Positions 1 to 64,000 of a DNA stretch of 64,000 bases are shown here, piece by piece. Source of the stretch: an uncultured Prevotellaceae bacterium (GTDB lineage: Bacteria; Bacteroidota; Bacteroidia; Bacteroidales; Bacteroidaceae). Where the stretch lies: assembly GCA_946185285.1 (NCBI GenBank), contig CAMHIS010000002.1:1-64000 (forward strand), written 5' to 3'. The notes below the pieces were generated by a model. The model ran no database searches. It saw only the letters and a list, made by a program, of their open reading frames with translations, and had not been told where the DNA came from. The translations under genes were made by a program, and so were the position numbers. Every line of letters starts with the position of its first letter. Within the stretch, counting starts at the first letter, position 1.

Positions 1-563
1 TAGAAGGTGTCGCTGGGGTGGCAGCACCAGTCGCGGATGGCCTCCGAGCAGGCGTCGCTCAGCGTCATATTACCCGTGCGAACTGGATGCACTTCAGCGC
101 CCAGCATCTTCATGCGTTCCACGTTCGTGTGCTGGCGCTCCACGTCGGTGGCCCCCATGAAGACCTCGCACTTCATGCCCATCAGCGCACAGACAGTAGC
201 CGTGGCCACACCGTGCTGTCCGGCTCCCGTCTCGGCAATGATGCGCGTCTTGCCCATCTTTCTCGCCAGCAGTATCTGTCCGATGGTGTTGTTGATTTTG
301 TGAGCACCCGTGTGGTTCAGGTCCTCGCGCTTCAGGTACAGCTGGCAGCCGTACTTCTCACTCATTCTTTTGGCATAGTACAGTGGCGATGGCCTTCCTA
401 CATAGTCACGCAACAGGGCGTGGTACTCGTCCTTGAACTCCTGGCTTTCCACAATCGGCTGGTACTGCTCCTGCAGGTTCTTCACCGTGGCGTAGAGAAT
501 CTCGGGCACGTATGCTCCGCCAAACTCTCCGTAAAATCCATTCTCGTCTACTTGATAATTCAT
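1..563 (-). CDS. trpB: Tryptophan synthase beta chain, 5' part (runs off the window)
   Basis: Reverse-strand translation [35 protein letters not shown]...[36 protein letters not shown]...[35 protein letters not shown] lysine motif HTGAHKINN. Confidence 0.95.
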
Positions 564-654
564 ATTTTATTTGTTTGTGTGGTTGTTTTTTTCTGTCTTT
601 CTATGCTGCAACACTGTTGCAGCCCAGTTGAGCATTGTTATTATAGCTAAAAGA

Positions 655-686
655 AAGAGACCCGTCGCAAGAACGACAGGCCTCTT
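655..686 (-). terminator. Intrinsic terminator of the trp attenuator upstream of trpB
   Basis: Minus strand AAGAGGCCTGTCG-TTCTTG-CGACGGGTCTCTT: 13-bp stem (2 G.T wobbles), 6-nt loop, followed by TCTTTT. Confidence 0.85.
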
Positions 687-728
687 TATATCTTTTGCTC
701 CCTATTTAGTAGGTATGCGGCTATCTTC

Positions 729-788
729 TCACGATTGTCCGAATCTTGAGCTGCACCACCACCACCAATAGTTTGCTGTTCTCTTCAT
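729..788 (-). CDS. trp operon leader peptide MKRTANYWWWWCSSRFGQS
   Basis: 19-codon ORF with four consecutive TGG codons (756..767), located between a Bacteroidetes promoter and an intrinsic terminator upstream of trpB. Confidence 0.85.
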   Translation of the reverse strand: MKRTANYWWWWCSSRFGQS

Positions 789-818
789 TTTCTGTTTGTT
801 TTTGTTTCTTTTCGGCTG

Positions 819-849
819 CAAAATTACTACTTTTCTTTTAATCCGCAAA
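819..849 (-). promoter_or_regulatory. Bacteroidetes-type promoter for the trp leader/operon
   Basis: Minus strand TTTG-N19-TAATTTTGC, matching the TTTG/TAnnTTTG consensus of the Bacteroidetes primary sigma factor. Confidence 0.7.
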
Positions 850-888
850 CTTTTTGCCAACTTTTTTACTGTCAAAGTGATATTTTTG

Positions 889-1527
889 TCATTTTGAGGC
901 CAATTCATCGTACAACCGTTCAAATTCCTTTCGCAACAGGGCTGGATGGGCGATGACGGCACGCAGCTCCTTGAGCCGCTGCTCATTGGGCGAACCGGGA
1001 ATCCACAGACGTATGTAGCCGTTGACGGAATATTTCTCGTCCATGTGCTGACTGAAGCGCTGCCAGTGGTGCTCGCGGTCTAACTCGGGGTAGTTGGCGA
1101 GACCGAACTCAACGGTGCGGCGGAAAACCACCTCGGGCATGATGTCGCGGTCTGCCTCGGCAATGATTTTGCCGTAGAGCGAGCGGGGCGCATGGCTGGC
1201 CGAAGCGCGGTGGTCCTCGACGGCCTCGCGCATGACCCTGATTTGCTCAGTCGAGAACCACCGCTTGAGCCGTGCATCGGCAGCAAGAATCTTGCCGCCC
1301 GTCAGATGGTGGACGGCGCGCGGTCCCGACATGCCCAGGTCATGGTAGGCGGCAATGGCATAGACCATGTTGATGTCGGCACCGGTGATGCGCACTAAGT
1401 TGAGAGCGTTGCGGATGACACGTGTGACGTGTTCCAGGTTATGGGCAGGGTCGAACTGCGCGTACTGCGGCAGGATGTTTGTCTCCACAAATTCCACCAG
1501 GTCGAGGCTTGGGCTATTGGTAATCAT
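889..1527 (-). CDS. HD-domain phosphohydrolase family protein
   Basis: HNLEHVTRV ... AAYHDLG ... VEDHRAS ... AEADRD metal-binding pattern. Confidence 0.8.
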   Translation of the reverse strand: MITNSPSLDLVEFVETNILPQYAQFDPAHNLEHVTRVIRNALNLVRITGADINMVYAIAAYHDLGMSGPRAVHHLTGGKILAADARLKRWFSTEQIRVMREAVEDHRASASHAPRSLYGKIIAEADRDIMPEVVFRRTVEFGLANYPELDREHHWQRFSQHMDEKYSVNGYIRLWIPGSPNEQRLKELRAVIAHPALLRKEFERLYDELASK

Positions 1528-1570
1528 ACAAAAAAGTGTGAATATTTTTGCAAATGTACGAAATTCTGTT

Positions 1571-1578
1571 TACTTTTG
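1571..1578 (+). promoter_or_regulatory. -7 element (TACTTTTG) upstream of menA
   Basis: TTTTGC about 20 nt upstream of TACTTTTGC, just before the start codon at 1599. Confidence 0.55.
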
Positions 1579-1598
1579 CAAGCAAAACAGCAAAAAAA

Positions 1599-2510
1599 AT
1601 GAACTCGACGTCAATTATTCGTACCGACAGCCCTCGGGCTTGGCTGTTGGCCGCCCGCCCAAAGACACTTTCGGGAGCAGCCGTCCCCGTCGTAATAGGT
1701 GTTGCGCTGGCGTGGACCGATGCCTCACAGTACGGCTCGGGAGCCTTCAGCTGGACGGCAGCCGTACTGTGTCTTCTCTTTGCCTTCATTATGCAGGTAG
1801 ACGCAAACTTCATCAACGACTTCTTCGACTGCGTAGGCGGAAACGACGATACCGCCACCCGGCTTGGTCCGCAGCGTGCCTGTACGCTGGGATGGGTCCG
1901 TCTCGACTCCATGAAGCGTGCCATCGCCCTGACCACCTGTCTGGCCTGTGTTTGCGGGTTGCCGCTCGTCTGGTATGGCGGGTTTGAGATGATTCTGATC
2001 GGCTTGATCTGTGTCGTCTTCTGCTTTCTCTATACCACCCACCTGTCTTATCTCGGACTGGGCGACTTGCTGGTCATCGTGTTTTTCGGCATCGTCCCAG
2101 TCTGCATCAGCTACTATGTACAGCTGCACACCTATACGTGGCAGGTCTTTATTGCCTCCATTGCCTGCGGACTGGTCATTGACGCGCTGTTGCTAGTCAA
2201 CAACTTCCGCGACCGCGAAGGCGACCGCGCCGTCGGCAAGAACACACTTGTGGTGATGGTAGGCCCCAATGCTGCTCTGGCGCTTTTCCTCGGGGTTGGT
2301 GTGGCAGCCTGCCTATTAGGAATCGTCTTCTGGATCAACGGCCACGTGCTGGCCTTCATACTTCCGCTGCTCTACCTTGCGCTTCATCTGTTTACATACT
2401 TGAAGATGAAGCGCATCTGGGAGGGGAAGGCGCTTAACGAGTGCTTAGGCGAGACAGCCCGCAACATCTTGGTCTATGGCCTGACTGTTGCCGCCGGACT
2501 GCTGTTATAG
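1599..2510 (+). CDS. menA: UbiA-family prenyltransferase, probable 1,4-dihydroxy-2-naphthoate polyprenyltransferase
   Basis: [42 protein letters not shown] and [17 protein letters not shown] motifs; multiple TM segments. Confidence 0.88.
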
Positions 2511-3545
2511 CTGCAGCTGGCGCAGGGCAGCAATGAGTTCATTGTTCTCGCTACGGGTGCCGACAGTGATGCGCAGGCAATCGCGGCACAGTTTGATGCG
2601 CGTGCGGTTGCGGACGATGATTCCTTGCTCGACGAGCCGGTCGTAGATGGTCTGTGCATCAGTCATCTTGGCTAGGAAGAAATTAGCCTCTGTGGGATAA
2701 ACCTTCTCGCAGATGGGCAGCAGGCGGAAGGCGTCAATCATACGGCTGCGCTCAAGATTAAGCATACGCACCCACTTGTCGACCTGGAACGGGTCAGCGA
2801 GTGCCTCAAGAGCCTGGCGCTGGGTGAGCAGGTTGACGTTATAGGGGTATTTCACCTTGTTGAACAAGCCGATAATGTCGGTCGACGCGAAGGCCATGCC
2901 CAAACGGATGGCAGCGCACCCCCATGCCTTCGACATGGTGTTGAGCACGATAAGGTTAGGATATTTGGCCAGTTCCGAGCGCAGCGTGGGCTGTGACGAG
3001 AAGTCGCTGTAAGCCTCGTCGACAATGACGATCCCCCCGAAAGCGTTGATGACGCTGATGATCTCGTCACGGACAAGGCAGTTGCCCGTGGGATTGTTGG
3101 GCGAGCAAAGCCAAATGAGCTTCGTCTTGTCGTCGCAGGCAGCCAGAAGCCGGTCGGCTGTTATCTGATAGTTCTCGTCGAGCAGCACGGGGCGGTATTC
3201 CACGTCGTTGATGTCGGCACACACCTTATACATGCCGTAAGTAGGCTCAATGGCCACGACATTGTCGACGCCTGGACGGCAGAAGCAGCGGTAGGGCAGG
3301 TCGATGGCCTCGTCGCTACCGTTGCCGAGGAAGATGTTCTCAGCGGGAACGCCCTTCACCTTTGAGAGCGCTGTCTTCACCTCCTGCTGCAGGGGGTCGG
3401 GATAGCGGTTGTGCGGGGTGTTGTAGGGGTTCTCGTTAGCGTCAAGGAATACGTGTGCCTCACGCCCGGCATATTCGTTGCGAGCCGAGCTATAGGGAGC
3501 CAGCGACCAGATGTTAGGTCGGACTAATTCTTGTAAAGGTTTCAT
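2505..3545 (-). CDS. hisC: Histidinol-phosphate aminotransferase
   Basis: [52 protein letters not shown]; adjacent to hisD. Confidence 0.93.
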
Positions 3546-4825
3546 TTTAAGCTGTTTATTCTGACAGTCATCGCGTTCTTGTGCGCATCCAGCTGCTCGG
3601 CTTCGGCCATGAGCTCAACGGCGCGACCGATGGCACGGACACCCTCTGGCGTAAGGTGCTGGAAGGTCACCTTGCGGCAGTAGCTGTCCAGGTTGACACC
3701 GTTATACGTCGTGGCATAGCCGTGGGTAGGCAGGGTGTGGTTGGTGCCGCTGGCGTAGTCACCGGCACTCTCGCAGGCGTAGCGCCCCAAGAACACGCTG
3801 CCTGCATTGACCACGCGCCCGGCCAGCTCCTCGTAGTCTTCCGTCTGGATGACGAGGTGCTCAGGGGCATAGGCGTTCGACAGGTCCATAGCCTCCTTCA
3901 TGTCGTTCACCAGGATGATGCGACTGTTCTCCAACGAGCGCTGGGCAATCTCCTTACGTGGCAACTGCCGCAACTGGCGTTCCACCTCCTGCAGCACGCT
4001 GTCAATGAGCTTGTGCGACGTGGTTATGAGTATCACCTGCGAGTCGGCACCGTGCTCAGCCTGCGACAGCAGGTCGGCAGCCACAAACTCGGGACTGGCC
4101 ATCTCGTCGGCAATGACGCACACCTCAGAGGGTCCCGCCGGCATGTCGATGGCTACATCGTGCAGGCTGACCTGCTGCTTGGCTGCCATGACGTACTGGT
4201 TGCCGGGGCCGAATATCTTGTAAACCTTGGGCACGCTCTCCGTGCCGTAGGCCATAGCGCCGACGGCCTGTACGCCGCCGATCTTGAAAATCCTGCTGAC
4301 GCCGGCAACGCGGGCAGCCACCAGGATGGCCGGGTTGACACGCCCCTGGCGGTCGGGTGGTGTGCAGAGTACTATCTCGCTGCAACCAGCAATCTTTGCC
4401 GGGGTGGCCAGCATGAGGACGGTCGAGAACAGGGGTGCCGTGCCGCCGGGGATGTAGAGTCCTACCTTCTCGATGGGTATGCTCTTCTGCCAGCAGACGA
4501 CGCCGGGCTGCGTCTCCACCTTCTTTGTGCGGAAGCGCTGCGACTCGTGGAATTTCAAGATGTTCTCGTGGGCCAGTTCAATGGCTTTGCGCAAAGGCTT
4601 CGAGACCAGGTTCTCGGCCTCTTCCATTTCTGCCTCGCTGACGGCTAGTTCGTCCAAGTCAATGTGGTCGAACTTCAGTTCATAGCCCTTCACGGCTTCG
4701 TCGCCACGGGTTTTGACATCAGCCAGCACGTTGGCTACGGTTTGGTTGAGTTCTGCCACGTCGAGGTGCGGACGCTCAACAATGCTTGCCCATTCCTCGC
4801 GGGCAGGATATTTGACGATGTTCAC
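3542..4825 (-). CDS. hisD: Histidinol dehydrogenase
   Basis: [67 protein letters not shown]. Confidence 0.95.
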
Positions 4826-4852
4826 CTTATTATATATAAGCAGTTACAGTAT

Positions 4853-5704
4853 TCAAAGTATCATCTTCTCGATAGGAGTGACCAGGATGCCCTGGGCACC
4901 CATCTCCTTCAGCTTGCCGATGATTTCCCAGAAGCGTTTCTGGTCGAGCACGGTGTGAACCGAGCACCATTCGTGGTCGGCCAGCGGAATGATGGTAGGA
5001 CTCTTCAGGCCAGGCAGCACGCTGATAATCTCGTCGAGACGGGCCTTCGGGGCGTTCATGCGGACGTATTTCTTGTCCTCGGCGTCCTTCACAGCCTTGA
5101 AGCGGAACAGCATCTCTTCCAGGGTGGCACGCTTGGCTGCGTCCATGCCCTTGTGACCGATGAGCAGGGCCTCGCTCTGCATGACCACCTCAACCTCGCG
5201 CAGGTTGTTGCTCACCAGTGTTGAGCCGCTGCTGACGATGTCGAAGATGCCGTCGGCGAGTCCGATGCCCGGGCTGATTTCCACCGAGCCGGTGATGACG
5301 TGGATTTCGGCATTGATGCCATGCAGCTGCATGAACTGGCGCAGTATGTTGGGGTAGGAGGTGGCAATCTTCTTGCCGTCGAACCACTCCACACCAGTAT
5401 AGTTCACCTCCTTGGGGATGGCCAGAGACAAGCGGCATTTCGAGAAGCCCAGGCGCGAGATGATTTCAGCATCCTCACCACGCTCGACAAATTCGTTCTC
5501 GCCCACCACTCCGATGTCGGCCACGCCCGAAGCGACGCTCTGCGGTATGTCGTCGTCGCGCAGATAGAGCACTTCGAGCGGGAAATTGCTCGATTGAACA
5601 AGCAGTGTGCGCTTCGTTGCACTCACCTTGATGTCTGCCTCGCTGAGCAGATTCATTGTGTCGTCAAACAGACGTCCTTTTGATTGAACTGCGATTCTTA
5701 ACAT
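4853..5704 (-). CDS. hisG: ATP phosphoribosyltransferase (long form)
   Basis: MLRIAVQSKGRLFDDTMNLL...GVADIGVVGENEF...GLADGIFDIVSSGSTLVSNNLREVEVV. Confidence 0.93.
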   Translation of the reverse strand: MLRIAVQSKGRLFDDTMNLLSEADIKVSATKRTLLVQSSNFPLEVLYLRDDDIPQSVASGVADIGVVGENEFVERGEDAEIISRLGFSKCRLSLAIPKEVNYTGVEWFDGKKIATSYPNILRQFMQLHGINAEIHVITGSVEISPGIGLADGIFDIVSSGSTLVSNNLREVEVVMQSEALLIGHKGMDAAKRATLEEMLFRFKAVKDAEDKKYVRMNAPKARLDEIISVLPGLKSPTIIPLADHEWCSVHTVLDQKRFWEIIGKLKEMGAQGILVTPIEKMIL

Positions 5705-5804
5705 GTATAAAAGCCTAATTATCTTGAAAAAGTGCTGCAAAAGTACACAAAAAATTCCGATTGTGCAATTAAATATGTAATTTTGCACACAAAACAGAGC
5801 AAAA

Positions 5805-6923
5805 TTGAAGTTAAAAGTCATTTATATCGGAATATTTGCCGCTTTTCTGGCCGCTTGTCAAGAAAAGAAGCAGGACGACAAGGTGGTCGCACCATGGGGT
5901 GTGGTCGTTGATTCCATTGATACCGACGACGACTTCGACCTGGAGGAAATCCAGGGCAGTGGCGAGATGATACTGCTCACGCTGACCGGACCAGAATACT
6001 ACTACGACTACCACGGCCGTCACCTCGGCACACAATACCTGCTGGCAGAGAAGTTTGCAGCACGCATCGGCGTCAGGCTGCGCATCGAGGTGTGCCGCGA
6101 CTCCGTCGAGATGGCCGAACGTCTGGAGGCCGACGAGGGAGACATCATGGCCTGTACACAGGTAGGCCGGCTCAAGGCCAGTCCTGCCAAGGACGACCTG
6201 GAGAAGGAGTTGCTGGCGTGGTATAAGCCGGAAATCCTCGACGAGGTGCGCCGGCAGGAGGCCTACCTGCTCAGCAGCCGCAGCGTGAAGCGTCGCGTGT
6301 TCTCGCCCATGCTCGACCGCAAGGGCGGCGTCATCTCCCACTACGACGGACTCTTCCAGCAGTACTGCCGGCCCATACGCTGGGACTGGCGGCTCATGGC
6401 CGCACAGGCCTACCAGGAGTCGACCTTCGACCCGAAGGCTACCTCATGGGCCGGTGCGAAGGGTCTCATGCAGATCATGCCCGCAACGGCCGATCACCTT
6501 GGACTGCCCCGCGACCAGATGTACGACCCCGAGAAGAGCATTGCCGCCGCAGCCAAATACCTCGGCGAGCTCGAGCAGGCGTTCAGCGACATACACGACC
6601 GACGCGAGCGCACCAACTTCGTACTGGCAGCCTACAACGGCGGCAGTCACCACATACGCGACGCCATGGCTCTCTGCCAGCGCGAAGGCCGCAACGCCCA
6701 CCAGTGGTCAGAGGTCTCGGAGTTTGTCCTGAAGCTCGCACTGCCGCAGTACTATAACGACCCCATCGTGAAGAACGGCTACATGCGTGGCTCCGAGACG
6801 GCCGACTACGTAGCCAAGATCAACCAGCGCTGGGAGGGCTACCGCGCAGTCAAGACACCCCGCCAGGGCTTCACGCAGTCACCCCGCAAGTCAACTCGTA
6901 CAACCAACAAGTTCAACATCTGA
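5805..6923 (+). CDS. MltF-like lytic transglycosylase lipoprotein (TTG start)
   Basis: Lipobox FLAACQEK; SLT motifs WRLMAAQAYQESTFDPKATSWAGAKGLMQIMPATA and AYNGGSHHIRDA. Confidence 0.85.
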   Translation: MKLKVIYIGIFAAFLAACQEKKQDDKVVAPWGVVVDSIDTDDDFDLEEIQGSGEMILLTLTGPEYYYDYHGRHLGTQYLLAEKFAARIGVRLRIEVCRDSVEMAERLEADEGDIMACTQVGRLKASPAKDDLEKELLAWYKPEILDEVRRQEAYLLSSRSVKRRVFSPMLDRKGGVISHYDGLFQQYCRPIRWDWRLMAAQAYQESTFDPKATSWAGAKGLMQIMPATADHLGLPRDQMYDPEKSIAAAAKYLGELEQAFSDIHDRRERTNFVLAAYNGGSHHIRDAMALCQREGRNAHQWSEVSEFVLKLALPQYYNDPIVKNGYMRGSETADYVAKINQRWEGYRAVKTPRQGFTQSPRKSTRTTNKFNI

Positions 6924-6925
6924 AT

Positions 6926-7217
6926 GTTTCAACCACACGGTTTTAATCCGTCAATCCGTCACCTTCGTCCTATCTGTCCCATGCTGAGCGTGTTACGTGG
7001 TGACGGATGATGGTGACGGGTGACGGATGGCTATATGCTCCGACGGCTGTAATGAGTCACGTGCGGAGAATCATCGTTCACCGCACGTGAACAATTGGCA
7101 CTGAGGCTTGGCGTATGGGAATGCGCAATGCATCCGTCACCCGCCACCACCATCCGTCATCACGTATCCGATTGATTGTCTGTTAATTACGTGGTTGTGA
7201 CGGCTGTGACGGAATTT
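6926..7217 (+). repeat. Intergenic structured repeat, copy A (core only)
   Basis: Collinear with 41021..41377 and 56415..56770: ATCCGTCAATCCGTCA...GTTACGTGGTGACGGATGATGGTGACGGGTGACGGATGGCTATATGCTCCGACGGCTGTAATGA...TGACGG. Confidence 0.92.
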
Positions 7218-7380
7218 TTACTACCCATTTCTTCCAGGGGCGAATCATTTATATAGTTAAGCCAAAGACCCCGCAAAGTCACCCCATCACCACCTGCGAC
7301 ATCGAGAACGCAGACGTCGAAACCGGCCCGAGCCCGCCCCGGAGCCTTAAACAGACTTGTGGATTGAGGAACGGAAAGCG

Positions 7381-7413
7381 GAGCCCCCAGGACAATGTTG
7401 TCCGGGCGGCTTC
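7381..7413. other. GC-rich hairpin upstream of the DUF4494 gene
   Basis: GAGCCCCC(A)GGACAA-TG-TTGTCCGGGCGGCTTC imperfect inverted repeat. Confidence 0.5.
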
Positions 7414-7519
7414 GGTGTGTGCGTTATTTGCGTTTTTATTTTGGGATTTCGAAATAAAGTTGTAACTTTGCGGGCTGAAAACGGAAAAATAAGGAAACAT
7501 AAAAATACGAATGACAACA

Positions 7520-8002
7520 ATGAGATCAAGAACAGCTATCTGGTTTGAATGTAAAATCCAGTACGAGAAGACGATGGAGGACGGCCTCCAGAAGAAAGTG
7601 ACAGAGACCTATACCACCGACGCGCTGAGCTTCACCGAGGCCGAGCAGCGCATTATGGAGGAGATGTCGTCGTACATCAGCGGCGAGTTCGACATCAAGG
7701 ACATCAAGATAGCCCCCTACAAGGAGATTTTCTTCAGCGACGCAGACTCGGCCGACCGCTGGTACAAGGCGAAGCTGCAGTTTATCACCATCGACGAGAA
7801 GACTGCCAAGGAGAAGCGCTCGAGCGTGAACTATCTGGTGAACGCCGGCACGCTGAACGGAGCGGTGAAGAACATCGACGAGGTGATGGGCGGCACGATG
7901 ATTGATTACGTCATCGCCTCTGTGGCCGAGACGCAGATCATGGACGTCTACGAATACGGCAAGGACAAACAGACGGACGAGAAACCTGAATACGAACAGT
8001 AA
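7520..8002 (+). CDS. DUF4494 domain-containing protein
   Basis: MRSRTAIWFECKIQYEKTMEDGLQKKVTETYTTDALSFTEAEQRI...; family recognised as Bacteroidetes DUF4494; ATG at 7511 also possible. Confidence 0.75.
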   Translation: MRSRTAIWFECKIQYEKTMEDGLQKKVTETYTTDALSFTEAEQRIMEEMSSYISGEFDIKDIKIAPYKEIFFSDADSADRWYKAKLQFITIDEKTAKEKRSSVNYLVNAGTLNGAVKNIDEVMGGTMIDYVIASVAETQIMDVYEYGKDKQTDEKPEYEQ

Positions 8003-8003
8003 T

Positions 8004-8675
8004 ATGTACGACGTTAAGGAAAACCTGCACCGTGTGCTCGACACGCTGCCCGAGGGTGTCAGGCTGGTGGCCATCAGCAAGTATCACCCCAATGAATACA
8101 TCGAGGCCGCTTACGAGGAGGGCCAGCGGGTGTTCGGCGAGAGCCACGAGCAGGAGCTGAAGGTGAAGCACGAGACGCTGCCGAAGGACATCGTCTGGCA
8201 CTTCATAGGCCACCTGCAGACGAACAAGGTGAAGTATATAGCACCTTATATAAATATGGTGGAGGCCGTCGACTCGCTGAAGCTGCTGAAGGAGATTGAC
8301 AAGCAGGCCGCCAAGTGCGGGCGGGTCATCGACGTGCTGCTGGAACTGCACATTGCCGAGGAGGCCACGAAGTACGGACTGACGCTCGACGACTGCCGGC
8401 AGCTGCTGGCCGACGGCGAGTGGCGCCAGTTGGAGCATGTGCGCATTTGCGGACTGATGATGATGGCATCGCTGACCGACGACCGCGAGCAGATTCGCCG
8501 TGAGTTCACAACGGCTGCCGACTTCTTCGACGAGGTGAAACAGCAGTACTTCCAGGATGCTCCCTGGTTCTGTGAGCGTTCGTGGGGCATGAGCGACGAC
8601 TACACGATAGCCGTTGAATGCCGCTCAACGATGGTGCGCATCGGTACGAGCATCTTCGGGCCGAGGGTGTATTAA
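8004..8675 (+). CDS. YggS-family pyridoxal phosphate homeostasis protein
   Basis: LVAISKYHPNEYIEAAYEEGQRVFGESHEQE, IVWHFIGHLQTNKVKYI, GLMMMASLTDD, WGMSDDYTIAVECRSTMVRIGTSIFGPR. Confidence 0.92.
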   Translation: MYDVKENLHRVLDTLPEGVRLVAISKYHPNEYIEAAYEEGQRVFGESHEQELKVKHETLPKDIVWHFIGHLQTNKVKYIAPYINMVEAVDSLKLLKEIDKQAAKCGRVIDVLLELHIAEEATKYGLTLDDCRQLLADGEWRQLEHVRICGLMMMASLTDDREQIRREFTTAADFFDEVKQQYFQDAPWFCERSWGMSDDYTIAVECRSTMVRIGTSIFGPRVY

Positions 8676-8726
8676 CGCTAACGATAACGTTAACGCTAAC
8701 CTTAACGATAACGCTAACGTAAACGA
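8673..8726. repeat. Degenerate tandem hexamer array (TAACGN)n between convergent yggS and hisB
   Basis: TAACGC TAACGA TAACGT TAACGC TAACCT TAACGA TAACGC TAACGT AAACGA; the first unit contains the yggS stop codon. Confidence 0.9.
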
Positions 8727-8732
8727 TAAGCT

Positions 8733-9809
8733 TTAGAGGGTGCCTTTGGTAGATGGCAGTTCGTAGTGATAGACGTCGCGACGGACTGCCATTTTCAGCG
8801 AACGGGCCAAAGCCTTGAAGATGCCCTCTATCTTGTGGTGCTCGTTCTGCCCTTCGGCCTTGATGTTGAGGTTCATGCGGGCAGCGTCGCTCAGGCTCTT
8901 GAAGAAGTGCAGGAACATTTCGGTAGGCATTTCGCCTACCTTCTCGCGCTTGAAGTCGGCGTCCCATACCAGCCACGGGCGTCCGCCGAAGTCGAGGGCC
9001 ACCTGGCACAGACAGTCGTCCATAGGCAGGTAGTAGCCGTAGCGCTCAATGCCGCGCTTGTCGCCAAGAGCCTTCAGCAGACATTCGCCGAGAGCCAGTG
9101 CCGTGTCCTCGATGGTGTGGTGCTCGTCGACCTCGAGGTCGCCCTTGGTGTGAATGGTGAGGTCCATCATGCCGTGCTTGCCTATCTGCTCGAGCATGTG
9201 GTCGAAGAATCCCAGTCCGGTCTCGATGTCACACTTACCCGAGCCGTCGAGGTTCACCTTAATATAGATGTCGGTCTCCTTCGTCGTGCGCCGCACCTCA
9301 GCGGTGCGTTCTCCGGCAAACAGCAGTTCGGCAATCTTGGCCCAGGTCATGCCGTCGCGGCCCAGGATGAGGGCCTTGCAGCCGATGTTGCGGGCCAGCT
9401 GCTCGTCGGTCTCACGGTCGCCTATAACATACGAGTTTTCAATGTCATACGCCTGATTATTCATGTACTTCTCGACCATCCCCGTGCCTGGTTTGCGGGT
9501 GGGGGCGTTGTCCTCGGGGAAGTGGCGGTCGATGAGTTGTTCGTCGAACGTGATGCCCTCGTCCTCAAGTGCCTGGAGGATGAAGTTATGAACCGGCCAG
9601 AACGTGTCCTCGGGGAAGGCGTCTGTGCCGAGCCCGTCCTGGTTGCTGACCATCACGAAGCGGAAGTCCAGATTGCGGCGTATGAAGCCTAAGTGCTGGA
9701 ACATGCCCTCGGTGAAGCGCAGTTTCTCGAACGAGTCGATCTGCTCGTCTTCGGGTTCGCGTATGAGCGTCCCGTCACGGTCAATGAAGAGTATTTTTTG
9801 CTGTTTCAT
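8733..9809 (-). CDS. hisB: Bifunctional histidinol-phosphatase / imidazoleglycerol-phosphate dehydratase
   Basis: [19 protein letters not shown] (HAD motif) plus [16 protein letters not shown] and [14 protein letters not shown]. Confidence 0.94.
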
Positions 9810-10725
9810 TTCTCTGTATTTCTTGCTGTTCGATTGATCCGGCCATGTAGTATGCGGGGAAGTGGATGGCCAGAATGACATAGACCTGTATGAACCCCGA
9901 CAATGTGAACACGACCAGCGACACCCAGTTCATGTACGCCGGCATGTCAAGTGGGTCGCCCGTAGCAGCTCCCATCTGCGACTTCATATTGGCCATGATG
10001 AGTATGAATGCGGGGAGCATGGTAACGGTCAGGGCGACGGTCAATAACAGCATCATGACGAACAGGACGGTGAAGATATACCCCCAGTGGCGCATACCCT
10101 GGCCATAGCCTAAGCGCAGCAGTTCGAAGAAATGCGTATCGCGAGTAGTGAGATAGCGCATGTGCGAATAGACGAAGGGCAGCAGCAACAGCACGGCAAT
10201 GAGCAGTATGACAAAGGCCAGGCACAGAAGCGTAACCGACTGGCGGAAGATGCCGAGATAGATGAAGACACCGAAGATGCCGCCAACGACGACCTGCGTC
10301 ACGAACCAGACGATGGCCGAGGCCACCGTGCGCGTCAGACTGTGACTGTCGGGCAGCGACCACCAGCGGGGAGGGTAGGGGATGGCCCCCTCAAGGCGGT
10401 GGCTGGCCAGCAGTGAGAACACGTATGACATCAGCACGACTGTGAAGACGGCATCGAGAAACGTCAGCCCCGACTGTACCAGATACTGCTGGGGCAGTGA
10501 CGGCGCAGAGGCCAGCATCTGGATACCGGCTACCTGTATAATCTGGCTCATGGCCGTGATAATGGTTTTCGTGGCGAAGGCACTAACCAGTGCACAAACC
10601 AGCGCGGGTAGCCACGTAGCCCTGAAAATACGGCGGAAATTGTCGGTGTAGAGTCGTATGCCAGCTGCCACGGTGGCCCTGGCAGAGCGTATCTTCAACG
10701 GGTGTTCTTCGTTCTTTGTTTCCAT
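9781..10725 (-). CDS. Multipass integral membrane protein of unknown function
   Basis: ORF with about 6 hydrophobic segments (e.g. [36 protein letters not shown]); overlaps the hisB start. Confidence 0.65.
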
Positions 10726-10814
10726 AAAAATTGTTATCATTTTGTTTTCAGATGGCAAAGGTACTGACTTTTTTCGTAACTTTGCACCGTTTAAGCAGAA
10801 AATTAAAACATTTT

Positions 10815-11798
10815 ATGAAGATTCTGAACTGGGGTTTCATTGGTTGCGGCGAGGTCACCGAGAAGAAGAGTGGCCCTGCCTTCAGCGAGGTCGAGGGCTC
10901 GGGCGTCGGAGCCGTCATGTGCCGACACGAGGACAGGGCACGTACCTACGCCATCACCCGAGGCATACCTAAATGGTACACCGATGCCCAGCAGTTAATC
11001 GACGACCCTGATGTGAACGCCGTCTACGTAGCCACCCCGCCGTCGAGCCATGCCACCTACGCTATCATGGCCATGAAGGCGGGAAAACCCGTCTACGTGG
11101 AGAAGCCCCTGGCCGCCTCCTACGAGGACTGTGCCCGCATCAACAGCATCTCCGAGCGTACGGGCGTGCCGTGTTTCGTAGCTTACTACCGCCGCTATCT
11201 GCCCTATTTCCTGCGTGTCAAGCAGATTGTAGACGACGGCGGCATCGGGCGCATCCTCAATGTCCATGTGCGTTTTGCCGTCCCGCCCCGCGAGCTTGAC
11301 TATAGCCATCCAGAGACCCTGCCGTGGCGACTGCAGCCCGAGATTTCGGGCGGCGGCTATTTCTACGACTTGGCACCACACCAGCTCGACCTGCTGCAGA
11401 CCATGTTCGGCGTCATCCTCGATGCAGAGGGCATCAGCACCAACCGCGGCCACTTCTACCAGGCCGAGGACACGGTATCGGCCTGTTTCCGCTTCGAGAA
11501 CGGCCTGTCAGGCAGCGGCTCCTGGTGCTTCGTAGCCCACGAGTCGGCCCGCGAAGACAGCATCGAGATTATCGGCGACCGGGGAAAGCTCATCTTCTCG
11601 GTCTTCGACTATACACCCATCCAGCTCCATACCAGCGAGGGTGTGCAGCAGATGGCAGTTCCTAACCCTCCCTACGTCCAGTTCCCCCTTATCAAGAATG
11701 TCATTGAGCACCTGCAGGGACTGGCCGTCTGTACGTGTACCAGCGTGTCGGCCACTCCGGTGAACTGGGCCATGGACCGTATCTTGGGGAAAATATGA
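10815..11798 (+). CDS. Gfo/Idh/MocA-family oxidoreductase
   Basis: MKILNWGFIGCGEVTEKKSGPAF; YVATPPSSHATYAIMAMKAGKPVYVEKPLAASYEDC. Confidence 0.9.
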   Translation: MKILNWGFIGCGEVTEKKSGPAFSEVEGSGVGAVMCRHEDRARTYAITRGIPKWYTDAQQLIDDPDVNAVYVATPPSSHATYAIMAMKAGKPVYVEKPLAASYEDCARINSISERTGVPCFVAYYRRYLPYFLRVKQIVDDGGIGRILNVHVRFAVPPRELDYSHPETLPWRLQPEISGGGYFYDLAPHQLDLLQTMFGVILDAEGISTNRGHFYQAEDTVSACFRFENGLSGSGSWCFVAHESAREDSIEIIGDRGKLIFSVFDYTPIQLHTSEGVQQMAVPNPPYVQFPLIKNVIEHLQGLAVCTCTSVSATPVNWAMDRILGKI

Positions 11799-12925
11799 CA
11801 GGCGAGATGAAGACCGAACGACTGCTACTGATTATGGTGCTGCTGCTGACGATGGCTGTAGGCGCGGCCAAGGCCGACGAAACGGATGTCGCCGATACGG
11901 ACTCGCTGTCGCCCGACGGCAAGCCGTTGCACAAGATGCAGCAGAAAATCAAGTACACGGTCCGGGGCTTTGACCGATTGGAGGACGAGTATATAGAGCC
12001 GCAGCACTATGAATGGTCGGTCATGCTGCAGGCCACGCGTAACTTCGAGGAGTTCATTCTCAGCAGCAACGGGCAGAGCATCATGTTCTCACCCGACCAG
12101 CGCATCAAGTTGGGGCCGTACTTCGGCTGGCGCTGGTTCTTCCTCGGCTGGACCTTCGACTTGAAGAACCTCGACATCTTCAGCCATACCGACAAACGCG
12201 AGATTGACTTCAGTATCTACTCATCACAGATAGGCGTCGACTTATTCTACCGACGTACGGGCAGCGACTACCAGCTGCGCCAGGTGCGCATGGGCTACGG
12301 CATCGACGGCACTCGATTCGAGGACACGCCCTTCAGCGGCATTTCAGTCGGCATCACCGGCGTCAACGCCTACTACATCTTCAACCACGGACGATTTTCC
12401 TATCCGGCAGCCTTCAGTCAGAGCACATGCCAGAAGATCAGCTGCGGCTCGTGGATGGCCGGAGCAGGCTTCTACAAGAACACGCTCGACCTCGACTTCG
12501 AGCAACTGCGCAGCCTGCTGGAGGACAAGATGGGGGCTAACGAGGCCGTGAAACTCGACAGCGGACTGATGTTCGACCGAATCAAGTACTACGACTACAG
12601 CCTCTCGGGAGGCTATGCATATAACTGGGTATTCGCCAAGAACTGGCTCTTCTGCTCAAGCGGTCAGGTGGCTCTGGCCTACAAGACGGGACACGGCGAC
12701 ACAGCTGATGACTACGACGGCTTCAGCATCAAGAAATTGAACCTGGACGGCATAGGCCGCTTCGCGCTGGTTTATAACAACACGCGCTGGTATGCCGGAG
12801 CCACCGCGATACTGCGCACCAACAACTACCGAACGGAGCGATTCTCGGCTATCAACATCTTTGGCAGCTTCAACACTTTCGTTGGTTACAACTTCGGTCT
12901 TAAGAAAAGATACAGACAAAAATGA
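11795..12925 (+). CDS. DUF4421 family outer-membrane-like protein
   Basis: Signal peptide; YTVRGFDRLEDEYIEPQHYEWSVMLQATRNFEEF...GPYFGWRWFFLGWTFDL; aromatic C-terminus; ATG at 11807 is an alternative start. Confidence 0.7.
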   Translation: MTGEMKTERLLLIMVLLLTMAVGAAKADETDVADTDSLSPDGKPLHKMQQKIKYTVRGFDRLEDEYIEPQHYEWSVMLQATRNFEEFILSSNGQSIMFSPDQRIKLGPYFGWRWFFLGWTFDLKNLDIFSHTDKREIDFSIYSSQIGVDLFYRRTGSDYQLRQVRMGYGIDGTRFEDTPFSGISVGITGVNAYYIFNHGRFSYPAAFSQSTCQKISCGSWMAGAGFYKNTLDLDFEQLRSLLEDKMGANEAVKLDSGLMFDRIKYYDYSLSGGYAYNWVFAKNWLFCSSGQVALAYKTGHGDTADDYDGFSIKKLNLDGIGRFALVYNNTRWYAGATAILRTNNYRTERFSAINIFGSFNTFVGYNFGLKKRYRQK

Positions 12926-13776
12926 AAAGACTCGGTATTATAATAATAGGTATAGCAATGGCCGTATGTGCCAGCGCACAAAAGGTACACTACACGCGGG
13001 CCGACAGTACGTTCGTGACGCAGCTGCTGACCGAAGCCCGTAGTCTGCCACAAACCACGAACCTGCCCCTCTACTTCGCAAGGAAGTTCATCGGTCGGCC
13101 TTACGTGGGTTTTACATTGGAGGTATGCGACCCTGAACGGCTGGTCGTCAACACACGGCAGCTCGACTGCACCACACTGGTCGAGAATGTTACGGCGCTG
13201 ACGCTCTGCATCAACAGCAAGCACTATTGCTGGCGTGACTTCCTTAATGCCCTTTCCCGAATACGCTACCGCGATGGCCGTCTCGACGGCTATACCAGTC
13301 GTCTGCACTATTTCACCGACTGGATTGTCGATAACACCGTCAAAGGTGTGGTCAGCGAGGTACAGCAGCAGTCGGCACCCTTTACTGCCGTGCAGACAAT
13401 CAACGTCAGCTACATGAGCAGTCACCCCGAGTCGTATAAGGCTCTGAAGGCTCATCAGCAGATGGTGCCCGTCATCAAGAAGCAGGAAGAGAAGCTAAAC
13501 GGCCGCAAGTTCCGCTATATACCCAAGAATGCTGTCGGCAATACCAAAGCCATGCGCGATGCCGTCCACGACGGCGACATCATCGCCATCACCTGCAACA
13601 AGGCCGGTCTCGACATTGCCCACCTCGGGTTTGCCGTGTGGCGCAAGGACGGTCTTCACCTGCTCAATGCCTCGCAGTTGCACAAGAAGGTGGTCGAGGA
13701 GCCGATGACGCTCGGCCAATATCTGTCAAAGCACCCGTCACACACGGGAATCCGCATCGTCCGGATTGAAAAGTGA
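12922..13776 (+). CDS. DUF1460 domain (N-acetylmuramoyl-L-alanine amidase-like) protein
   Basis: Signal peptide; FARKFIGRPYVGFTLE...LVVNTRQLDCTTLVENVTAL; HLGFAVW...LLNAS. Confidence 0.8.
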   Translation: MKRLGIIIIGIAMAVCASAQKVHYTRADSTFVTQLLTEARSLPQTTNLPLYFARKFIGRPYVGFTLEVCDPERLVVNTRQLDCTTLVENVTALTLCINSKHYCWRDFLNALSRIRYRDGRLDGYTSRLHYFTDWIVDNTVKGVVSEVQQQSAPFTAVQTINVSYMSSHPESYKALKAHQQMVPVIKKQEEKLNGRKFRYIPKNAVGNTKAMRDAVHDGDIIAITCNKAGLDIAHLGFAVWRKDGLHLLNASQLHKKVVEEPMTLGQYLSKHPSHTGIRIVRIEK

Positions 13777-13831
13777 AGAAGAAGAAATGTTAAAACGTAA
13801 ATCGAAAATAAATCAATCGTAAATTAGCAAG

Positions 13832-14215
13832 ATGGAGTTACCTGATTTCATGAGTTATGCCAACAAATTCTCGCAAAGCGAGTTTGTTGAGAAGATTTCA
13901 CGCATTGCCAAACGGGCTGGCGCCAAGTTAGTGTATGCAGCACTCATCCTGTTCTACACCCTGCAGAGCGACAAAATCAGTACCAAGGACAAGGCCATCA
14001 TCATTGGTGCCCTGGGCTACATGATTAGTCCGCTCGACGTAGTACCCGACGCCATTCCCATTGTCGGACTGAGCGACGACCTCGCCGTATTGCTCTATGT
14101 GCTGAAGAAGGTGTGGACCGACATAGACCCCGAAATCAAGAGCCGCGCCCGCGAGAAGCTGTCAAAATGGTTCGATGAAGACGAGATTAGCGAAATCGAT
14201 AATCTTTTCGATTAG
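13832..14215 (+). CDS. YkvA / DUF1232 family protein
   Basis: AALGYMISPLDVVPDAIPIVGLSDDLAVL-type motif (GALGYMISPLDVVPDAIPIVGLSDDLAVLLYVL). Confidence 0.85.
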   Translation: MELPDFMSYANKFSQSEFVEKISRIAKRAGAKLVYAALILFYTLQSDKISTKDKAIIIGALGYMISPLDVVPDAIPIVGLSDDLAVLLYVLKKVWTDIDPEIKSRAREKLSKWFDEDEISEIDNLFD

Positions 14216-14853
14216 CGCATATAGGGATTATATTGCAACTCCTCGCCGATGGTGGTAGACTCGCCGTGGCCTGGGTAGACCTTGGTGTCGGCGGGCAGCT
14301 TTGCCAGCACCTGCGTCAGGCTATGGATCATCTCCGTCCAGCTGCCTCCCTCGAAGTCGGTGCGCCCAATACTCATGCGGAACAACGTGTCGCCAGTAAA
14401 CGCCACGTGCTCGGCCTCGCAGTAGAACGTAACGGAGCCGCGCGAGTGTCCCGGTGTAGGCAGGATGATGAAACGATGATTGCCGAACTCGATAACGTCG
14501 TCGGCACCAAGCAGCCGCCCCGTGGGAGCTTGTTCGGTATCAATGTCCGTTCCCATCATCATTCTCATCTGCCGACGGATGTCCATCAGTCCCTCGTCCT
14601 CGGCAGCCACCTCGGGCTTTAAGCCATGTGTCTGCCAGATGAAGGCATTGCCGAAGTTATGGTCGAAATGTCCGTGGGTACACAGTAGTCTGACGGGGGT
14701 CAGATGGTGTTGAGTGATGTAGTTTGACAATGCCTGCCGTTCCTCGTCGTAGTACGCGCCGCAATCGATGATGACGGCCTCCTGCGTCTCGTCGCTCACT
14801 ACGTAGCAGTTCTCCTGCAGCATATTGCAAACAAATCTCCTTACTTGTATCAT
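14212..14853 (-). CDS. MBL-fold metallo-hydrolase (glyoxalase II-like)
   Basis: CTHGHFDHNFGN, PTPGHSRGSVTFY, FTGDTLF, VYPGHGEST. Confidence 0.88.
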   Translation of the reverse strand: MIQVRRFVCNMLQENCYVVSDETQEAVIIDCGAYYDEERQALSNYITQHHLTPVRLLCTHGHFDHNFGNAFIWQTHGLKPEVAAEDEGLMDIRRQMRMMMGTDIDTEQAPTGRLLGADDVIEFGNHRFIILPTPGHSRGSVTFYCEAEHVAFTGDTLFRMSIGRTDFEGGSWTEMIHSLTQVLAKLPADTKVYPGHGESTTIGEELQYNPYMR

Positions 14854-15476
14854 AACGGTAAATAAACAACGTTTTTGCCCTTGAACCACTCCTCGTCGAA
14901 CCAGTTGCTGATAGGGCTGATTTCCACTTGTTTCTTATATAGACGAACTTCGGACTCCAGTTCGCCGCCTTTCAGACAGATAACGCCGTTGGCCGAGGCG
15001 TTGCGCTGCGTCTTGCTGATGTTTTTGCGCACAATCTTGACCAAGTCGGGTAGGGGCATCACCGCACGGCTCACCACGAATTCGTAGCGTCCTCGCTCGT
15101 CCTCGCCCCGCAGGTGCGCTGCCTGACAGTTCTTCAGTCCGATGGCTGTTGCCACCTCCTGGGCTACGTGTATCTTCTTTCCTGTGCCGTCAATCAGTTT
15201 GAAGCGACACTCTGGAAACAGAATGGCCAGTGGAATGCCCGGGAAGCCTCCTCCCGTGCCGAAGTCCAGAATCTCCGTACCTGGACGGAAATTTATCATC
15301 TTGGCAATGGCCATCGAGTGCAGCACGTGGTGCTCATACAGGTTGTCGATGTCCTTGCGCGAGATGACGTTTATCTTTGCGTTCCATTCGTGGTACAGCC
15401 CGTCAAGTTGTTCCAGCTGACGCAGTTGCTCGTCAGTCAGATTCTTGAAGTATTTCCTTACATTCTCCATAGTCAA
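14850..15476 (-). CDS. rsmG: 16S rRNA (guanine527-N7)-methyltransferase
   Basis: YHEWNAKINVISRKD, HVLHSMAI, ILDFGTGGGFPGIPLAILFPECRFKLIDGTGKKI, VVSRAVMPL. Confidence 0.93.
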   Translation of the reverse strand: MTMENVRKYFKNLTDEQLRQLEQLDGLYHEWNAKINVISRKDIDNLYEHHVLHSMAIAKMINFRPGTEILDFGTGGGFPGIPLAILFPECRFKLIDGTGKKIHVAQEVATAIGLKNCQAAHLRGEDERGRYEFVVSRAVMPLPDLVKIVRKNISKTQRNASANGVICLKGGELESEVRLYKKQVEISPISNWFDEEWFKGKNVVYLPL

Positions 15477-16230
15477 TATTCAGTTCAATGATGCCTTGCT
15501 CGTATGGTGCAATCTCGTATGCGTTATAAATAAAGGTTATGCCGTCCTTGTCAAGTACGAAGTTCTCCGTGGGAAACATATCCATCGAGTAGAGAATTCC
15601 CTTCTGTCGCAGTTCATCCACATTCTTCGTATCGGTCTTCTCCAGCAGCTTCGCCGTCAGCAGCAAACTCAGAGGCTGTTCATAGCCGGCTGCGAAGACG
15701 TCGGCCAGCCTCAGCAGCCGTCCCGTCTCGTTGTCGAAATTCATCACGATGCGCTGGTTCACACCGTGTGCGCCACCCTCATAATAGTCAACGGTTGCCC
15801 TATACACCGTCACTCCGCACCGACCGTTACTGACCTCACTTGTCACGTTGTAGTGGTATTCATACCATTTACGCTTCCTGGGGTCGCCGCTGTCCTCACG
15901 ATAGAGTGGGGCGAAGTTACGCTGGTAGCTCTTTGTATAGGCGTTGGCAAATGAGTCGGCAGCCGTCCGCAGGCTTGCGCTTTCCACGTCGAGCAGTCTC
16001 ATGGCAACAGCCTCATTCACCGCTTCTGCTCGCTCTCCCTGACTCTCCACGGCCGAAGCTATCTCTATCTGCACCTTGCATTGCGGCGCACCCTGTTCCG
16101 ACGTTATGCTGACAGTCTTCTCAGCACTGACGGTCTCGAATTCTATCGGTCCTCCTTTCCCGTCATTCCCACAGCCTACGCATAGCATTATCGTGCCTAA
16201 CACTACAGCCGTTGCCAGTATGTTCCTCAT
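15433..16230 (-). CDS. DUF3298 (RsiV-like) domain lipoprotein
   Basis: Lipobox LCVGCGN; YYEGGAHGVNQRIVMNFDNETGRLLRLADVF ... FVLDKDGITFIYNAYEIAPYEQGIIELNI. Confidence 0.75.
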   Translation of the reverse strand: MRNILATAVVLGTIMLCVGCGNDGKGGPIEFETVSAEKTVSITSEQGAPQCKVQIEIASAVESQGERAEAVNEAVAMRLLDVESASLRTAADSFANAYTKSYQRNFAPLYREDSGDPRKRKWYEYHYNVTSEVSNGRCGVTVYRATVDYYEGGAHGVNQRIVMNFDNETGRLLRLADVFAAGYEQPLSLLLTAKLLEKTDTKNVDELRQKGILYSMDMFPTENFVLDKDGITFIYNAYEIAPYEQGIIELNIDYGECKEILQESD

Positions 16231-16679
16231 TATAATTCTTTCTTAATGCTCTCAATCATTTCTTGATACTCTGAGTCTGTGAGGTATACCTTGCCTGGGT
16301 TCATCTGGAAGGTACCGCCATAGTCAGGGCCGTCAACATACTTAGGAGCCAGGTGGAAATGAAGGTGCGACAGTTTGTCGCTGTATGCTCCGTAGTTGAT
16401 TTTCTCTGGGTTGAAAGCGCGTTGCATGGCGCGGGTCACACGAGTAACGTCGGCCATAAAAGCATTACGGTCGTCATCTGACAACTCGTTCAAGTCGTTG
16501 ACGTGGTCTTTGTATGCCACGAGGCAACGGCCACGATAGGTCTGCTCCTTGAAAAGAAACACACGAGACACGTTGAGCTCGCAAATCTCAATCATCAGAT
16601 CGCTAAGCGTCTGGTTGTTGGTGCAGTAGAGGCACTGTTTTGGATTACTATACATAATGTTACATTTTTTATTTATCAT
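16230..16679 (-). CDS. HIT-family protein
   Basis: CLYCTNNQTL ... GRCLVAYKDHVNDL ... SHLHFHLAPKY. Confidence 0.8.
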   Translation of the reverse strand: MINKKCNIMYSNPKQCLYCTNNQTLSDLMIEICELNVSRVFLFKEQTYRGRCLVAYKDHVNDLNELSDDDRNAFMADVTRVTRAMQRAFNPEKINYGAYSDKLSHLHFHLAPKYVDGPDYGGTFQMNPGKVYLTDSEYQEMIESIKKEL

Positions 16680-16706
16680 AATGCCGATTGTGCGGTTTTT
16701 TGGTTT

Positions 16707-18917
16707 TTATATTCTTTCGACTTGTTTGACACCCTTTACATTCCTTAGTTTTTTGATGAGCGATTCAAGTTTAGTATTGTTATCAATCATGATGACAAGA
16801 TTACCGCGAAACAGTCCGTCGTGTGAATCGATATTGATACTGCGCAGAACCAGTTTCTCCTCTTTAGAAATGATGCTCGTCAAGTTGTTCACGATACCAA
16901 TGTCATCGACACCGATAACACGTAGCGTGATGCTGTATTGAGAGGATCCTTTTCCTGACCATTTTGCACGAACAATGCGATAGCCGAAACGACGACGCAG
17001 TTCAGGTGCATTCGGACAGTCGGTACGATGAATCTTGATGCCACCGCTGACGGTGACAAAGCCAAAGACATCATCGCCATATATGGGATTACAGCAACGG
17101 GCTAACTGATAATCAATGCCTTTCAGGTTTCGGTCGATTATCAATACGTCATCGCTCTGTGACACTTGTGACAGCTGTTGCTCGTCAAAGACAAAATCCT
17201 CAGCGCTGCGTGCCTGATTGTCGCCTGTAGCAGCCTTTTCACCTTGCTGTATCTCTAAGTATTTATCTATCAATGTATTTATATCAAGTGTACCATCTGC
17301 CACTTGACGATAGAAATCGCTTACTTCCTTGAAGTGCAGCTTCTTGACAAGCTGCTGCATAACCGACTCCTCGAACTCAATCTTGCGATTCTTGAACTTA
17401 CGCTCAATCATCTCCTTGGCGAACAATCCCTCCTTCACCAGAGTCTCTTTCAATGCGAGGCGTATCTTGGCCTTTGCTCGCGAAGTCTTCACCACGTTGA
17501 GCCACTCTTGTTTGGGCTTCTGGTTTGAGGCTGTCAGGATTTCAACCTGGTCGCCTGAATGCAGTACATATCTGAACGTTACCACCTTATTATTAACGCG
17601 CGCACCTACGCATGTAGAACCAATCTTCGAGTGGATATGGTAAGCCATGTCAAGCACGGTGGCACCGCTGGGGAACTTCAACAAATCGCCTCGAGGCGTG
17701 AACACGAAGACCTCATCCTCGTAGAGATCCATCTTGAACTGGTCCATAGCCTCACGTCCATCGCTCGTCTCCAGCATCTGTCGGATGCTTGTCAGCCATT
17801 CGTCGAGTCCGCTCTCACCCTTAATGCCCTTGTAACGCCAATGAGCAGCCACGCCACGTTCAGCTACCTCGTCCATGCGTTCGGTTCTAATCTGAATCTC
17901 CACCCATCTCTGCTCAGGTCCCAAAACCGTAATATGAAGGCTCTCATAACCGTTGGACTTGGGTACTGAGAGCCAGTCGCGCAGACGCTTTGGATTAGGC
18001 TGGTACATGTCGGTGACGATAGAATAAACCTGCCAGCATTGTATTTTCTCTTTCTCTATTGGACAATCAATGATGATGCGAATTGCGAAAAGGTCGTAAA
18101 CGCCCTCAAAGCCGCACTTTTGCTTTTTCATTTTCTGCCATATACTGTGAATTGACTTTGTACGACCTTTGATATGAAAAGACAAGCCGGAAGCTCGTAA
18201 CTTTTGTTCAATAGGCGCAATAAAACGTTCAATATAAGCATCGCGGCTTTTCTTTGTCTCACTCAGTTTGTCTTTTATCAAGTAATAGGCATCATGTTCC
18301 AGATATTTGAGCGATTGGTCTTCTAACTCGCTCTTCAACTTGTAAAGACCGAGCTTATGAGCCAGTGGAGCATACAAATATGAAGCCTCCAGACTAACCT
18401 CCCTACGAGCTTCTTCGTTGGTAGTATCGCGTATCTGGCGCATCAAGTTCACACGGTCGGCTATCATAATGAGGATGACTCGCATATCCTCAGCAAAAGA
18501 GAGCAACAGATTGCGGAAATTCTCGCTTTCGATGACAGGTTTTTTCTTGTACAAATCTTGAATACGGTGCAACCCATGAAGAATACGGCACACGGATTCG
18601 CCAAAGTCCCGTTCCACGTCATAAAGCGACAACTGGCCACAGTCAACGCTGTAACGCAACAGGATGGCCAGCACGGAGTCACGCTTCAAACCAGTTTCTT
18701 CAACCATCAAACGTGCTGTCTGAAATCCCAAAAGCATCGGATTTAGGTCGAAGACGTCGCGTTGAAGACCCTCCCCTATCATCAACTTGCCTATATGATG
18801 ACGCATTTTGGGCTCGTCACCCTCCTCCAGTGAACTTCCTATCTGCTCCTTCAGCCACTGGTATAGCTGCATCATTTCATTGCGCTCATTTAGCGTAAAA
18901 ACAATCCTTTCTGTCAT
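16707..18917 (-). CDS. RelA/SpoT-family (p)ppGpp synthetase/hydrolase
   Basis: RelA synthetase region GRTKSIHSIWQKMKKQKCGFEGVYDLFAIRII; TGS VFTPRGDLLKFPSGATVLDMAYHIHSKIGSTCVGA; C-terminal ACT. N-terminal HD signature looks degenerate. Confidence 0.93.
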   Translation of the reverse strand: MTERIVFTLNERNEMMQLYQWLKEQIGSSLEEGDEPKMRHHIGKLMIGEGLQRDVFDLNPMLLGFQTARLMVEETGLKRDSVLAILLRYSVDCGQLSLYDVERDFGESVCRILHGLHRIQDLYKKKPVIESENFRNLLLSFAEDMRVILIMIADRVNLMRQIRDTTNEEARREVSLEASYLYAPLAHKLGLYKLKSELEDQSLKYLEHDAYYLIKDKLSETKKSRDAYIERFIAPIEQKLRASGLSFHIKGRTKSIHSIWQKMKKQKCGFEGVYDLFAIRIIIDCPIEKEKIQCWQVYSIVTDMYQPNPKRLRDWLSVPKSNGYESLHITVLGPEQRWVEIQIRTERMDEVAERGVAAHWRYKGIKGESGLDEWLTSIRQMLETSDGREAMDQFKMDLYEDEVFVFTPRGDLLKFPSGATVLDMAYHIHSKIGSTCVGARVNNKVVTFRYVLHSGDQVEILTASNQKPKQEWLNVVKTSRAKAKIRLALKETLVKEGLFAKEMIERKFKNRKIEFEESVMQQLVKKLHFKEVSDFYRQVADGTLDINTLIDKYLEIQQGEKAATGDNQARSAEDFVFDEQQLSQVSQSDDVLIIDRNLKGIDYQLARCCNPIYGDDVFGFVTVSGGIKIHRTDCPNAPELRRRFGYRIVRAKWSGKGSSQYSITLRVIGVDDIGIVNNLTSIISKEEKLVLRSINIDSHDGLFRGNLVIMIDNNTKLESLIKKLRNVKGVKQVERI

Positions 18918-19034
18918 CAGTTCACTTTTTTTAGTGCAAAGATAGCAAAAAGTTTTCGTTTTTTCATTGCAATTCAAGAAAAAATATGTAAATTTGCCGT
19001 TGGAATTAAAAAACAAACCAAAACACAAATTATT

Positions 19035-20549
19035 ATGCTAACAGAACAAGACCTGAAACAAATTGCCGCCAAAGGTATTAGCGAAGAAAAAATCAACGAA
19101 CAGTTGGATGAGTTTAAGACCGGTTTCCCCTTTTTGAGGTTAAAGGCTGCAGCCAGTATTGACGATGGCATTGTAGCTACAGGTGAACACGATAAGAAGG
19201 CCTACATAGAAGCCTGGGACAAATATAAGCAGCAAGGACACAAGATCGTAAAGTTCGTGCCTGCCAGTGGTGCTGCCAGCCGTATGTTCAAGGATATGTT
19301 TGCTTTCCTTGATGCTGATTACGACGTGCCCACCACCCCATTCGAGAAACTGTATTTCGACAATATCGGGAAATTCGCATTCTATGAAGCCCTCGATGCC
19401 GTCTGTCGCAAGAACGAGGGGAAAAGCATCAAGTACCTCATTCAGGAAGGACAGTACAAGAAGGTAGTTGCCAATATGCTGTTCGAAAAGGGACTGAATT
19501 ACGGACAACTACCTAAGGGCATGCTACTTTTCCACAAGTATCCGGAGGGTGCACGAACGCCCTTGGAGGAACATCTCGTCGAAGGTGCACTCTACGCTGC
19601 ATCCAATGGGGAAGCCCGGGTACACTTCACCGTTTCCCACGAACACATGGACATGTTCAAAAAGAAGGTAGTCGCAAAGTCAGACGACTATGCCAAGAAG
19701 TACGGCGTAAAATACGACATTAGTTTCTCTGAGCAGAAACCTTCTACCGACACTATTGCTGCCAATCCTGACAATACACCATTCCGTAACGAAGACGGTT
19801 CGCTACTGTTCCGTCCTGGTGGCCACGGCGCACTCATCGAGAACCTCAATGAAATTGATGCCGATATCATTTTCATCAAGAACATAGACAACGTCGTGCC
19901 TGACAGACTGAAGCAAGAGACCGTTGACTATAAGCAGATTATTGCTGGCGTATTGGTTAATCTTCAGAAGCTGAGTTTCAAATACTTGGAACTTTTGGAT
20001 AAAGGAACGCCAGAACATGAGAAGCTGCGCGAGATACAACACTTTGTCGAACATGCCTTCTGTCGTCGTTCCGACATATCCACACTCAACGACCAAGAGC
20101 TGGCAGACTATCTCCGCAGAAAGCTCAATCGCCCGATGCGCGTCTGTGGTGTCGTCAAGAATGTAGGAGAACCAGGAGGCGGTCCATTCCTCACCTATAA
20201 CCAGGACGGAACAATCTCACTACAGATTCTCGAGTCGTCCCAGATAGACAAGAATAACAAAGAGTATATGGAAATGTTCACGCATGGAACCCATTTCAAT
20301 CCCGTTGACCTTGTCTGTGCGGTGAAGGACTATCAGGGGAAGCCTTTTGACCTTCCTCGGTTCGTAGACCGCACAACGGGCTTCATCAGCTCCAAGTCTA
20401 AGAACGGCAAGGAACTTAAGGCGCTTGAACTGCCTGGTCTTTGGAATGGTGCCATGAGTGACTGGAATACAGTCTTTGTTGAAGTGCCACTTGGCACATT
20501 CAACCCTGTGAAGACCGTCAACGACCTACTTCGTCCGCAGCACCAATAG
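19035..20549 (+). CDS. DUF4301 family protein
   Basis: MLTEQDLKQIAAKGISEEKINEQLDEFKTGFPFLRL ... KFVPASGAASRMFKDMFAF. Confidence 0.78.
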   Translation: MLTEQDLKQIAAKGISEEKINEQLDEFKTGFPFLRLKAAASIDDGIVATGEHDKKAYIEAWDKYKQQGHKIVKFVPASGAASRMFKDMFAFLDADYDVPTTPFEKLYFDNIGKFAFYEALDAVCRKNEGKSIKYLIQEGQYKKVVANMLFEKGLNYGQLPKGMLLFHKYPEGARTPLEEHLVEGALYAASNGEARVHFTVSHEHMDMFKKKVVAKSDDYAKKYGVKYDISFSEQKPSTDTIAANPDNTPFRNEDGSLLFRPGGHGALIENLNEIDADIIFIKNIDNVVPDRLKQETVDYKQIIAGVLVNLQKLSFKYLELLDKGTPEHEKLREIQHFVEHAFCRRSDISTLNDQELADYLRRKLNRPMRVCGVVKNVGEPGGGPFLTYNQDGTISLQILESSQIDKNNKEYMEMFTHGTHFNPVDLVCAVKDYQGKPFDLPRFVDRTTGFISSKSKNGKELKALELPGLWNGAMSDWNTVFVEVPLGTFNPVKTVNDLLRPQHQ

Positions 20550-20555
20550 GCCGCA

Positions 20556-21782
20556 ATGAACGACCATAAAATCATCAACGACCCAGTATTCGGGTTCATC
20601 AAGATTCCACGCGGATTGCTGTACGATGTCGTACAGCATCCGCTTATGCAACGTTTGAACCGCATCAACCAATTGGGACTGGCCTCTGTGGTCTATCCCG
20701 GTGCCCGTCACACGCGGTTTCAGCACTCATTGGGTGCCTTCCACTTAACGAGTGAAGCCATTTTGTCGTTACAACAGAAGGGTAATTTCATTTTCGATTC
20801 AGAGGCAGAGGCGGTACAGGCGGCTATACTTATGCACGACATCGGCCACGGACCTTTTTCGCATGTATTGGAGCACACGCTTATCAGCGGTATATCTCAC
20901 GAAGACATCTCGCTACTAATGATGGAGCGCATCAACCGGCAGACAGGCGGACAACTGAACCTGGCCATCAGTATTTTCAAGAGCGAATATCCAAAGCAAT
21001 TTCTGCATCAGCTGATATCGAGCCAGCTGGATATGGATCGTCTGGACTATCTGCGGCGAGATTCGTTTTTCACGGGTGTGACCGAGGGCAACATTGGGTC
21101 AGCGCGCATAATCAAGATGTTAAACGTGGTTAACGATTCTCTGGCTGTTGAGTCGAAAGGTATCTATTCTCTTGAAAATTTCTTAACAACTCGCAGACTG
21201 ATGTATTGGCAGGTTTACCTACATAAGACGGCTGTGGCTTGTGAAAAAGTCCTGGTCAATACGCTGATGAGAGCGAAGACGTTGACCCGCGAGGGGAAGA
21301 ATCTGTTTGCCTCGCCATCATTGAAGTATTTTCTGCAGAACGAGGTCGACAAGGCGTGGTTCGCCAGTCATGAGGAGACATTGGATATGTACAGTGACCT
21401 TGATGACAGCGACATCTGGAGTGCGCTTAAAGCATGGAAATACAATGACGACAAGATACTGGCGACCCTGGCTGCCGACATTCTGAACAGGCATCTATTC
21501 AAGGTGGAGGTCAGCGAGACTCCCGCCAATGAAGCCTACATCGGAGAACTTGCCCAAGGGATAGCTCAAAAAATGGGAATCAGTGCCGACGATGCTCGAC
21601 AGTATATGATGAGCATCAATACAATACAAAAAGACATGTACAACACGGAGGACGACAGTATCACTATTCTTTACAAAGATGGTTCTACGAAGGATATTTC
21701 CGAAGCTTCCGAATTGCTAAATGTGCAGTTACTTTCTAAAAAAATAAGAAAATATTACCTCTGTTATCAGCGTTTCGGATAA
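20556..21782 (+). CDS. HD-domain (dNTPase-like) phosphohydrolase
   Basis: HTRFQHSLGAFHL ... AAILMHDIGHGPFSHVLEHTL ... SSQLDMDRLDYLRRDSFFTG. Confidence 0.88.
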   Translation: MNDHKIINDPVFGFIKIPRGLLYDVVQHPLMQRLNRINQLGLASVVYPGARHTRFQHSLGAFHLTSEAILSLQQKGNFIFDSEAEAVQAAILMHDIGHGPFSHVLEHTLISGISHEDISLLMMERINRQTGGQLNLAISIFKSEYPKQFLHQLISSQLDMDRLDYLRRDSFFTGVTEGNIGSARIIKMLNVVNDSLAVESKGIYSLENFLTTRRLMYWQVYLHKTAVACEKVLVNTLMRAKTLTREGKNLFASPSLKYFLQNEVDKAWFASHEETLDMYSDLDDSDIWSALKAWKYNDDKILATLAADILNRHLFKVEVSETPANEAYIGELAQGIAQKMGISADDARQYMMSINTIQKDMYNTEDDSITILYKDGSTKDISEASELLNVQLLSKKIRKYYLCYQRFG

Positions 21783-21821
21783 TTTTTGCTACCTTTGCAA
21801 ACAAATTCAGAAACAACCTAT

Positions 21822-22802
21822 ATGGAATTTACAGCAAAACAGATTGCAGAGCTAATTGAAGGACGTATAGAAGGCAACGAAAATGCCATAGTCAACACCT
21901 TCACCAAGATTGAAGAAGGCCGTGAGGGAGCCATCTCATTCCTCTCGAACCCCAAGTACACTCATTACCTGTACGACACGAAGTCGTCTGTCGTGCTGAT
22001 TAACGAAGACATAGAATTGGAAAAGCCCGTCTCCCCCACCCTCATACGCGTTAAGAACGCCTATGAGAGTGTGGCACGGCTTTTGCAGTTATATGAGTCG
22101 ATGAAACCTAAGAAAACGGGGGTCGACACACTGGCGTTTGTTTCATCCTCGGCAAAAATCGGCAAGGACGTCTATGTCGGGCCGTTCTGCTATATTGGCG
22201 AAGGTGTGGTGATTGGTGACGGCACACGCATTTATCCCAACGTGACAATCTACGATGGCTGCCGCATCGGACAGCGCGTGACCATCCACGCCGGTGCTGT
22301 TATCGGAGCTGATGGTTTTGGTTTTGCCCCTAACGCCGAGGGCTACGAGAAGATTCCACAGATAGGCATTGTCGTCATTGAAGACGATGTTGAGATAGGT
22401 GCCAATACCTGCATTGACCGTTCCACAATGGGGCAGACAATTATCCGCCGCGGCGTCAAATTGGACAACCTGATACAGGTGGCGCACAACTGTGAGATAG
22501 GCGAAAACACAGTCATGTCTGCACAGGTTGGCATGGCCGGCTCTACGAAAATTGGCGCTTGGTGCATGGTGGGAGGCCAGGCGGGGTTCTCTGGTCATAT
22601 CACCGTTGCTGACCATACCATCGTAGGTGCGCAAAGTGGTGTCATCGGCAATACCAAGGGTAACGGTCAGCAACTCATCGGCGCACCGGCCATCGACCCG
22701 AAGGTATTTTTCAAGGCTCAGGCCGTAATGAAACGCCTCCCCGACATGTATCGTGAGTTAAGCGCACTGCGTAAGGAAGTAGAAGAACTTAAGAGAAAAT
22801 AA
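21822..22802 (+). CDS. lpxD: UDP-3-O-(3-hydroxyacyl)glucosamine N-acyltransferase
   Basis: Left-handed beta-helix hexapeptides; [20 protein letters not shown]; first gene of the lpxD-lpxC/fabZ-lpxA block. Confidence 0.94.
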
Positions 22803-22822
22803 ATCAAAAGCACGCAATAAAA

Positions 22823-24208
22823 ATGAAACAAAAAACATTAAAGGGAAGTTTCTCTCTGTGTGGCAAAGGTCTGCATACCGGACTGAGCCTGACAGTGACC
22901 TTCAATCCCGCTCCGGAAAACAGTGGTTACAAAATACAGCGCATTGACATGGAAGGTATGCCTACCATCGATGCCATTGCTGAAAATGTAGTCGACACAC
23001 AGCGTGGTACTGTGTTGGGTAAAGGCGAAGACTTTCGCGTATCAACAGTTGAACATGCTTTGTCAGCCCTTTACGCATCAGGCATTGACAACTGTCTGAT
23101 TCAGGTTAACGGTCCGGAGTTCCCCATCCTCGATGGTTCGGCCATCAAGTACGTGGAAAAGATTAGCGAGATTGGCGTCGAGGAGCAGAATGCGCCCAAA
23201 GACTGGTATGTTATCCGCAAGAAGATTGAGGTGAAGGACGAGCAGACAGGCTCATGCATCACCATCCTGCCCGATGAGGACTTCTCGATAACGGCCATGT
23301 GCTCGTTCGAGTCGAAGTTCATCAACTCACAGTTTGCCACGCTCGACAATCCGCAAGATTATGCCACAGAGATAGCCAGCGCACGCACTTTCGTATTTGT
23401 ACGCGATATTGAGCCGTTGCTCCAGGCTAACCTTATCAAGGGCGGAGACCTGGACAACGCCATCGTCATTTATGAGCGCCAGACCACCCAGGAACGTCTT
23501 GACAAGCTGGCTGACATGCTCCACGTTGAACACCGCGACGCCACGGACTTGGGGTACATTCAGCACAAGCCGTTACAATGGGAGAACGAGTGTACGCGCC
23601 ATAAGCTGCTCGACGTCATCGGCGACATGGCTCTTATAGGTCGTCCCATCAAGGGCCGCATCATAGCCACCCGTCCCGGACATACTGTCAACAACAAGTT
23701 TGCCCGACTGATTCGCAAGGAAATCCGTCTGCACGAAGTACAGGCTCCCATCTACGATCCGAACGAGGAGCCAATCATGGACGTGAACCGCATCCGCGAA
23801 CTCCTACCCCACCGCTATCCGATGCAGCTAGTCGACAAGGTGGTGGCCCTCGGAGCCATGAGCATCGTCGGCGTGAAGAACGTCACATCCAATGAGCCAT
23901 TTTTCCAGGGACACTTTCCTCAGGAGCCAGTCATGCCAGGCGTACTCCAGGTAGAAGCTATGGCCCAGTGTGGTGGTCTGTTGGTACTCAACACACTTGA
24001 AGAGCCAGAGCGCTGGTCAACCTACTTTATGAAGATTGACAATGTAAAGTTCCGCCAGAAGGTGGTTCCAGGCGATACACTTGTGTTCAAGGTCGACTTA
24101 TTAGCTCCCGTCCGTCACGGTGTATCATCGATGAAAGGTTACGTCTTTGTAGGTGACCATATTGTGACCGAAGCCAGTTTCACCGCACAAATAGTCAAGA
24201 ACAAATGA
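22823..24208 (+). CDS. lpxC-fabZ: Bifunctional UDP-3-O-acyl-N-acetylglucosamine deacetylase / 3-hydroxyacyl-ACP dehydratase
   Basis: LpxC N-terminus KGSFSLCGKGLHTGLSL, STVEHALSALYASGIDN; C-terminal FabZ LLPHRYPMQLVDKV...FFQGHFPQEPVMPGVLQVEAMAQ. Confidence 0.95.
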   Translation: MKQKTLKGSFSLCGKGLHTGLSLTVTFNPAPENSGYKIQRIDMEGMPTIDAIAENVVDTQRGTVLGKGEDFRVSTVEHALSALYASGIDNCLIQVNGPEFPILDGSAIKYVEKISEIGVEEQNAPKDWYVIRKKIEVKDEQTGSCITILPDEDFSITAMCSFESKFINSQFATLDNPQDYATEIASARTFVFVRDIEPLLQANLIKGGDLDNAIVIYERQTTQERLDKLADMLHVEHRDATDLGYIQHKPLQWENECTRHKLLDVIGDMALIGRPIKGRIIATRPGHTVNNKFARLIRKEIRLHEVQAPIYDPNEEPIMDVNRIRELLPHRYPMQLVDKVVALGAMSIVGVKNVTSNEPFFQGHFPQEPVMPGVLQVEAMAQCGGLLVLNTLEEPERWSTYFMKIDNVKFRQKVVPGDTLVFKVDLLAPVRHGVSSMKGYVFVGDHIVTEASFTAQIVKNK

Positions 24209-24978
24209 TCAACCAGATACATCCAATGGCAATTGTCGACCCAGAGGCAAAGCTGGGCGATAACAATATAATAGGACCGTTTTGCGTGATTGACAAGAAC
24301 GTTGTCATCGGCGATAACAATAAGTTTCTGAACAACGTCACCATCCATTATGGGGCCCGCATTGGCAACAACAATGAGTTCTTTCCCGGCGCAAGCATTG
24401 CCACTAAGCCCCAAGATTTGAAGTTCCAGGGCGAGGATACCACCTGCGAGATAGGCGACAACAACTCCATCCGCGAGAACGTCACCATCAGCCGCGGTAC
24501 AGCCTCTAAGGGTAAGACTGTTGTGGGTAACGGCAATCTGCTGATGGAGAATATGCACGTGGCTCATGACTGCGTCATAGGCAACGGTTGCATCATCGGC
24601 AACTCCACGAAGTTTGCTGGCGAAGTGATTGTCGAGGATTATGCTATTATCTCAGCCACCTGCCTGTTCCACCAGTTCTGTCGTGTAGGCAGTTACATTA
24701 TGTTCCAGGGTGGTTCACGCACCAGTCAGGACATTCCACCCTACGTCATTGCCGGCAAGGAGCCAGTTCGCTATGCTGGCGTCAACCTGATAGGATTGCG
24801 CCGTCGTGGTTTCGACAATGCAACGATAGAAGCCATCCATGATGCGTACCGTATTATATATGCCCAAGGCGTATTAAAGGACGGTATTGCCGAGGCTCGT
24901 GCCAAGTATCCAGACAATAAGGAGGTAGAATACATCTGCTCGTTCATCGAGAACTCCAAGCGCGGCGTCATTCGCTAA
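24205..24978 (+). CDS. lpxA: Acyl-ACP--UDP-N-acetylglucosamine O-acyltransferase
   Basis: INQIHPMAIVDPEAKLGDNNIIGPFCVIDKNVVIG ... GNLLMENMHVAHDC ... AGVNLIGLRRRGF. Confidence 0.95.
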   Translation: MINQIHPMAIVDPEAKLGDNNIIGPFCVIDKNVVIGDNNKFLNNVTIHYGARIGNNNEFFPGASIATKPQDLKFQGEDTTCEIGDNNSIRENVTISRGTASKGKTVVGNGNLLMENMHVAHDCVIGNGCIIGNSTKFAGEVIVEDYAIISATCLFHQFCRVGSYIMFQGGSRTSQDIPPYVIAGKEPVRYAGVNLIGLRRRGFDNATIEAIHDAYRIIYAQGVLKDGIAEARAKYPDNKEVEYICSFIENSKRGVIR

Positions 24979-24999
24979 ACGAAGTGGTGGAGTAAGGAT

Positions 25000-25893
25000 T
25001 TGAGTACTAAGCAACTGATAGTAATTACGGGGCCTACAGCCGTCGGCAAAACCGACCTCTGCATACAGATAGCCCAGAGGCTCGGCATTCCTATTATCAA
25101 TGCCGACTCACGTCAGTTGTTCCGCGAGTTGAAAATTGGCACAGCCTCTCCTACTGCCGAACAGCAGCAGAGGGTTAAGCATTATTTTGTGGGAACGCTC
25201 AGCATCGGTGACTACTATAGTGCCTCAATGTACGAACAGGAAGTAACAGGCCTTTTAAAGGAACTGTTTAAGAACAGCGACTACGCTTTGCTTTCAGGCG
25301 GTTCCATGATGTATGTCGATGCCGTATGCAATGGCATTGACGATATCCCTACCGTCGATGATGTGACACGCGCCACCTTGAAACGCCGCTTGGCTGAAGA
25401 GGGACTGGAGGCGTTGGTTGCAGAGCTGAAGCAACTGGACCCTGAGCATTACGAAGTGGTTGACCGTCAGAATCCGCGTCGCGTTGTTCACGCCCTCGAG
25501 ATTTGCCACATGACTGGCAAAACCTACACCTCGTTTCGCAAGGCCGTCAAGCGGCAGCATCCATTCCGCATTGTCAAGATAGGACTCAATCGTGAGCGCG
25601 AGGAACTCTATCATCGTATCAACCTTCGCGTAGAGCAGATGATGAAAGAAGGGCTGATTGAAGAGGCCAAGTCCATGTTGCCATATAGAAATGAGAATGC
25701 CTTAAATACTGTAGGTTACAAAGAACTGTTCAACTATTTTGATGGCATTTGGGACTTGGAAGAAGCCGTTGAGCGCATCAAGGGAAACACCCGCCGTTAT
25801 GCCCGCAAGCAACTGACATGGTTTAAGCGCGACGAACAGATGAGGTGGTTTCATCCCGACAACCAAGAATCAATAATGAACTACATATTCTAA
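25000..25893 (+). CDS. miaA: tRNA dimethylallyltransferase (TTG start)
   Basis: [64 protein letters not shown]. Confidence 0.95.
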
Positions 25894-25894
25894 T

Positions 25895-28423
25895 ATGAGT
25901 AAAGAAGGAAAGAGAATCCTGACCAGCCCATGGCGAGGCTTGAAGGGAATCGTCAACTGGTATATCAGCATCTTCAAGGGGCGGCCCTGGTATATCAAAA
26001 TAGTATCAACCGTCGCCTCAGCCATTGTCATATTTGTACTCTACCTGTTGGCCGTCAATTTCAACTTTCTGTGGCTCTTCGGCAAGTCGCCGTCCATGCA
26101 GACCATCAAGGACAAACGGCCAGCACAGGCATCAGAAATCTACAGCGCCGACGGACAGCAGATAGGAAAGTTCTTCAGCGAGAATCGCACTCCCGTCAAC
26201 TACGAAGATGTTAATCCCGTATTTTGGCAGGCGCTTATCGATACCGAGGACGAGCGGTTCTACTCGCATCATGGTATTGACTTTACAGCCTTTGGTGCCG
26301 CCTTGAAGGACTACCTGCTGCATAACGATGCCCGCGGAGCATCGACCATCACGCAGCAGTTGGCCAAGAACCTGTTCCGCGTGCGCACGGAGTATTCCAC
26401 GGGACTGCTTGGCAGAATTCCCGGCTTGAAGATTCTCATCATGAAGAATAAGGAGTGGATAACGGCCTACAAGTTAGAGTACTTCTTCACTAAGGAGGAA
26501 ATACTGACACAATATGCCAACACCGTCGACTTCGGCTCCAACGCCTTTGGCATCAAAACGGCTGCCAAGACCTACTTTGGCATCACCCCCAAAGAGCTGA
26601 CCGCTGAACAATCGGCCGTGCTCGTGGGTATGCTCAAGGCCACCACCTTCTATAATCCCCGCATCCATCCCGACAATGCCGTCAAGCGCCGCAATGTCGT
26701 GCTCGACAACATGGTGAAGCACAACCACCTGACACAAGCCGCCTTCGACTCCCTGAAGACCACCGAGATAGAGCTTGATTTTAGTGTTGAGAACGCCTAC
26801 GACGGCAAGGCCAACTACTTCCGCGAGGCCGTGGCCAACGAACTAAGGGAGTGGTGCCGTGACAATGGATACGACCTCTACACCGATGGTCTGAAAATCT
26901 ACACTACCCTCGATACCCGTATGCAGCGCTACGCCGAGACTGCTGCCATTAAGCAGATGAAGCAGGTTCAGAAGAACTTCAACCAGCATTGGGGAAAGAC
27001 CAATCCCTGGCAGGACGAGCGTCATCAGGAGATAGCAGGTTTTGTCGAGGACATAGCCAAACGACAGCCCTACTATAAAGTGCTGGCTAAGAAGTTTCCA
27101 AACCAGCCTGACAGCATCACCTATTACCTGAACAAGCCTCACTCGGTGAAGCTCTTCGACTACGAGAACGGAACCATCGAGCGCGAGATGTCAACCCTCG
27201 ACAGCATACGCTATATGGTGCGCTTCATGCATTGCGGCTTCGTAGCCATCGAGCCTAACACCGGCCATGTAAAGGCGTGGGTGGGCGACATAGACTTTAA
27301 CTCGTGGAAATACGATAAGGTAACGGCCATGCGCCAGCCCGGTTCCACGTTCAAGCTCTTTGTCTATACCGAGGCTATGAACCAAGGACTGACCCCCTGC
27401 GACCGCCGTCAGGATTCCTATTTTGCGATGAAGGTATGGGACCCCGCCAAGAAGAAAGAGGTGACCTGGGCCCCCCACAATGCCAACGGCTACTTTACTG
27501 GTGCCAACATGCCACTTCGTGCAGCCTTCGCCCAGAGCATCAACTCTGTGGCCGTCAAGTTAGGTCAGGAAGTGGGCATCAAGAATATCGCCAACACAGC
27601 CCACGCCATGGGCATCAAGAGCGAACTCGACCCTACACCTGCACTCGCATTGGGATCCAGCGACGTCAATCTGTTGGAGTTGGTCAACGGCTATTCTACA
27701 GTCATCAACGACGGTAAGATGCACGAGGCCGTTCTCGTCACTCGCATCCTTGACCGCGACGGCAACGAGATTTACGTTGCTCCCACAGAGCAGCGGCAGG
27801 CCATCCCTTACCGCAGCGCCTTCCTCGTCCAACAGCTGTTACAGGGCGGCTTACGTGAACGCGGCGGTACGTCTATGAGTCTCTGGGGCTATGTAGGGAA
27901 ATACAACGACACAGAGTTCGGCGGCAAGACGGGAACATCCAATAATCATTCCGATGCGTGGTTCGTCGGCGTATCGCCGAAACTTGTCTGCGGCGCATGG
28001 GTAGGCGGCGAATACCGCTGCATACATTTCCGCACAGGACAGCTCGGACAAGGTTCGCGCACAGCCCTTCCCATCTGTGGCTACTTCTTTGAATCCGTTT
28101 TAGGCGACCCTGCCTTCAAGCATTATCACGGTAAGTTTGACAAGGCCAAAGAACCAGACATCACGCCGGACATGTACGAGAACTGCCAGTACACTTACTC
28201 CTATAATTTCAACGACAGCACCGACCTCGACAGTCTCGGTTATGAAGGCTATGAGGAAATAGAACAGGAAGTTGAACTTGACGAAGATGGGAACCCCATG
28301 GTAAAACCACAGGAGACGAACGAAACCGAGCCGGAAGTCTCGAAACCCAAAGAGGGGACGCCCGCCGAGGCAACTGAGCAGAAAAAGAATGCCCAGCCTC
28401 AATATGAAGACGTGTATTTTTAG
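25895..28423 (+). CDS. Class A penicillin-binding protein (transglycosylase/transpeptidase)
   Basis: TEDERFYSHHGIDFTAFGAALKDYL...GASTITQQLAKNLF; RQPGSTFKLFVYTEAM; GGKTGTSNNHSDAWFVGVSP. Confidence 0.94.
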   Translation: MSKEGKRILTSPWRGLKGIVNWYISIFKGRPWYIKIVSTVASAIVIFVLYLLAVNFNFLWLFGKSPSMQTIKDKRPAQASEIYSADGQQIGKFFSENRTPVNYEDVNPVFWQALIDTEDERFYSHHGIDFTAFGAALKDYLLHNDARGASTITQQLAKNLFRVRTEYSTGLLGRIPGLKILIMKNKEWITAYKLEYFFTKEEILTQYANTVDFGSNAFGIKTAAKTYFGITPKELTAEQSAVLVGMLKATTFYNPRIHPDNAVKRRNVVLDNMVKHNHLTQAAFDSLKTTEIELDFSVENAYDGKANYFREAVANELREWCRDNGYDLYTDGLKIYTTLDTRMQRYAETAAIKQMKQVQKNFNQHWGKTNPWQDERHQEIAGFVEDIAKRQPYYKVLAKKFPNQPDSITYYLNKPHSVKLFDYENGTIEREMSTLDSIRYMVRFMHCGFVAIEPNTGHVKAWVGDIDFNSWKYDKVTAMRQPGSTFKLFVYTEAMNQGLTPCDRRQDSYFAMKVWDPAKKKEVTWAPHNANGYFTGANMPLRAAFAQSINSVAVKLGQEVGIKNIANTAHAMGIKSELDPTPALALGSSDVNLLELVNGYSTVINDGKMHEAVLVTRILDRDGNEIYVAPTEQRQAIPYRSAFLVQQLLQGGLRERGGTSMSLWGYVGKYNDTEFGGKTGTSNNHSDAWFVGVSPKLVCGAWVGGEYRCIHFRTGQLGQGSRTALPICGYFFESVLGDPAFKHYHGKFDKAKEPDITPDMYENCQYTYSYNFNDSTDLDSLGYEGYEEIEQEVELDEDGNPMVKPQETNETEPEVSKPKEGTPAEATEQKKNAQPQYEDVYF

Positions 28424-28429
28424 TGAATA

Positions 28430-30139
28430 GTGGAGCTGGATTTAGACAATAAGGAGTGGCAGGACGCGCTGCAGATTGTGAACTACACCCGACGCTCGCT
28501 CTTTCTTACGGGAAAGGCAGGAACGGGAAAGTCCACATTTCTGCGCTATGTAGCTGAAAATTCCAAGAAGAAGAATGTCATTCTGGCACCGACCGGCATT
28601 GCTGCCATCAATGCCGGCGGCTCGACACTGCACAGTTTTTTCCGTCTGCCTTTCCATCCTTTGCTGCCCAACGATTCGCGATACAACCGCCGCAACATCA
28701 AGGAGACGCTGAAATACACCTCGGCACAGCGGAAGCTGTTGCGCGAGGTGGAATTGATTATCATCGACGAGATATCGATGGTACGTGCCGACATCATCGA
28801 CTTTATAGATAAGGTACTGCGCGTGTACACGCGCAGCTACGAACCCTTCGGCGGCAAGCAGCTACTGCTTGTAGGTGACATTTTCCAGTTGGAGCCGGTT
28901 GTCAAAGAGGAAGACCGCCAGTTGCTGCAACCGTTCTATCCTTCTGCCTATTTTTTCAACGCCAGGGTTTGGCAGCAGATGCCCATCGTCTCGATAGAAT
29001 TGCGCAAGGTGTACCGCCAGACTGACGGTCACTTCATCGGCATTCTCGACCGCATACGCACCAACACGGCTACTGATGGCGACCTAAGCCTTCTCAATGC
29101 GCGTGTTGACAAGTCAGTTACCGAGAGTACGTCATTGAATATTATCCTCGCCGCTCGCCGCGATGTCGTTGACTACACTAACGAGCAACGGTTGGCTGCT
29201 CTCGACGGCCAGCCGACAGTCTTCTATGGCATCATAAAGGGTGATTTTCCCGAATCATCACTCCCCACGCCAATGGAGTTGCAATTGAAACCCGGCGCCC
29301 AAGTCATTTTTATCAAGAACGACAAGGAGAAGCGATGGGTCAATGGTACGCTGGGCACTATCATTGCCATCGGCGAAGAAGACGGTATCGTCACCGTCAG
29401 CACCGACGAAGGACAAGAATTCGATGTTGAACGCGAAGTGTGGGAGAACATGCGGTACACATTTAATGAAAAGGAGCAGAAGATAGAAGAGCAGCAATTA
29501 GGCACCTATACTCAGTTCCCCCTCCGGCTGGCATGGGCCATCACCGTTCATAAGAGCCAGGGACTCACGTTCTCACAGGTGACCATTGACTTTACAGGAG
29601 GTGTCTTTGCCGGTGGTCAGACATACGTGGCTCTCAGCCGCTGCCGCTCGTTAGAGGGTATCAAGCTGAGAGAGCCTCTACGGCCTTCCGACATCTTCGT
29701 GCGCAACGAGGTTGTACAATTCTCACGACGCTACAACAACCCGCAGCTTATCAGTCAGGCCATGCAAGAGGGCAAAGCCGACCGTGAATATCATGAAGCA
29801 GCCGTTGCCTTCGACCAAGGGCACTTTGACCGTTTCCTCGAAGCATTCTTCAAGGCCATCCACAGTCGCTACGACATAGAGAAGCCCGCTGCCCAGCGTT
29901 TTATACGCCGTAAGTTGGGCATTATCAATCGCCAGAAGTCCGAGATTGCCGAGTTGCAGGCGACACTTGCCGAGAAGCAAGAACTGCTGAAACGCCTTGC
30001 AGCAGAATACACCCTCATGGGACGCGAGTGTGAGCGTGAGCACATGACCGACGCCGCCATCCGCAATTACGAGAAAGCGCTCGAACTGTATCCCGACGCC
30101 GGCGATGCCTTGCGGCGTCTGAAGAAACTACGTAAATGA
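28430..30139 (+). CDS. PIF1-like AAA helicase with C-terminal coiled-coil/TPR segment (GTG start)
   Basis: LFLTGKAGTGKSTFLRYV; APTGIAAINAGGSTLHSFFRLP; IIDEISMVRADIIDFID; LAWAITVHKSQGLTF; C-terminal AIRNYEKALELYPDAGDALRRLKKL. Confidence 0.87.
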   Translation: MELDLDNKEWQDALQIVNYTRRSLFLTGKAGTGKSTFLRYVAENSKKKNVILAPTGIAAINAGGSTLHSFFRLPFHPLLPNDSRYNRRNIKETLKYTSAQRKLLREVELIIIDEISMVRADIIDFIDKVLRVYTRSYEPFGGKQLLLVGDIFQLEPVVKEEDRQLLQPFYPSAYFFNARVWQQMPIVSIELRKVYRQTDGHFIGILDRIRTNTATDGDLSLLNARVDKSVTESTSLNIILAARRDVVDYTNEQRLAALDGQPTVFYGIIKGDFPESSLPTPMELQLKPGAQVIFIKNDKEKRWVNGTLGTIIAIGEEDGIVTVSTDEGQEFDVEREVWENMRYTFNEKEQKIEEQQLGTYTQFPLRLAWAITVHKSQGLTFSQVTIDFTGGVFAGGQTYVALSRCRSLEGIKLREPLRPSDIFVRNEVVQFSRRYNNPQLISQAMQEGKADREYHEAAVAFDQGHFDRFLEAFFKAIHSRYDIEKPAAQRFIRRKLGIINRQKSEIAELQATLAEKQELLKRLAAEYTLMGRECEREHMTDAAIRNYEKALELYPDAGDALRRLKKLRK

Positions 30140-30164
30140 GCTAGCAGGGATTATCCCCAACCTC

Positions 30165-31436
30165 TCAATCCTTAAACCTTTCTCCCCAAAAGCTGACCAT
30201 GCGTTCATAGAGTTTCTGCTCAGCAGGCGAGTGCTGTGCATGCCACAGACGTTCACCGACAAGTGCGTCGGGCATGTATTGTTGGGGTGTAAAATTCCCC
30301 GGGAAGTCATGAGGATACTTATAGCCGTCGTGATAGCCCAAATCCTTCATCAGCTTTGTCGGAGCATTACGTATTGGCAGCGGTACGGGCTGGTTACCTG
30401 TCCGGCGTACCAAGTCGAGAGCAGTATCGATGCCAAGATAGGCCGAGTTGCTCTTCGGCGACGTAGCTAAGTAGACCGTAGCCTCAGCCAGGGGTATGCG
30501 TCCTTCCGGCCATCCTATCTTCTGTATAACGTCGATGGCCGTGTTTGCCAGCAGCAGCGCATTGGGATTAGCAAGCCCGATATCCTCAGCAGCCGAGATG
30601 ACCAGTCGGCGGGCAATGAATTTAGGGTCTTCCCCACCTTCTATCATACGCGCCAGCCAGTAGAGGGCCGCATCAGGGTCGCTTCCACGTATTGACTTGA
30701 TGAACGCCGAGATAATGTCGTAGTGCATCTCGCCGTCCTTGTCGTAGGCCAGCGGGTTCTGCTGCAGGCGTGCCACCACCAGTTCGTCGGTTATCGTCAC
30801 ATCGCCCGACTCGGCCTCCACCACCAGTTCCAGTATGTTCAGCAACTTTCGGGCGTCGCCACCGCTGAAACGAAGTATAGCGTCGGTCTCCTTCAACTCA
30901 ATATGCCGTTCTTTCAGAATGATGTCGGTCGTAATGGCACGCTCAAGTAGTTGCAGTAAGTCCTCTTTCTCCAACGACTTCAGCACGTAGAGTTGACAGC
31001 GCGACAGCAACGGACGAATCACTTCAAACGACGGGTTCTCAGTCGTGGCACCTATGAGCGTCACGATGCCCCGCTCCACAGCTCCTAACAGCGAGTCCTG
31101 CTGCGACTTCGAGAAACGGTGGATCTCGTCGATGAACAGAATAGGTGAAGCCTCGTTGAAGAACCTACCCTTCTGCGCCTTCTCTATCACGTCGCGCACA
31201 TCCTTCACTCCGCTGGTAACGGCCGACAAAGTATAGAACGGCGTCTCCAGACGGTTGGCAATAATCTGGGCCAGTGTCGTCTTACCCACACCTGGAGGTC
31301 CCCATAGAATAAAAGAGGAAACACGTCCCGCGTCAATCATTCGACGCAGGACAGCCCCCTCCCCCACCAAATGGCGCTGCCCGATGTAGTCGTCGAGCGT
31401 GCGGGGTCTCATTCTCTCAGCTAACGGTTTTGACAT
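30165..31436 (-). CDS. rarA: Replication-associated recombination protein A
   Basis: LAERMRPRTLDDYIGQRHLVGEGAVLRRMI; SFILWGPPGVGKTTLAQIIA; FIDEIHRFSKSQQDSLL; GATTENPSFEV. Confidence 0.94.
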   Translation of the reverse strand: MSKPLAERMRPRTLDDYIGQRHLVGEGAVLRRMIDAGRVSSFILWGPPGVGKTTLAQIIANRLETPFYTLSAVTSGVKDVRDVIEKAQKGRFFNEASPILFIDEIHRFSKSQQDSLLGAVERGIVTLIGATTENPSFEVIRPLLSRCQLYVLKSLEKEDLLQLLERAITTDIILKERHIELKETDAILRFSGGDARKLLNILELVVEAESGDVTITDELVVARLQQNPLAYDKDGEMHYDIISAFIKSIRGSDPDAALYWLARMIEGGEDPKFIARRLVISAAEDIGLANPNALLLANTAIDVIQKIGWPEGRIPLAEATVYLATSPKSNSAYLGIDTALDLVRRTGNQPVPLPIRNAPTKLMKDLGYHDGYKYPHDFPGNFTPQQYMPDALVGERLWHAQHSPAEQKLYERMVSFWGERFKD

Positions 31437-31513
31437 AATCGTCGGCAAAGTTACGAAAAAAAGTGCGAACTACCAAACAAATGCAACAGAGAAACTATCT
31501 GTACCGTTCCGAA

Positions 31514-32176
31514 TCACGCTCTCCGCATCTCTTCTAATAACTGACGCTGGCGGGCACTAAGTGCCGTGGGCAGCGTTACCTGATAGGTGATGATGAGGTC
31601 TCCCCCACCCTGTCCCTTGCCGCGCAGACGGACTTTGGTGCCAGGCTGCGTGCCGGGCTTGATTTTCATCTTAAGTTTCGACGTGCCCACCTGTATCATG
31701 ACCTCGCCACCGAGCAGGGCAGTGTACATATCGATGTTGACAGTAGCCTGCGACTCCTGCGGCCCTTGCTGACGGCTAAAGCCGCCAAAGCCTGACGTGC
31801 CGCGACCAGCACCGCCAAACAGGCTCTCGAAGAACGACGAGAAACCGCCGCCACCGCCTCCTTTGGTGAAACTTGAGAAGTCGAAACCATCGAACGGCGA
31901 GCCGCCACCCTGGCCACCGAAGCCGCCAAAGCCGCCGCCCATCTGGTCGGCCTGTTTCCATTGCTCGCCATACTGGTCGTACTTCTTGCGCTTCTCCGGG
32001 TCGCTGATGACGTCGTACGCCTCGTTCAACGCCTGGAACTTGGCCTTTGCCTTCGGGTCGTCTGGATGCAGGTCGGGGTGGAACTGCTTGGCCCGTTTCA
32101 GGTAAGCCTTCTTCACGTCCTTCTGCGGTATCGACTTGTCGACACCTAAAATTTTGTAGTAGTCAATGAATGCCAT
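31514..32176 (-). CDS. J-domain (CbpA/DnaJ-like) co-chaperone
   Basis: [66 protein letters not shown]; Gly/Phe-rich linker. Confidence 0.92.
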
Positions 32177-32289
32177 AATACTTTCCTCCTATTATATTTT
32201 AATCTTTAAAACTTATAGCAAAAAGTGTACCAAACACACATTACGGTAAAGAAAAATCTCCCGAAACTGCGGTAGTAGCAAACCGCCGT

Positions 32290-32355
32290 CTACCCGGCGG
32301 GTAAAGCCGCTCTACCCGCCGGTTACAGGCCCGCTACCCGGCGGGTAGCGGGCAA
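32290..32355. repeat. Three 22-bp phased GC-palindromic units
   Basis: CTACCCG[G/C]CGG starting at 32290, 32312 and 32334 (exact 22-bp spacing); the third is a perfect GCCCGCTACCC-GGC-GGGTAGCGGGC hairpin. Confidence 0.85.
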
Positions 32356-32465
32356 CGTCACCAAGGCTGTCGATATGAAGCGTTAAAGTTACGTAAAAGT
32401 TCAGCAGCAAGAATGTCGTGTCCAATTTATTTAGTAACTTTGCAATCAACGAAAGAGCGAACGAG

Positions 32466-34229
32466 ATGAAGAGACACTGTCTGACCACCCTTGCCATCAT
32501 GACCCTGACACTAACAGCACAAGCGCAGACGCAGAAGACCGTCCGCCTGAAAGTTATTGAGACAAGCGATGTTCACGGCCACTTCTTCCCCTATGACTTC
32601 ATGGAGAAGAAGCCGCTGAAGGGGACGCTCTCGCGGGCCAATACATATATCACCCGTGAGCGGCAGAAGTACGGCGACCGCCTGCTGCTCATCGACAACG
32701 GTGACATACTGCAGGGGCAGCCCTGTGTTTACTGGTCGAACTATGTCATGCCCGAGAATGAGAACCTGGCGGCTCAGGTCGTCAATTACATGAAGTACGA
32801 TGCCGAGACCGTTGGCAACCACGACATAGAACCTGGCCACAAGGTGTACGACAAATGGATTCGCGAGGTGCGCTGTCCGTTGCTGGGAGCCAACATCGTC
32901 AAGGAGGAGTACAAGAACGGCGAGGCCAATCCGCAAAGCGTTTACACGGGCCTGAAGCCCTACTCCGTTCACTACCTGGACGGCGTGAAGATTGTTGTCT
33001 TAGGCATGTTGACACCCGCCATTCCCAACTGGCTGAATAAATCGGTGTGGAAAGGTATGGAGTTTGAGGAGATGACCTCATGTGCCAGGAAGTGGATAAA
33101 ATACATCAAGGAGACAGAGCGTCCCGACCTAATCTTTGGCCTGTTCCACTCAGGACTCAGCGGCGGCATCAAGACCGACGAGTACGAGGAGGATGCCACC
33201 GAGTCAGTAGCCCGCGAGGTGCCTGGCTTCGACATCATCTTCTTCGGCCACGACCATCAGGTTCACAATGAGTGGATTCCAAGCAAGGACGGCCATCGCG
33301 TGCTCTGCATCGACCCCAGCTGTTATGTCAGCAACGTGGCCGAAGCTGAGATTGAACTGACCTATGTTGACGGTAGACTGACGAAGAAGGACATCAAGGG
33401 AAATATCGTCAGCGTTCGCGACGAGGAGGTGGACCAGCGGATGGTCAGTCACTTCCAGCCACAGATAGACCAGATCAAGCAATACGTCGACCGGCGCATC
33501 GGACGCTTCGAGCACTCCATCTATACCCGCGAGAGCTTCTTTGGAAATGCGGCCTTTACCGACCTCATCCACAACCTGCAATTGCAGATTTCGAAGGCCG
33601 ATATCTCGCTGAACGCCCCCTTGTCGTTCAATGCCGTTATCAACGCCGGCGACGTTACCCAGGGCGATATGTTCAAGCTCTACCGTTTCGAGAACCTGCT
33701 CTTCGTGCTTCGCATGACGGGTGAGGAAATCCGCAAGCACCTGGAGTTCAGTTACGATATGTGGACGAACACGATGAAGTCAGCAGACGACCACGCCCTG
33801 CGCCTGAACGACGCCTCCAAGAATGACCAGCAGCGTACCGGATTCCAGAACTACACTTTCAACTTCGACTCTGCCTGCGGCATCGACTACGAAGTCGACC
33901 TCACCAAGCCCGACGGTCAGAAAGTGCGCATTCTGCAGATGTCAGACGGACAACCATTCGACGAGAAGCGATGGTACAAGGTGGTGATGAACAGCTACCG
34001 TGCCAACGGTGGCGGCGAACTTCTCACCCGTGGTGCCGGCATACCCAAGGACTCTCTTGAAGGGCGTGTGCTTTTCCACACGGAACTTGACCAGCGCCAC
34101 TACCTGACACAGGAGATAGAGCGCATGGGTGTCGTTGACCCGCAACCTAACCACAACTGGCGTTTCGTGCCCGAGGAATGGGTGAAGCCCGCCCTGAAGC
34201 GCGACAGCCTATTATTGTTTGGAAGATGA
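32466..34229 (+). CDS. 5'-nucleotidase / metallophosphatase family protein (secreted)
   Basis: Signal peptide; VIETSDVHGHFFPYDF, LLIDNGDILQG, TVGNHDIEPG, FFGHDHQVHN; C-terminal YRANGGGELL. Confidence 0.88.
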   Translation: MKRHCLTTLAIMTLTLTAQAQTQKTVRLKVIETSDVHGHFFPYDFMEKKPLKGTLSRANTYITRERQKYGDRLLLIDNGDILQGQPCVYWSNYVMPENENLAAQVVNYMKYDAETVGNHDIEPGHKVYDKWIREVRCPLLGANIVKEEYKNGEANPQSVYTGLKPYSVHYLDGVKIVVLGMLTPAIPNWLNKSVWKGMEFEEMTSCARKWIKYIKETERPDLIFGLFHSGLSGGIKTDEYEEDATESVAREVPGFDIIFFGHDHQVHNEWIPSKDGHRVLCIDPSCYVSNVAEAEIELTYVDGRLTKKDIKGNIVSVRDEEVDQRMVSHFQPQIDQIKQYVDRRIGRFEHSIYTRESFFGNAAFTDLIHNLQLQISKADISLNAPLSFNAVINAGDVTQGDMFKLYRFENLLFVLRMTGEEIRKHLEFSYDMWTNTMKSADDHALRLNDASKNDQQRTGFQNYTFNFDSACGIDYEVDLTKPDGQKVRILQMSDGQPFDEKRWYKVVMNSYRANGGGELLTRGAGIPKDSLEGRVLFHTELDQRHYLTQEIERMGVVDPQPNHNWRFVPEEWVKPALKRDSLLLFGR

Positions 34230-35053
34230 AAAAGTACTATTTCGTATTCTGCAAGGACGACCTGCTGCTACAGCCGTTAGCAGACGGCTGCTACACCATA
34301 CCGCTCCAGGAGGAGCCGCCCACCGTGGTAAAGCCTTGGACTCACCTGATGGCCATCACGCCGATGGACGACGGCACCCCCGTCATCGCCTACCGCATCG
34401 ATTCCCCGCCCGTTGTTTCCCCCGTCGGTTCCCTTGCCGATTCGTCTGTTGGCTGTACTGCGGCGGTGCCGCAGCCCCCACTTCTTCAGCCCTTTCCCCT
34501 TCGCCAGAGTTACTACAAGCTCCCCCGTCCCCTTTACCTGAAGGCCGGCAAGTGCCAGGAGCTGCTCTACTGGGATCAGAACACAAAGTTCTGCGGCGTC
34601 TGCGGCGCACCCATGCGCATGGACACCGACATCTCGAAAAAGTGTACCGAATGTGGAAAGGAGGTATGGCCTCAGTTAGCCACCGCCGTCATTGTACTCA
34701 TCCATCGCGGCGACGAAGTGCTGTTAGTGCGTGCCAAGAACTTCCGTACCGACTTCTATGGTCTCGTTGCCGGTTTCGTTGAGACTGGCGAGACGCTCGA
34801 GGAAGCCGTAGCACGCGAGGCTATGGAGGAAACAGGCGTTACTATTAACAACATCCGTTACTTCGCCTCGCAGCCCTGGCCTTACCCTTGCGGACTGATG
34901 GTTGGCTTCCATGCCGACTACGTCAGCGGCGAAATCTGTCTGCAGCGCAGCGAGATTGCCAAGGGCGGCTGGTTCCGTCGCGACAATCTGCCCACCATAC
35001 CTGAAAAGCTCTCTATAGCCCGGATGCTCTTAGACGACTGGCTACTCCACTAA
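34226..35053 (+). CDS. nudC: NAD(+) diphosphatase (NudC-like Nudix hydrolase)
   Basis: Zinc ribbon FCGVCGAPM...KCTECGKE; Nudix box GFVETGETLEEAVAREAMEETG; SQPWPYPCGLMVGF. Confidence 0.92.
   Translation: MKKYYFVFCKDDLLLQPLADGCYTIPLQEEPPTVVKPWTHLMAITPMDDGTPVIAYRIDSPPVVSPVGSLADSSVGCTAAVPQPPLLQPFPLRQSYYKLPRPLYLKAGKCQELLYWDQNTKFCGVCGAPMRMDTDISKKCTECGKEVWPQLATAVIVLIHRGDEVLLVRAKNFRTDFYGLVAGFVETGETLEEAVAREAMEETGVTINNIRYFASQPWPYPCGLMVGFHADYVSGEICLQRSEIAKGGWFRRDNLPTIPEKLSIARMLLDDWLLH
34452..34476. repeat. 25-nt GC palindrome unit inside nudC
   Basis: GCTGTACTGCGGCGGTGCCGCAGCC; 24/25 identical to 56006..56030. Confidence 0.75.
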
Positions 35054-36679
35054 GAGCCGTTCGTTCTTGGGGTACTTCACCTTGTACTGCAACAGCAGTT
35101 CCTGCTTTCCGCCGCTATCCAGGTCCAGCGTCCAAGTGACGATGCCCGTATCCTTGTTGCGCTGTCCGCCACTCAGTTCCTCCACCGTCACGTTGATATC
35201 CGAGTTGCGGGCTATTGGCGTCTGGTCGTAGACGTTCAACTTGACGGCCTCGCGCCGAGTATTTGTCACCTTGATGTTCCAGGTGACGGTCTGTTCCTGA
35301 TTAGAACCCAAGAAGCGGCGTGTCGACTTCTCGTTCACCTTCGTGCGCTCAACGCGGATGCTTGGGTCGCGCCCAAGTGAGAGCAGCAGGGTGTCGGTGG
35401 CCGACGAGGTGTTCAGCCGGCTCTTTCCCACGTAGGAATTCTCATAGAAAACATTGGCGTCGCCCTCCAGGAGGTTCAGCTTCTGCCATTCGGTAACCTC
35501 GGCCACGAGAAACGCCTCCTTGTCCTTCTTAGGATATGCCTTGTAAATATAGGTGGCCGGCAGCTGGTAGCGCGCAATCTCGGTGGCAATGGCTTTCGTC
35601 GACGACGGTAGCGACAGCGGCTGACCGATGGTGAACTCATAGCCGAAGAGCGACTGCTGTTGCCGCACTTCTATCAGCTCGCTCTCGGGCTCCTCGTCTA
35701 AGTCCTCCACTCCTGCCCCCTGCAGGGCCTCTTCAACAGTTCTTTCCAGCGCCATCGGCTCGGCGGCAGCAGCTCTGCCATAGGCTTTCCTATATAGGCG
35801 TTTCACCGCGACGGGTTTCTCGAAGTCGAGCCAGTATGTGCCCAGTGTGGGAGCGGTGTTCGAACGATTGGGATTGGCCGACGAAAGAGTAATGTTGGCC
35901 TGCTGCCAGTCCTCCTTCGTGTTCTGCACGATGTTCACCTTGTACGACATGTCCACCGGCTTGTTGATGCCTGTCGAATAGATGTCGTAGGAAGGATACC
36001 AACTGGCATTGGTCACATAGTAGCTGATGCTGAAGGCAGCCTGTGCAGCCTGCGCGGCACTCACCTTCACGTCGACGTCATACACCTCCTTGGGTTTCAC
36101 GCGTTGTAGCGAGTCGAGGGTCTTCTTGGTGCGGTTTTTCTCCTTTTCCAGGTCTTTCAGCTGGTCGGCCAGCGTCTGACTGCGCTTTTTCAGCGTGAGC
36201 AGTTCCTGAGCATAGTAGTTGTTCAGCTCTTTGATGTTGGCCAATGGTGTGGCTACGGTACGTCCCGCAACCGAGCAGTTGGCCTTCACCATCTCAGCCT
36301 GGGCTTCCACCACCTGCTGCTCGTCTTGCACCTGCTGTATCCTGTGCTCCACGCTGGCAACGGCCTGTTCGGCCAGGGTCAGTTTGCGGGCCTGTGCCAG
36401 ACTGTCGCTGATGGTGCGGCGGTGGCTCACGCCCAGCACGGTAAGCCGTCCGTTGGCCCTCACCTGCAGGCTCTTGGTGTCCATATAGGGCGAGAAGCCC
36501 GTGAAGGTCACCGTCTGCTCGCCAGGTTTCAAGGCCACGGTCTTGGTTCTTTTCACCTGTGCGCCATTGGTAAAGATGGTCACACTTTCCAGCTTGGCAG
36601 TCTGTTTCTCCTGCTCTGCGCGGGCATCTGTCGTCATCATGGCGATACAAGCCAACAAAATAGTGCAAGTCTGTTTCAT
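35042..36679 (-). CDS. DUF4139 / mucoidy inhibitor MuiA family protein
   Basis: VTIFTNGAQVKRTKTVALKPGEQTVTFTGFSPYMDTKSLQVR; SYYVTNASWYPSYDIYSTGINKPVDMSYKVNIVQNTKEDW. Confidence 0.85.
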   Translation of the reverse strand: MKQTCTILLACIAMMTTDARAEQEKQTAKLESVTIFTNGAQVKRTKTVALKPGEQTVTFTGFSPYMDTKSLQVRANGRLTVLGVSHRRTISDSLAQARKLTLAEQAVASVEHRIQQVQDEQQVVEAQAEMVKANCSVAGRTVATPLANIKELNNYYAQELLTLKKRSQTLADQLKDLEKEKNRTKKTLDSLQRVKPKEVYDVDVKVSAAQAAQAAFSISYYVTNASWYPSYDIYSTGINKPVDMSYKVNIVQNTKEDWQQANITLSSANPNRSNTAPTLGTYWLDFEKPVAVKRLYRKAYGRAAAAEPMALERTVEEALQGAGVEDLDEEPESELIEVRQQQSLFGYEFTIGQPLSLPSSTKAIATEIARYQLPATYIYKAYPKKDKEAFLVAEVTEWQKLNLLEGDANVFYENSYVGKSRLNTSSATDTLLLSLGRDPSIRVERTKVNEKSTRRFLGSNQEQTVTWNIKVTNTRREAVKLNVYDQTPIARNSDINVTVEELSGGQRNKDTGIVTWTLDLDSGGKQELLLQYKVKYPKNERLLVE

Positions 36680-36683
36680 CCGA

Positions 36684-37499
36684 TTAGTATTCTATAAGCG
36701 TTGTTGTCAACTTTCCGTCAAACGAAATCGTGTTCTCAGCCTTGTAGCAGGCGGCCCCGTCGGGTATGCAAATGGTTGCCACGAAATGGAAGCCCTGCGT
36801 GTCGACCTTTGTAAACTCCATGTTGCTGAGCACGGACTGGTCGAGGAACTCCTGTGGAATCTTCGAGGCGAAGAGCTGCTTCTTGAAGTCGGTTGAGAAC
36901 ATTTTCTGTGCTCCCTGGAACACGCTGACGTGCATGATGTTGTCGTAGTAGACGTTGTCAACCTCTACGCCGTCTTCGTTGTATGACGTGGTGTGAACCT
37001 TGTACTTCGTAGGATTGATGACCAGATACCAATGGTAGCGTGCTCCGTTGTAGTGGACCACCGAGTCGGTCTTCACCACCTCGGTATATGTTTGCACACG
37101 GGGCTGGTCACGAACGAAGGCAAAAGCGTGAATGGGGTCGTTGCTCTTCTGAAGTCTGACCTCGTCGCCGTTCTGATTCTTGATGCAGAACCAGTTTGCC
37201 GACTGCTTGACGATGGGGTATTTGGCCCCGACGTCCACCAACACCAGCGAATCCTTCACGATGCGGAACAGCGTAGGCTGGCTGATGGTGTCGGGATAGA
37301 AAATGGTGTCGCCGGCTGCACGGAAGGACACTTCGCCCGTCTCGTCGTCGACCCAGATGCCCTGAAGCAGCTTCTTGGCCTCCAGGCTCTCCTTCTCCTC
37401 CTCGGCCTCGCGCTGTTTCGGGGAATCGGACTTCGACGAGCACGCGACGAACAGTACCAGCGTCGTCAGCGTACAGAACGTGATGAGCAGTTTTCTCAT
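36684..37499 (-). CDS. Lipoprotein of unknown function (possibly DUF4738)
   Basis: Lipobox LFVACSSK; LLQGIWVDDETGEVSFRAAGDTIFYPDTISQPTLFRI. Confidence 0.65.
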   Translation of the reverse strand: MRKLLITFCTLTTLVLFVACSSKSDSPKQREAEEEKESLEAKKLLQGIWVDDETGEVSFRAAGDTIFYPDTISQPTLFRIVKDSLVLVDVGAKYPIVKQSANWFCIKNQNGDEVRLQKSNDPIHAFAFVRDQPRVQTYTEVVKTDSVVHYNGARYHWYLVINPTKYKVHTTSYNEDGVEVDNVYYDNIMHVSVFQGAQKMFSTDFKKQLFASKIPQEFLDQSVLSNMEFTKVDTQGFHFVATICIPDGAACYKAENTISFDGKLTTTLIEY

Positions 37500-38818
37500 G
37501 AGCGGCCTATACAGTAATATTCGAAATTATTCTCCTGTAGTTCCTCTGCATCGAAGATGTTACGGCCGTCGATAACCAGCGGACGCTTCATCGCCTTGTG
37601 GATGACGCCCCAGGTGGGCAGGCGGAACTCCTTCCACTCCGTCAGCAGCAGCAGGGCGTCGGCATCGAGCACGGCATCGTACTTGTCGCGGCAATAGACG
37701 ACGCGGTCGCCGACACGACGGCGGCACTCGTCCATGGCCACAGGGTCGTAGACGCGTACGTTACAGCCAGCCTGCAACAGCTTGTCAATCATGACAAGGG
37801 CCGTCGACTCGCGCATGTCGTCGGTCTCGGGCTTGAACGACAGACCCCAGAGGGCAATGGTGAGTCCGCTGAGCGACTGTCCCCCGAAGGCCTTCTCCAG
37901 CTTCCTGTAGAGAACGCCTTTCTGATGCTCGTTCACGCGCTCCACAGCTTTCAGCACCTCCATCGAATAGCCGTTCTGGTCGGCAGTCTTGATGAGGGCC
38001 TTCACGTCCTTGGGGAAGCACGAACCGCCGTAGCCGCAACCGGCATAGAGGAACTTTCGGCCGATACGGGTGTCGGAGCCAATTCCCGCGCGAACCATAT
38101 TTATATCAGCCCCCACCAGCTCGCAGAGATTTGCCATGTCGTTCATGAATGAGATGCGGGTGGCCAGCATGGAGTTGGCCGCATATTTGGTCATCTCAGC
38201 CGACGGAATGTCCATGAAGATGACGCGGAAGTTATTGATGAGGAAGGGCTTGTACAGACGTGTCAGTACCTTTTTGGCACGCTCGCTCTCTGTACCTACG
38301 ACCACACGGTCGGGCGACATGAAATCCTTGATAGCATTACCCTCCTTGAGGAATTCCGGGTTCGAGGCCACGTCGAAGGTCACGTCCTCGCAGCCACGCT
38401 TCTGCAGTTCCTCCTCGATGGCCTTTCGGACTTTGGCGGCAGTACCTACGGGAACAGTCGACTTGGTGACTACCACGACGTAGTGGTTCAGGTGCTGGCC
38501 AATGGTTCGCGCAACCTGCAGCACATATTTCAGATCGGCCGACCCGTCTTCGTCGGGAGGCGTACCGACAGCCGAGAACACAATCTCAACATCGTCGAGC
38601 ACCGAAGCCAGGTCAGTGGCAAACTTCAAGCGGCCGGCAGCCACGTTCTTCTTCACCAGTTCGTCGAGTCCTGGCTCATAGATGGGAATCTCGCCGTGCT
38701 GCAAACGGTCTATCTTGACGGCATCTACATCGACGCAGGTAACCGTTGCGCCTGTGTCGGCAAAACACGTGCCCGACACCAGACCGACATATCCCGTTCC
38801 TACGATTGCAATATTCAT
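37496..38818 (-). CDS. ugd: UDP-glucose 6-dehydrogenase
   Basis: MNIAIVGTGYVGLVSGTCFADTGATVTCVDVD; GIGSDTRIGRKFLYAGCGYGGSCFPKDVKALI; ALWGLSFKPETDDMRESTAL. Confidence 0.94.
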   Translation of the reverse strand: MNIAIVGTGYVGLVSGTCFADTGATVTCVDVDAVKIDRLQHGEIPIYEPGLDELVKKNVAAGRLKFATDLASVLDDVEIVFSAVGTPPDEDGSADLKYVLQVARTIGQHLNHYVVVVTKSTVPVGTAAKVRKAIEEELQKRGCEDVTFDVASNPEFLKEGNAIKDFMSPDRVVVGTESERAKKVLTRLYKPFLINNFRVIFMDIPSAEMTKYAANSMLATRISFMNDMANLCELVGADINMVRAGIGSDTRIGRKFLYAGCGYGGSCFPKDVKALIKTADQNGYSMEVLKAVERVNEHQKGVLYRKLEKAFGGQSLSGLTIALWGLSFKPETDDMRESTALVMIDKLLQAGCNVRVYDPVAMDECRRRVGDRVVYCRDKYDAVLDADALLLLTEWKEFRLPTWGVIHKAMKRPLVIDGRNIFDAEELQENNFEYYCIGRS

Positions 38819-38847
38819 CTCTATATCAAATATTTAATGGCTATGAC

Positions 38848-39384
38848 TTAATCAAACAGTTCAGCATCCTTCAGCAGTGGCTGCTTCAGGTCCTTCTCGC
38901 TGGTGAGCACGTCCTTAGGGTCGATGGGCCACTCAATACCTAATTGCGGGTCGTTCCATCGGATACCGGCATCCTGCTGAGGGGCATAGGCATTGTCAAC
39001 CTTATACATGAAGATGGCTTCGTCGCTGAGCACCAGGAATCCGTGGGCGAAACCGCGGGGAATGAAGAACTGACGCTTGTTGTCCTCGCTCAGTTCAACC
39101 ATGACGTGCTGGCCAAAGGTCGGCGAACTCTTGCGTATGTCAACAGCCACGTCAACAACCCTGCCCTTGATGACCCGCACCAGCTTGGCCTGCGAACAGT
39201 CGCCCTTCTGGTAGTGCAGGCCGCGCAGCACACCGTAGCTGGACTTCGACTCGTTGTCCTGGATAAAGTGTACCGGCCCGACGTGCTCTTCAAACTCTGC
39301 CTGCTTCCAGGCCTCCATAAAATAACCACGGGCATCGTTGAACACACGCGGCTCAATGATGTAGACGCCTTCGATTTCTGTTTC
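38848..39384 (-). CDS. rfbC: dTDP-4-dehydrorhamnose 3,5-epimerase
   Basis: IEGVYIIEPRVFNDARGYFMEAWKQAEF; GVLRGLHYQKGDCSQAKLVRVIKGRVVDVAVDIR; FFIPRGFAHGFLVLSDEAIF. Start may instead be at 39396. Confidence 0.93.
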   Translation of the reverse strand, partial: ETEIEGVYIIEPRVFNDARGYFMEAWKQAEFEEHVGPVHFIQDNESKSSYGVLRGLHYQKGDCSQAKLVRVIKGRVVDVAVDIRKSSPTFGQHVMVELSEDNKRQFFIPRGFAHGFLVLSDEAIFMYKVDNAYAPQQDAGIRWNDPQLGIEWPIDPKDVLTSEKDLKQPLLKDAELFD

Positions 39385-39487
39385 TATATACTCCATTTAT
39401 GTCGATTTTTGTGCAAAGATACAGCTTTTTTTTTATTCTGCGCTCATTTTAAGTTTCTTTTATTTGGAAATATCATAAAAAAGCCGT

Positions 39488-39495
39488 ACTTTTGC
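39488..39495 (+). promoter_or_regulatory. -7 element TACTTTTG immediately before the start codon at 39500
   Basis: GTACTTTTGCAGTCGTGATAGAACTTGAAAGGC; only 4 nt between TACTTTTG and GTG. Confidence 0.55.
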
Positions 39496-39499
39496 AGTC

Positions 39500-40507
39500 G
39501 TGATAGAACTTGAAAGGCATATTGAGATTCTTTTGCTGAGCAATGACTGCGTCATCGTTCCCGATTTAGGCGGGTTTATGGCGCATCACATTGAGGCACG
39601 CTACGACGAGGAGGACAAGATGTTTCTGCCGCCGCAGCGCACTTTGGGCTTTAATCCGCAGCTCAAGCTTAACGACTCGTTGCTGGCGCAGTCCTATGTC
39701 GAGGCCTACGACATCAGCTACCCCGAGGCCATCCGCCGGATTGAGGCTGAGGTCGTCGAGCTGAGGCAGCATCTTGAAAACGAAGGTTGCTATGAACTGA
39801 ACGACATCGGGCTGTTGAAGGTCAACGACGAGGGGAAGCTGGAGTTCACCCCCTGCGAGGCAGGCATACTGACCCCAGAACTCTATGGACTGAGTTCGTT
39901 CGAGATGAAGCCCATCAAGGAAACTGCCAAGCCCGCCGTTATGGTTCGCATCAAAGAGGATGAGCCGTCCGAGGAGCGTGCCATCACCGTCAAGATGTCG
40001 TGGATTCGCAACACCGTGGCAGTCGCCGCAGCGCTTCTCGCCTTCTTCCTGATGACCAAGCCAGTCAGCAACAGCGAGCAGCAGGGCGTGATGATGAGCC
40101 AGATAAACCTGCCCATCATGCCGAAGGAGCAAACCAAGGTTACCGTCAAACTGGAGCGGAATACCCCAGCGCAAAACTTGCATAAGAATGATGTCGCCCC
40201 AGAAGCGCCGGCAGTTAAAGAAGCACTGGCAGAGCCCGAGCCTCAAGCCGTCGCTCCTGTTGAGCCTGTCGTAAAGGCCAACTACTGCATCGTCGTGGCC
40301 AGCCAGGTATCACAGAAGGGTGCCGACGCGTTTGTCAACCAGCTCAGGAAGAAAGGCTTCGACGACGCGCGCGTGTACATTTATAATAATATACGCCGGG
40401 TTGTCTGCGGTTCATTCCAGACCGAGGGCGAGGCTTACCGCAGACTCCAGTCAGTCCATCAGGACGCAGAATTGGCTGAGGCATGGGTTTTCAAGATTAA
40501 GCATTGA
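39500..40507 (+). CDS. HU-CCDC81-like N-terminal domain + TM + SPOR-domain protein (GTG start)
   Basis: IELERHIEILLLSNDCVIVPDLGGFMAHH ... RTLGFNPQLKLNDSLLAQSY; TM segment; C-terminal YCIVVASQVSQKGADAFVNQLRKKGFDDARVYIYNNIRRVVCGSF. Confidence 0.85.
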   Translation: MIELERHIEILLLSNDCVIVPDLGGFMAHHIEARYDEEDKMFLPPQRTLGFNPQLKLNDSLLAQSYVEAYDISYPEAIRRIEAEVVELRQHLENEGCYELNDIGLLKVNDEGKLEFTPCEAGILTPELYGLSSFEMKPIKETAKPAVMVRIKEDEPSEERAITVKMSWIRNTVAVAAALLAFFLMTKPVSNSEQQGVMMSQINLPIMPKEQTKVTVKLERNTPAQNLHKNDVAPEAPAVKEALAEPEPQAVAPVEPVVKANYCIVVASQVSQKGADAFVNQLRKKGFDDARVYIYNNIRRVVCGSFQTEGEAYRRLQSVHQDAELAEAWVFKIKH

Positions 40508-40511
40508 CCTG

Positions 40512-41015
40512 ATGAAGCGAGTACGGTGTCCGAAGTGCGACCATTACATCATTTTCGATGAGACCAAATACAGCGAAGGCCAGTCGCTTGTCTTCCAATG
40601 TGATGAGTGCGGTAAGCAGTTCGGCATTCGCATCACTTCAAAAACGCCCCCTAAGCAGGGGGAGAATGAGGAAGACTTCGGCTCCATCGTCGTCATCGAG
40701 AACGTGTTCCATTACAAGCAGGTCATTCCCCTCCAGATGGGCGACAACGTCATCGGTCGCTACCAGAAAGGCAACCCCATCAACACCCCCTTCGAGACCG
40801 TGGACCCCAGCGTCGACCTCAACCATTGTACCATCAACGTCAGCCGTGACAAGCACGGCCAACTGCGCTACACCTTGGCCGACAACAACAGTAACACCGG
40901 TACCTTCGTCGACAACGTAGAAGTCAAGCAGCGTGAGCGTCGCATCATCGAAGACGGCACACTCTTCACCATCGGTGCCACCAGTATCATCCTGCGCGCG
41001 GCTGACAGTCAATAA
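40512..41015 (+). CDS. Zinc-ribbon + FHA domain protein
   Basis: MKRVRCPKCDHYIIFDETKYSEGQSLVFQCDECGKQFG; FHA-like NVIGRYQKGNPINTPFETVDPSVDLNHCTINVSRDKHGQLRYTLADNNSNTGTFVDN. Confidence 0.87.
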   Translation: MKRVRCPKCDHYIIFDETKYSEGQSLVFQCDECGKQFGIRITSKTPPKQGENEEDFGSIVVIENVFHYKQVIPLQMGDNVIGRYQKGNPINTPFETVDPSVDLNHCTINVSRDKHGQLRYTLADNNSNTGTFVDNVEVKQRERRIIEDGTLFTIGATSIILRAADSQ

Positions 41016-41020
41016 TCCCA

Positions 41021-41377
41021 AATCGGTCATTAGAAGTCTTTGGCACGGAAAAACACTGTTCAACACGGTTTTTATCCGTCAATCCGTCATCTTAGCCCTA
41101 TCTACCACATACTGAGCATGTTACGTGGTGACGGATGATGGTGACGGGTGACGGATGGCTATATGCTCCGACGGCTGTAATGATTCACGGGCGGTGAACG
41201 ATGATTCACCGCACGTGAACATTTGGCACTTTGGCTTGGCGCACGGGAATGCGCCGTGCATCCGTCATCCGCCACCATCATCCGTCATCACGTATCCGCT
41301 TGATTGTCTGTTGTTTGCGTGGATGTGACGGATGTGACGGATTTAGAATTCTCTTATTTGTGAAATTGACGGCAGAT
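41021..41377 (+). repeat. Intergenic structured repeat, copy B (full length)
   Basis: Collinear over its whole length with copy C (AATCGGTCATTAGAAGTCTTT...TTGACGGCAGAT); central hairpin 41184..41219 with loop CGATGA. Confidence 0.95.
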
Positions 41378-41403
41378 CCGAGCGCATTGGACTTATATTC
41401 ACC

Positions 41404-41871
41404 TCACACAATCTTAAAACGCACGCGAAAGGAATGCTCATGCTCGTCCCAGTTGGTGCCTAGCATCTCGAACCGGCCAATCTGGCTTGTCGACCTGACA
41501 TGCTTGCCGTTGCAGGCGCAGACATCGTAGTCGCCGATACGGACGAGCCTGATGGTGTCAGGGGCATCCTCCGGCAACCGTTCCGTCGACACCTCCTCAG
41601 GGAGTTCGTCACGACTCACCAGCTCAAACGTGACGGGCAGGTCTTCATCTATCAGGGCGTTCATTCGACGCTCTATCTCCTTCTCCTCCTGCCTGGTTGG
41701 CTTATGGTCGAGGTGGAAGCTCATCTTGCTTTTCTTCCGTTCCACATGTGCATTGAACGAACGCCCACAGCCGAACAGCCTGATCATTGTCTGATTCAGC
41801 AGGTGCTCAGCCGTATGTGCCGGCGGGAACGACACGTCCCTTTCTTCGTAATTCAGTAAATCATTATCCAT
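41404..41871 (-). CDS. AlaX-like / threonyl-alanyl tRNA synthetase second additional domain (editing) protein
   Basis: FPPAHTAEHLLNQTMIRLFGCGRSFNAHVERKKSKMSF (HTAEH) ... DVCACNGKHVRSTSQIGRFEML (CACNGKH). Confidence 0.8.
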   Translation of the reverse strand: MDNDLLNYEERDVSFPPAHTAEHLLNQTMIRLFGCGRSFNAHVERKKSKMSFHLDHKPTRQEEKEIERRMNALIDEDLPVTFELVSRDELPEEVSTERLPEDAPDTIRLVRIGDYDVCACNGKHVRSTSQIGRFEMLGTNWDEHEHSFRVRFKIV

Positions 41872-41892
41872 AATCGTATTCTGTGATAGACG

Positions 41893-43539
41893 TCATTTCA
41901 GTTTGTAGACAACGGCTGAACGAGATGGAACCTCGACAGTGACGGGACGGTCGGAACAGAGGTTGAGGGTAGTCTCGCTGCCACTGAGGAGGTCGGTGGC
42001 ACGGTATGCCTTCTCACGCATGGAAAGGTACTCGAAAGCATGGGAAGGAACACAAACGCCAACGCTAACGTCAACATCATCGAAGTTAGCTACAACGAGC
42101 AGGCGGGCGGTCTTTGTAGCCCTAAGGAAGATGTACTGACGGTGACAATGCCGGTTGACGTACATAAGGTCGAAGCTGAGTCCCTCAGCCACGGCCTTCT
42201 CTTTGCGGGCGATGTTCAGCACCTTGTTATAGATGCACGCCAACTGCTGCTCGTCGGGGGTGAGCTTCTTCTTGGCAGCCCTGCACAACGTGTCAATGCT
42301 CCAGTAATCGAAGATGGTAGTTCGGCCATCGTGTCCGCTGAAGCCCTCGCAGTCCATGCCTCGCTCGCCATACTCCTGCCCTGCATAGAGCATGAAAGGG
42401 TTCTGCTGCATCAGGGCATTGACCACCAAGGCAGGAACAGCCTTGCGGCCATTGGCAGCAAAGAAGTCGCTGGCAATGCGCAGCTCGTCGTGGTTCTCAA
42501 GGAAATAGAGCATGTGCTGGCGTATGTCGTCCGTCTGCTGCCACACGCCTGTGATGGTCTGTGTAGACTGATGACCGCGGATAATCTGGAACATCGCATC
42601 GTACATGCCCACCTTGTCGTAGAGATAGTCGAAACCGCTGGCAATATAGCGGCGATACTCCTGGGGATTGTAGACCTCACCGATGAACACCAGTCCAGGA
42701 TAGCTCTCCTTGACCTGTTTCGTGGCAAAGCCCCAGAACTCGGCAGGCACCATCTCAGCCATATCGCAACGGAAGCCATCGATACCCTTTGCCGCCCAGA
42801 ACAACAGGATGTCGGTCATCTTTCTCCACGTATCGGGAATGGGGTCGAAGTGGCCTGTGCGGCCAGCGTAGTAGTCAACGCCGTAGTTCAGCTTCACAGT
42901 CTCATACCAGTCGTTTTGGCCTGGCGCGTTGTGGAAGCAGTCGTTTCCGGTAGCCTTGGCCGGTTCTTCAATATATGGCTCTGTTTCACCATGATAGAGG
43001 TCAAAGTATGGAGTAAACCTTTGGCCTGGACAATAGTAGAAATTGTTCTGAGGGTCGAAGCCCGACTCTGGGTTGTCATCCCCGCCCAGGTCTTTCACGC
43101 CACGGGGTTTGCAGATACTCTTGTACTGACGGGCCACATGGTTGGGCACAAAGTCGATGACGACCTTCATGCCGGCTTTATGGGTGCGCTCCACCAACTG
43201 CTCAAACTCCGCCATGCGCTGGTTTACGTCAACGGCCAGGTCAGGGTCGACATCGTAGTAGTCAGTGATGGCATAAGGTGACCCTGCCCTGCCCTTCACC
43301 ACTGCGGGATGCTGGCGCGGTATGCCGTAGTGGTTGTAATCAGTCATCGTGGCATGGCGTATGATGCCTGTGTACCACACGTGGCTCACGCCCATTCCCT
43401 TGATTTGTTTCAGCACTGCCGGTGTGAAGTCGTTAAACTTACCACAGCCGTTCTCTTCGATGGAACCGCCGGGCTTCCGAGTCTCATTTCTGTTGCCGTA
43501 AAGGCGGGTAAAGATTTGATATATGATAGTCTTTTCCAT
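41893..43539 (-). CDS. GH13 alpha-amylase family protein
   Basis: MEKTIIYQIFTRLYGNRN; VVIDFVPNHVARQY; GIDGFRCDMAEMVPAEFW; FIGEVYNP; FLENHDELR. Confidence 0.92.
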   Translation of the reverse strand: MEKTIIYQIFTRLYGNRNETRKPGGSIEENGCGKFNDFTPAVLKQIKGMGVSHVWYTGIIRHATMTDYNHYGIPRQHPAVVKGRAGSPYAITDYYDVDPDLAVDVNQRMAEFEQLVERTHKAGMKVVIDFVPNHVARQYKSICKPRGVKDLGGDDNPESGFDPQNNFYYCPGQRFTPYFDLYHGETEPYIEEPAKATGNDCFHNAPGQNDWYETVKLNYGVDYYAGRTGHFDPIPDTWRKMTDILLFWAAKGIDGFRCDMAEMVPAEFWGFATKQVKESYPGLVFIGEVYNPQEYRRYIASGFDYLYDKVGMYDAMFQIIRGHQSTQTITGVWQQTDDIRQHMLYFLENHDELRIASDFFAANGRKAVPALVVNALMQQNPFMLYAGQEYGERGMDCEGFSGHDGRTTIFDYWSIDTLCRAAKKKLTPDEQQLACIYNKVLNIARKEKAVAEGLSFDLMYVNRHCHRQYIFLRATKTARLLVVANFDDVDVSVGVCVPSHAFEYLSMREKAYRATDLLSGSETTLNLCSDRPVTVEVPSRSAVVYKLK

Positions 43540-43622
43540 AAGCAGCCGCAAAGATACAGAGAAAAACTGAAACGGCAAAACGAATTTGGAAGTTTCTTCT
43601 GTTTACTCTGCTATGAAGACTG

Positions 43623-45566
43623 CTAATTGCCTGCGTAGCTGTGCATTCCTCCCAGCAGGTAGTTGACACCGAAATAGGTGACGAGGACGGCAAGGAATGC
43701 ACTCACCATGTAGATATGGTAAAAGCGCGGATTGCTGAATATGCCGAGAGAAGCTTTGTGCAGCGGAACGGCATAGACCATCAGCGTGATGAGCGCCCAC
43801 GACTCCTTGGGGTCCCACGACCAGTAGTTGCCCCACGACACGTTGGCCCAGACCGCTCCGAGGAAGATGCCGGTGGTGAGCAGGAAGACGGCGGGATAGA
43901 GCAATAGTTGCGACAGGGCCGTAGTTCTGTCAAGTGAATGGTGGAAAGTGTCAGGCGAAGAGTTGTTCCTCTTTATCAGTATCAGGGCCTGGATGCCCAG
44001 CAGCATCTGCATGAAGAAGAGCGCATAGGCACACATGACCGTCATCACGTGGACGGAAAGCAGCGGCGACTGCAGCACGGGCATGAGCGGCGTAATCTCA
44101 GAGCCGCTGCCTGTCATCATAGCCACCAGCAAGCAGCACAAGGCCGCCAGTGGCCCGATCCACAGGATGAAGCGGAAGCGGCGGAAAAGGATGACGGTCA
44201 GCAAGAGCAGCAGCCAGGCCATGAAGAGCATCGTCTCGTAGCCGTTGCTGAGGGGAATGTGACCGCTGAGCCACCAACGCAAGCCGAGTTGCGCCGTGAT
44301 GAGAACCGGAAACTTCACGCTGCGCAACTTGTTGTAGAAGATTTCTGCCTTCGTCTTGGTCTCACTGGGCAGCACTTCGCCTATCATGCTGCGCTGGAAG
44401 AGCTTTATCTTCGCAATAATTTCAACGGCACGGTCATGCTGGCCCGTGACGATGCTCTCAGTGAGGAAATCCATGGACTGCTTGATGAAGAACTGCTCCT
44501 TGACGGGGATTTCCCTTGGCAGCACCTGACCGCCAGGGGAATACCAGCTGACTTGGTTGCCAAGGCAATAAGGGAATATCTTTGTAAACTGTCCGTTATA
44601 GAACATCTCCGCCACGGCAGCACGGTCAGCAGCGCCTTTCCGCTTGCTGTTGTTCAGAAGCTCCTTTTCCCACGGCGAGTAGTATATCATCCAGCTGAAG
44701 AATATCTCGTCGGCAGAATAGCCATGCCACGAAGCGCTGCCAGTCATCTTGATAGCGAAGTCGGTGGCCACGGTGTTGAGCGGACAGATGCGGTTGTTGT
44801 AGAGCACATGGATGGTACCCATGCGGCGGGCAATGTCCTTATCGACGGCAGGAAGCCGGTCGCCGGCACTGGCACTGACGCTCGTCAAGACCAGCACCGT
44901 CGTCAGCATGGTCTTCCGATAGAGCGAGCGCATCTGAGTCTTGCGAGATAGTAGTGTGGCTATCATGCCAACCAGGAGCATGAGATAGCCAGCATAGGTG
45001 ATAGCAATGCCGTATGGGTCGTAGCTGACGCCCAGCGTCACCCCTTCGCCATCCGAGTCGTAGCTCTTCTGAAATAGTCGATAGCCGTCAATATAGCCAA
45101 TGTGGTTCATCGAGACAAGCACCTCCTCGTCGCCATGACGAATGACGCTCTGGTAGTCGAGCGGAGCGTCAGTGCCTGGATAGTTGACAATGCGAAACTC
45201 CTCCAGCATCAGCGTGAAGGGCAGCTGTTCCACCTTGTTATCCTTGTCGACGAACGTCATCTCGGCGGCATTTGCCCTGAGCCTGACCGTGCCCCGACGG
45301 GCAAAGAGGTGGGTGGTCAGTGCACCAGCCAGTATCACCACGAACGAGATGTGCAACAGCATGACGGCTGCACGCTTGTGCAGCCGTTGCTTCATGATAT
45401 AAGCCAAGGCGACGAGCGTAAGCACCGCCCACAGCGCCGAAAACCACCAAGCACCGTAGATGTGCTCACTTACAAACGCGGTGCCACGGTATTTCTCAAT
45501 GACAGTGGCCAGCCCTATACACGCCACGATGAGCGTGTATAGGGCTATGATGAGTTTCTTGGTCAC
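43623..45566 (-). CDS. Cytochrome c biogenesis protein, ResB-like + CcsA fusion
   Basis: N-terminal ResB-like region; C-terminal CcsA WANVSWGNYWSWDPKESWALITLMVYAVPLH. Confidence 0.9.
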   Translation of the reverse strand: MTKKLIIALYTLIVACIGLATVIEKYRGTAFVSEHIYGAWWFSALWAVLTLVALAYIMKQRLHKRAAVMLLHISFVVILAGALTTHLFARRGTVRLRANAAEMTFVDKDNKVEQLPFTLMLEEFRIVNYPGTDAPLDYQSVIRHGDEEVLVSMNHIGYIDGYRLFQKSYDSDGEGVTLGVSYDPYGIAITYAGYLMLLVGMIATLLSRKTQMRSLYRKTMLTTVLVLTSVSASAGDRLPAVDKDIARRMGTIHVLYNNRICPLNTVATDFAIKMTGSASWHGYSADEIFFSWMIYYSPWEKELLNNSKRKGAADRAAVAEMFYNGQFTKIFPYCLGNQVSWYSPGGQVLPREIPVKEQFFIKQSMDFLTESIVTGQHDRAVEIIAKIKLFQRSMIGEVLPSETKTKAEIFYNKLRSVKFPVLITAQLGLRWWLSGHIPLSNGYETMLFMAWLLLLLTVILFRRFRFILWIGPLAALCCLLVAMMTGSGSEITPLMPVLQSPLLSVHVMTVMCAYALFFMQMLLGIQALILIKRNNSSPDTFHHSLDRTTALSQLLLYPAVFLLTTGIFLGAVWANVSWGNYWSWDPKESWALITLMVYAVPLHKASLGIFSNPRFYHIYMVSAFLAVLVTYFGVNYLLGGMHSYAGN

Positions 45567-45575
45567 AAGTGTAAA

Positions 45576-47285
45576 TCAGATGGATTCAATGAAGTAGATG
45601 ACTTGGTCACGTTCTTTTTTCGTCAGGTTTCGGAACTTCACCACTGTGCTGTAGGCATCGCTCTGTCCGCCCTCATTCTTACAGCCGTGCCACATGATGG
45701 CCTCCATCACGTTGCGGGCACGACAGTCGTGCAGACGCTCCACACCACTGCCAGTCTTTCCGGCCAGGCCACGGCCCCAGAGTGGCGTGGTGCGGCACCA
45801 GCCGGTACGTATGTCGTTCTTCATCCAAAGGCGATGCTGCACGAAGTCGGTATAGGGCCAAATCTTCTGATGAGGATAGCGGGGCATGTCGCTGTCAGAC
45901 TTGAAGAACCTGGCAGGGTCCTGAATGTGGTCGTCGCCAGTCTGCCACGAGGGGCGGTGACAGGCGGCACAGCCTATCTGCGTGAAGAGTTCCTTGCCTT
46001 TCTTGAAGTCCTCGGTGGTGGTGTTGCGGGCGGCGGGAACGGCCAGTCCTCGGTGCCAGATCATGAGGTTCTTATACTGTGCATCAGTCATCTCGGCATC
46101 GAGCTGCTTGCTTGTCAAGTAGGTATAGATGTCCTGCTCCAGATTGCCTGTATGCCACTCAGGATGAGCCCACGTGGGGTCTATGCGGTTGATGTACTCC
46201 GTGAATCCCGCCTGCACCTCGGGGTCTTGCGACGACTTCCTGGCATAATAGATACCGGCCAGGTCGAGGTAGTGGTAGCGGCGGTCGGAGCGTGTGACAT
46301 TGGTGATGTTCCAGATGGCGTTGGCACCGGCAGCATCGAGTATGGGGCCACGCGACAAAGCGTAGGTGTAGCGGCGCACATACTTCGTGCCGTCACCCTG
46401 CAGTGAATTGCTGTAATAGCTGTTCCACGTGTTGGTGGACTGGTTCCACATGGCCGGGTTCAGTGCGTCTGTGCGCCCGATGCTGTTGAAGTACTTGCTC
46501 TCCGACTCCCACTGTGCCGTGATGTCCTCGTCGGGGATGGCATCGGTAAGACCTGTGCCGTAGATGCCGATGGTCGATTCCAGCAGCACACCTATATCAT
46601 TATTATACTGCGACTCGTCCAAAGTTACGTCTGTACCGCCGCGAGCCACCACGACGGGGGCGTAATAGGCACTGTAGGGAATTGTCACTTCGGGATAAAT
46701 CAGTGAGTAGGTCTCGCCGTCGGGGAACTTGTTGCCCCACTCGTCGGTGTAGTCTTTCCAGGCAATCTTGATTTGGGTCTCGTCAATAGGCGCCTTGAAT
46801 GGCTTTACCGCTCCTGTCTGCGGCATACCGGCCACGCTGCGGATATAGGCATTGGTGGTCTTGTCGTAAACCACGAGCAGGTAGCCGTTACGATGGGTAT
46901 CAGCCCTGTATTCGGTCTGACGGGCACCATGGCCATAGCCGGGGTGACAGTAGAGACAGCCGCGACGCACATAGACGGGTCCGAGTCCGTGGAAGGCACC
47001 GTCGGTGTTGGTATTGTAGTCTTTCTCAAACAGATACTCGCCTTCGTTGAAGGCGGTCATCATGCCTGCCGTCTCAACGGCTTTCGATGGCTGCTTGAAA
47101 GCGGTTGAGGAGTTCTCGGCAGTTGTGCCAAGCCGTCCGCCCGCATAGTAGTCTTCGGGGTAGTCGGTAGCTGCAGGGGCGCCTATTTCCCAGGTGGTGG
47201 GATTAACGGTATCATCACTGTCGGAACAACCAACAGTGATGAGTGTACCTAACAGCATGCTACCAATAATAGATAGTCTGTTCAT
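45576..47285 (-). CDS. Di-heme oxidoreductase-like (DUF1111) c-type cytochrome lipoprotein
   Basis: Lipobox ITVGCSDS; two CxxCH motifs: RRGCLYCHPGYGHG and IGCAACHRPSW. Confidence 0.87.
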   Translation of the reverse strand: MNRLSIIGSMLLGTLITVGCSDSDDTVNPTTWEIGAPAATDYPEDYYAGGRLGTTAENSSTAFKQPSKAVETAGMMTAFNEGEYLFEKDYNTNTDGAFHGLGPVYVRRGCLYCHPGYGHGARQTEYRADTHRNGYLLVVYDKTTNAYIRSVAGMPQTGAVKPFKAPIDETQIKIAWKDYTDEWGNKFPDGETYSLIYPEVTIPYSAYYAPVVVARGGTDVTLDESQYNNDIGVLLESTIGIYGTGLTDAIPDEDITAQWESESKYFNSIGRTDALNPAMWNQSTNTWNSYYSNSLQGDGTKYVRRYTYALSRGPILDAAGANAIWNITNVTRSDRRYHYLDLAGIYYARKSSQDPEVQAGFTEYINRIDPTWAHPEWHTGNLEQDIYTYLTSKQLDAEMTDAQYKNLMIWHRGLAVPAARNTTTEDFKKGKELFTQIGCAACHRPSWQTGDDHIQDPARFFKSDSDMPRYPHQKIWPYTDFVQHRLWMKNDIRTGWCRTTPLWGRGLAGKTGSGVERLHDCRARNVMEAIMWHGCKNEGGQSDAYSTVVKFRNLTKKERDQVIYFIESI

Positions 47286-47291
47286 AGCGGT

Positions 47292-48487
47292 TTATTTTTT
47301 TATGTTCACGATTGACTGGTAGAGCTTCTGTGCGTTGTCGGCCAGCGTGCGGTAGGTGGCCACGACGACATTATCGACGTAGTTCTCGTTGATGACCTTA
47401 CACTGGGTCTCAACCGTTTCGTTGCCGGCATAGCCTTTCAGCGTCTCAGCCATATCGCCAAGTGCATCATCCAGTTCACCCAAGGCGTCGATGGCCGTCT
47501 TGCTGGAGGCATCGCTGTAGTAGAGGGCAAAAGGAGCCTTCATGGCCTTGATCTTGGCCAATGCAGCGTCGAGCTTAGTCTGTACAGCCTTGGCCTGGGC
47601 TGCGAGTGTGGCGTTGCCTGCATTCAGACAGAAATATACAAGCGACTTCTCGTTGGGCGACGTAGCTCCCATCGCACCGTAGAGGGCATTCTTGCATGAG
47701 ACGATGTTGTCGTAGAAGTCGGTGATGGAGTTGTAGGCGTATGGAGACTCAATATAGGTGGCGTCCTCACCCGTATAGGGCAGTCCGTTTTCGAGTCACC
47801 CACCTCGCCGATAATGTCCTGACAGCCGGAGATAATCTCCAGTGTGGCATCGAGAGCCGTCTCCCAGTCGCCGGTACCGGGGCTCTTGAAGGCCTTGCCG
47901 AAATTCTGGAATCCGTCCAGCGCACCTTCTTGGTTGCCGTCGTCATCGATGGCCAGGTGTGTGGCAACATACTCCTTGGCTATCTTCTGGCGCTCGGCAT
48001 TGCTCTCCTTCGAGTCCCAGGCAGCCTCCAGTGTAGATGTGGCGTTGTAGAGGTCCTTGGCCACGGCGCAGATGTAGTTGTACTCCAGCGTGGTAATCTG
48101 GTCAATCTTGCGCGGCTGCCCCTGACGGAACAATACGTATTCTAAGCCGTGATAGCCCAGGATGCCTGAGTTGGCCGTCTTGATGAAGTTGTCAAGACTG
48201 GACATGGCTTTTTCGTCGCGCAGCACGTCGGCCAGGTCGTTGGCAGCCACCGGCCATGTGTCGGTGTGCGGGTCGATGGAATAGACATCGGCAGCGCCAA
48301 AGAGGAATGCCTCGGTGTTCTCCCAGTTGGCGCGTGCCACCTTCCAGTCGTTGCAAGCCAGGTCGAGGGCAGCCTGTGAACCGTTAACTACAGTGTTGTC
48401 TGCATCGTCATCGCTTGAGCATGAAGCGAAGCCGGTGGAAAGTGCGGCAGCCAGTGCTGCCATTTTAAAAAGATTCTTACTCTTCAT
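47292..48487 (-). pseudogene. Imelysin-family (M75) lipoprotein with apparent single-base frameshift near 47788-47791
   Basis: ORF 47624..48487 carries lipobox FASCSSDD and imelysin-like YHGLEYVLFRQG; after GEVGDSK it goes out of frame, while the other frame continues NGLPYTGEDATYIESPYAYNSITDFYDNIVSCKNALYGAMGATSPNEKSLVYF to the stop at 47292. Confidence 0.85.
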
Positions 48488-48554
48488 TTTTCTATTTTAT
48501 TATTACATTACTATTTTATTATTTCTCTCTTTTCCTCTTTTCCTCACTAATCAT

Positions 48555-48575
48555 AATTCTCAATCCTCCATTCTC
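48555..48575. repeat. Short degenerate heptamer array at the stop codon of the porin gene
   Basis: AATTCTC AATCCTC CATTCTC. Confidence 0.5.
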
Positions 48576-49986
48576 AAAGCAGTCTCCCACAGTACGTCAC
48601 GCCAATGCTCACGCTCGGTTCGTTGTTGTAGGGCTGCTTATAGAGCGGACTGTCTGAGGCGAGGCCGTTGTTGTCGGGCTTCTCAAAGAAGCGGTACGAG
48701 TACTCACCCTTGATGGTTATCTGCTTCACGGGCGAATAGTTCACGCCAAAAGCACAGCGGTATTTCTTGGTGTACTTATACATCGACTGATACGTGCCCG
48801 AGGCCATTGTGTTGTAGTGCTCGAAGCGGCCGAACAGGTACAGCTTCTCGTCTTTCACCCTGGGCATCTGCGAAAACACGTTGTAGCCCGCCTCAATAGC
48901 GTAGGCCACCGCATTGCTGCCTATGTTACTATAGTGGTGGGGGTTGCCGTCCTGGTATTTATGGTGGGTCCAGTTGGCCTGGTTGTAGGCTGATATTTCG
49001 TCGGCATCGCTGAAGTGAGCATAGTCCACGTTGCCCCTCACAATCCAGTTCCAGCGGTTCAGCGAGAAGTCGAGGGCTACTATGCCTAATGCACCCGTCA
49101 CGTCGTCATACTTCGCGCCGGGCGTACGCAGGGTGTTGCGGAAGGTGTAGCCGTAGTAGCCGCTCAGTCCTACGCGCAGCCAATGCGCCCGTTGGTTCTC
49201 CGACGGAGCGTAATAGTCTATGCGCAGGGCACCGGCGTAGTTGTTGGCCACCTTGAACTCATATGGGCTGGTGGCGCCGTAGTGTACAAAGTTCTCTGCC
49301 GTGAAACTCTCGGAGTTCAAGCCTGAGAGCAGCTGGGCCTCATAGCGCCAGTCCTTCAGCCGCCCCCACACGGAGACACCCGTCTGGTGCCATGTGTTTG
49401 GCATGATGGTGGCCTCGCCCTCAGGACGATAGACGGTGAAGAACTGGTTGGGCTCATGGTGTGCGTTCGAATAGCCCACGGGCACGATAATCTCGCCGGC
49501 CTTGACGTTCAGCCTGCCGTCCAGGAAAGCCTTGTTCACCCAGAACTGCTCAAGGTTCACCTCGCCGCCCTTCTCCACCTCGGCCTCGTATTCGCCAGCC
49601 TCCTCGGCCTCTATCTCCACGGCTGTACCGTTGCCGCCATGCTCAAACTCTATCTCAGAACCAAACGTCCAGCCCTTGCCGAAGTCATAGCCCAAGTTCA
49701 GGCACACGTGCGGCAGGTCGACGCGTCCGTGGCTCTTGTCGCCGGCATAGTTCTCCGGCTTCTTATAGCGGTTGAAACTCTGACTGTAGAAGTTGCGGGT
49801 CATCACGGCCTCGCCGTAGCCTCCTATATACAGGCGCGACATAACACCGTCGTTCTGTTTCTCTGTCCTCGCAGGCTGTCGTGTGGCACCCGTAGTAGCA
49901 TCCACGTTACGGTAGGTTGCTTCTTGAGCCTCCATGCAAAGGGGCAACATGCTTGCAACAACTATCACATTCAATAAGCTTTTCAT
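48574..49986 (-). CDS. Outer-membrane beta-barrel porin (phosphate-selective porin O/P-like)
   Basis: Signal peptide MKSLLNVIVVASMLPLCMEAQ; LYIGGYGEAVMTRNF; GWTFGSEIEFEHGG; alternating aromatic strands to the end (YKQPYNNEPSVSIGVTYCGRLL). Confidence 0.8.
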   Translation of the reverse strand: MKSLLNVIVVASMLPLCMEAQEATYRNVDATTGATRQPARTEKQNDGVMSRLYIGGYGEAVMTRNFYSQSFNRYKKPENYAGDKSHGRVDLPHVCLNLGYDFGKGWTFGSEIEFEHGGNGTAVEIEAEEAGEYEAEVEKGGEVNLEQFWVNKAFLDGRLNVKAGEIIVPVGYSNAHHEPNQFFTVYRPEGEATIMPNTWHQTGVSVWGRLKDWRYEAQLLSGLNSESFTAENFVHYGATSPYEFKVANNYAGALRIDYYAPSENQRAHWLRVGLSGYYGYTFRNTLRTPGAKYDDVTGALGIVALDFSLNRWNWIVRGNVDYAHFSDADEISAYNQANWTHHKYQDGNPHHYSNIGSNAVAYAIEAGYNVFSQMPRVKDEKLYLFGRFEHYNTMASGTYQSMYKYTKKYRCAFGVNYSPVKQITIKGEYSYRFFEKPDNNGLASDSPLYKQPYNNEPSVSIGVTYCGRLL

Positions 49987-50179
49987 CTTAACAATCTTCA
50001 AAATCGGGTGCAAAGGTAATGGTTTTGCACCGTCAATGCAATACCTAAAAATTATGAAATACCTCCTTTTTACTCTTCTCTCATCTCTTTTCACCCCCAA
50101 AATACCTAAATGTAATTATTGTGCATATCGGAATAAATGACTACCTTTGCACCCTGTAATCATTATTAGGGAAAGGAAG

Positions 50180-51142
50180 ATGAAAAATCAGAAATTGTAT
50201 GAGGCCGACGACAAGATGATTTCGCTGATTCGCGATAATTACGACCTGTTGCAGATGCTGGGAAGTTTTGGCATAAGCCTCGGCTTTGGGGACCAGACGG
50301 TCAAGGACACGTGTGAGAACAACGATGTGGACACATACACTTTCTTGGCAGTTGTCAACTTCACTACCAACGGCTACGGCGAGTTTGAGGGAGACGAACA
50401 GCTGTCGGTACCTACGCTGTTGCATTACTTAGAGGCCAGCCATGCTTACTTTCTTGACTTTCAGTTACCTTATATTCGACGTGAATTGCAGGAGTCGCTC
50501 GACGAGAGCGAGTCGCTTGCCAAGCTCATCCTTCGCTTCTACGACGAATATGCCCACGAGATTCGCCGCCACATGAAGTATGAGCAGAAGACGCTGTTCC
50601 CTTACGTTCAGTCACTGACTGAGGGACAACCTGCCAGCGACTACAACGTGGAAACCTTCTCCAAGCACCACAGTGCTGCCGATAAGAAACTGCGCGAACT
50701 AAAACTGCTTATCATCAAATACCTGCCACAAGACGGTCTCCACAACAACCAACTCACTGCCACCCTCCACGACATTTATGAGAATGAGGTATGGCTTCGC
50801 CAGCACGCGATGGTCGAGGACCACATCTTCGTACCTGCCATCCGACGCCTGGAGCAACAGGCGAAACAGAGCGACGTGGCGCGCAATATATCAGACATGG
50901 TATTCAAGGCTGGAGGCGGGCAGAATCCTGATGCCCTCAGCGACCGCGAAAAGGACGTGATTATCTCATTGGTACAAGGCATGTCAAACAAGGAGATTGC
51001 CGACCATCTCTGCATCTCTGTGAACACGGTTATCACGCACCGTCGTAACATCGCCCGCAAGTTACAGATACACAGCCCCGCAGGTCTCACCATCTACGCT
51101 ATCATCAACAACCTCGTAGACATTTCAAGTGTAAAACTGTAA
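50180..51142 (+). CDS. Hemerythrin/HHE-type domain fused to LuxR-type HTH regulator
   Basis: N-terminal helical region with HYLEASHAYFLD, HEIRRHMKYEQKTLFPYV, FSKHHSAADKKL, RQHAMVEDHIFVPAI (spaced His/Glu); C-terminal LSDREKDVIISLVQGMSNKEIADHLCISVNTVITHRRNIARKL. Confidence 0.9.
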   Translation: MKNQKLYEADDKMISLIRDNYDLLQMLGSFGISLGFGDQTVKDTCENNDVDTYTFLAVVNFTTNGYGEFEGDEQLSVPTLLHYLEASHAYFLDFQLPYIRRELQESLDESESLAKLILRFYDEYAHEIRRHMKYEQKTLFPYVQSLTEGQPASDYNVETFSKHHSAADKKLRELKLLIIKYLPQDGLHNNQLTATLHDIYENEVWLRQHAMVEDHIFVPAIRRLEQQAKQSDVARNISDMVFKAGGGQNPDALSDREKDVIISLVQGMSNKEIADHLCISVNTVITHRRNIARKLQIHSPAGLTIYAIINNLVDISSVKL

Positions 51143-51178
51143 AACCGCCTCCTGTCATGCCGCAACCTCCCCGCAGCC

Positions 51179-54013
51179 TCACTTCGAATACAACAGGCGT
51201 CCGTCGGGGGTAACTCCGGCGGCGCTCATTTTTATGCGCGTCTCCTTGCCGTTGTTGTAGAAGGTAGCCGTGAAGCGGCCGTCCTCGTCGCTGCGGGCGT
51301 TGGGGTTCCAGTAGAGCGTGCGGCGGTAGTCGGCGGGGGCCTCGCCCGTCTGGCGGCGGCTGTAGTCGGGCTGGTAGAACGCGGCGGGCTCGTTCATGCC
51401 GTGGAAATAGATGCGGCGGTCGCGGTAGACTACCTGCTTGCCGTCGTCTGGTATAGGCACCATCTCCACCGTGACGTCGGCCAGTACGGTACTCACCACC
51501 ATCGTCGAGTCCTCGTTGCGCGGCTCATAGTCGCTGAACACGCGGATGTCCTGAAGCCGGCTCAGCTTCAGGTTGTTGAAGACGGCAGCTGCCGCGCGGG
51601 TCTTCTCGCTGGCCTGTATGGCGTCGGCCATGTCAGCCTCCATATTAGCCGTGGAGTCGTAGTTGCGCCAGTAGGTCTGGCCGTTCAGTCGCCCGTCGAC
51701 GTTAAAGTGTACGGGGCGCCCCATATTGCCATAGAGGAACTTCGCCACCTGCAACGGGAACTGGCGCATGTCGAACTTACCGAACGACAGGCCGTAGTCG
51801 GTCAGGTCGTTGTAAAGGTCGTAGGCATCGCGCACGATGGCCGGCTTGTTCCAGTCGACGGCGCGGCGCCCGTGACGGCGACCGCTGACGGTGACGTTCT
51901 GCAACAGGTGGACGTCGTTCTCCATCGACAGTTCCGAGAGCGTGTCCTCGTCGATGGTCACATCCCACTCGGGGGCGTGGTTCTCGTAGTAGTTGTACTT
52001 ATGGGTGAAGACGGGGTAAGGCATGTCGCGCTTCACGTAGAAGTCGGCAAAGGCATCCTCACGATAGACGGTGGCATCCTTGCGCGAGGCGATGGCCTTG
52101 TCGAGCGAGTCTTTCTCCTTATAGGCTTTCAGAGTGAGGTAGGTAACGCCGTAGAAAGGCGGTATCTGGAACGAGAACTGCCCGCCGTCGTGCGTCTTCT
52201 GCACGCCACCGGCCACCTCGTTGCCCATCAGCAGCTCAGCCTCCACCAGCACCTCCTTCTTCAGTCCGCCGTGGTTGACGCCCAACTGGTCGTTGGCGTT
52301 CTCAATGCCTCCAAAATCGACCGAGGTGACAATCTGGTCACCCATATCAGCCCACGACTCATTACTCGAAATGATGGGATTCTCGTCGGTGCTCTCCTCG
52401 GCCCACGGGTCTTCTTGGTCACTGGTCAGCGAGGGTGACTTCGTCCCCACCATGCCCACGCCGTTCTGCCACGACGGAATCTCGATAAGCTCCACATCGT
52501 TGATGCTCAGCATCTTGTACACGCTGCCGCTGACGGTCATCGTCTGCTCAGGCTCGTAGCGCATCTGGCGCGCCGTGTCGCTCAGTTCCTGCCACTTGTA
52601 CTTACGCCAGCCCTGCACCATCATCAGCAGGTCGAGGTTGTCGCGATGCTGCTTGTCGTCCTTCTCAAAATAGTAGGCGGGCTTGGCAATGAAGCCGCGC
52701 AGCTCGCTTGAGAGCAACAGGTCGGTCATCACGTTGCCGTCGTTGTAGGTGGGCTCGTCGGTGCCCGTGTCGCGGATGGCTATCGAGAAAGTGGTCTCCG
52801 GCGTTAGTTGCACGCCGACGCTAATCTGCTCATAAGGCTGGTAAGTCGTCGTGGGCTTAATGGGCTCTATCGGTACAATGGGCGCCTCTTCATAAAGCCC
52901 ATTCCCCCTACAGAAGAACAACCGGTCGGCCAGCACGCGCCCCTCGTCGTCAAACACCGTCACGTTGTTCACGCCGACGGGCAGTTCATCAACAGGCAGC
53001 TGGACGCTGACCTTGCCGCTATTCACCGGTTCGAGGGCTGCGAAGTGCTTCAGCACACCGCGACAAAGCACCGAGACGCCGTACTCACGGTCCGGCGCCA
53101 GGCCCCGGGCGGCAATGGTGGCACGACCGCCTTCGTCGAGTCGCAGCACTACCCCGCTCTTCTCGGCCTTGGGCAACTGGAACGTGTAGTCCTTGCCGCG
53201 CCAACGGAACCGGGCTTTCAGGCGCTTCTCGCCTGGCGTCACGGTGAACGTGCCGCGCCCTTGATGGGTGGTGGCGATGGAGCCTACCTGACGGTCGCCC
53301 TCCATCAGCGTACCCTTGATGTCGACGGCCTCCGTCAGCTGGTCCTCGACGGCAAAGGCCACGCGGCTCTCAAGTCCCTCGACCAGCGAGCCGCCCTCGG
53401 GATAGAACGTGACGAAGAGTTCCTCCTTCTTCGGCTTCTGGATACGCGTCTTGGGGCGCTGGTACATGCGGCGGGCAGCGTAGTCGCCAGCCGTCTCGGG
53501 CTTGCTATAGACAGGGAACACGCGTGAGTACAGCCCGTCCCACAGACGGTAGTAGTCGGCACACATTTGGCGGTTGAAGAACTTCCACGTCTCCTGTACC
53601 GTATATTTGTGACGCGACACGTTGAAGTTCAGCATCCAGCGGGTATAGGCACGCAACTCGTAATAGCCTGAATAGAGCGAGTCGGTCAGTACGAACTGTC
53701 CGCAGGTATAGTTGTCGGGCGCCACGATAATCTGCTGGCGCTCCACGAGCACGCCGTCGGGCGACAGCAGCTCGACATACAAGATGCGGCTCATGTCGGT
53801 AGGCTGCAGGTTGTCGGCACGCACGACATAGGCCTTATACCACAGCGTGTCGCCCACGAAGTAGCACTGGTTGTCGGTATGGACATATACTTTCTCCTGG
53901 ACTTGTGACACCGACGACTTCTCAAGAGCCTGACGGATATCGTCAAGGGAACCTGCCTGCACGCCTTGCACAGACAGCAGGGAAAACAAGAACAGACGTA
54001 GTATGGTCTTCAT
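51179..54013 (-). CDS. Large secreted MG2/alpha-2-macroglobulin-like and TonB-plug-like protein
   Basis: Signal peptide; VYVHTDNQCYFVGDTLWYKAYVVRADNLQPTDMSRILYVELLSPDG; FYPEGGSLVEGLESRVAF; RTLYWNPNARSDEDGRFTATFYNNG. Alternative start at 54022. Confidence 0.78.
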   Translation of the reverse strand: MKTILRLFLFSLLSVQGVQAGSLDDIRQALEKSSVSQVQEKVYVHTDNQCYFVGDTLWYKAYVVRADNLQPTDMSRILYVELLSPDGVLVERQQIIVAPDNYTCGQFVLTDSLYSGYYELRAYTRWMLNFNVSRHKYTVQETWKFFNRQMCADYYRLWDGLYSRVFPVYSKPETAGDYAARRMYQRPKTRIQKPKKEELFVTFYPEGGSLVEGLESRVAFAVEDQLTEAVDIKGTLMEGDRQVGSIATTHQGRGTFTVTPGEKRLKARFRWRGKDYTFQLPKAEKSGVVLRLDEGGRATIAARGLAPDREYGVSVLCRGVLKHFAALEPVNSGKVSVQLPVDELPVGVNNVTVFDDEGRVLADRLFFCRGNGLYEEAPIVPIEPIKPTTTYQPYEQISVGVQLTPETTFSIAIRDTGTDEPTYNDGNVMTDLLLSSELRGFIAKPAYYFEKDDKQHRDNLDLLMMVQGWRKYKWQELSDTARQMRYEPEQTMTVSGSVYKMLSINDVELIEIPSWQNGVGMVGTKSPSLTSDQEDPWAEESTDENPIISSNESWADMGDQIVTSVDFGGIENANDQLGVNHGGLKKEVLVEAELLMGNEVAGGVQKTHDGGQFSFQIPPFYGVTYLTLKAYKEKDSLDKAIASRKDATVYREDAFADFYVKRDMPYPVFTHKYNYYENHAPEWDVTIDEDTLSELSMENDVHLLQNVTVSGRRHGRRAVDWNKPAIVRDAYDLYNDLTDYGLSFGKFDMRQFPLQVAKFLYGNMGRPVHFNVDGRLNGQTYWRNYDSTANMEADMADAIQASEKTRAAAAVFNNLKLSRLQDIRVFSDYEPRNEDSTMVVSTVLADVTVEMVPIPDDGKQVVYRDRRIYFHGMNEPAAFYQPDYSRRQTGEAPADYRRTLYWNPNARSDEDGRFTATFYNNGKETRIKMSAAGVTPDGRLLYSK

Positions 54014-54157
54014 CTTTTGCAAAAGTTTAGTATCTTTTTGACGCGAAAACCTTGCGAAAGTTTAAATTTCCGGGATATTTCTGGTGATTTCTTTTCAAAA
54101 AGCATTACCTTTGCAGCCGTTTAGCCTAAACACTAAACTCTAAACATTAAACAAAAA

Positions 54158-56281
54158 ATGTACAAACCACTGTTCAACAAGCGCCGCGTGCTCGTGTTCC
54201 ATCAGTTCGGGAACAAGGGTTGGTCGCTCTTCAGCTGCTTAGGCCGCGAGGTGGTCTGCTCCGTCCTCTCCGTGTCGACGCTCACTTATGCGTCGGCCGA
54301 GAGTGTCAGCACCCATCCCGTCGTCACCGACTCAGCGGCTGTCAGCACCCCACGCGAGCTGCTGCTCGACGAGGTGAGCGTCACCGGAAGCCGAGCACCC
54401 CTGACGCGTAGTCAGGCTGCGAGAATGGTCACTGTACTGGAGCGTGCCGACATTCAGCAGGCCCCGGTGCAAAGTATTAACGATTTGCTGAAACTGGCCG
54501 TAGGCGTCGATGTCCGCCAGCGCAGTCCCATTGGCGCGCAGACCGACATCTCAGTCCGAGGCGGCACACAGGAGCAAATCATCGTCCTGCTCAACGGCAT
54601 CAATATCTGCGACCCGCAGACCGGCCACAACACCCTCGACCTGCCCTGCGACTTCAGCGACATCCAGCGCATCGAGGTTCTCGAAGGCCCAGCCGCCCGC
54701 ATCTACGGCACATCGTCACTCGTCGGCGCCATCAATATTGTGACAAAAGATGACCCCTCCCCTGCCTCCCCTGAAGGGGAGGAGCTATTGCTCCTGCGCG
54801 CCGAGGGCGGCTCCCACGGTTACGCCAACGCCGCAGCACGGATACTGCTCCCTCCCTATAGGGAGGGCCGGGTTGGGTCTTCCCTTTCCGCCTCCTACGC
54901 CCGCTCCGACGGCTACAGCCGCAGCAAGGCAGGCTCGCTGAACAGCGACTACAGCGGCGCGAAAGCCTTCTACCAAGGCCACTACGCCGCCAACGCCCTC
55001 AGCCTGAACTGGCACTTCGGCATAGCCGATAAGGGCTGGGGCTCCAGCACCGCCTACGCCTCGCCCAAGTGGCAGGCCGACGACCAGTACGAGCACACCA
55101 CCAAGCTCACCGCCGCCCTCCAAGCCAATGTCCAGTCTGGTGCAGTATCACTGCACCCCACCGTCTACTGGAACCAGCACCAAGACCGCTACGAGGGCTA
55201 CCGCAACCGCCCCGACCTCATGCCCTACAACTACAACCGCACCGACGTCTTCGGCCTCCAGCTCAACAGCCACTTCGACTGGTCGTTAGGCCGCACGGCT
55301 CTCGGTGCCGAGCTGCGCAATGAGAACCTCGTCAGCGGAAACCTCGGCGAGCCGCTCACCCGCCCCCACGCCATCTACGGCACCGACCGCGACTACACTC
55401 TCGGCCTGAACCGCACCAACATCAGCGCCTATGCCGAGCACAACGTGCTGCTCCAGAACCTCACCGTCTCGGCAGGCTTTGTCGTGGTAAAGAATACATG
55501 GGCCGACATGAATCCCACCATCTACCCGGGCATCGACGCCAGCCTGCGGCTCGGCAGCCACTGGAAGCTGCACGCCTCATACAACACATCGCTGCGTATG
55601 CCCTCGTTCACCGAGATGTACTACAAGCTGCAAGGCTACAAGGCCGACCCTCACCTAAAGCCCGAGGAGATGCGGGCCCTGGAGCTGGGCGCCAATTGTC
55701 AATTCTCAATTCTCAATTGTCAATTGTCTCTTTGGCACCACCACGGCCGCAACATGATTGACTGGATCATGGACACCCGCCAGGGCGACGAGGCCGCATG
55801 GCAGAGCGTCAACCACACCCGCCTGAACAGCATTGGACTGGAAACGTCGGCCCAACTCTCAATTCTCAATTCTCAATTGTCAATTAGCTACAGCTACATC
55901 CATCAGGAGAAGGACCTGGAGCCCGGCATCGTCTCGCAGTACGCCTTAGAGTACCTACGCCATAAACTGGTAGCCAACATCCACATCCCCCTGCTCCGCC
56001 AGTACGCTGTGCTGCGGCGGTGCCGCAGCCAAATCCCCTCCCGTCTCACCCTTGATGCAACCCTCCGCTACCAGGACCGCGCCGGACAGTACACCGACTT
56101 TGACGGGAGCGTCAACGACTACCGCCCTTACGCCCTCGTCGATGCCCGCCTGTCATGGCAACAGCGCGCCTACGAGCTATACCTGAAGGCCAACAACCTG
56201 CTGAACACCAGCTACCGCGACTACGGACTGGTGCCACAACCTGGCCGCTGGATCATCGCAGGGCTAAGCATCTACATATAA
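54158..56281 (+). CDS. TonB-dependent outer-membrane receptor with extended N-terminal signal region
   Basis: Plug LDEVSVTGSRAPLTRSQ...ISVRGGTQEQIIVLLNGINICDPQTGHNTLDLPCDFSDIQRIEVLEGPAARIYGTSSLVGAINIVTK; barrel ends LVPQPGRWIIAGLSIYI. Confidence 0.93.
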   Translation: MYKPLFNKRRVLVFHQFGNKGWSLFSCLGREVVCSVLSVSTLTYASAESVSTHPVVTDSAAVSTPRELLLDEVSVTGSRAPLTRSQAARMVTVLERADIQQAPVQSINDLLKLAVGVDVRQRSPIGAQTDISVRGGTQEQIIVLLNGINICDPQTGHNTLDLPCDFSDIQRIEVLEGPAARIYGTSSLVGAINIVTKDDPSPASPEGEELLLLRAEGGSHGYANAAARILLPPYREGRVGSSLSASYARSDGYSRSKAGSLNSDYSGAKAFYQGHYAANALSLNWHFGIADKGWGSSTAYASPKWQADDQYEHTTKLTAALQANVQSGAVSLHPTVYWNQHQDRYEGYRNRPDLMPYNYNRTDVFGLQLNSHFDWSLGRTALGAELRNENLVSGNLGEPLTRPHAIYGTDRDYTLGLNRTNISAYAEHNVLLQNLTVSAGFVVVKNTWADMNPTIYPGIDASLRLGSHWKLHASYNTSLRMPSFTEMYYKLQGYKADPHLKPEEMRALELGANCQFSILNCQLSLWHHHGRNMIDWIMDTRQGDEAAWQSVNHTRLNSIGLETSAQLSILNSQLSISYSYIHQEKDLEPGIVSQYALEYLRHKLVANIHIPLLRQYAVLRRCRSQIPSRLTLDATLRYQDRAGQYTDFDGSVNDYRPYALVDARLSWQQRAYELYLKANNLLNTSYRDYGLVPQPGRWIIAGLSIYI
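54765..54782. repeat. GC palindrome inside the TonB receptor gene
   Basis: CCTCCCC-TGAA-GGGGAGG, perfect 7-bp stem. Confidence 0.6.
54850..54867. repeat. Perfect 18-nt palindrome inside the TonB receptor gene
   Basis: CCCTCCCTATAGGGAGGG. Confidence 0.7.
55693..55727. repeat. Heptamer tandem array 1 in TonB receptor gene
   Basis: CAATTGT CAATTCT CAATTCT CAATTGT CAATTGT. Confidence 0.92.
55853..55886. repeat. Heptamer tandem array 2 in TonB receptor gene
   Basis: CAACTCT CAATTCT CAATTCT CAATTGT CAATTA. Confidence 0.9.
56006..56030. repeat. 25-nt GC palindrome unit inside TonB receptor gene
   Basis: GCTGTGCTGCGGCGGTGCCGCAGCC; 24/25 identical to nudC 34452..34476. Confidence 0.75.
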
Positions 56282-56414
56282 TATCTGGCGCGCGTACGTG
56301 CATGAATGAAGTCTGGTTACACATAGCACCCCCGACACTTAACCGCCTGACTGTCAGAGCTATTCTTTCTGAGGCTGACCGCACCTAAGGGCCATCTAAA
56401 TGAGATATAGATCC

Positions 56415-56770
56415 AATCGGTCATTAGACGTCTTTGCACCGGAAAAAACTGTTCAACACGTTTTTTATCCGTCAATCCGTCACCTTCGTCCTATCTACCA
56501 CATGCTGAGCGTGTTACGTGGTGACGGATGATGGTGACGGGTGACGGATGACTATATGCTCCGACGGCTGTAATGATTCACGTGCGGTGAATCATCGTTC
56601 ACCGCACGTGAACAATTGGCACAGAGGCTTGGCGTACGGGAATGCGCCGTGCATCCGTCATCCGTCACCATCATCTGTCATCACGTATCCGCTTGATTGT
56701 CTGTTGTTTGCGTGGCTGTGACGGATGTGACGGATTTAAAACTCTCTTTTTTGTGAGATTGACGGCAGAT
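56415..56770 (+). repeat. Intergenic structured repeat, copy C (full length)
   Basis: Collinear with copy B; perfect 15-bp hairpin TTCACGTGCGGTGAA-TCATCG-TTCACCGCACGTGAA at 56577..56612; 34-nt arms 56517..56550 / 56652..56685. Confidence 0.95.
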
Positions 56771-56813
56771 TTGGAGTTCTCTCGAGCTTAATGGCCCATT
56801 AGTCTCAAAAGGC

Positions 56814-56889
56814 CCCTAAATCTGCCATAAATCTTGCACAAATAGGAGAATCCGAAAGGATTTCTGTAAGATTTTGTGTAGATTTAGGG
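56814..56889. other. 76-nt nested hairpin (candidate structured RNA or small element)
   Basis: CCCTAAATCT...AAATCTT...AATCC-GAAA-GGATT...AAGATTT...AGATTTAGGG: three nested complementary segments around a GAAA loop. Confidence 0.6.
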
Positions 56890-56909
56890 TCCAATGACTT
56901 TACCGAATA

Positions 56910-56950
56910 AAGAAAAGGGCTACGCACAAATTCGGCGCAGCCCTTTTCTT
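56910..56950. terminator. Terminator-like hairpin between convergent genes
   Basis: AAGAAAAGGGCT ... AGCCCTTTTCTT, 12-bp stem, immediately 3' of the DUF3078 gene. Confidence 0.7.
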
Positions 56951-56968
56951 ATTTCCCAGTACTCATCA

Positions 56969-58177
56969 TTAGAACGAATAGGAGAGTCCGATGGACGTGT
57001 ACTCCTTAAACTGGAAGTAGCCGAGGTCGTCGTCATATACGTTGCCGTCGTCGAAACGCGGATAGAGGAAGATATTGGCCGTAATATACTTCGAAACCTT
57101 CAGCTGGAACGTATTCTCCCACTCCACCTCAGCACGGTGATAAGAGGTGAAGCCCCACAGGCGGCTCTTCCATGTCACCGTCTCGGACAACTTCCACTGT
57201 AAGTCGGCGGTCAGCTGCGAACCAGGATCGAGCAGATAGTGCTTGTCGGCATCGATGCCATGACGCGACGGGAACCAGCTGAAGTCCGTCGGGTTTGCCG
57301 TGTTCTGGTTAGGGAACAGCGTACGGCCGACATAGCGGTAGTTCAGCGCAATGGGCGACAAGTTGACAGTACCCGTCAGTTTCTTGTCGAATGCCTCCAC
57401 CTTGTAGTCCATACCGAGACCGACGTTCAGGTTGAAGGGAGAGAAGAAGTCGGAGTACGTGCGGTGGTCATTCGACTTCAGACCGCGAGCAAACTGTGTC
57501 CAGGCCAGCAGCTGCAGCGTATAGTACCAGCGCTTGGTGGCCTGCAGACCAACCTTCGACGTCAGACGTAGCAGGTCTTCGTTCGCCTTCCACTTGTGGA
57601 GCGAGTCGGAGCGGGCCGTCAGGAAACCAAGCTTGGCCTCTAACTTATTGTCCCACTTCCACTTACCCTTGTTGTCGTAATTGGCCTCCAAGGTCAGGCT
57701 GCCCAAAAGCGAATAGGTCGACTCACCACCCTTGTACCAGTTGCTGCTGACGTAGTTCTGCATGAACTGCAGGAATCCGTCGCCCTTTCTGGTCCAGAAC
57801 TTCGGCTTTGTCACCACCACCTCGGCAGGAGCAATCTCCGGCTCGTCGGGCTGCGGCGCGACGTGCTCCACCAGCTCCACTTTCTGCTCGATGGGCTGGT
57901 CGATATCCTGGCGCAGCGAACCGCTCTCCTCCAACTGTGTCTCCGTAGCCTCCACCAGGTCGGGGCGGTTCAGATAGACATTCATCAGGGCCTGGTCCAC
58001 GGCCTCATCGACGTCGCTCGATTCATTACTGAGTGCCAACATCCCAGCCGACACATTATGATAGAACGTCAGCGGAGCGAACAGCCTGTAGGCTGAACCG
58101 CTGACAGAGTCGTTTGGCTGTGCGGCGCTGGCGCTGAGCGCACAGCCTGCCGCGATAGAAATAAACAGTTTTCGCAT
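56969..58177 (-). CDS. DUF3078 domain-containing protein
   Basis: Signal peptide MRKLFISIAAGCALSASAAQ; FWTRKGDGFLQFMQNYVSSNWYKGGESTYSLLGSLTLEANYDNKGKWKWDNKLEAKLGF. Confidence 0.82.
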   Translation of the reverse strand: MRKLFISIAAGCALSASAAQPNDSVSGSAYRLFAPLTFYHNVSAGMLALSNESSDVDEAVDQALMNVYLNRPDLVEATETQLEESGSLRQDIDQPIEQKVELVEHVAPQPDEPEIAPAEVVVTKPKFWTRKGDGFLQFMQNYVSSNWYKGGESTYSLLGSLTLEANYDNKGKWKWDNKLEAKLGFLTARSDSLHKWKANEDLLRLTSKVGLQATKRWYYTLQLLAWTQFARGLKSNDHRTYSDFFSPFNLNVGLGMDYKVEAFDKKLTGTVNLSPIALNYRYVGRTLFPNQNTANPTDFSWFPSRHGIDADKHYLLDPGSQLTADLQWKLSETVTWKSRLWGFTSYHRAEVEWENTFQLKVSKYITANIFLYPRFDDGNVYDDDLGYFQFKEYTSIGLSYSF

Positions 58178-58340
58178 AATTCTGCTGCAAAGGTAATAAA
58201 AAGTCAAAAAATAAAAAAGCAAAAAAGTAAAAAAGTAAATGGACTTCTCTCTTTTTTTACCTTTTTACTTTCTTACCTTTAAAATTTTTCGTACCTTTGC
58301 ACCTTGATTGATTATGAAACAATAAAAACGACCAAATAAA

Positions 58341-60212
58341 ATGAACAGAGACACCGTCATCGGATTTACATTGATTGCCCTGGTACTCATAGGTTTCAGC
58401 TGGTACAACCAACCTTCAGCCGAACAGATAGAAGCCCAGCGCAAGGAGGACAGCATCGCCGCTGTCATGAAGGATAACGCCAAAAGAAAACAGGCCGAGG
58501 AGGCTGCCCTGAAAGCAAAGGCCGACGAAGCTGCCAAAAACGACTCGTCGAGTCTTTTCTTCTCAGCACTCAGTGGTCAGGACAGCCCCGTGGTGCTGAA
58601 GAACGGAAAGGTAGAGCTGACACTCTCGACAAAGGGCGGCACACTGACAAAGGCCGTCATTAAGAACTTCGCCGACAAGGACGGCAATCCCGACGTAACC
58701 CTATACGACCTGAAGGACCAGCAGATGAACTTCCTCTTAGCTGGCAAGCAGGACAACATCATCACCCAGGACCTGTACTTCACCCCGTCGAACCAGAGCG
58801 ACTCGACCGTCACCATGACCGCACAGGCCACCGGCGGCGGCAGCATCGTACTCGACTACCGGCTCGGTCCTGACCACCTGCTTCACTTCTCGCTCACCGC
58901 CAATGGCCTGAGCGGTGTCTTTGCGCCTACCTACAAGGAGATGGACATCGAGTGGAACGGCCACAGCCGTCAGCAGGAGAAAGGTTTTTACTTTGAGAAC
59001 CGCTATACGGGCCTGTTCTATAAGGAGGCTCACAACGGCTCAACCGACAACCTGTCGGAGACTGCCGACAAAATGGAGACCATCGATGAGCAGCTCGACT
59101 GGGTAGCTTTCCGCAACCAGTTCTTCAGCCTGGCTCTTATCTCGAAGGACAACTTCGCCGGCGGTGCCACCCTCAGCAGTGTGCAGGACCAGAAGGAGTC
59201 GGGCTACCTGAAGCAGTTCGACGCCAAGCTGAAGACCGCCTTCGACCCTACAGGTCAGCAGCCGTCGGAGTTTGAGATGTACATCGGCCCCAATGACTTC
59301 CGACTGATTCAGGACGTCGAGCAGCAGAGCCAGTTCGGCAAGGACCTCGACCTGGAGCAGCTCGTTAACTTGGGCTGGTGGCTTTTCCGCCTGATTAACC
59401 GCTGGTTTACGCTATATGTCTTCGACTGGCTTGCTTCCTGGGGCTTCTCGATGGGCATCGTGCTGATTCTTATCACACTGATACTCAAGGCCATTACCTT
59501 CCCGATGGTAAAGAAAAGCTATATGTCGAGTGCCAAGATGCGCGTGCTGAAGCCGAAGTTCGAAGAGGCCACCAAGCAGTACGACAAGCCCGAGGATCAG
59601 ATGAAAAAGCAGCAGGCCATGATGCAGATGTACTCGCAGTACGGCGTATCGCCGCTCTCAGGCTGTCTGCCCATGCTCATCCAAATGCCCATCTGGATAG
59701 CCATGTTCTGGTTCGTGCCCAATGCCATCCAGCTGCGCGGTCAGTCGTTCCTGTGGATGGAGGACCTGGCCACCTACGACCCCATCGTTTCTTGGAGCAG
59801 CCACATTTGGGGCATCGGCGACCACCTGTCGCTGTCGTGCCTGCTGTTCTGCGGCTCCAATATACTTTATTCTTGGTTCACCATGCGCCAGCAGCGCGAC
59901 CAGATGGTGGGCGCACAAGCTGAGCAGATGAAGATGATGCAGTGGATGATGTACTTGATGCCGCTGATGTTCTTCTTCATGTTCAACGACTACTCAAGCG
60001 GCCTAAACTTCTACTACTTCGTTTCGCTGTTCTTCTCGTCAATCATCATGTTCGTACTCCGCAAGACCACCGACGACGAGAAGCTATTGGCCATTCTCGA
60101 GGCTCGCTACAAGGAGAATAAGAACAACCCGAAGAAAAAGAGCGGCCTCGCCGCACGACTCGAAGCCATGCAGAAGCAGGCCGAGGAACTGCAGAAGCAG
60201 CGCCAAAAATAA
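58341..60212 (+). CDS. yidC: Membrane protein insertase YidC
   Basis: MNRDTVIGFTLIALVLIGFSWYNQPS; LASWGFSMGIVLILITLILKAITFPMVKKSYMSSAKMRVLKPKFEEATKQY; QYGVSPLSGCLPMLIQMPIWIAMF. Confidence 0.95.
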   Translation: MNRDTVIGFTLIALVLIGFSWYNQPSAEQIEAQRKEDSIAAVMKDNAKRKQAEEAALKAKADEAAKNDSSSLFFSALSGQDSPVVLKNGKVELTLSTKGGTLTKAVIKNFADKDGNPDVTLYDLKDQQMNFLLAGKQDNIITQDLYFTPSNQSDSTVTMTAQATGGGSIVLDYRLGPDHLLHFSLTANGLSGVFAPTYKEMDIEWNGHSRQQEKGFYFENRYTGLFYKEAHNGSTDNLSETADKMETIDEQLDWVAFRNQFFSLALISKDNFAGGATLSSVQDQKESGYLKQFDAKLKTAFDPTGQQPSEFEMYIGPNDFRLIQDVEQQSQFGKDLDLEQLVNLGWWLFRLINRWFTLYVFDWLASWGFSMGIVLILITLILKAITFPMVKKSYMSSAKMRVLKPKFEEATKQYDKPEDQMKKQQAMMQMYSQYGVSPLSGCLPMLIQMPIWIAMFWFVPNAIQLRGQSFLWMEDLATYDPIVSWSSHIWGIGDHLSLSCLLFCGSNILYSWFTMRQQRDQMVGAQAEQMKMMQWMMYLMPLMFFFMFNDYSSGLNFYYFVSLFFSSIIMFVLRKTTDDEKLLAILEARYKENKNNPKKKSGLAARLEAMQKQAEELQKQRQK

Positions 60213-60222
60213 AGCTAAAGAT

Positions 60223-62436
60223 ATGAGAAAGATTATGACCATAGCAACAGCCGCCCTGATGCTGACGGCATGCAGCACACAGAAAGACGGCGACAAAGTG
60301 AACATCGAGAAGCAGACCGTCAAGCTGGAGAACGACCAGATGACACCAGAGGCTCTGTGGGCCATGAGTCGTATCGGCGGCTATCAGGCTTCGCCCGACG
60401 GCCAGCACGTAGTATTCCAGACGGGCTACTACAGCGTGGCAGAGAACGCCAGCCACCAGGTGCTCTGGATGATGAACGCCGACGGCAGCGGGCAGCGCCA
60501 GCTGACCACCGATGCCGACAACGAGACCGACGCCCAGTGGCTCGACAGCGAGACCATCGCCTTCATGCGTGGCGGCGAGGTGTGGAAGATGAACCTCGAC
60601 GGCGGCAGTCGCAAGCAGATCTCGGAGACCGAGGGCAAGGTGGAGGGCTTCATGTTCTCGCCCGACCGCAAGAAGGTCATCATCCTGCAGAGCATCCCCT
60701 TCAACGAGATTATCCAGAAGAACCCTGACGACCTGCCCAAGGCTACAGGCCGCAAGATTACTGACCTGATGTACCGCCACTGGGACCACTACGTAGAGAG
60801 CATCCAGCACCCCTTCGTCTACAGTGTGGGCGATGGTTTTGCCATCGCCGACGAGGGTAAGGACATCCTCGAGGGCGAGCCTTACGAGTGCCCCATGGAG
60901 CCCTTCGGCGGCATGGAGCAGCTGGCCTGGAGTCCCGATTCCAAGAACATCGCCTTCACCTGTCGTTGCAAGACTGGACTGTCTTACAGCGTCTCGACCG
61001 ATTCAGACATCTTTCTCTACGACGCAGAGAGCGGCGACATGGACAAAACCTGGAACCTCTGCAAGAACCATGAGTGGGGCGTGGTGTCCGACGGCACAGT
61101 TCCTTACGAGATTGACAACTTGCTCGACCCCACGAAGACGCTCAAGAACCAGTTCGTCAACACGAACCTGAAAGACATGAACGTGGGCTACGACACCAAC
61201 CCGAAGTTCTCGCCAGACGGCCGCTACGTGGCCTGGCTCTCGATGGAGCGCGACGGCTACGAGGCCGACCGCAACCGGCTCTGCATCTACGACCTGAAGG
61301 AGAGAACCAAGAACTACGTCACCGAGTCGTTCGACTCCAATGTCGATGACTACTGCTGGGCACCCGACTCGAAGACTATATATTATATAGGTGTATGGCA
61401 CGCCACCGAGAATCTCTACCGCACCAACCTCGAGGGTGAGGTGAAGCAGATGACAGACTATGAAGCTGACTTCGGTTCGCTGCAGATGCTGAACGACAAG
61501 CAGATTCTGGCCGAGAAGCACTCTTTCACCGAGCCTGCAGACCTCTATGTAGTGACGCCTGGCGATAGCATTGGCAATACAGCAGCGTCGCAGATTACCG
61601 AGGTCAACAAGGAGATTCTCGACCAGTTAGGAAAGCCTTCCGTTGAGAAATACTGGGTGAAGACAACCGACGGCAAGGAAATGCTCACATGGGTTATCCT
61701 ACCTCCTCATTTCGACAAGAACAAGAAGTACCCCACCCTGCTCTTCTGCGAGGGAGGCCCGCAGTCGCCAGTATCGCAGTTCTGGAGCTACCGCTGGAAC
61801 TTCTTCATCATGGCCTCGCAGGGATACGTCATTGTGGCTCCAAACCGTCGCGGTCTGCCCGGCTTCGGACAGGAATGGCTTGAAGAAATCAGCGGCGACT
61901 GGACTGGCCAATGCATGAAAGACTACCTGTCGGCGATAGACTTCGCCTGCGACAATCTGCCATACGTTGACCGTGACAAACTGGGTGCTGTCGGCGCCTC
62001 GTTCGGCGGTTTCTCTGTCTACTACCTCGCCGGCCACCACGACAAGCGCTTCAAGTGCTTCATTGCTCACGACGGCGCCTTCAACCTCGAGGCCATGTAC
62101 ACAGAGACCGAGGAGAACTGGTTCTCGAACTGGGAGTACGACGATGCATACTGGAACAAGGACCAGACGGCCCGCGCCCGCAAGACCTACGAGAACTCGC
62201 CCCACCGCTTCGTCGATAAGTGGGACACGCCCATCCTCTGCATTCACGGCGAGAAGGACTACCGTATCAACGCCACGCAGGGTATGTCGGCCTTCAACGC
62301 CGCCCGCATGCGCGGTATCGAGGCCGAGCTGCTCATCTTCCCCGACGAGAACCACTGGGTGCTGAAGCCCCAGAACGGCATCCTCTGGCAGCGCACCTAC
62401 TTCGAGTGGCTGGCCAAGTGGCTGAAAAAGAATTGA
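60223..62436 (+). CDS. S9-family (prolyl oligopeptidase-like) peptidase lipoprotein
   Basis: Lipobox LMLTACST; WD40-like repeats; GAVGASFGGFSVYYLAGHHDKRFKCFIAHDGAFN; LIFPDENHWVLKPQN. Confidence 0.92.
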   Translation: MRKIMTIATAALMLTACSTQKDGDKVNIEKQTVKLENDQMTPEALWAMSRIGGYQASPDGQHVVFQTGYYSVAENASHQVLWMMNADGSGQRQLTTDADNETDAQWLDSETIAFMRGGEVWKMNLDGGSRKQISETEGKVEGFMFSPDRKKVIILQSIPFNEIIQKNPDDLPKATGRKITDLMYRHWDHYVESIQHPFVYSVGDGFAIADEGKDILEGEPYECPMEPFGGMEQLAWSPDSKNIAFTCRCKTGLSYSVSTDSDIFLYDAESGDMDKTWNLCKNHEWGVVSDGTVPYEIDNLLDPTKTLKNQFVNTNLKDMNVGYDTNPKFSPDGRYVAWLSMERDGYEADRNRLCIYDLKERTKNYVTESFDSNVDDYCWAPDSKTIYYIGVWHATENLYRTNLEGEVKQMTDYEADFGSLQMLNDKQILAEKHSFTEPADLYVVTPGDSIGNTAASQITEVNKEILDQLGKPSVEKYWVKTTDGKEMLTWVILPPHFDKNKKYPTLLFCEGGPQSPVSQFWSYRWNFFIMASQGYVIVAPNRRGLPGFGQEWLEEISGDWTGQCMKDYLSAIDFACDNLPYVDRDKLGAVGASFGGFSVYYLAGHHDKRFKCFIAHDGAFNLEAMYTETEENWFSNWEYDDAYWNKDQTARARKTYENSPHRFVDKWDTPILCIHGEKDYRINATQGMSAFNAARMRGIEAELLIFPDENHWVLKPQNGILWQRTYFEWLAKWLKKN

Positions 62437-62462
62437 TAATTGAAAATTGATAATTGAAAATT
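62432..62462. repeat. Heptamer array filling the S9 peptidase-MFS junction
   Basis: AATTGAT AATTGAA AATTGAT AATTGAA AATT directly followed by ATG; the peptidase stop TGA lies within the first unit. Confidence 0.85.
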
Positions 62463-64000
62463 ATGTCACAAGCAATTCAAAAGACCCTTCGCGACAGCGC
62501 CGCCATGCGCTGGACCGCCCTGCTGCTCCTGGCGCTGGCCATGTTCTGCAGCTACATCTTCATGGACATCCTCTCACCCATCAAGGACCTGATGCAGGAG
62601 ACCCGAGGCTGGGACTCTACGGCCTTCGGCACGATGCAAGGCTCTGAGGTGTTTCTCAACGTGTTCGCATTCTTCCTCATCTTCGCCGGTATCATCCTCG
62701 ACAAGATGGGCGTTCGCTTCACCGCCGTTCTCTCGGCTGCCGTCATGCTCATCGGTGCCATTATCAAGTGGTACGCCGTGAGCGAGTCGTTCATGGGCAG
62801 CGGACTGGAGACGTGGTTCACCAACAACCTGAACTATATCCCACTGTTCGACGAGCTGGGTGTCAGCCCCTTCTATGAGGGCATGCCCGCTTCGGCCAAG
62901 TTTGCAGCCTGCGGCTTCATGATCTTCGGCTGCGGCTGCGAGATGGCTGGTATCACGGTGTCTCGCGGAATCGTGAAGTGGTTCAAGGGCCGCGAGATGG
63001 CACTGGCTATGGGCTCTGAAATGGCACTGGCCCGCCTCGGTGTCGCCACCTGCATGATTTTCTCGCCGTTCTTCGCCCGTCTCGGCGGTCAGGTCAGCGT
63101 CACCCGCTCGGTGGCCTTCGGCGTGGTACTCATGTGCATCGCCCTCATCATGACCATCGTCTACTTCGTCATGGATATGAAGCTCGACGCACAGACTGGC
63201 GAAGCCGAGGAGAAGGACGACCCGTTCAAGGTCAGCGATATCGGTAAGATTCTCAGCGACTCAGGCTTCTGGCTCGTCGCCCTGCTCTGCGTGCTCTACT
63301 ATTCGGCCATCTTCCCCTTCCAGAAGTACGCCGTCAACATGCTGCAGTGCAACCTGACACTCACGCCGCCCGCCGCCGACTCGTTCTGGGCACAGCCCGA
63401 CGTCACCATCGTCCAGTATGTCATCATGCTCGTCGTGGCTGCCGCCGGCTTCGCCTCCAATTTCCAAAAACAGAGCGTTAAGAGGTTTTCCCTCTTAACC
63501 CTCAGCATAGTTGCCCTCGTTGTCTATTGCTACATGGGCTACATGCGCCAGTCGGCTGAGTCTATCTTTGCCGTGTTCCCGCTCCTGGCCGTGCTTATCA
63601 CCCCGATTCTGGGCAGCTACCTTGACCACAACGGCAAGGCCGCCTCGATGCTCGTTCTCGGCTCGCTACTGCTTATCGCCTGCCACCTGACGTTCGCCTT
63701 CGTCCTGCCGATGTTCAAGGGCAGTGCAGTGGGCGGCATCATCGTTGCCTACGCCACTATCCTGGTGCTCGGAGCGTCGTTCTCGCTCGTCCCAGCAGCA
63801 CTGTGGCCCTCCGTGCCCAAGCTCGTCGATGCAAAGGTCATCGGCTCGGCCTACGCCCTCATCTTCTGGATTCAGAACATCGGTCTGTGGCTCTTTCCCC
63901 TACTCATCGGCAAGGTGCTCGACGCCACCAACCCAGGCGTGACCGACCCCACGCAGTTTGACTATACCGCCCCGCTCGTGATGCTGGCCTGCCTTGGCGT
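62463..64000 (+). CDS. MFS transporter (runs off the window)
   Basis: MSQAIQKTLRDSAAMRWTALLLLALAMFCSYIFMDILSPIKDLMQETRGWDSTAFGTMQGSEVFLNVFAFFLIFAGIILDKMGVRFT...; multiple TM segments; absent from the ORF track because no stop occurs in the window. Confidence 0.88.
   Translation, partial: MSQAIQKTLRDSAAMRWTALLLLALAMFCSYIFMDILSPIKDLMQETRGWDSTAFGTMQGSEVFLNVFAFFLIFAGIILDKMGVRFTAVLSAAVMLIGAIIKWYAVSESFMGSGLETWFTNNLNYIPLFDELGVSPFYEGMPASAKFAACGFMIFGCGCEMAGITVSRGIVKWFKGREMALAMGSEMALARLGVATCMIFSPFFARLGGQVSVTRSVAFGVVLMCIALIMTIVYFVMDMKLDAQTGEAEEKDDPFKVSDIGKILSDSGFWLVALLCVLYYSAIFPFQKYAVNMLQCNLTLTPPAADSFWAQPDVTIVQYVIMLVVAAAGFASNFQKQSVKRFSLLTLSIVALVVYCYMGYMRQSAESIFAVFPLLAVLITPILGSYLDHNGKAASMLVLGSLLLIACHLTFAFVLPMFKGSAVGGIIVAYATILVLGASFSLVPAALWPSVPKLVDAKVIGSAYALIFWIQNIGLWLFPLLIGKVLDATNPGVTDPTQFDYTAPLVMLACLG

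Follow-up and report, generated by a model that had tools for sequence, protein, structure and literature searches.

A dispersed hairpin repeat of Prevotella as a probable gene-less derivative of a DUF6078 and BT4734/VapE element

Introduction

Bacterial repeat families have usually been traced to DDE or HUH transposases. In the RAYT/REP systems, short intergenic palindromes dispersed over the chromosome flank one protein gene, which is the plausible mobiliser; the units are genome-specific and occur in single- and paired-hairpin forms. In the Bacteroidales, the nearest described repeats are BrickBuilt of Porphyromonas gingivalis, a tandem 23-nt minisatellite located between a leader and a tail (PMC4596501), and PINSR, a 188-bp repeat of Prevotella intermedia/nigrescens that is intergenic and non-coding, occurs in 177–184 copies, has an unexplained origin and was reported to be without terminal inverted repeats (TIRs) (PMC4755523). 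For the proteins that will concern us, a survey of AEP proteins lists a BT4734-like family and primase-VirE(VapE) fusions and links them to mobile-element replication; the accessible part of its text does not contain the words “inverted repeat”, “transposon” or “target site”, and describes no non-autonomous derivatives (PMC5862659). A literature search, which had most subscription journals outside its reach, gave no description of the repeat presented here, of DUF6078 or of primase-linked repeats.

The DNA analyzed here, referred to as the window, is a stretch of 64,000 nucleotides with which contig C2 begins. The assembly spans 3.08 Mb in 180 contigs, is 70.7% complete and was taken as a MAG. 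It holds three copies (A, B and C) of a gene-less repeat unit that we call the core. RAYT/REP (BIME) with the TnpA-REP Y1 proteins is a close known system (PMC6006769, PMC3733652), as the core system also pairs one protein gene, its plausible mobiliser, with many dispersed intergenic palindromes, genome-specific units and single or paired hairpins. It differs in that the linked protein is a BT4734/VapE primase-helicase accompanied by DUF6078, not a Y1 HUH endonuclease, and in that its ~9-nt units form arrays. The core resembles MITEs and BrickBuilt (PMC4596501) in being gene-less, intergenic, multi-copy and lineage-specific, with inverted ends and internal short repeats. Unlike MITEs, it was seen without a target duplication, and its two-gene counterpart contains no transposase. 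Identity with BrickBuilt was rejected, as the ~9-nt units are inverted and spaced, versus a spacerless tandem array of 23 nt. PINSR is likewise intergenic, non-coding and lineage-specific in Prevotella, and is set apart by its description as lacking TIRs (PMC4755523). With the BT4734-like primases and primase-VirE(VapE) fusions, as presented in the accessible part of the AEP survey, the core system shares the protein domains and the link to mobile elements (PMC5862659).

Results

Copies A, B and C in the window

The first-pass annotation had described the three copies as nearly collinear, and the alignment agreed, giving ~92% mutual identity across 282–357 bp (92% for A vs. C and 92% for B vs. 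C). All of them lie on the + strand. Copy A contains a complete core at 6946..7213 (profile match to model positions 1–275; 92% to C) that carries no ORF, as had been noted. Its left-end (LE) hairpin at 6946..7029 is composed of inverted ATCCGTCA/GTGACGGAT units (repeats D1–D3, I2, I3, I8 and I9), the central dyad pair GTCACGTGCGGAGAA-TCATCG-TTCACCGCACGTGAA occupies 7056..7091, and the right-end (RE) hairpin CATCCGTCACC..GTGACGGCTGTGACGGA occupies 7131..7213 (repeats I1, I12 and I14; profile match). The cores of copies B and C were located at 41074..41342 and 56467..56735, respectively (both matching model positions 1–276), and copy C served as the query of the genome search. Copy C folded with an energy of −167.9 kcal/mol, compared with −111.0 ± 5.7 for its shuffles (z −10). 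The earlier annotation had recognized no RNA or mobile element family in the repeat, and no match to a named family was found here; Rfam 15 gave no match at gathering score over the whole window.

The outer flanks are additional sequence in copies B and C and are mostly missing from copy A. In B and C, the core sits inside an outer MITE, an arrangement that we call a composite. Copy B retains only the left TIR of this MITE, CCCAAATCGGTCATTAG, as an exact match at 41017..41033, and the right TIR is lost; its inner right flank TTAGAATTCTC..TTGACGGCAGAT (41343..41377) is common to copy C and most composites. Both TIRs of copy C are degenerate, the left one being detected by TIR search at 56411..56427 with two mismatches, and the right one, CTTAATGGCCCATTAG, being recognized with the inner right flank at 56736..56806 when the sequence was read against intact composites. 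Copy A has neither TIR. It keeps, however, a ~20-bp remnant of the inner left flank, TTTCAACCACACGGTTTT (6924..6945), which aligned with B, C and other composites such as L009, and which abuts the stop codon of the transglycosylase gene. This remnant indicates that copy A is a truncated composite copy that lost its envelope and kept a complete core, rather than an independent insertion. Copy A had been proposed to be either truncated or the minimal unit; truncation applies to the envelope, and the core is the recurrent unit, which is not reduced in A.

Anatomy, copy number and context of the core

The core is 269 bp long (roughly 270), is made of GTGACGGAT units of ~9 nt in inverted and spaced groups, and has a hairpin at each end. 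LE reads ATCCGTCA(C)ATCCGTCAC, ~37 nt and GTGACGGATGATGGTGACGGGTGACGGAT, and RE reads CATCCGTCACCCGTCACCATTATCCGTCACCAC, ~30 nt and GTGACGGATGTGACGGAT. Each can form its own hairpin, LE is inverted relative to RE, and the terminal 18 bp of the core are inverted repeats. The center consists of two TTCAC-N5-GTGAA dyads, whose spacer is exactly 6 nt in 48 of 51 full cores, that is, in all 48 copies with recognized dyads. The center-to-center distance of the dyads is 21 bp, or two turns of the helix, a spacing suggestive of paired sites for protein binding. Invariant columns were mostly found in the end units and the dyads, with many columns of the end hairpins hardly varying, and the stretch between the center and RE was free to vary in both length and sequence. 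T runs often follow the long hairpins. No target-site duplication of the core itself was seen around the cores inspected.

The family is far larger than the three copies initially assumed. When copy C was used to search the genome, 90 places were returned, with both strands of a single palindromic element counted in many cases, and a profile search of the genome stretches gave 56 core stretches, three of which are parts of one split element. The core-terminal 18-mer GTGACGGATGTGACGGAT occurred 58 times with up to two mismatches, against one control match. These 18-mer counts and the profile search indicate at least 50 copies in this 70.7%-complete genome. At first pass, 40 of the 56 were full-length (267–325 bp, mode 269). 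The intergenic location proposed for the window copies was reproduced, with 0 of 51 scored cores lying within a long ORF (ORFs called mechanically, and a few of the 51 taken from other species). A position just 3′ of a + strand gene in constant orientation was not a property of the family, as the 48 scorable copies comprised 18 convergent, 22 tandem (12 and 10 by orientation) and 8 divergent contexts.

A gene-bearing relative of the core

A degenerate pattern, GTGANNGANGTGANNGA, was used to find core-like layouts in other Prevotella, and detected genomes carrying inverted repeats of the core layout with different letters. In two of these genomes, the repeat lies directly 3′ of a gene with BT4734_N and VapE domains, which led us to search the own genome of the window for PF08800. 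Three matches were obtained, and one of them, on contig C69, sits within a split core. The core profile detected its LE (E = 7.8e-19), center (2.5e-6) and RE (5.9e-20) in the order and orientation of the core. This 2,531-bp element is arranged as LE, a DUF6078 ORF, the dyads, a BT4734_N-VapE-DUF3874 ORF and RE. The DUF6078 ORF is intact and encodes a small cysteine-containing protein of 159 aa (E = 1.2e-22), and the second ORF, also intact, encodes a primase/helicase-like protein of 556 aa. No transposase, integrase or relaxase ORF was found within the element. Its LE, center and RE are 77%, 77% and 79% identical to the nearest cores, so that the C69 element is related to the A/B/C subfamily but is not its direct parent. 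It is the only gene-bearing element of unit GTGACGGAT known, and its contig might have been misbinned, since the assembly is a MAG.

The nature of the larger protein was examined further. At AEP motif I, the DxD metal site, it reads IVVLTVGPL, whereas clade-1 relatives keep DFDH/DYDD, and the catalytic aspartates look lost in this protein and in the sampled members of the inverted-end clade (see below). Priming activity is therefore doubtful, and proteins of that clade may act as helicases or initiators instead. PADLOC gave a CRISPR-associated PrimPol domain match and nothing else. In a PDB search, the larger protein matched only the VapE helicase (7pds), weakly, and the DUF6078 protein gave no match. 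This two-gene, apparently full-length counterpart in the same genome supports the suggestion that the repeat is a non-autonomous element. Copy A is probably a non-autonomous, internally deleted derivative of a 2.5-kb DUF6078 and BT4734/VapE mobile element.

Other BT4734/VapE loci

A comparable arrangement was identified in a single-contig complete genome of another Prevotella (G024, locus L414), where a DUF6078 homologue is followed by a 710-aa BT4734/VapE gene. Comparison of ends and genes placed this pair between 158-bp inverted ends that are 87% identical and composed of a different unit, AATGTCACT. Nine of 63 Prevotella primase loci had inverted flank pairs exceeding the 99th percentile of cross-locus controls; at L445 and L448, the pairs are a long way from the gene, which makes them less persuasive. 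The nine include L375 (2263–4766; G000:C110), a second BT4734/VapE element of the own genome, which encodes 715 aa between 97-bp inverted ends of unit TGACAC. No DUF6078 was seen between these ends, and a search of the window for derivatives of unit TGACAC found none. Unit arrays were enriched beside BT4734/VapE genes (23 of 128 flanks vs. 11 of 189 controls, p = 6e-4), the controls being a small, partly core-bearing set in which four of the 11 matches are GTGACGGAT cores, and some detections being weak. Eleven distinct examples had a DUF6078 homologue close to the primase gene. A tree of 64 proteins placed all 12 rows labeled as inverted-ended in one of two main clades, with the label assigned at a cut looser than the 99th percentile and near-copies included. 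BT4734/VapE genes were present in 98 of the 150 Prevotella genomes examined. Separately, genome G166 (L345–L349, L362) carries ~74-bp single-hairpin elements of unit GTGAYAGAT in many places, which look like solo ends of the primase-element class, and a core-style inverted repeat of unit GTGAGGGAA (CCTCACTTCCCTCACTTCCCTCACC..GTGAGGGAAGTGAGGG) was observed on C1 of the own genome (G000) at L064, ~1380–1460.

The outer envelope and candidate transposases

The outer envelope of composites of the B and C type is bounded by 17-bp ends, CCCNAATCGGTCATTAG. In copies that retain both of these ends, 5-bp AT-rich duplications border them, namely TTCAA (L004), TTTAT (L008) and TTAAA (L002). A core-less form of 142 bp with the same TIRs as B and C was also found, with TTTAT on either side (L055:1376-1517, C1:40387-40528; L060:1501-1642, C7:43027-43168). 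From sequence, the envelope has the classical signature of a MITE (17-bp TIR and 5-bp duplication), so that the term “MITE-like” used in the first-pass annotation applies to the outer envelope of the B/C type. For the core alone, no duplication was seen. These duplications, on composites and core-less form alike, would be expected if the repeats were MITEs of an ordinary IS and the GTGACGGAT core an inert passenger. We consider this explanation unlikely, as many cores (C3, C4, C6, C58, L153, L162 and others) are free of the envelope and lie in varied contexts, and the three core regions are found again at the DUF6078 and primase genes. In addition, the 70.7%-complete genome revealed neither a gene between a pair of CCCNAATCGGTCATTAG TIRs nor an autonomous partner of the 142-bp form. 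The ends and duplication lengths of IS1380 fit, and its transposase (PF13701) was tried as a candidate for that reason and rejected, being absent from the 70.7%-complete own genome. A ~37-bp element consisting of little beyond two CCC-type TIRs, CCCAGAAAGGTCATTGGACCCTAATGACCGGTTTGGG, was additionally observed (L064:1481-1517, L067:1480-1517; C1:110409, C30:7661).

Mobilisation by a Y1/RAYT protein was also considered. Two Y1 (PF01797) matches were obtained in the own genome, L130 over the curated cut-off and L131 below it, and neither locus has TGACGGAT or TTCAC dyads in its flanks, which led us to reject this candidate. L130 (G000:C12:22137-25496) is a RAYT-like Y1 gene of 282 aa. Motifs of the form GGGGACGGTTC(C/T) recur in its surroundings and seem to be a REP family of its own, unrelated to the GTGACGGAT cores.

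Relatives and orthologous sites

Goat and rumen Prevotella also carry cores. They were found at seven loci of Prevotella RGIG1522, from goat abomasum, in Prevotella Tb.RUG.323 and in Bacteroidales RUI002, with fragments in others. BLAST of copy C against 59 other genomes gave no match, one clear case was found among other genomes of the genus, and the phage and plasmid collections searched held no core match. An insertion apparently common to RGIG1522, Tb.RUG.323 and RUI002 (L140, L153 and L187) implies that core copies appear to be inherited vertically as well. At the C3 site, RGIG1522 has only an LE hairpin of 64 bp, bounded by the same two junctions. This remnant fits recombination between direct GTGACGGAT units, by which single-hairpin repeats could arise. 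In four related genomes, the sites of A, B, C, C3 and part of C6 yielded no precise empty site; around A, B and C, relatives show rearranged flanks and broken synteny. At the site orthologous to copy A, 3′ of the same transglycosylase gene, genome G177 (L472) carries a repeat of the core layout with a different unit, GTGCGGGAA, and a similar dyad; such a repeat in a different species may hint at a site preference for the end of this gene.

The intergenic location, the excess of convergent over divergent contexts (18 vs. 8), the strong folding with T runs after long hairpins, and the intact state of the core in composites whose outer flanks decay would all suit a REP-like chromosomal repeat with a host job, such as a bidirectional terminator, an mRNA 3′-end stabilizer or a nucleoid-protein site. 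This is quite improbable given the confinement of the core to a few species and the broken synteny around A, B and C, and its context is explicable by the purging of insertions from genes and promoters. A repeated regulatory or ncRNA element, which had been offered as one possibility for copy A, gained no positive support, with no Rfam match and an orientation to genes that is not fixed. Least probable of all is the reversed direction, in which a core already serving the host as a regulatory or structural repeat would have received the DUF6078 and primase genes by insertion: cores are far commoner than the single gene-bearing copy of unit GTGACGGAT, but two separate insertions at two positions of one core would be required, another species (L414) has the same gene order flanked by inverted ends whose unit is unrelated, and inverted ends accompany other primase genes too.

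Discussion

Derivation of copy A from the DUF6078 and BT4734/VapE element would have removed both genes and retained three cis regions, LE, center and RE, which could serve as recognition sites. Retention of the central dyads in copies without either gene argues that the center is needed in cis. In the mechanism proposed here, the unit arrays and dyads would be bound by the DUF6078 and VapE/primase proteins in the manner of an initiator on iterons, and these proteins would generate a hairpin-ended intermediate by copying or excising the element. Gene-less copies may likewise be mobilised in trans by the same proteins. Integration could be accomplished by host repair, such as end-joining or template switching, or by some nuclease activity. 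For copies B and C, whose cores also lie inside a DDE-type MITE with CCCNAATCGGTCATTAG ends and a 5-bp duplication, this MITE would constitute a second route of spread.

A broader picture can be put forward more tentatively. It is possible that Prevotella harbors widespread small transposase-less elements driven by DUF6078 and a VapE-type helicase, the latter often carrying a dead AEP primase domain, and that each element ends in inverted hairpin arrays built from its own ~9-nt unit. Such elements would seed genomes with gene-less hairpin repeats, which would account for many intergenic repeats of the genus that have so far had no explanation. The arrangement of the cores points to an undescribed repeat-spreading system in Prevotella without a recognizable transposase. 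The only genes located between the matching ends encode a helicase/primase-like protein and DUF6078, for which no role in the spread of repeats was found described. If confirmed, this would be an additional kind of repeat-generating system, would give a testable role to the BT4734/VapE genes carried by so many of the Prevotella genomes examined, and would suggest where lineage-specific intergenic repeats, PINSR among them, may have come from.
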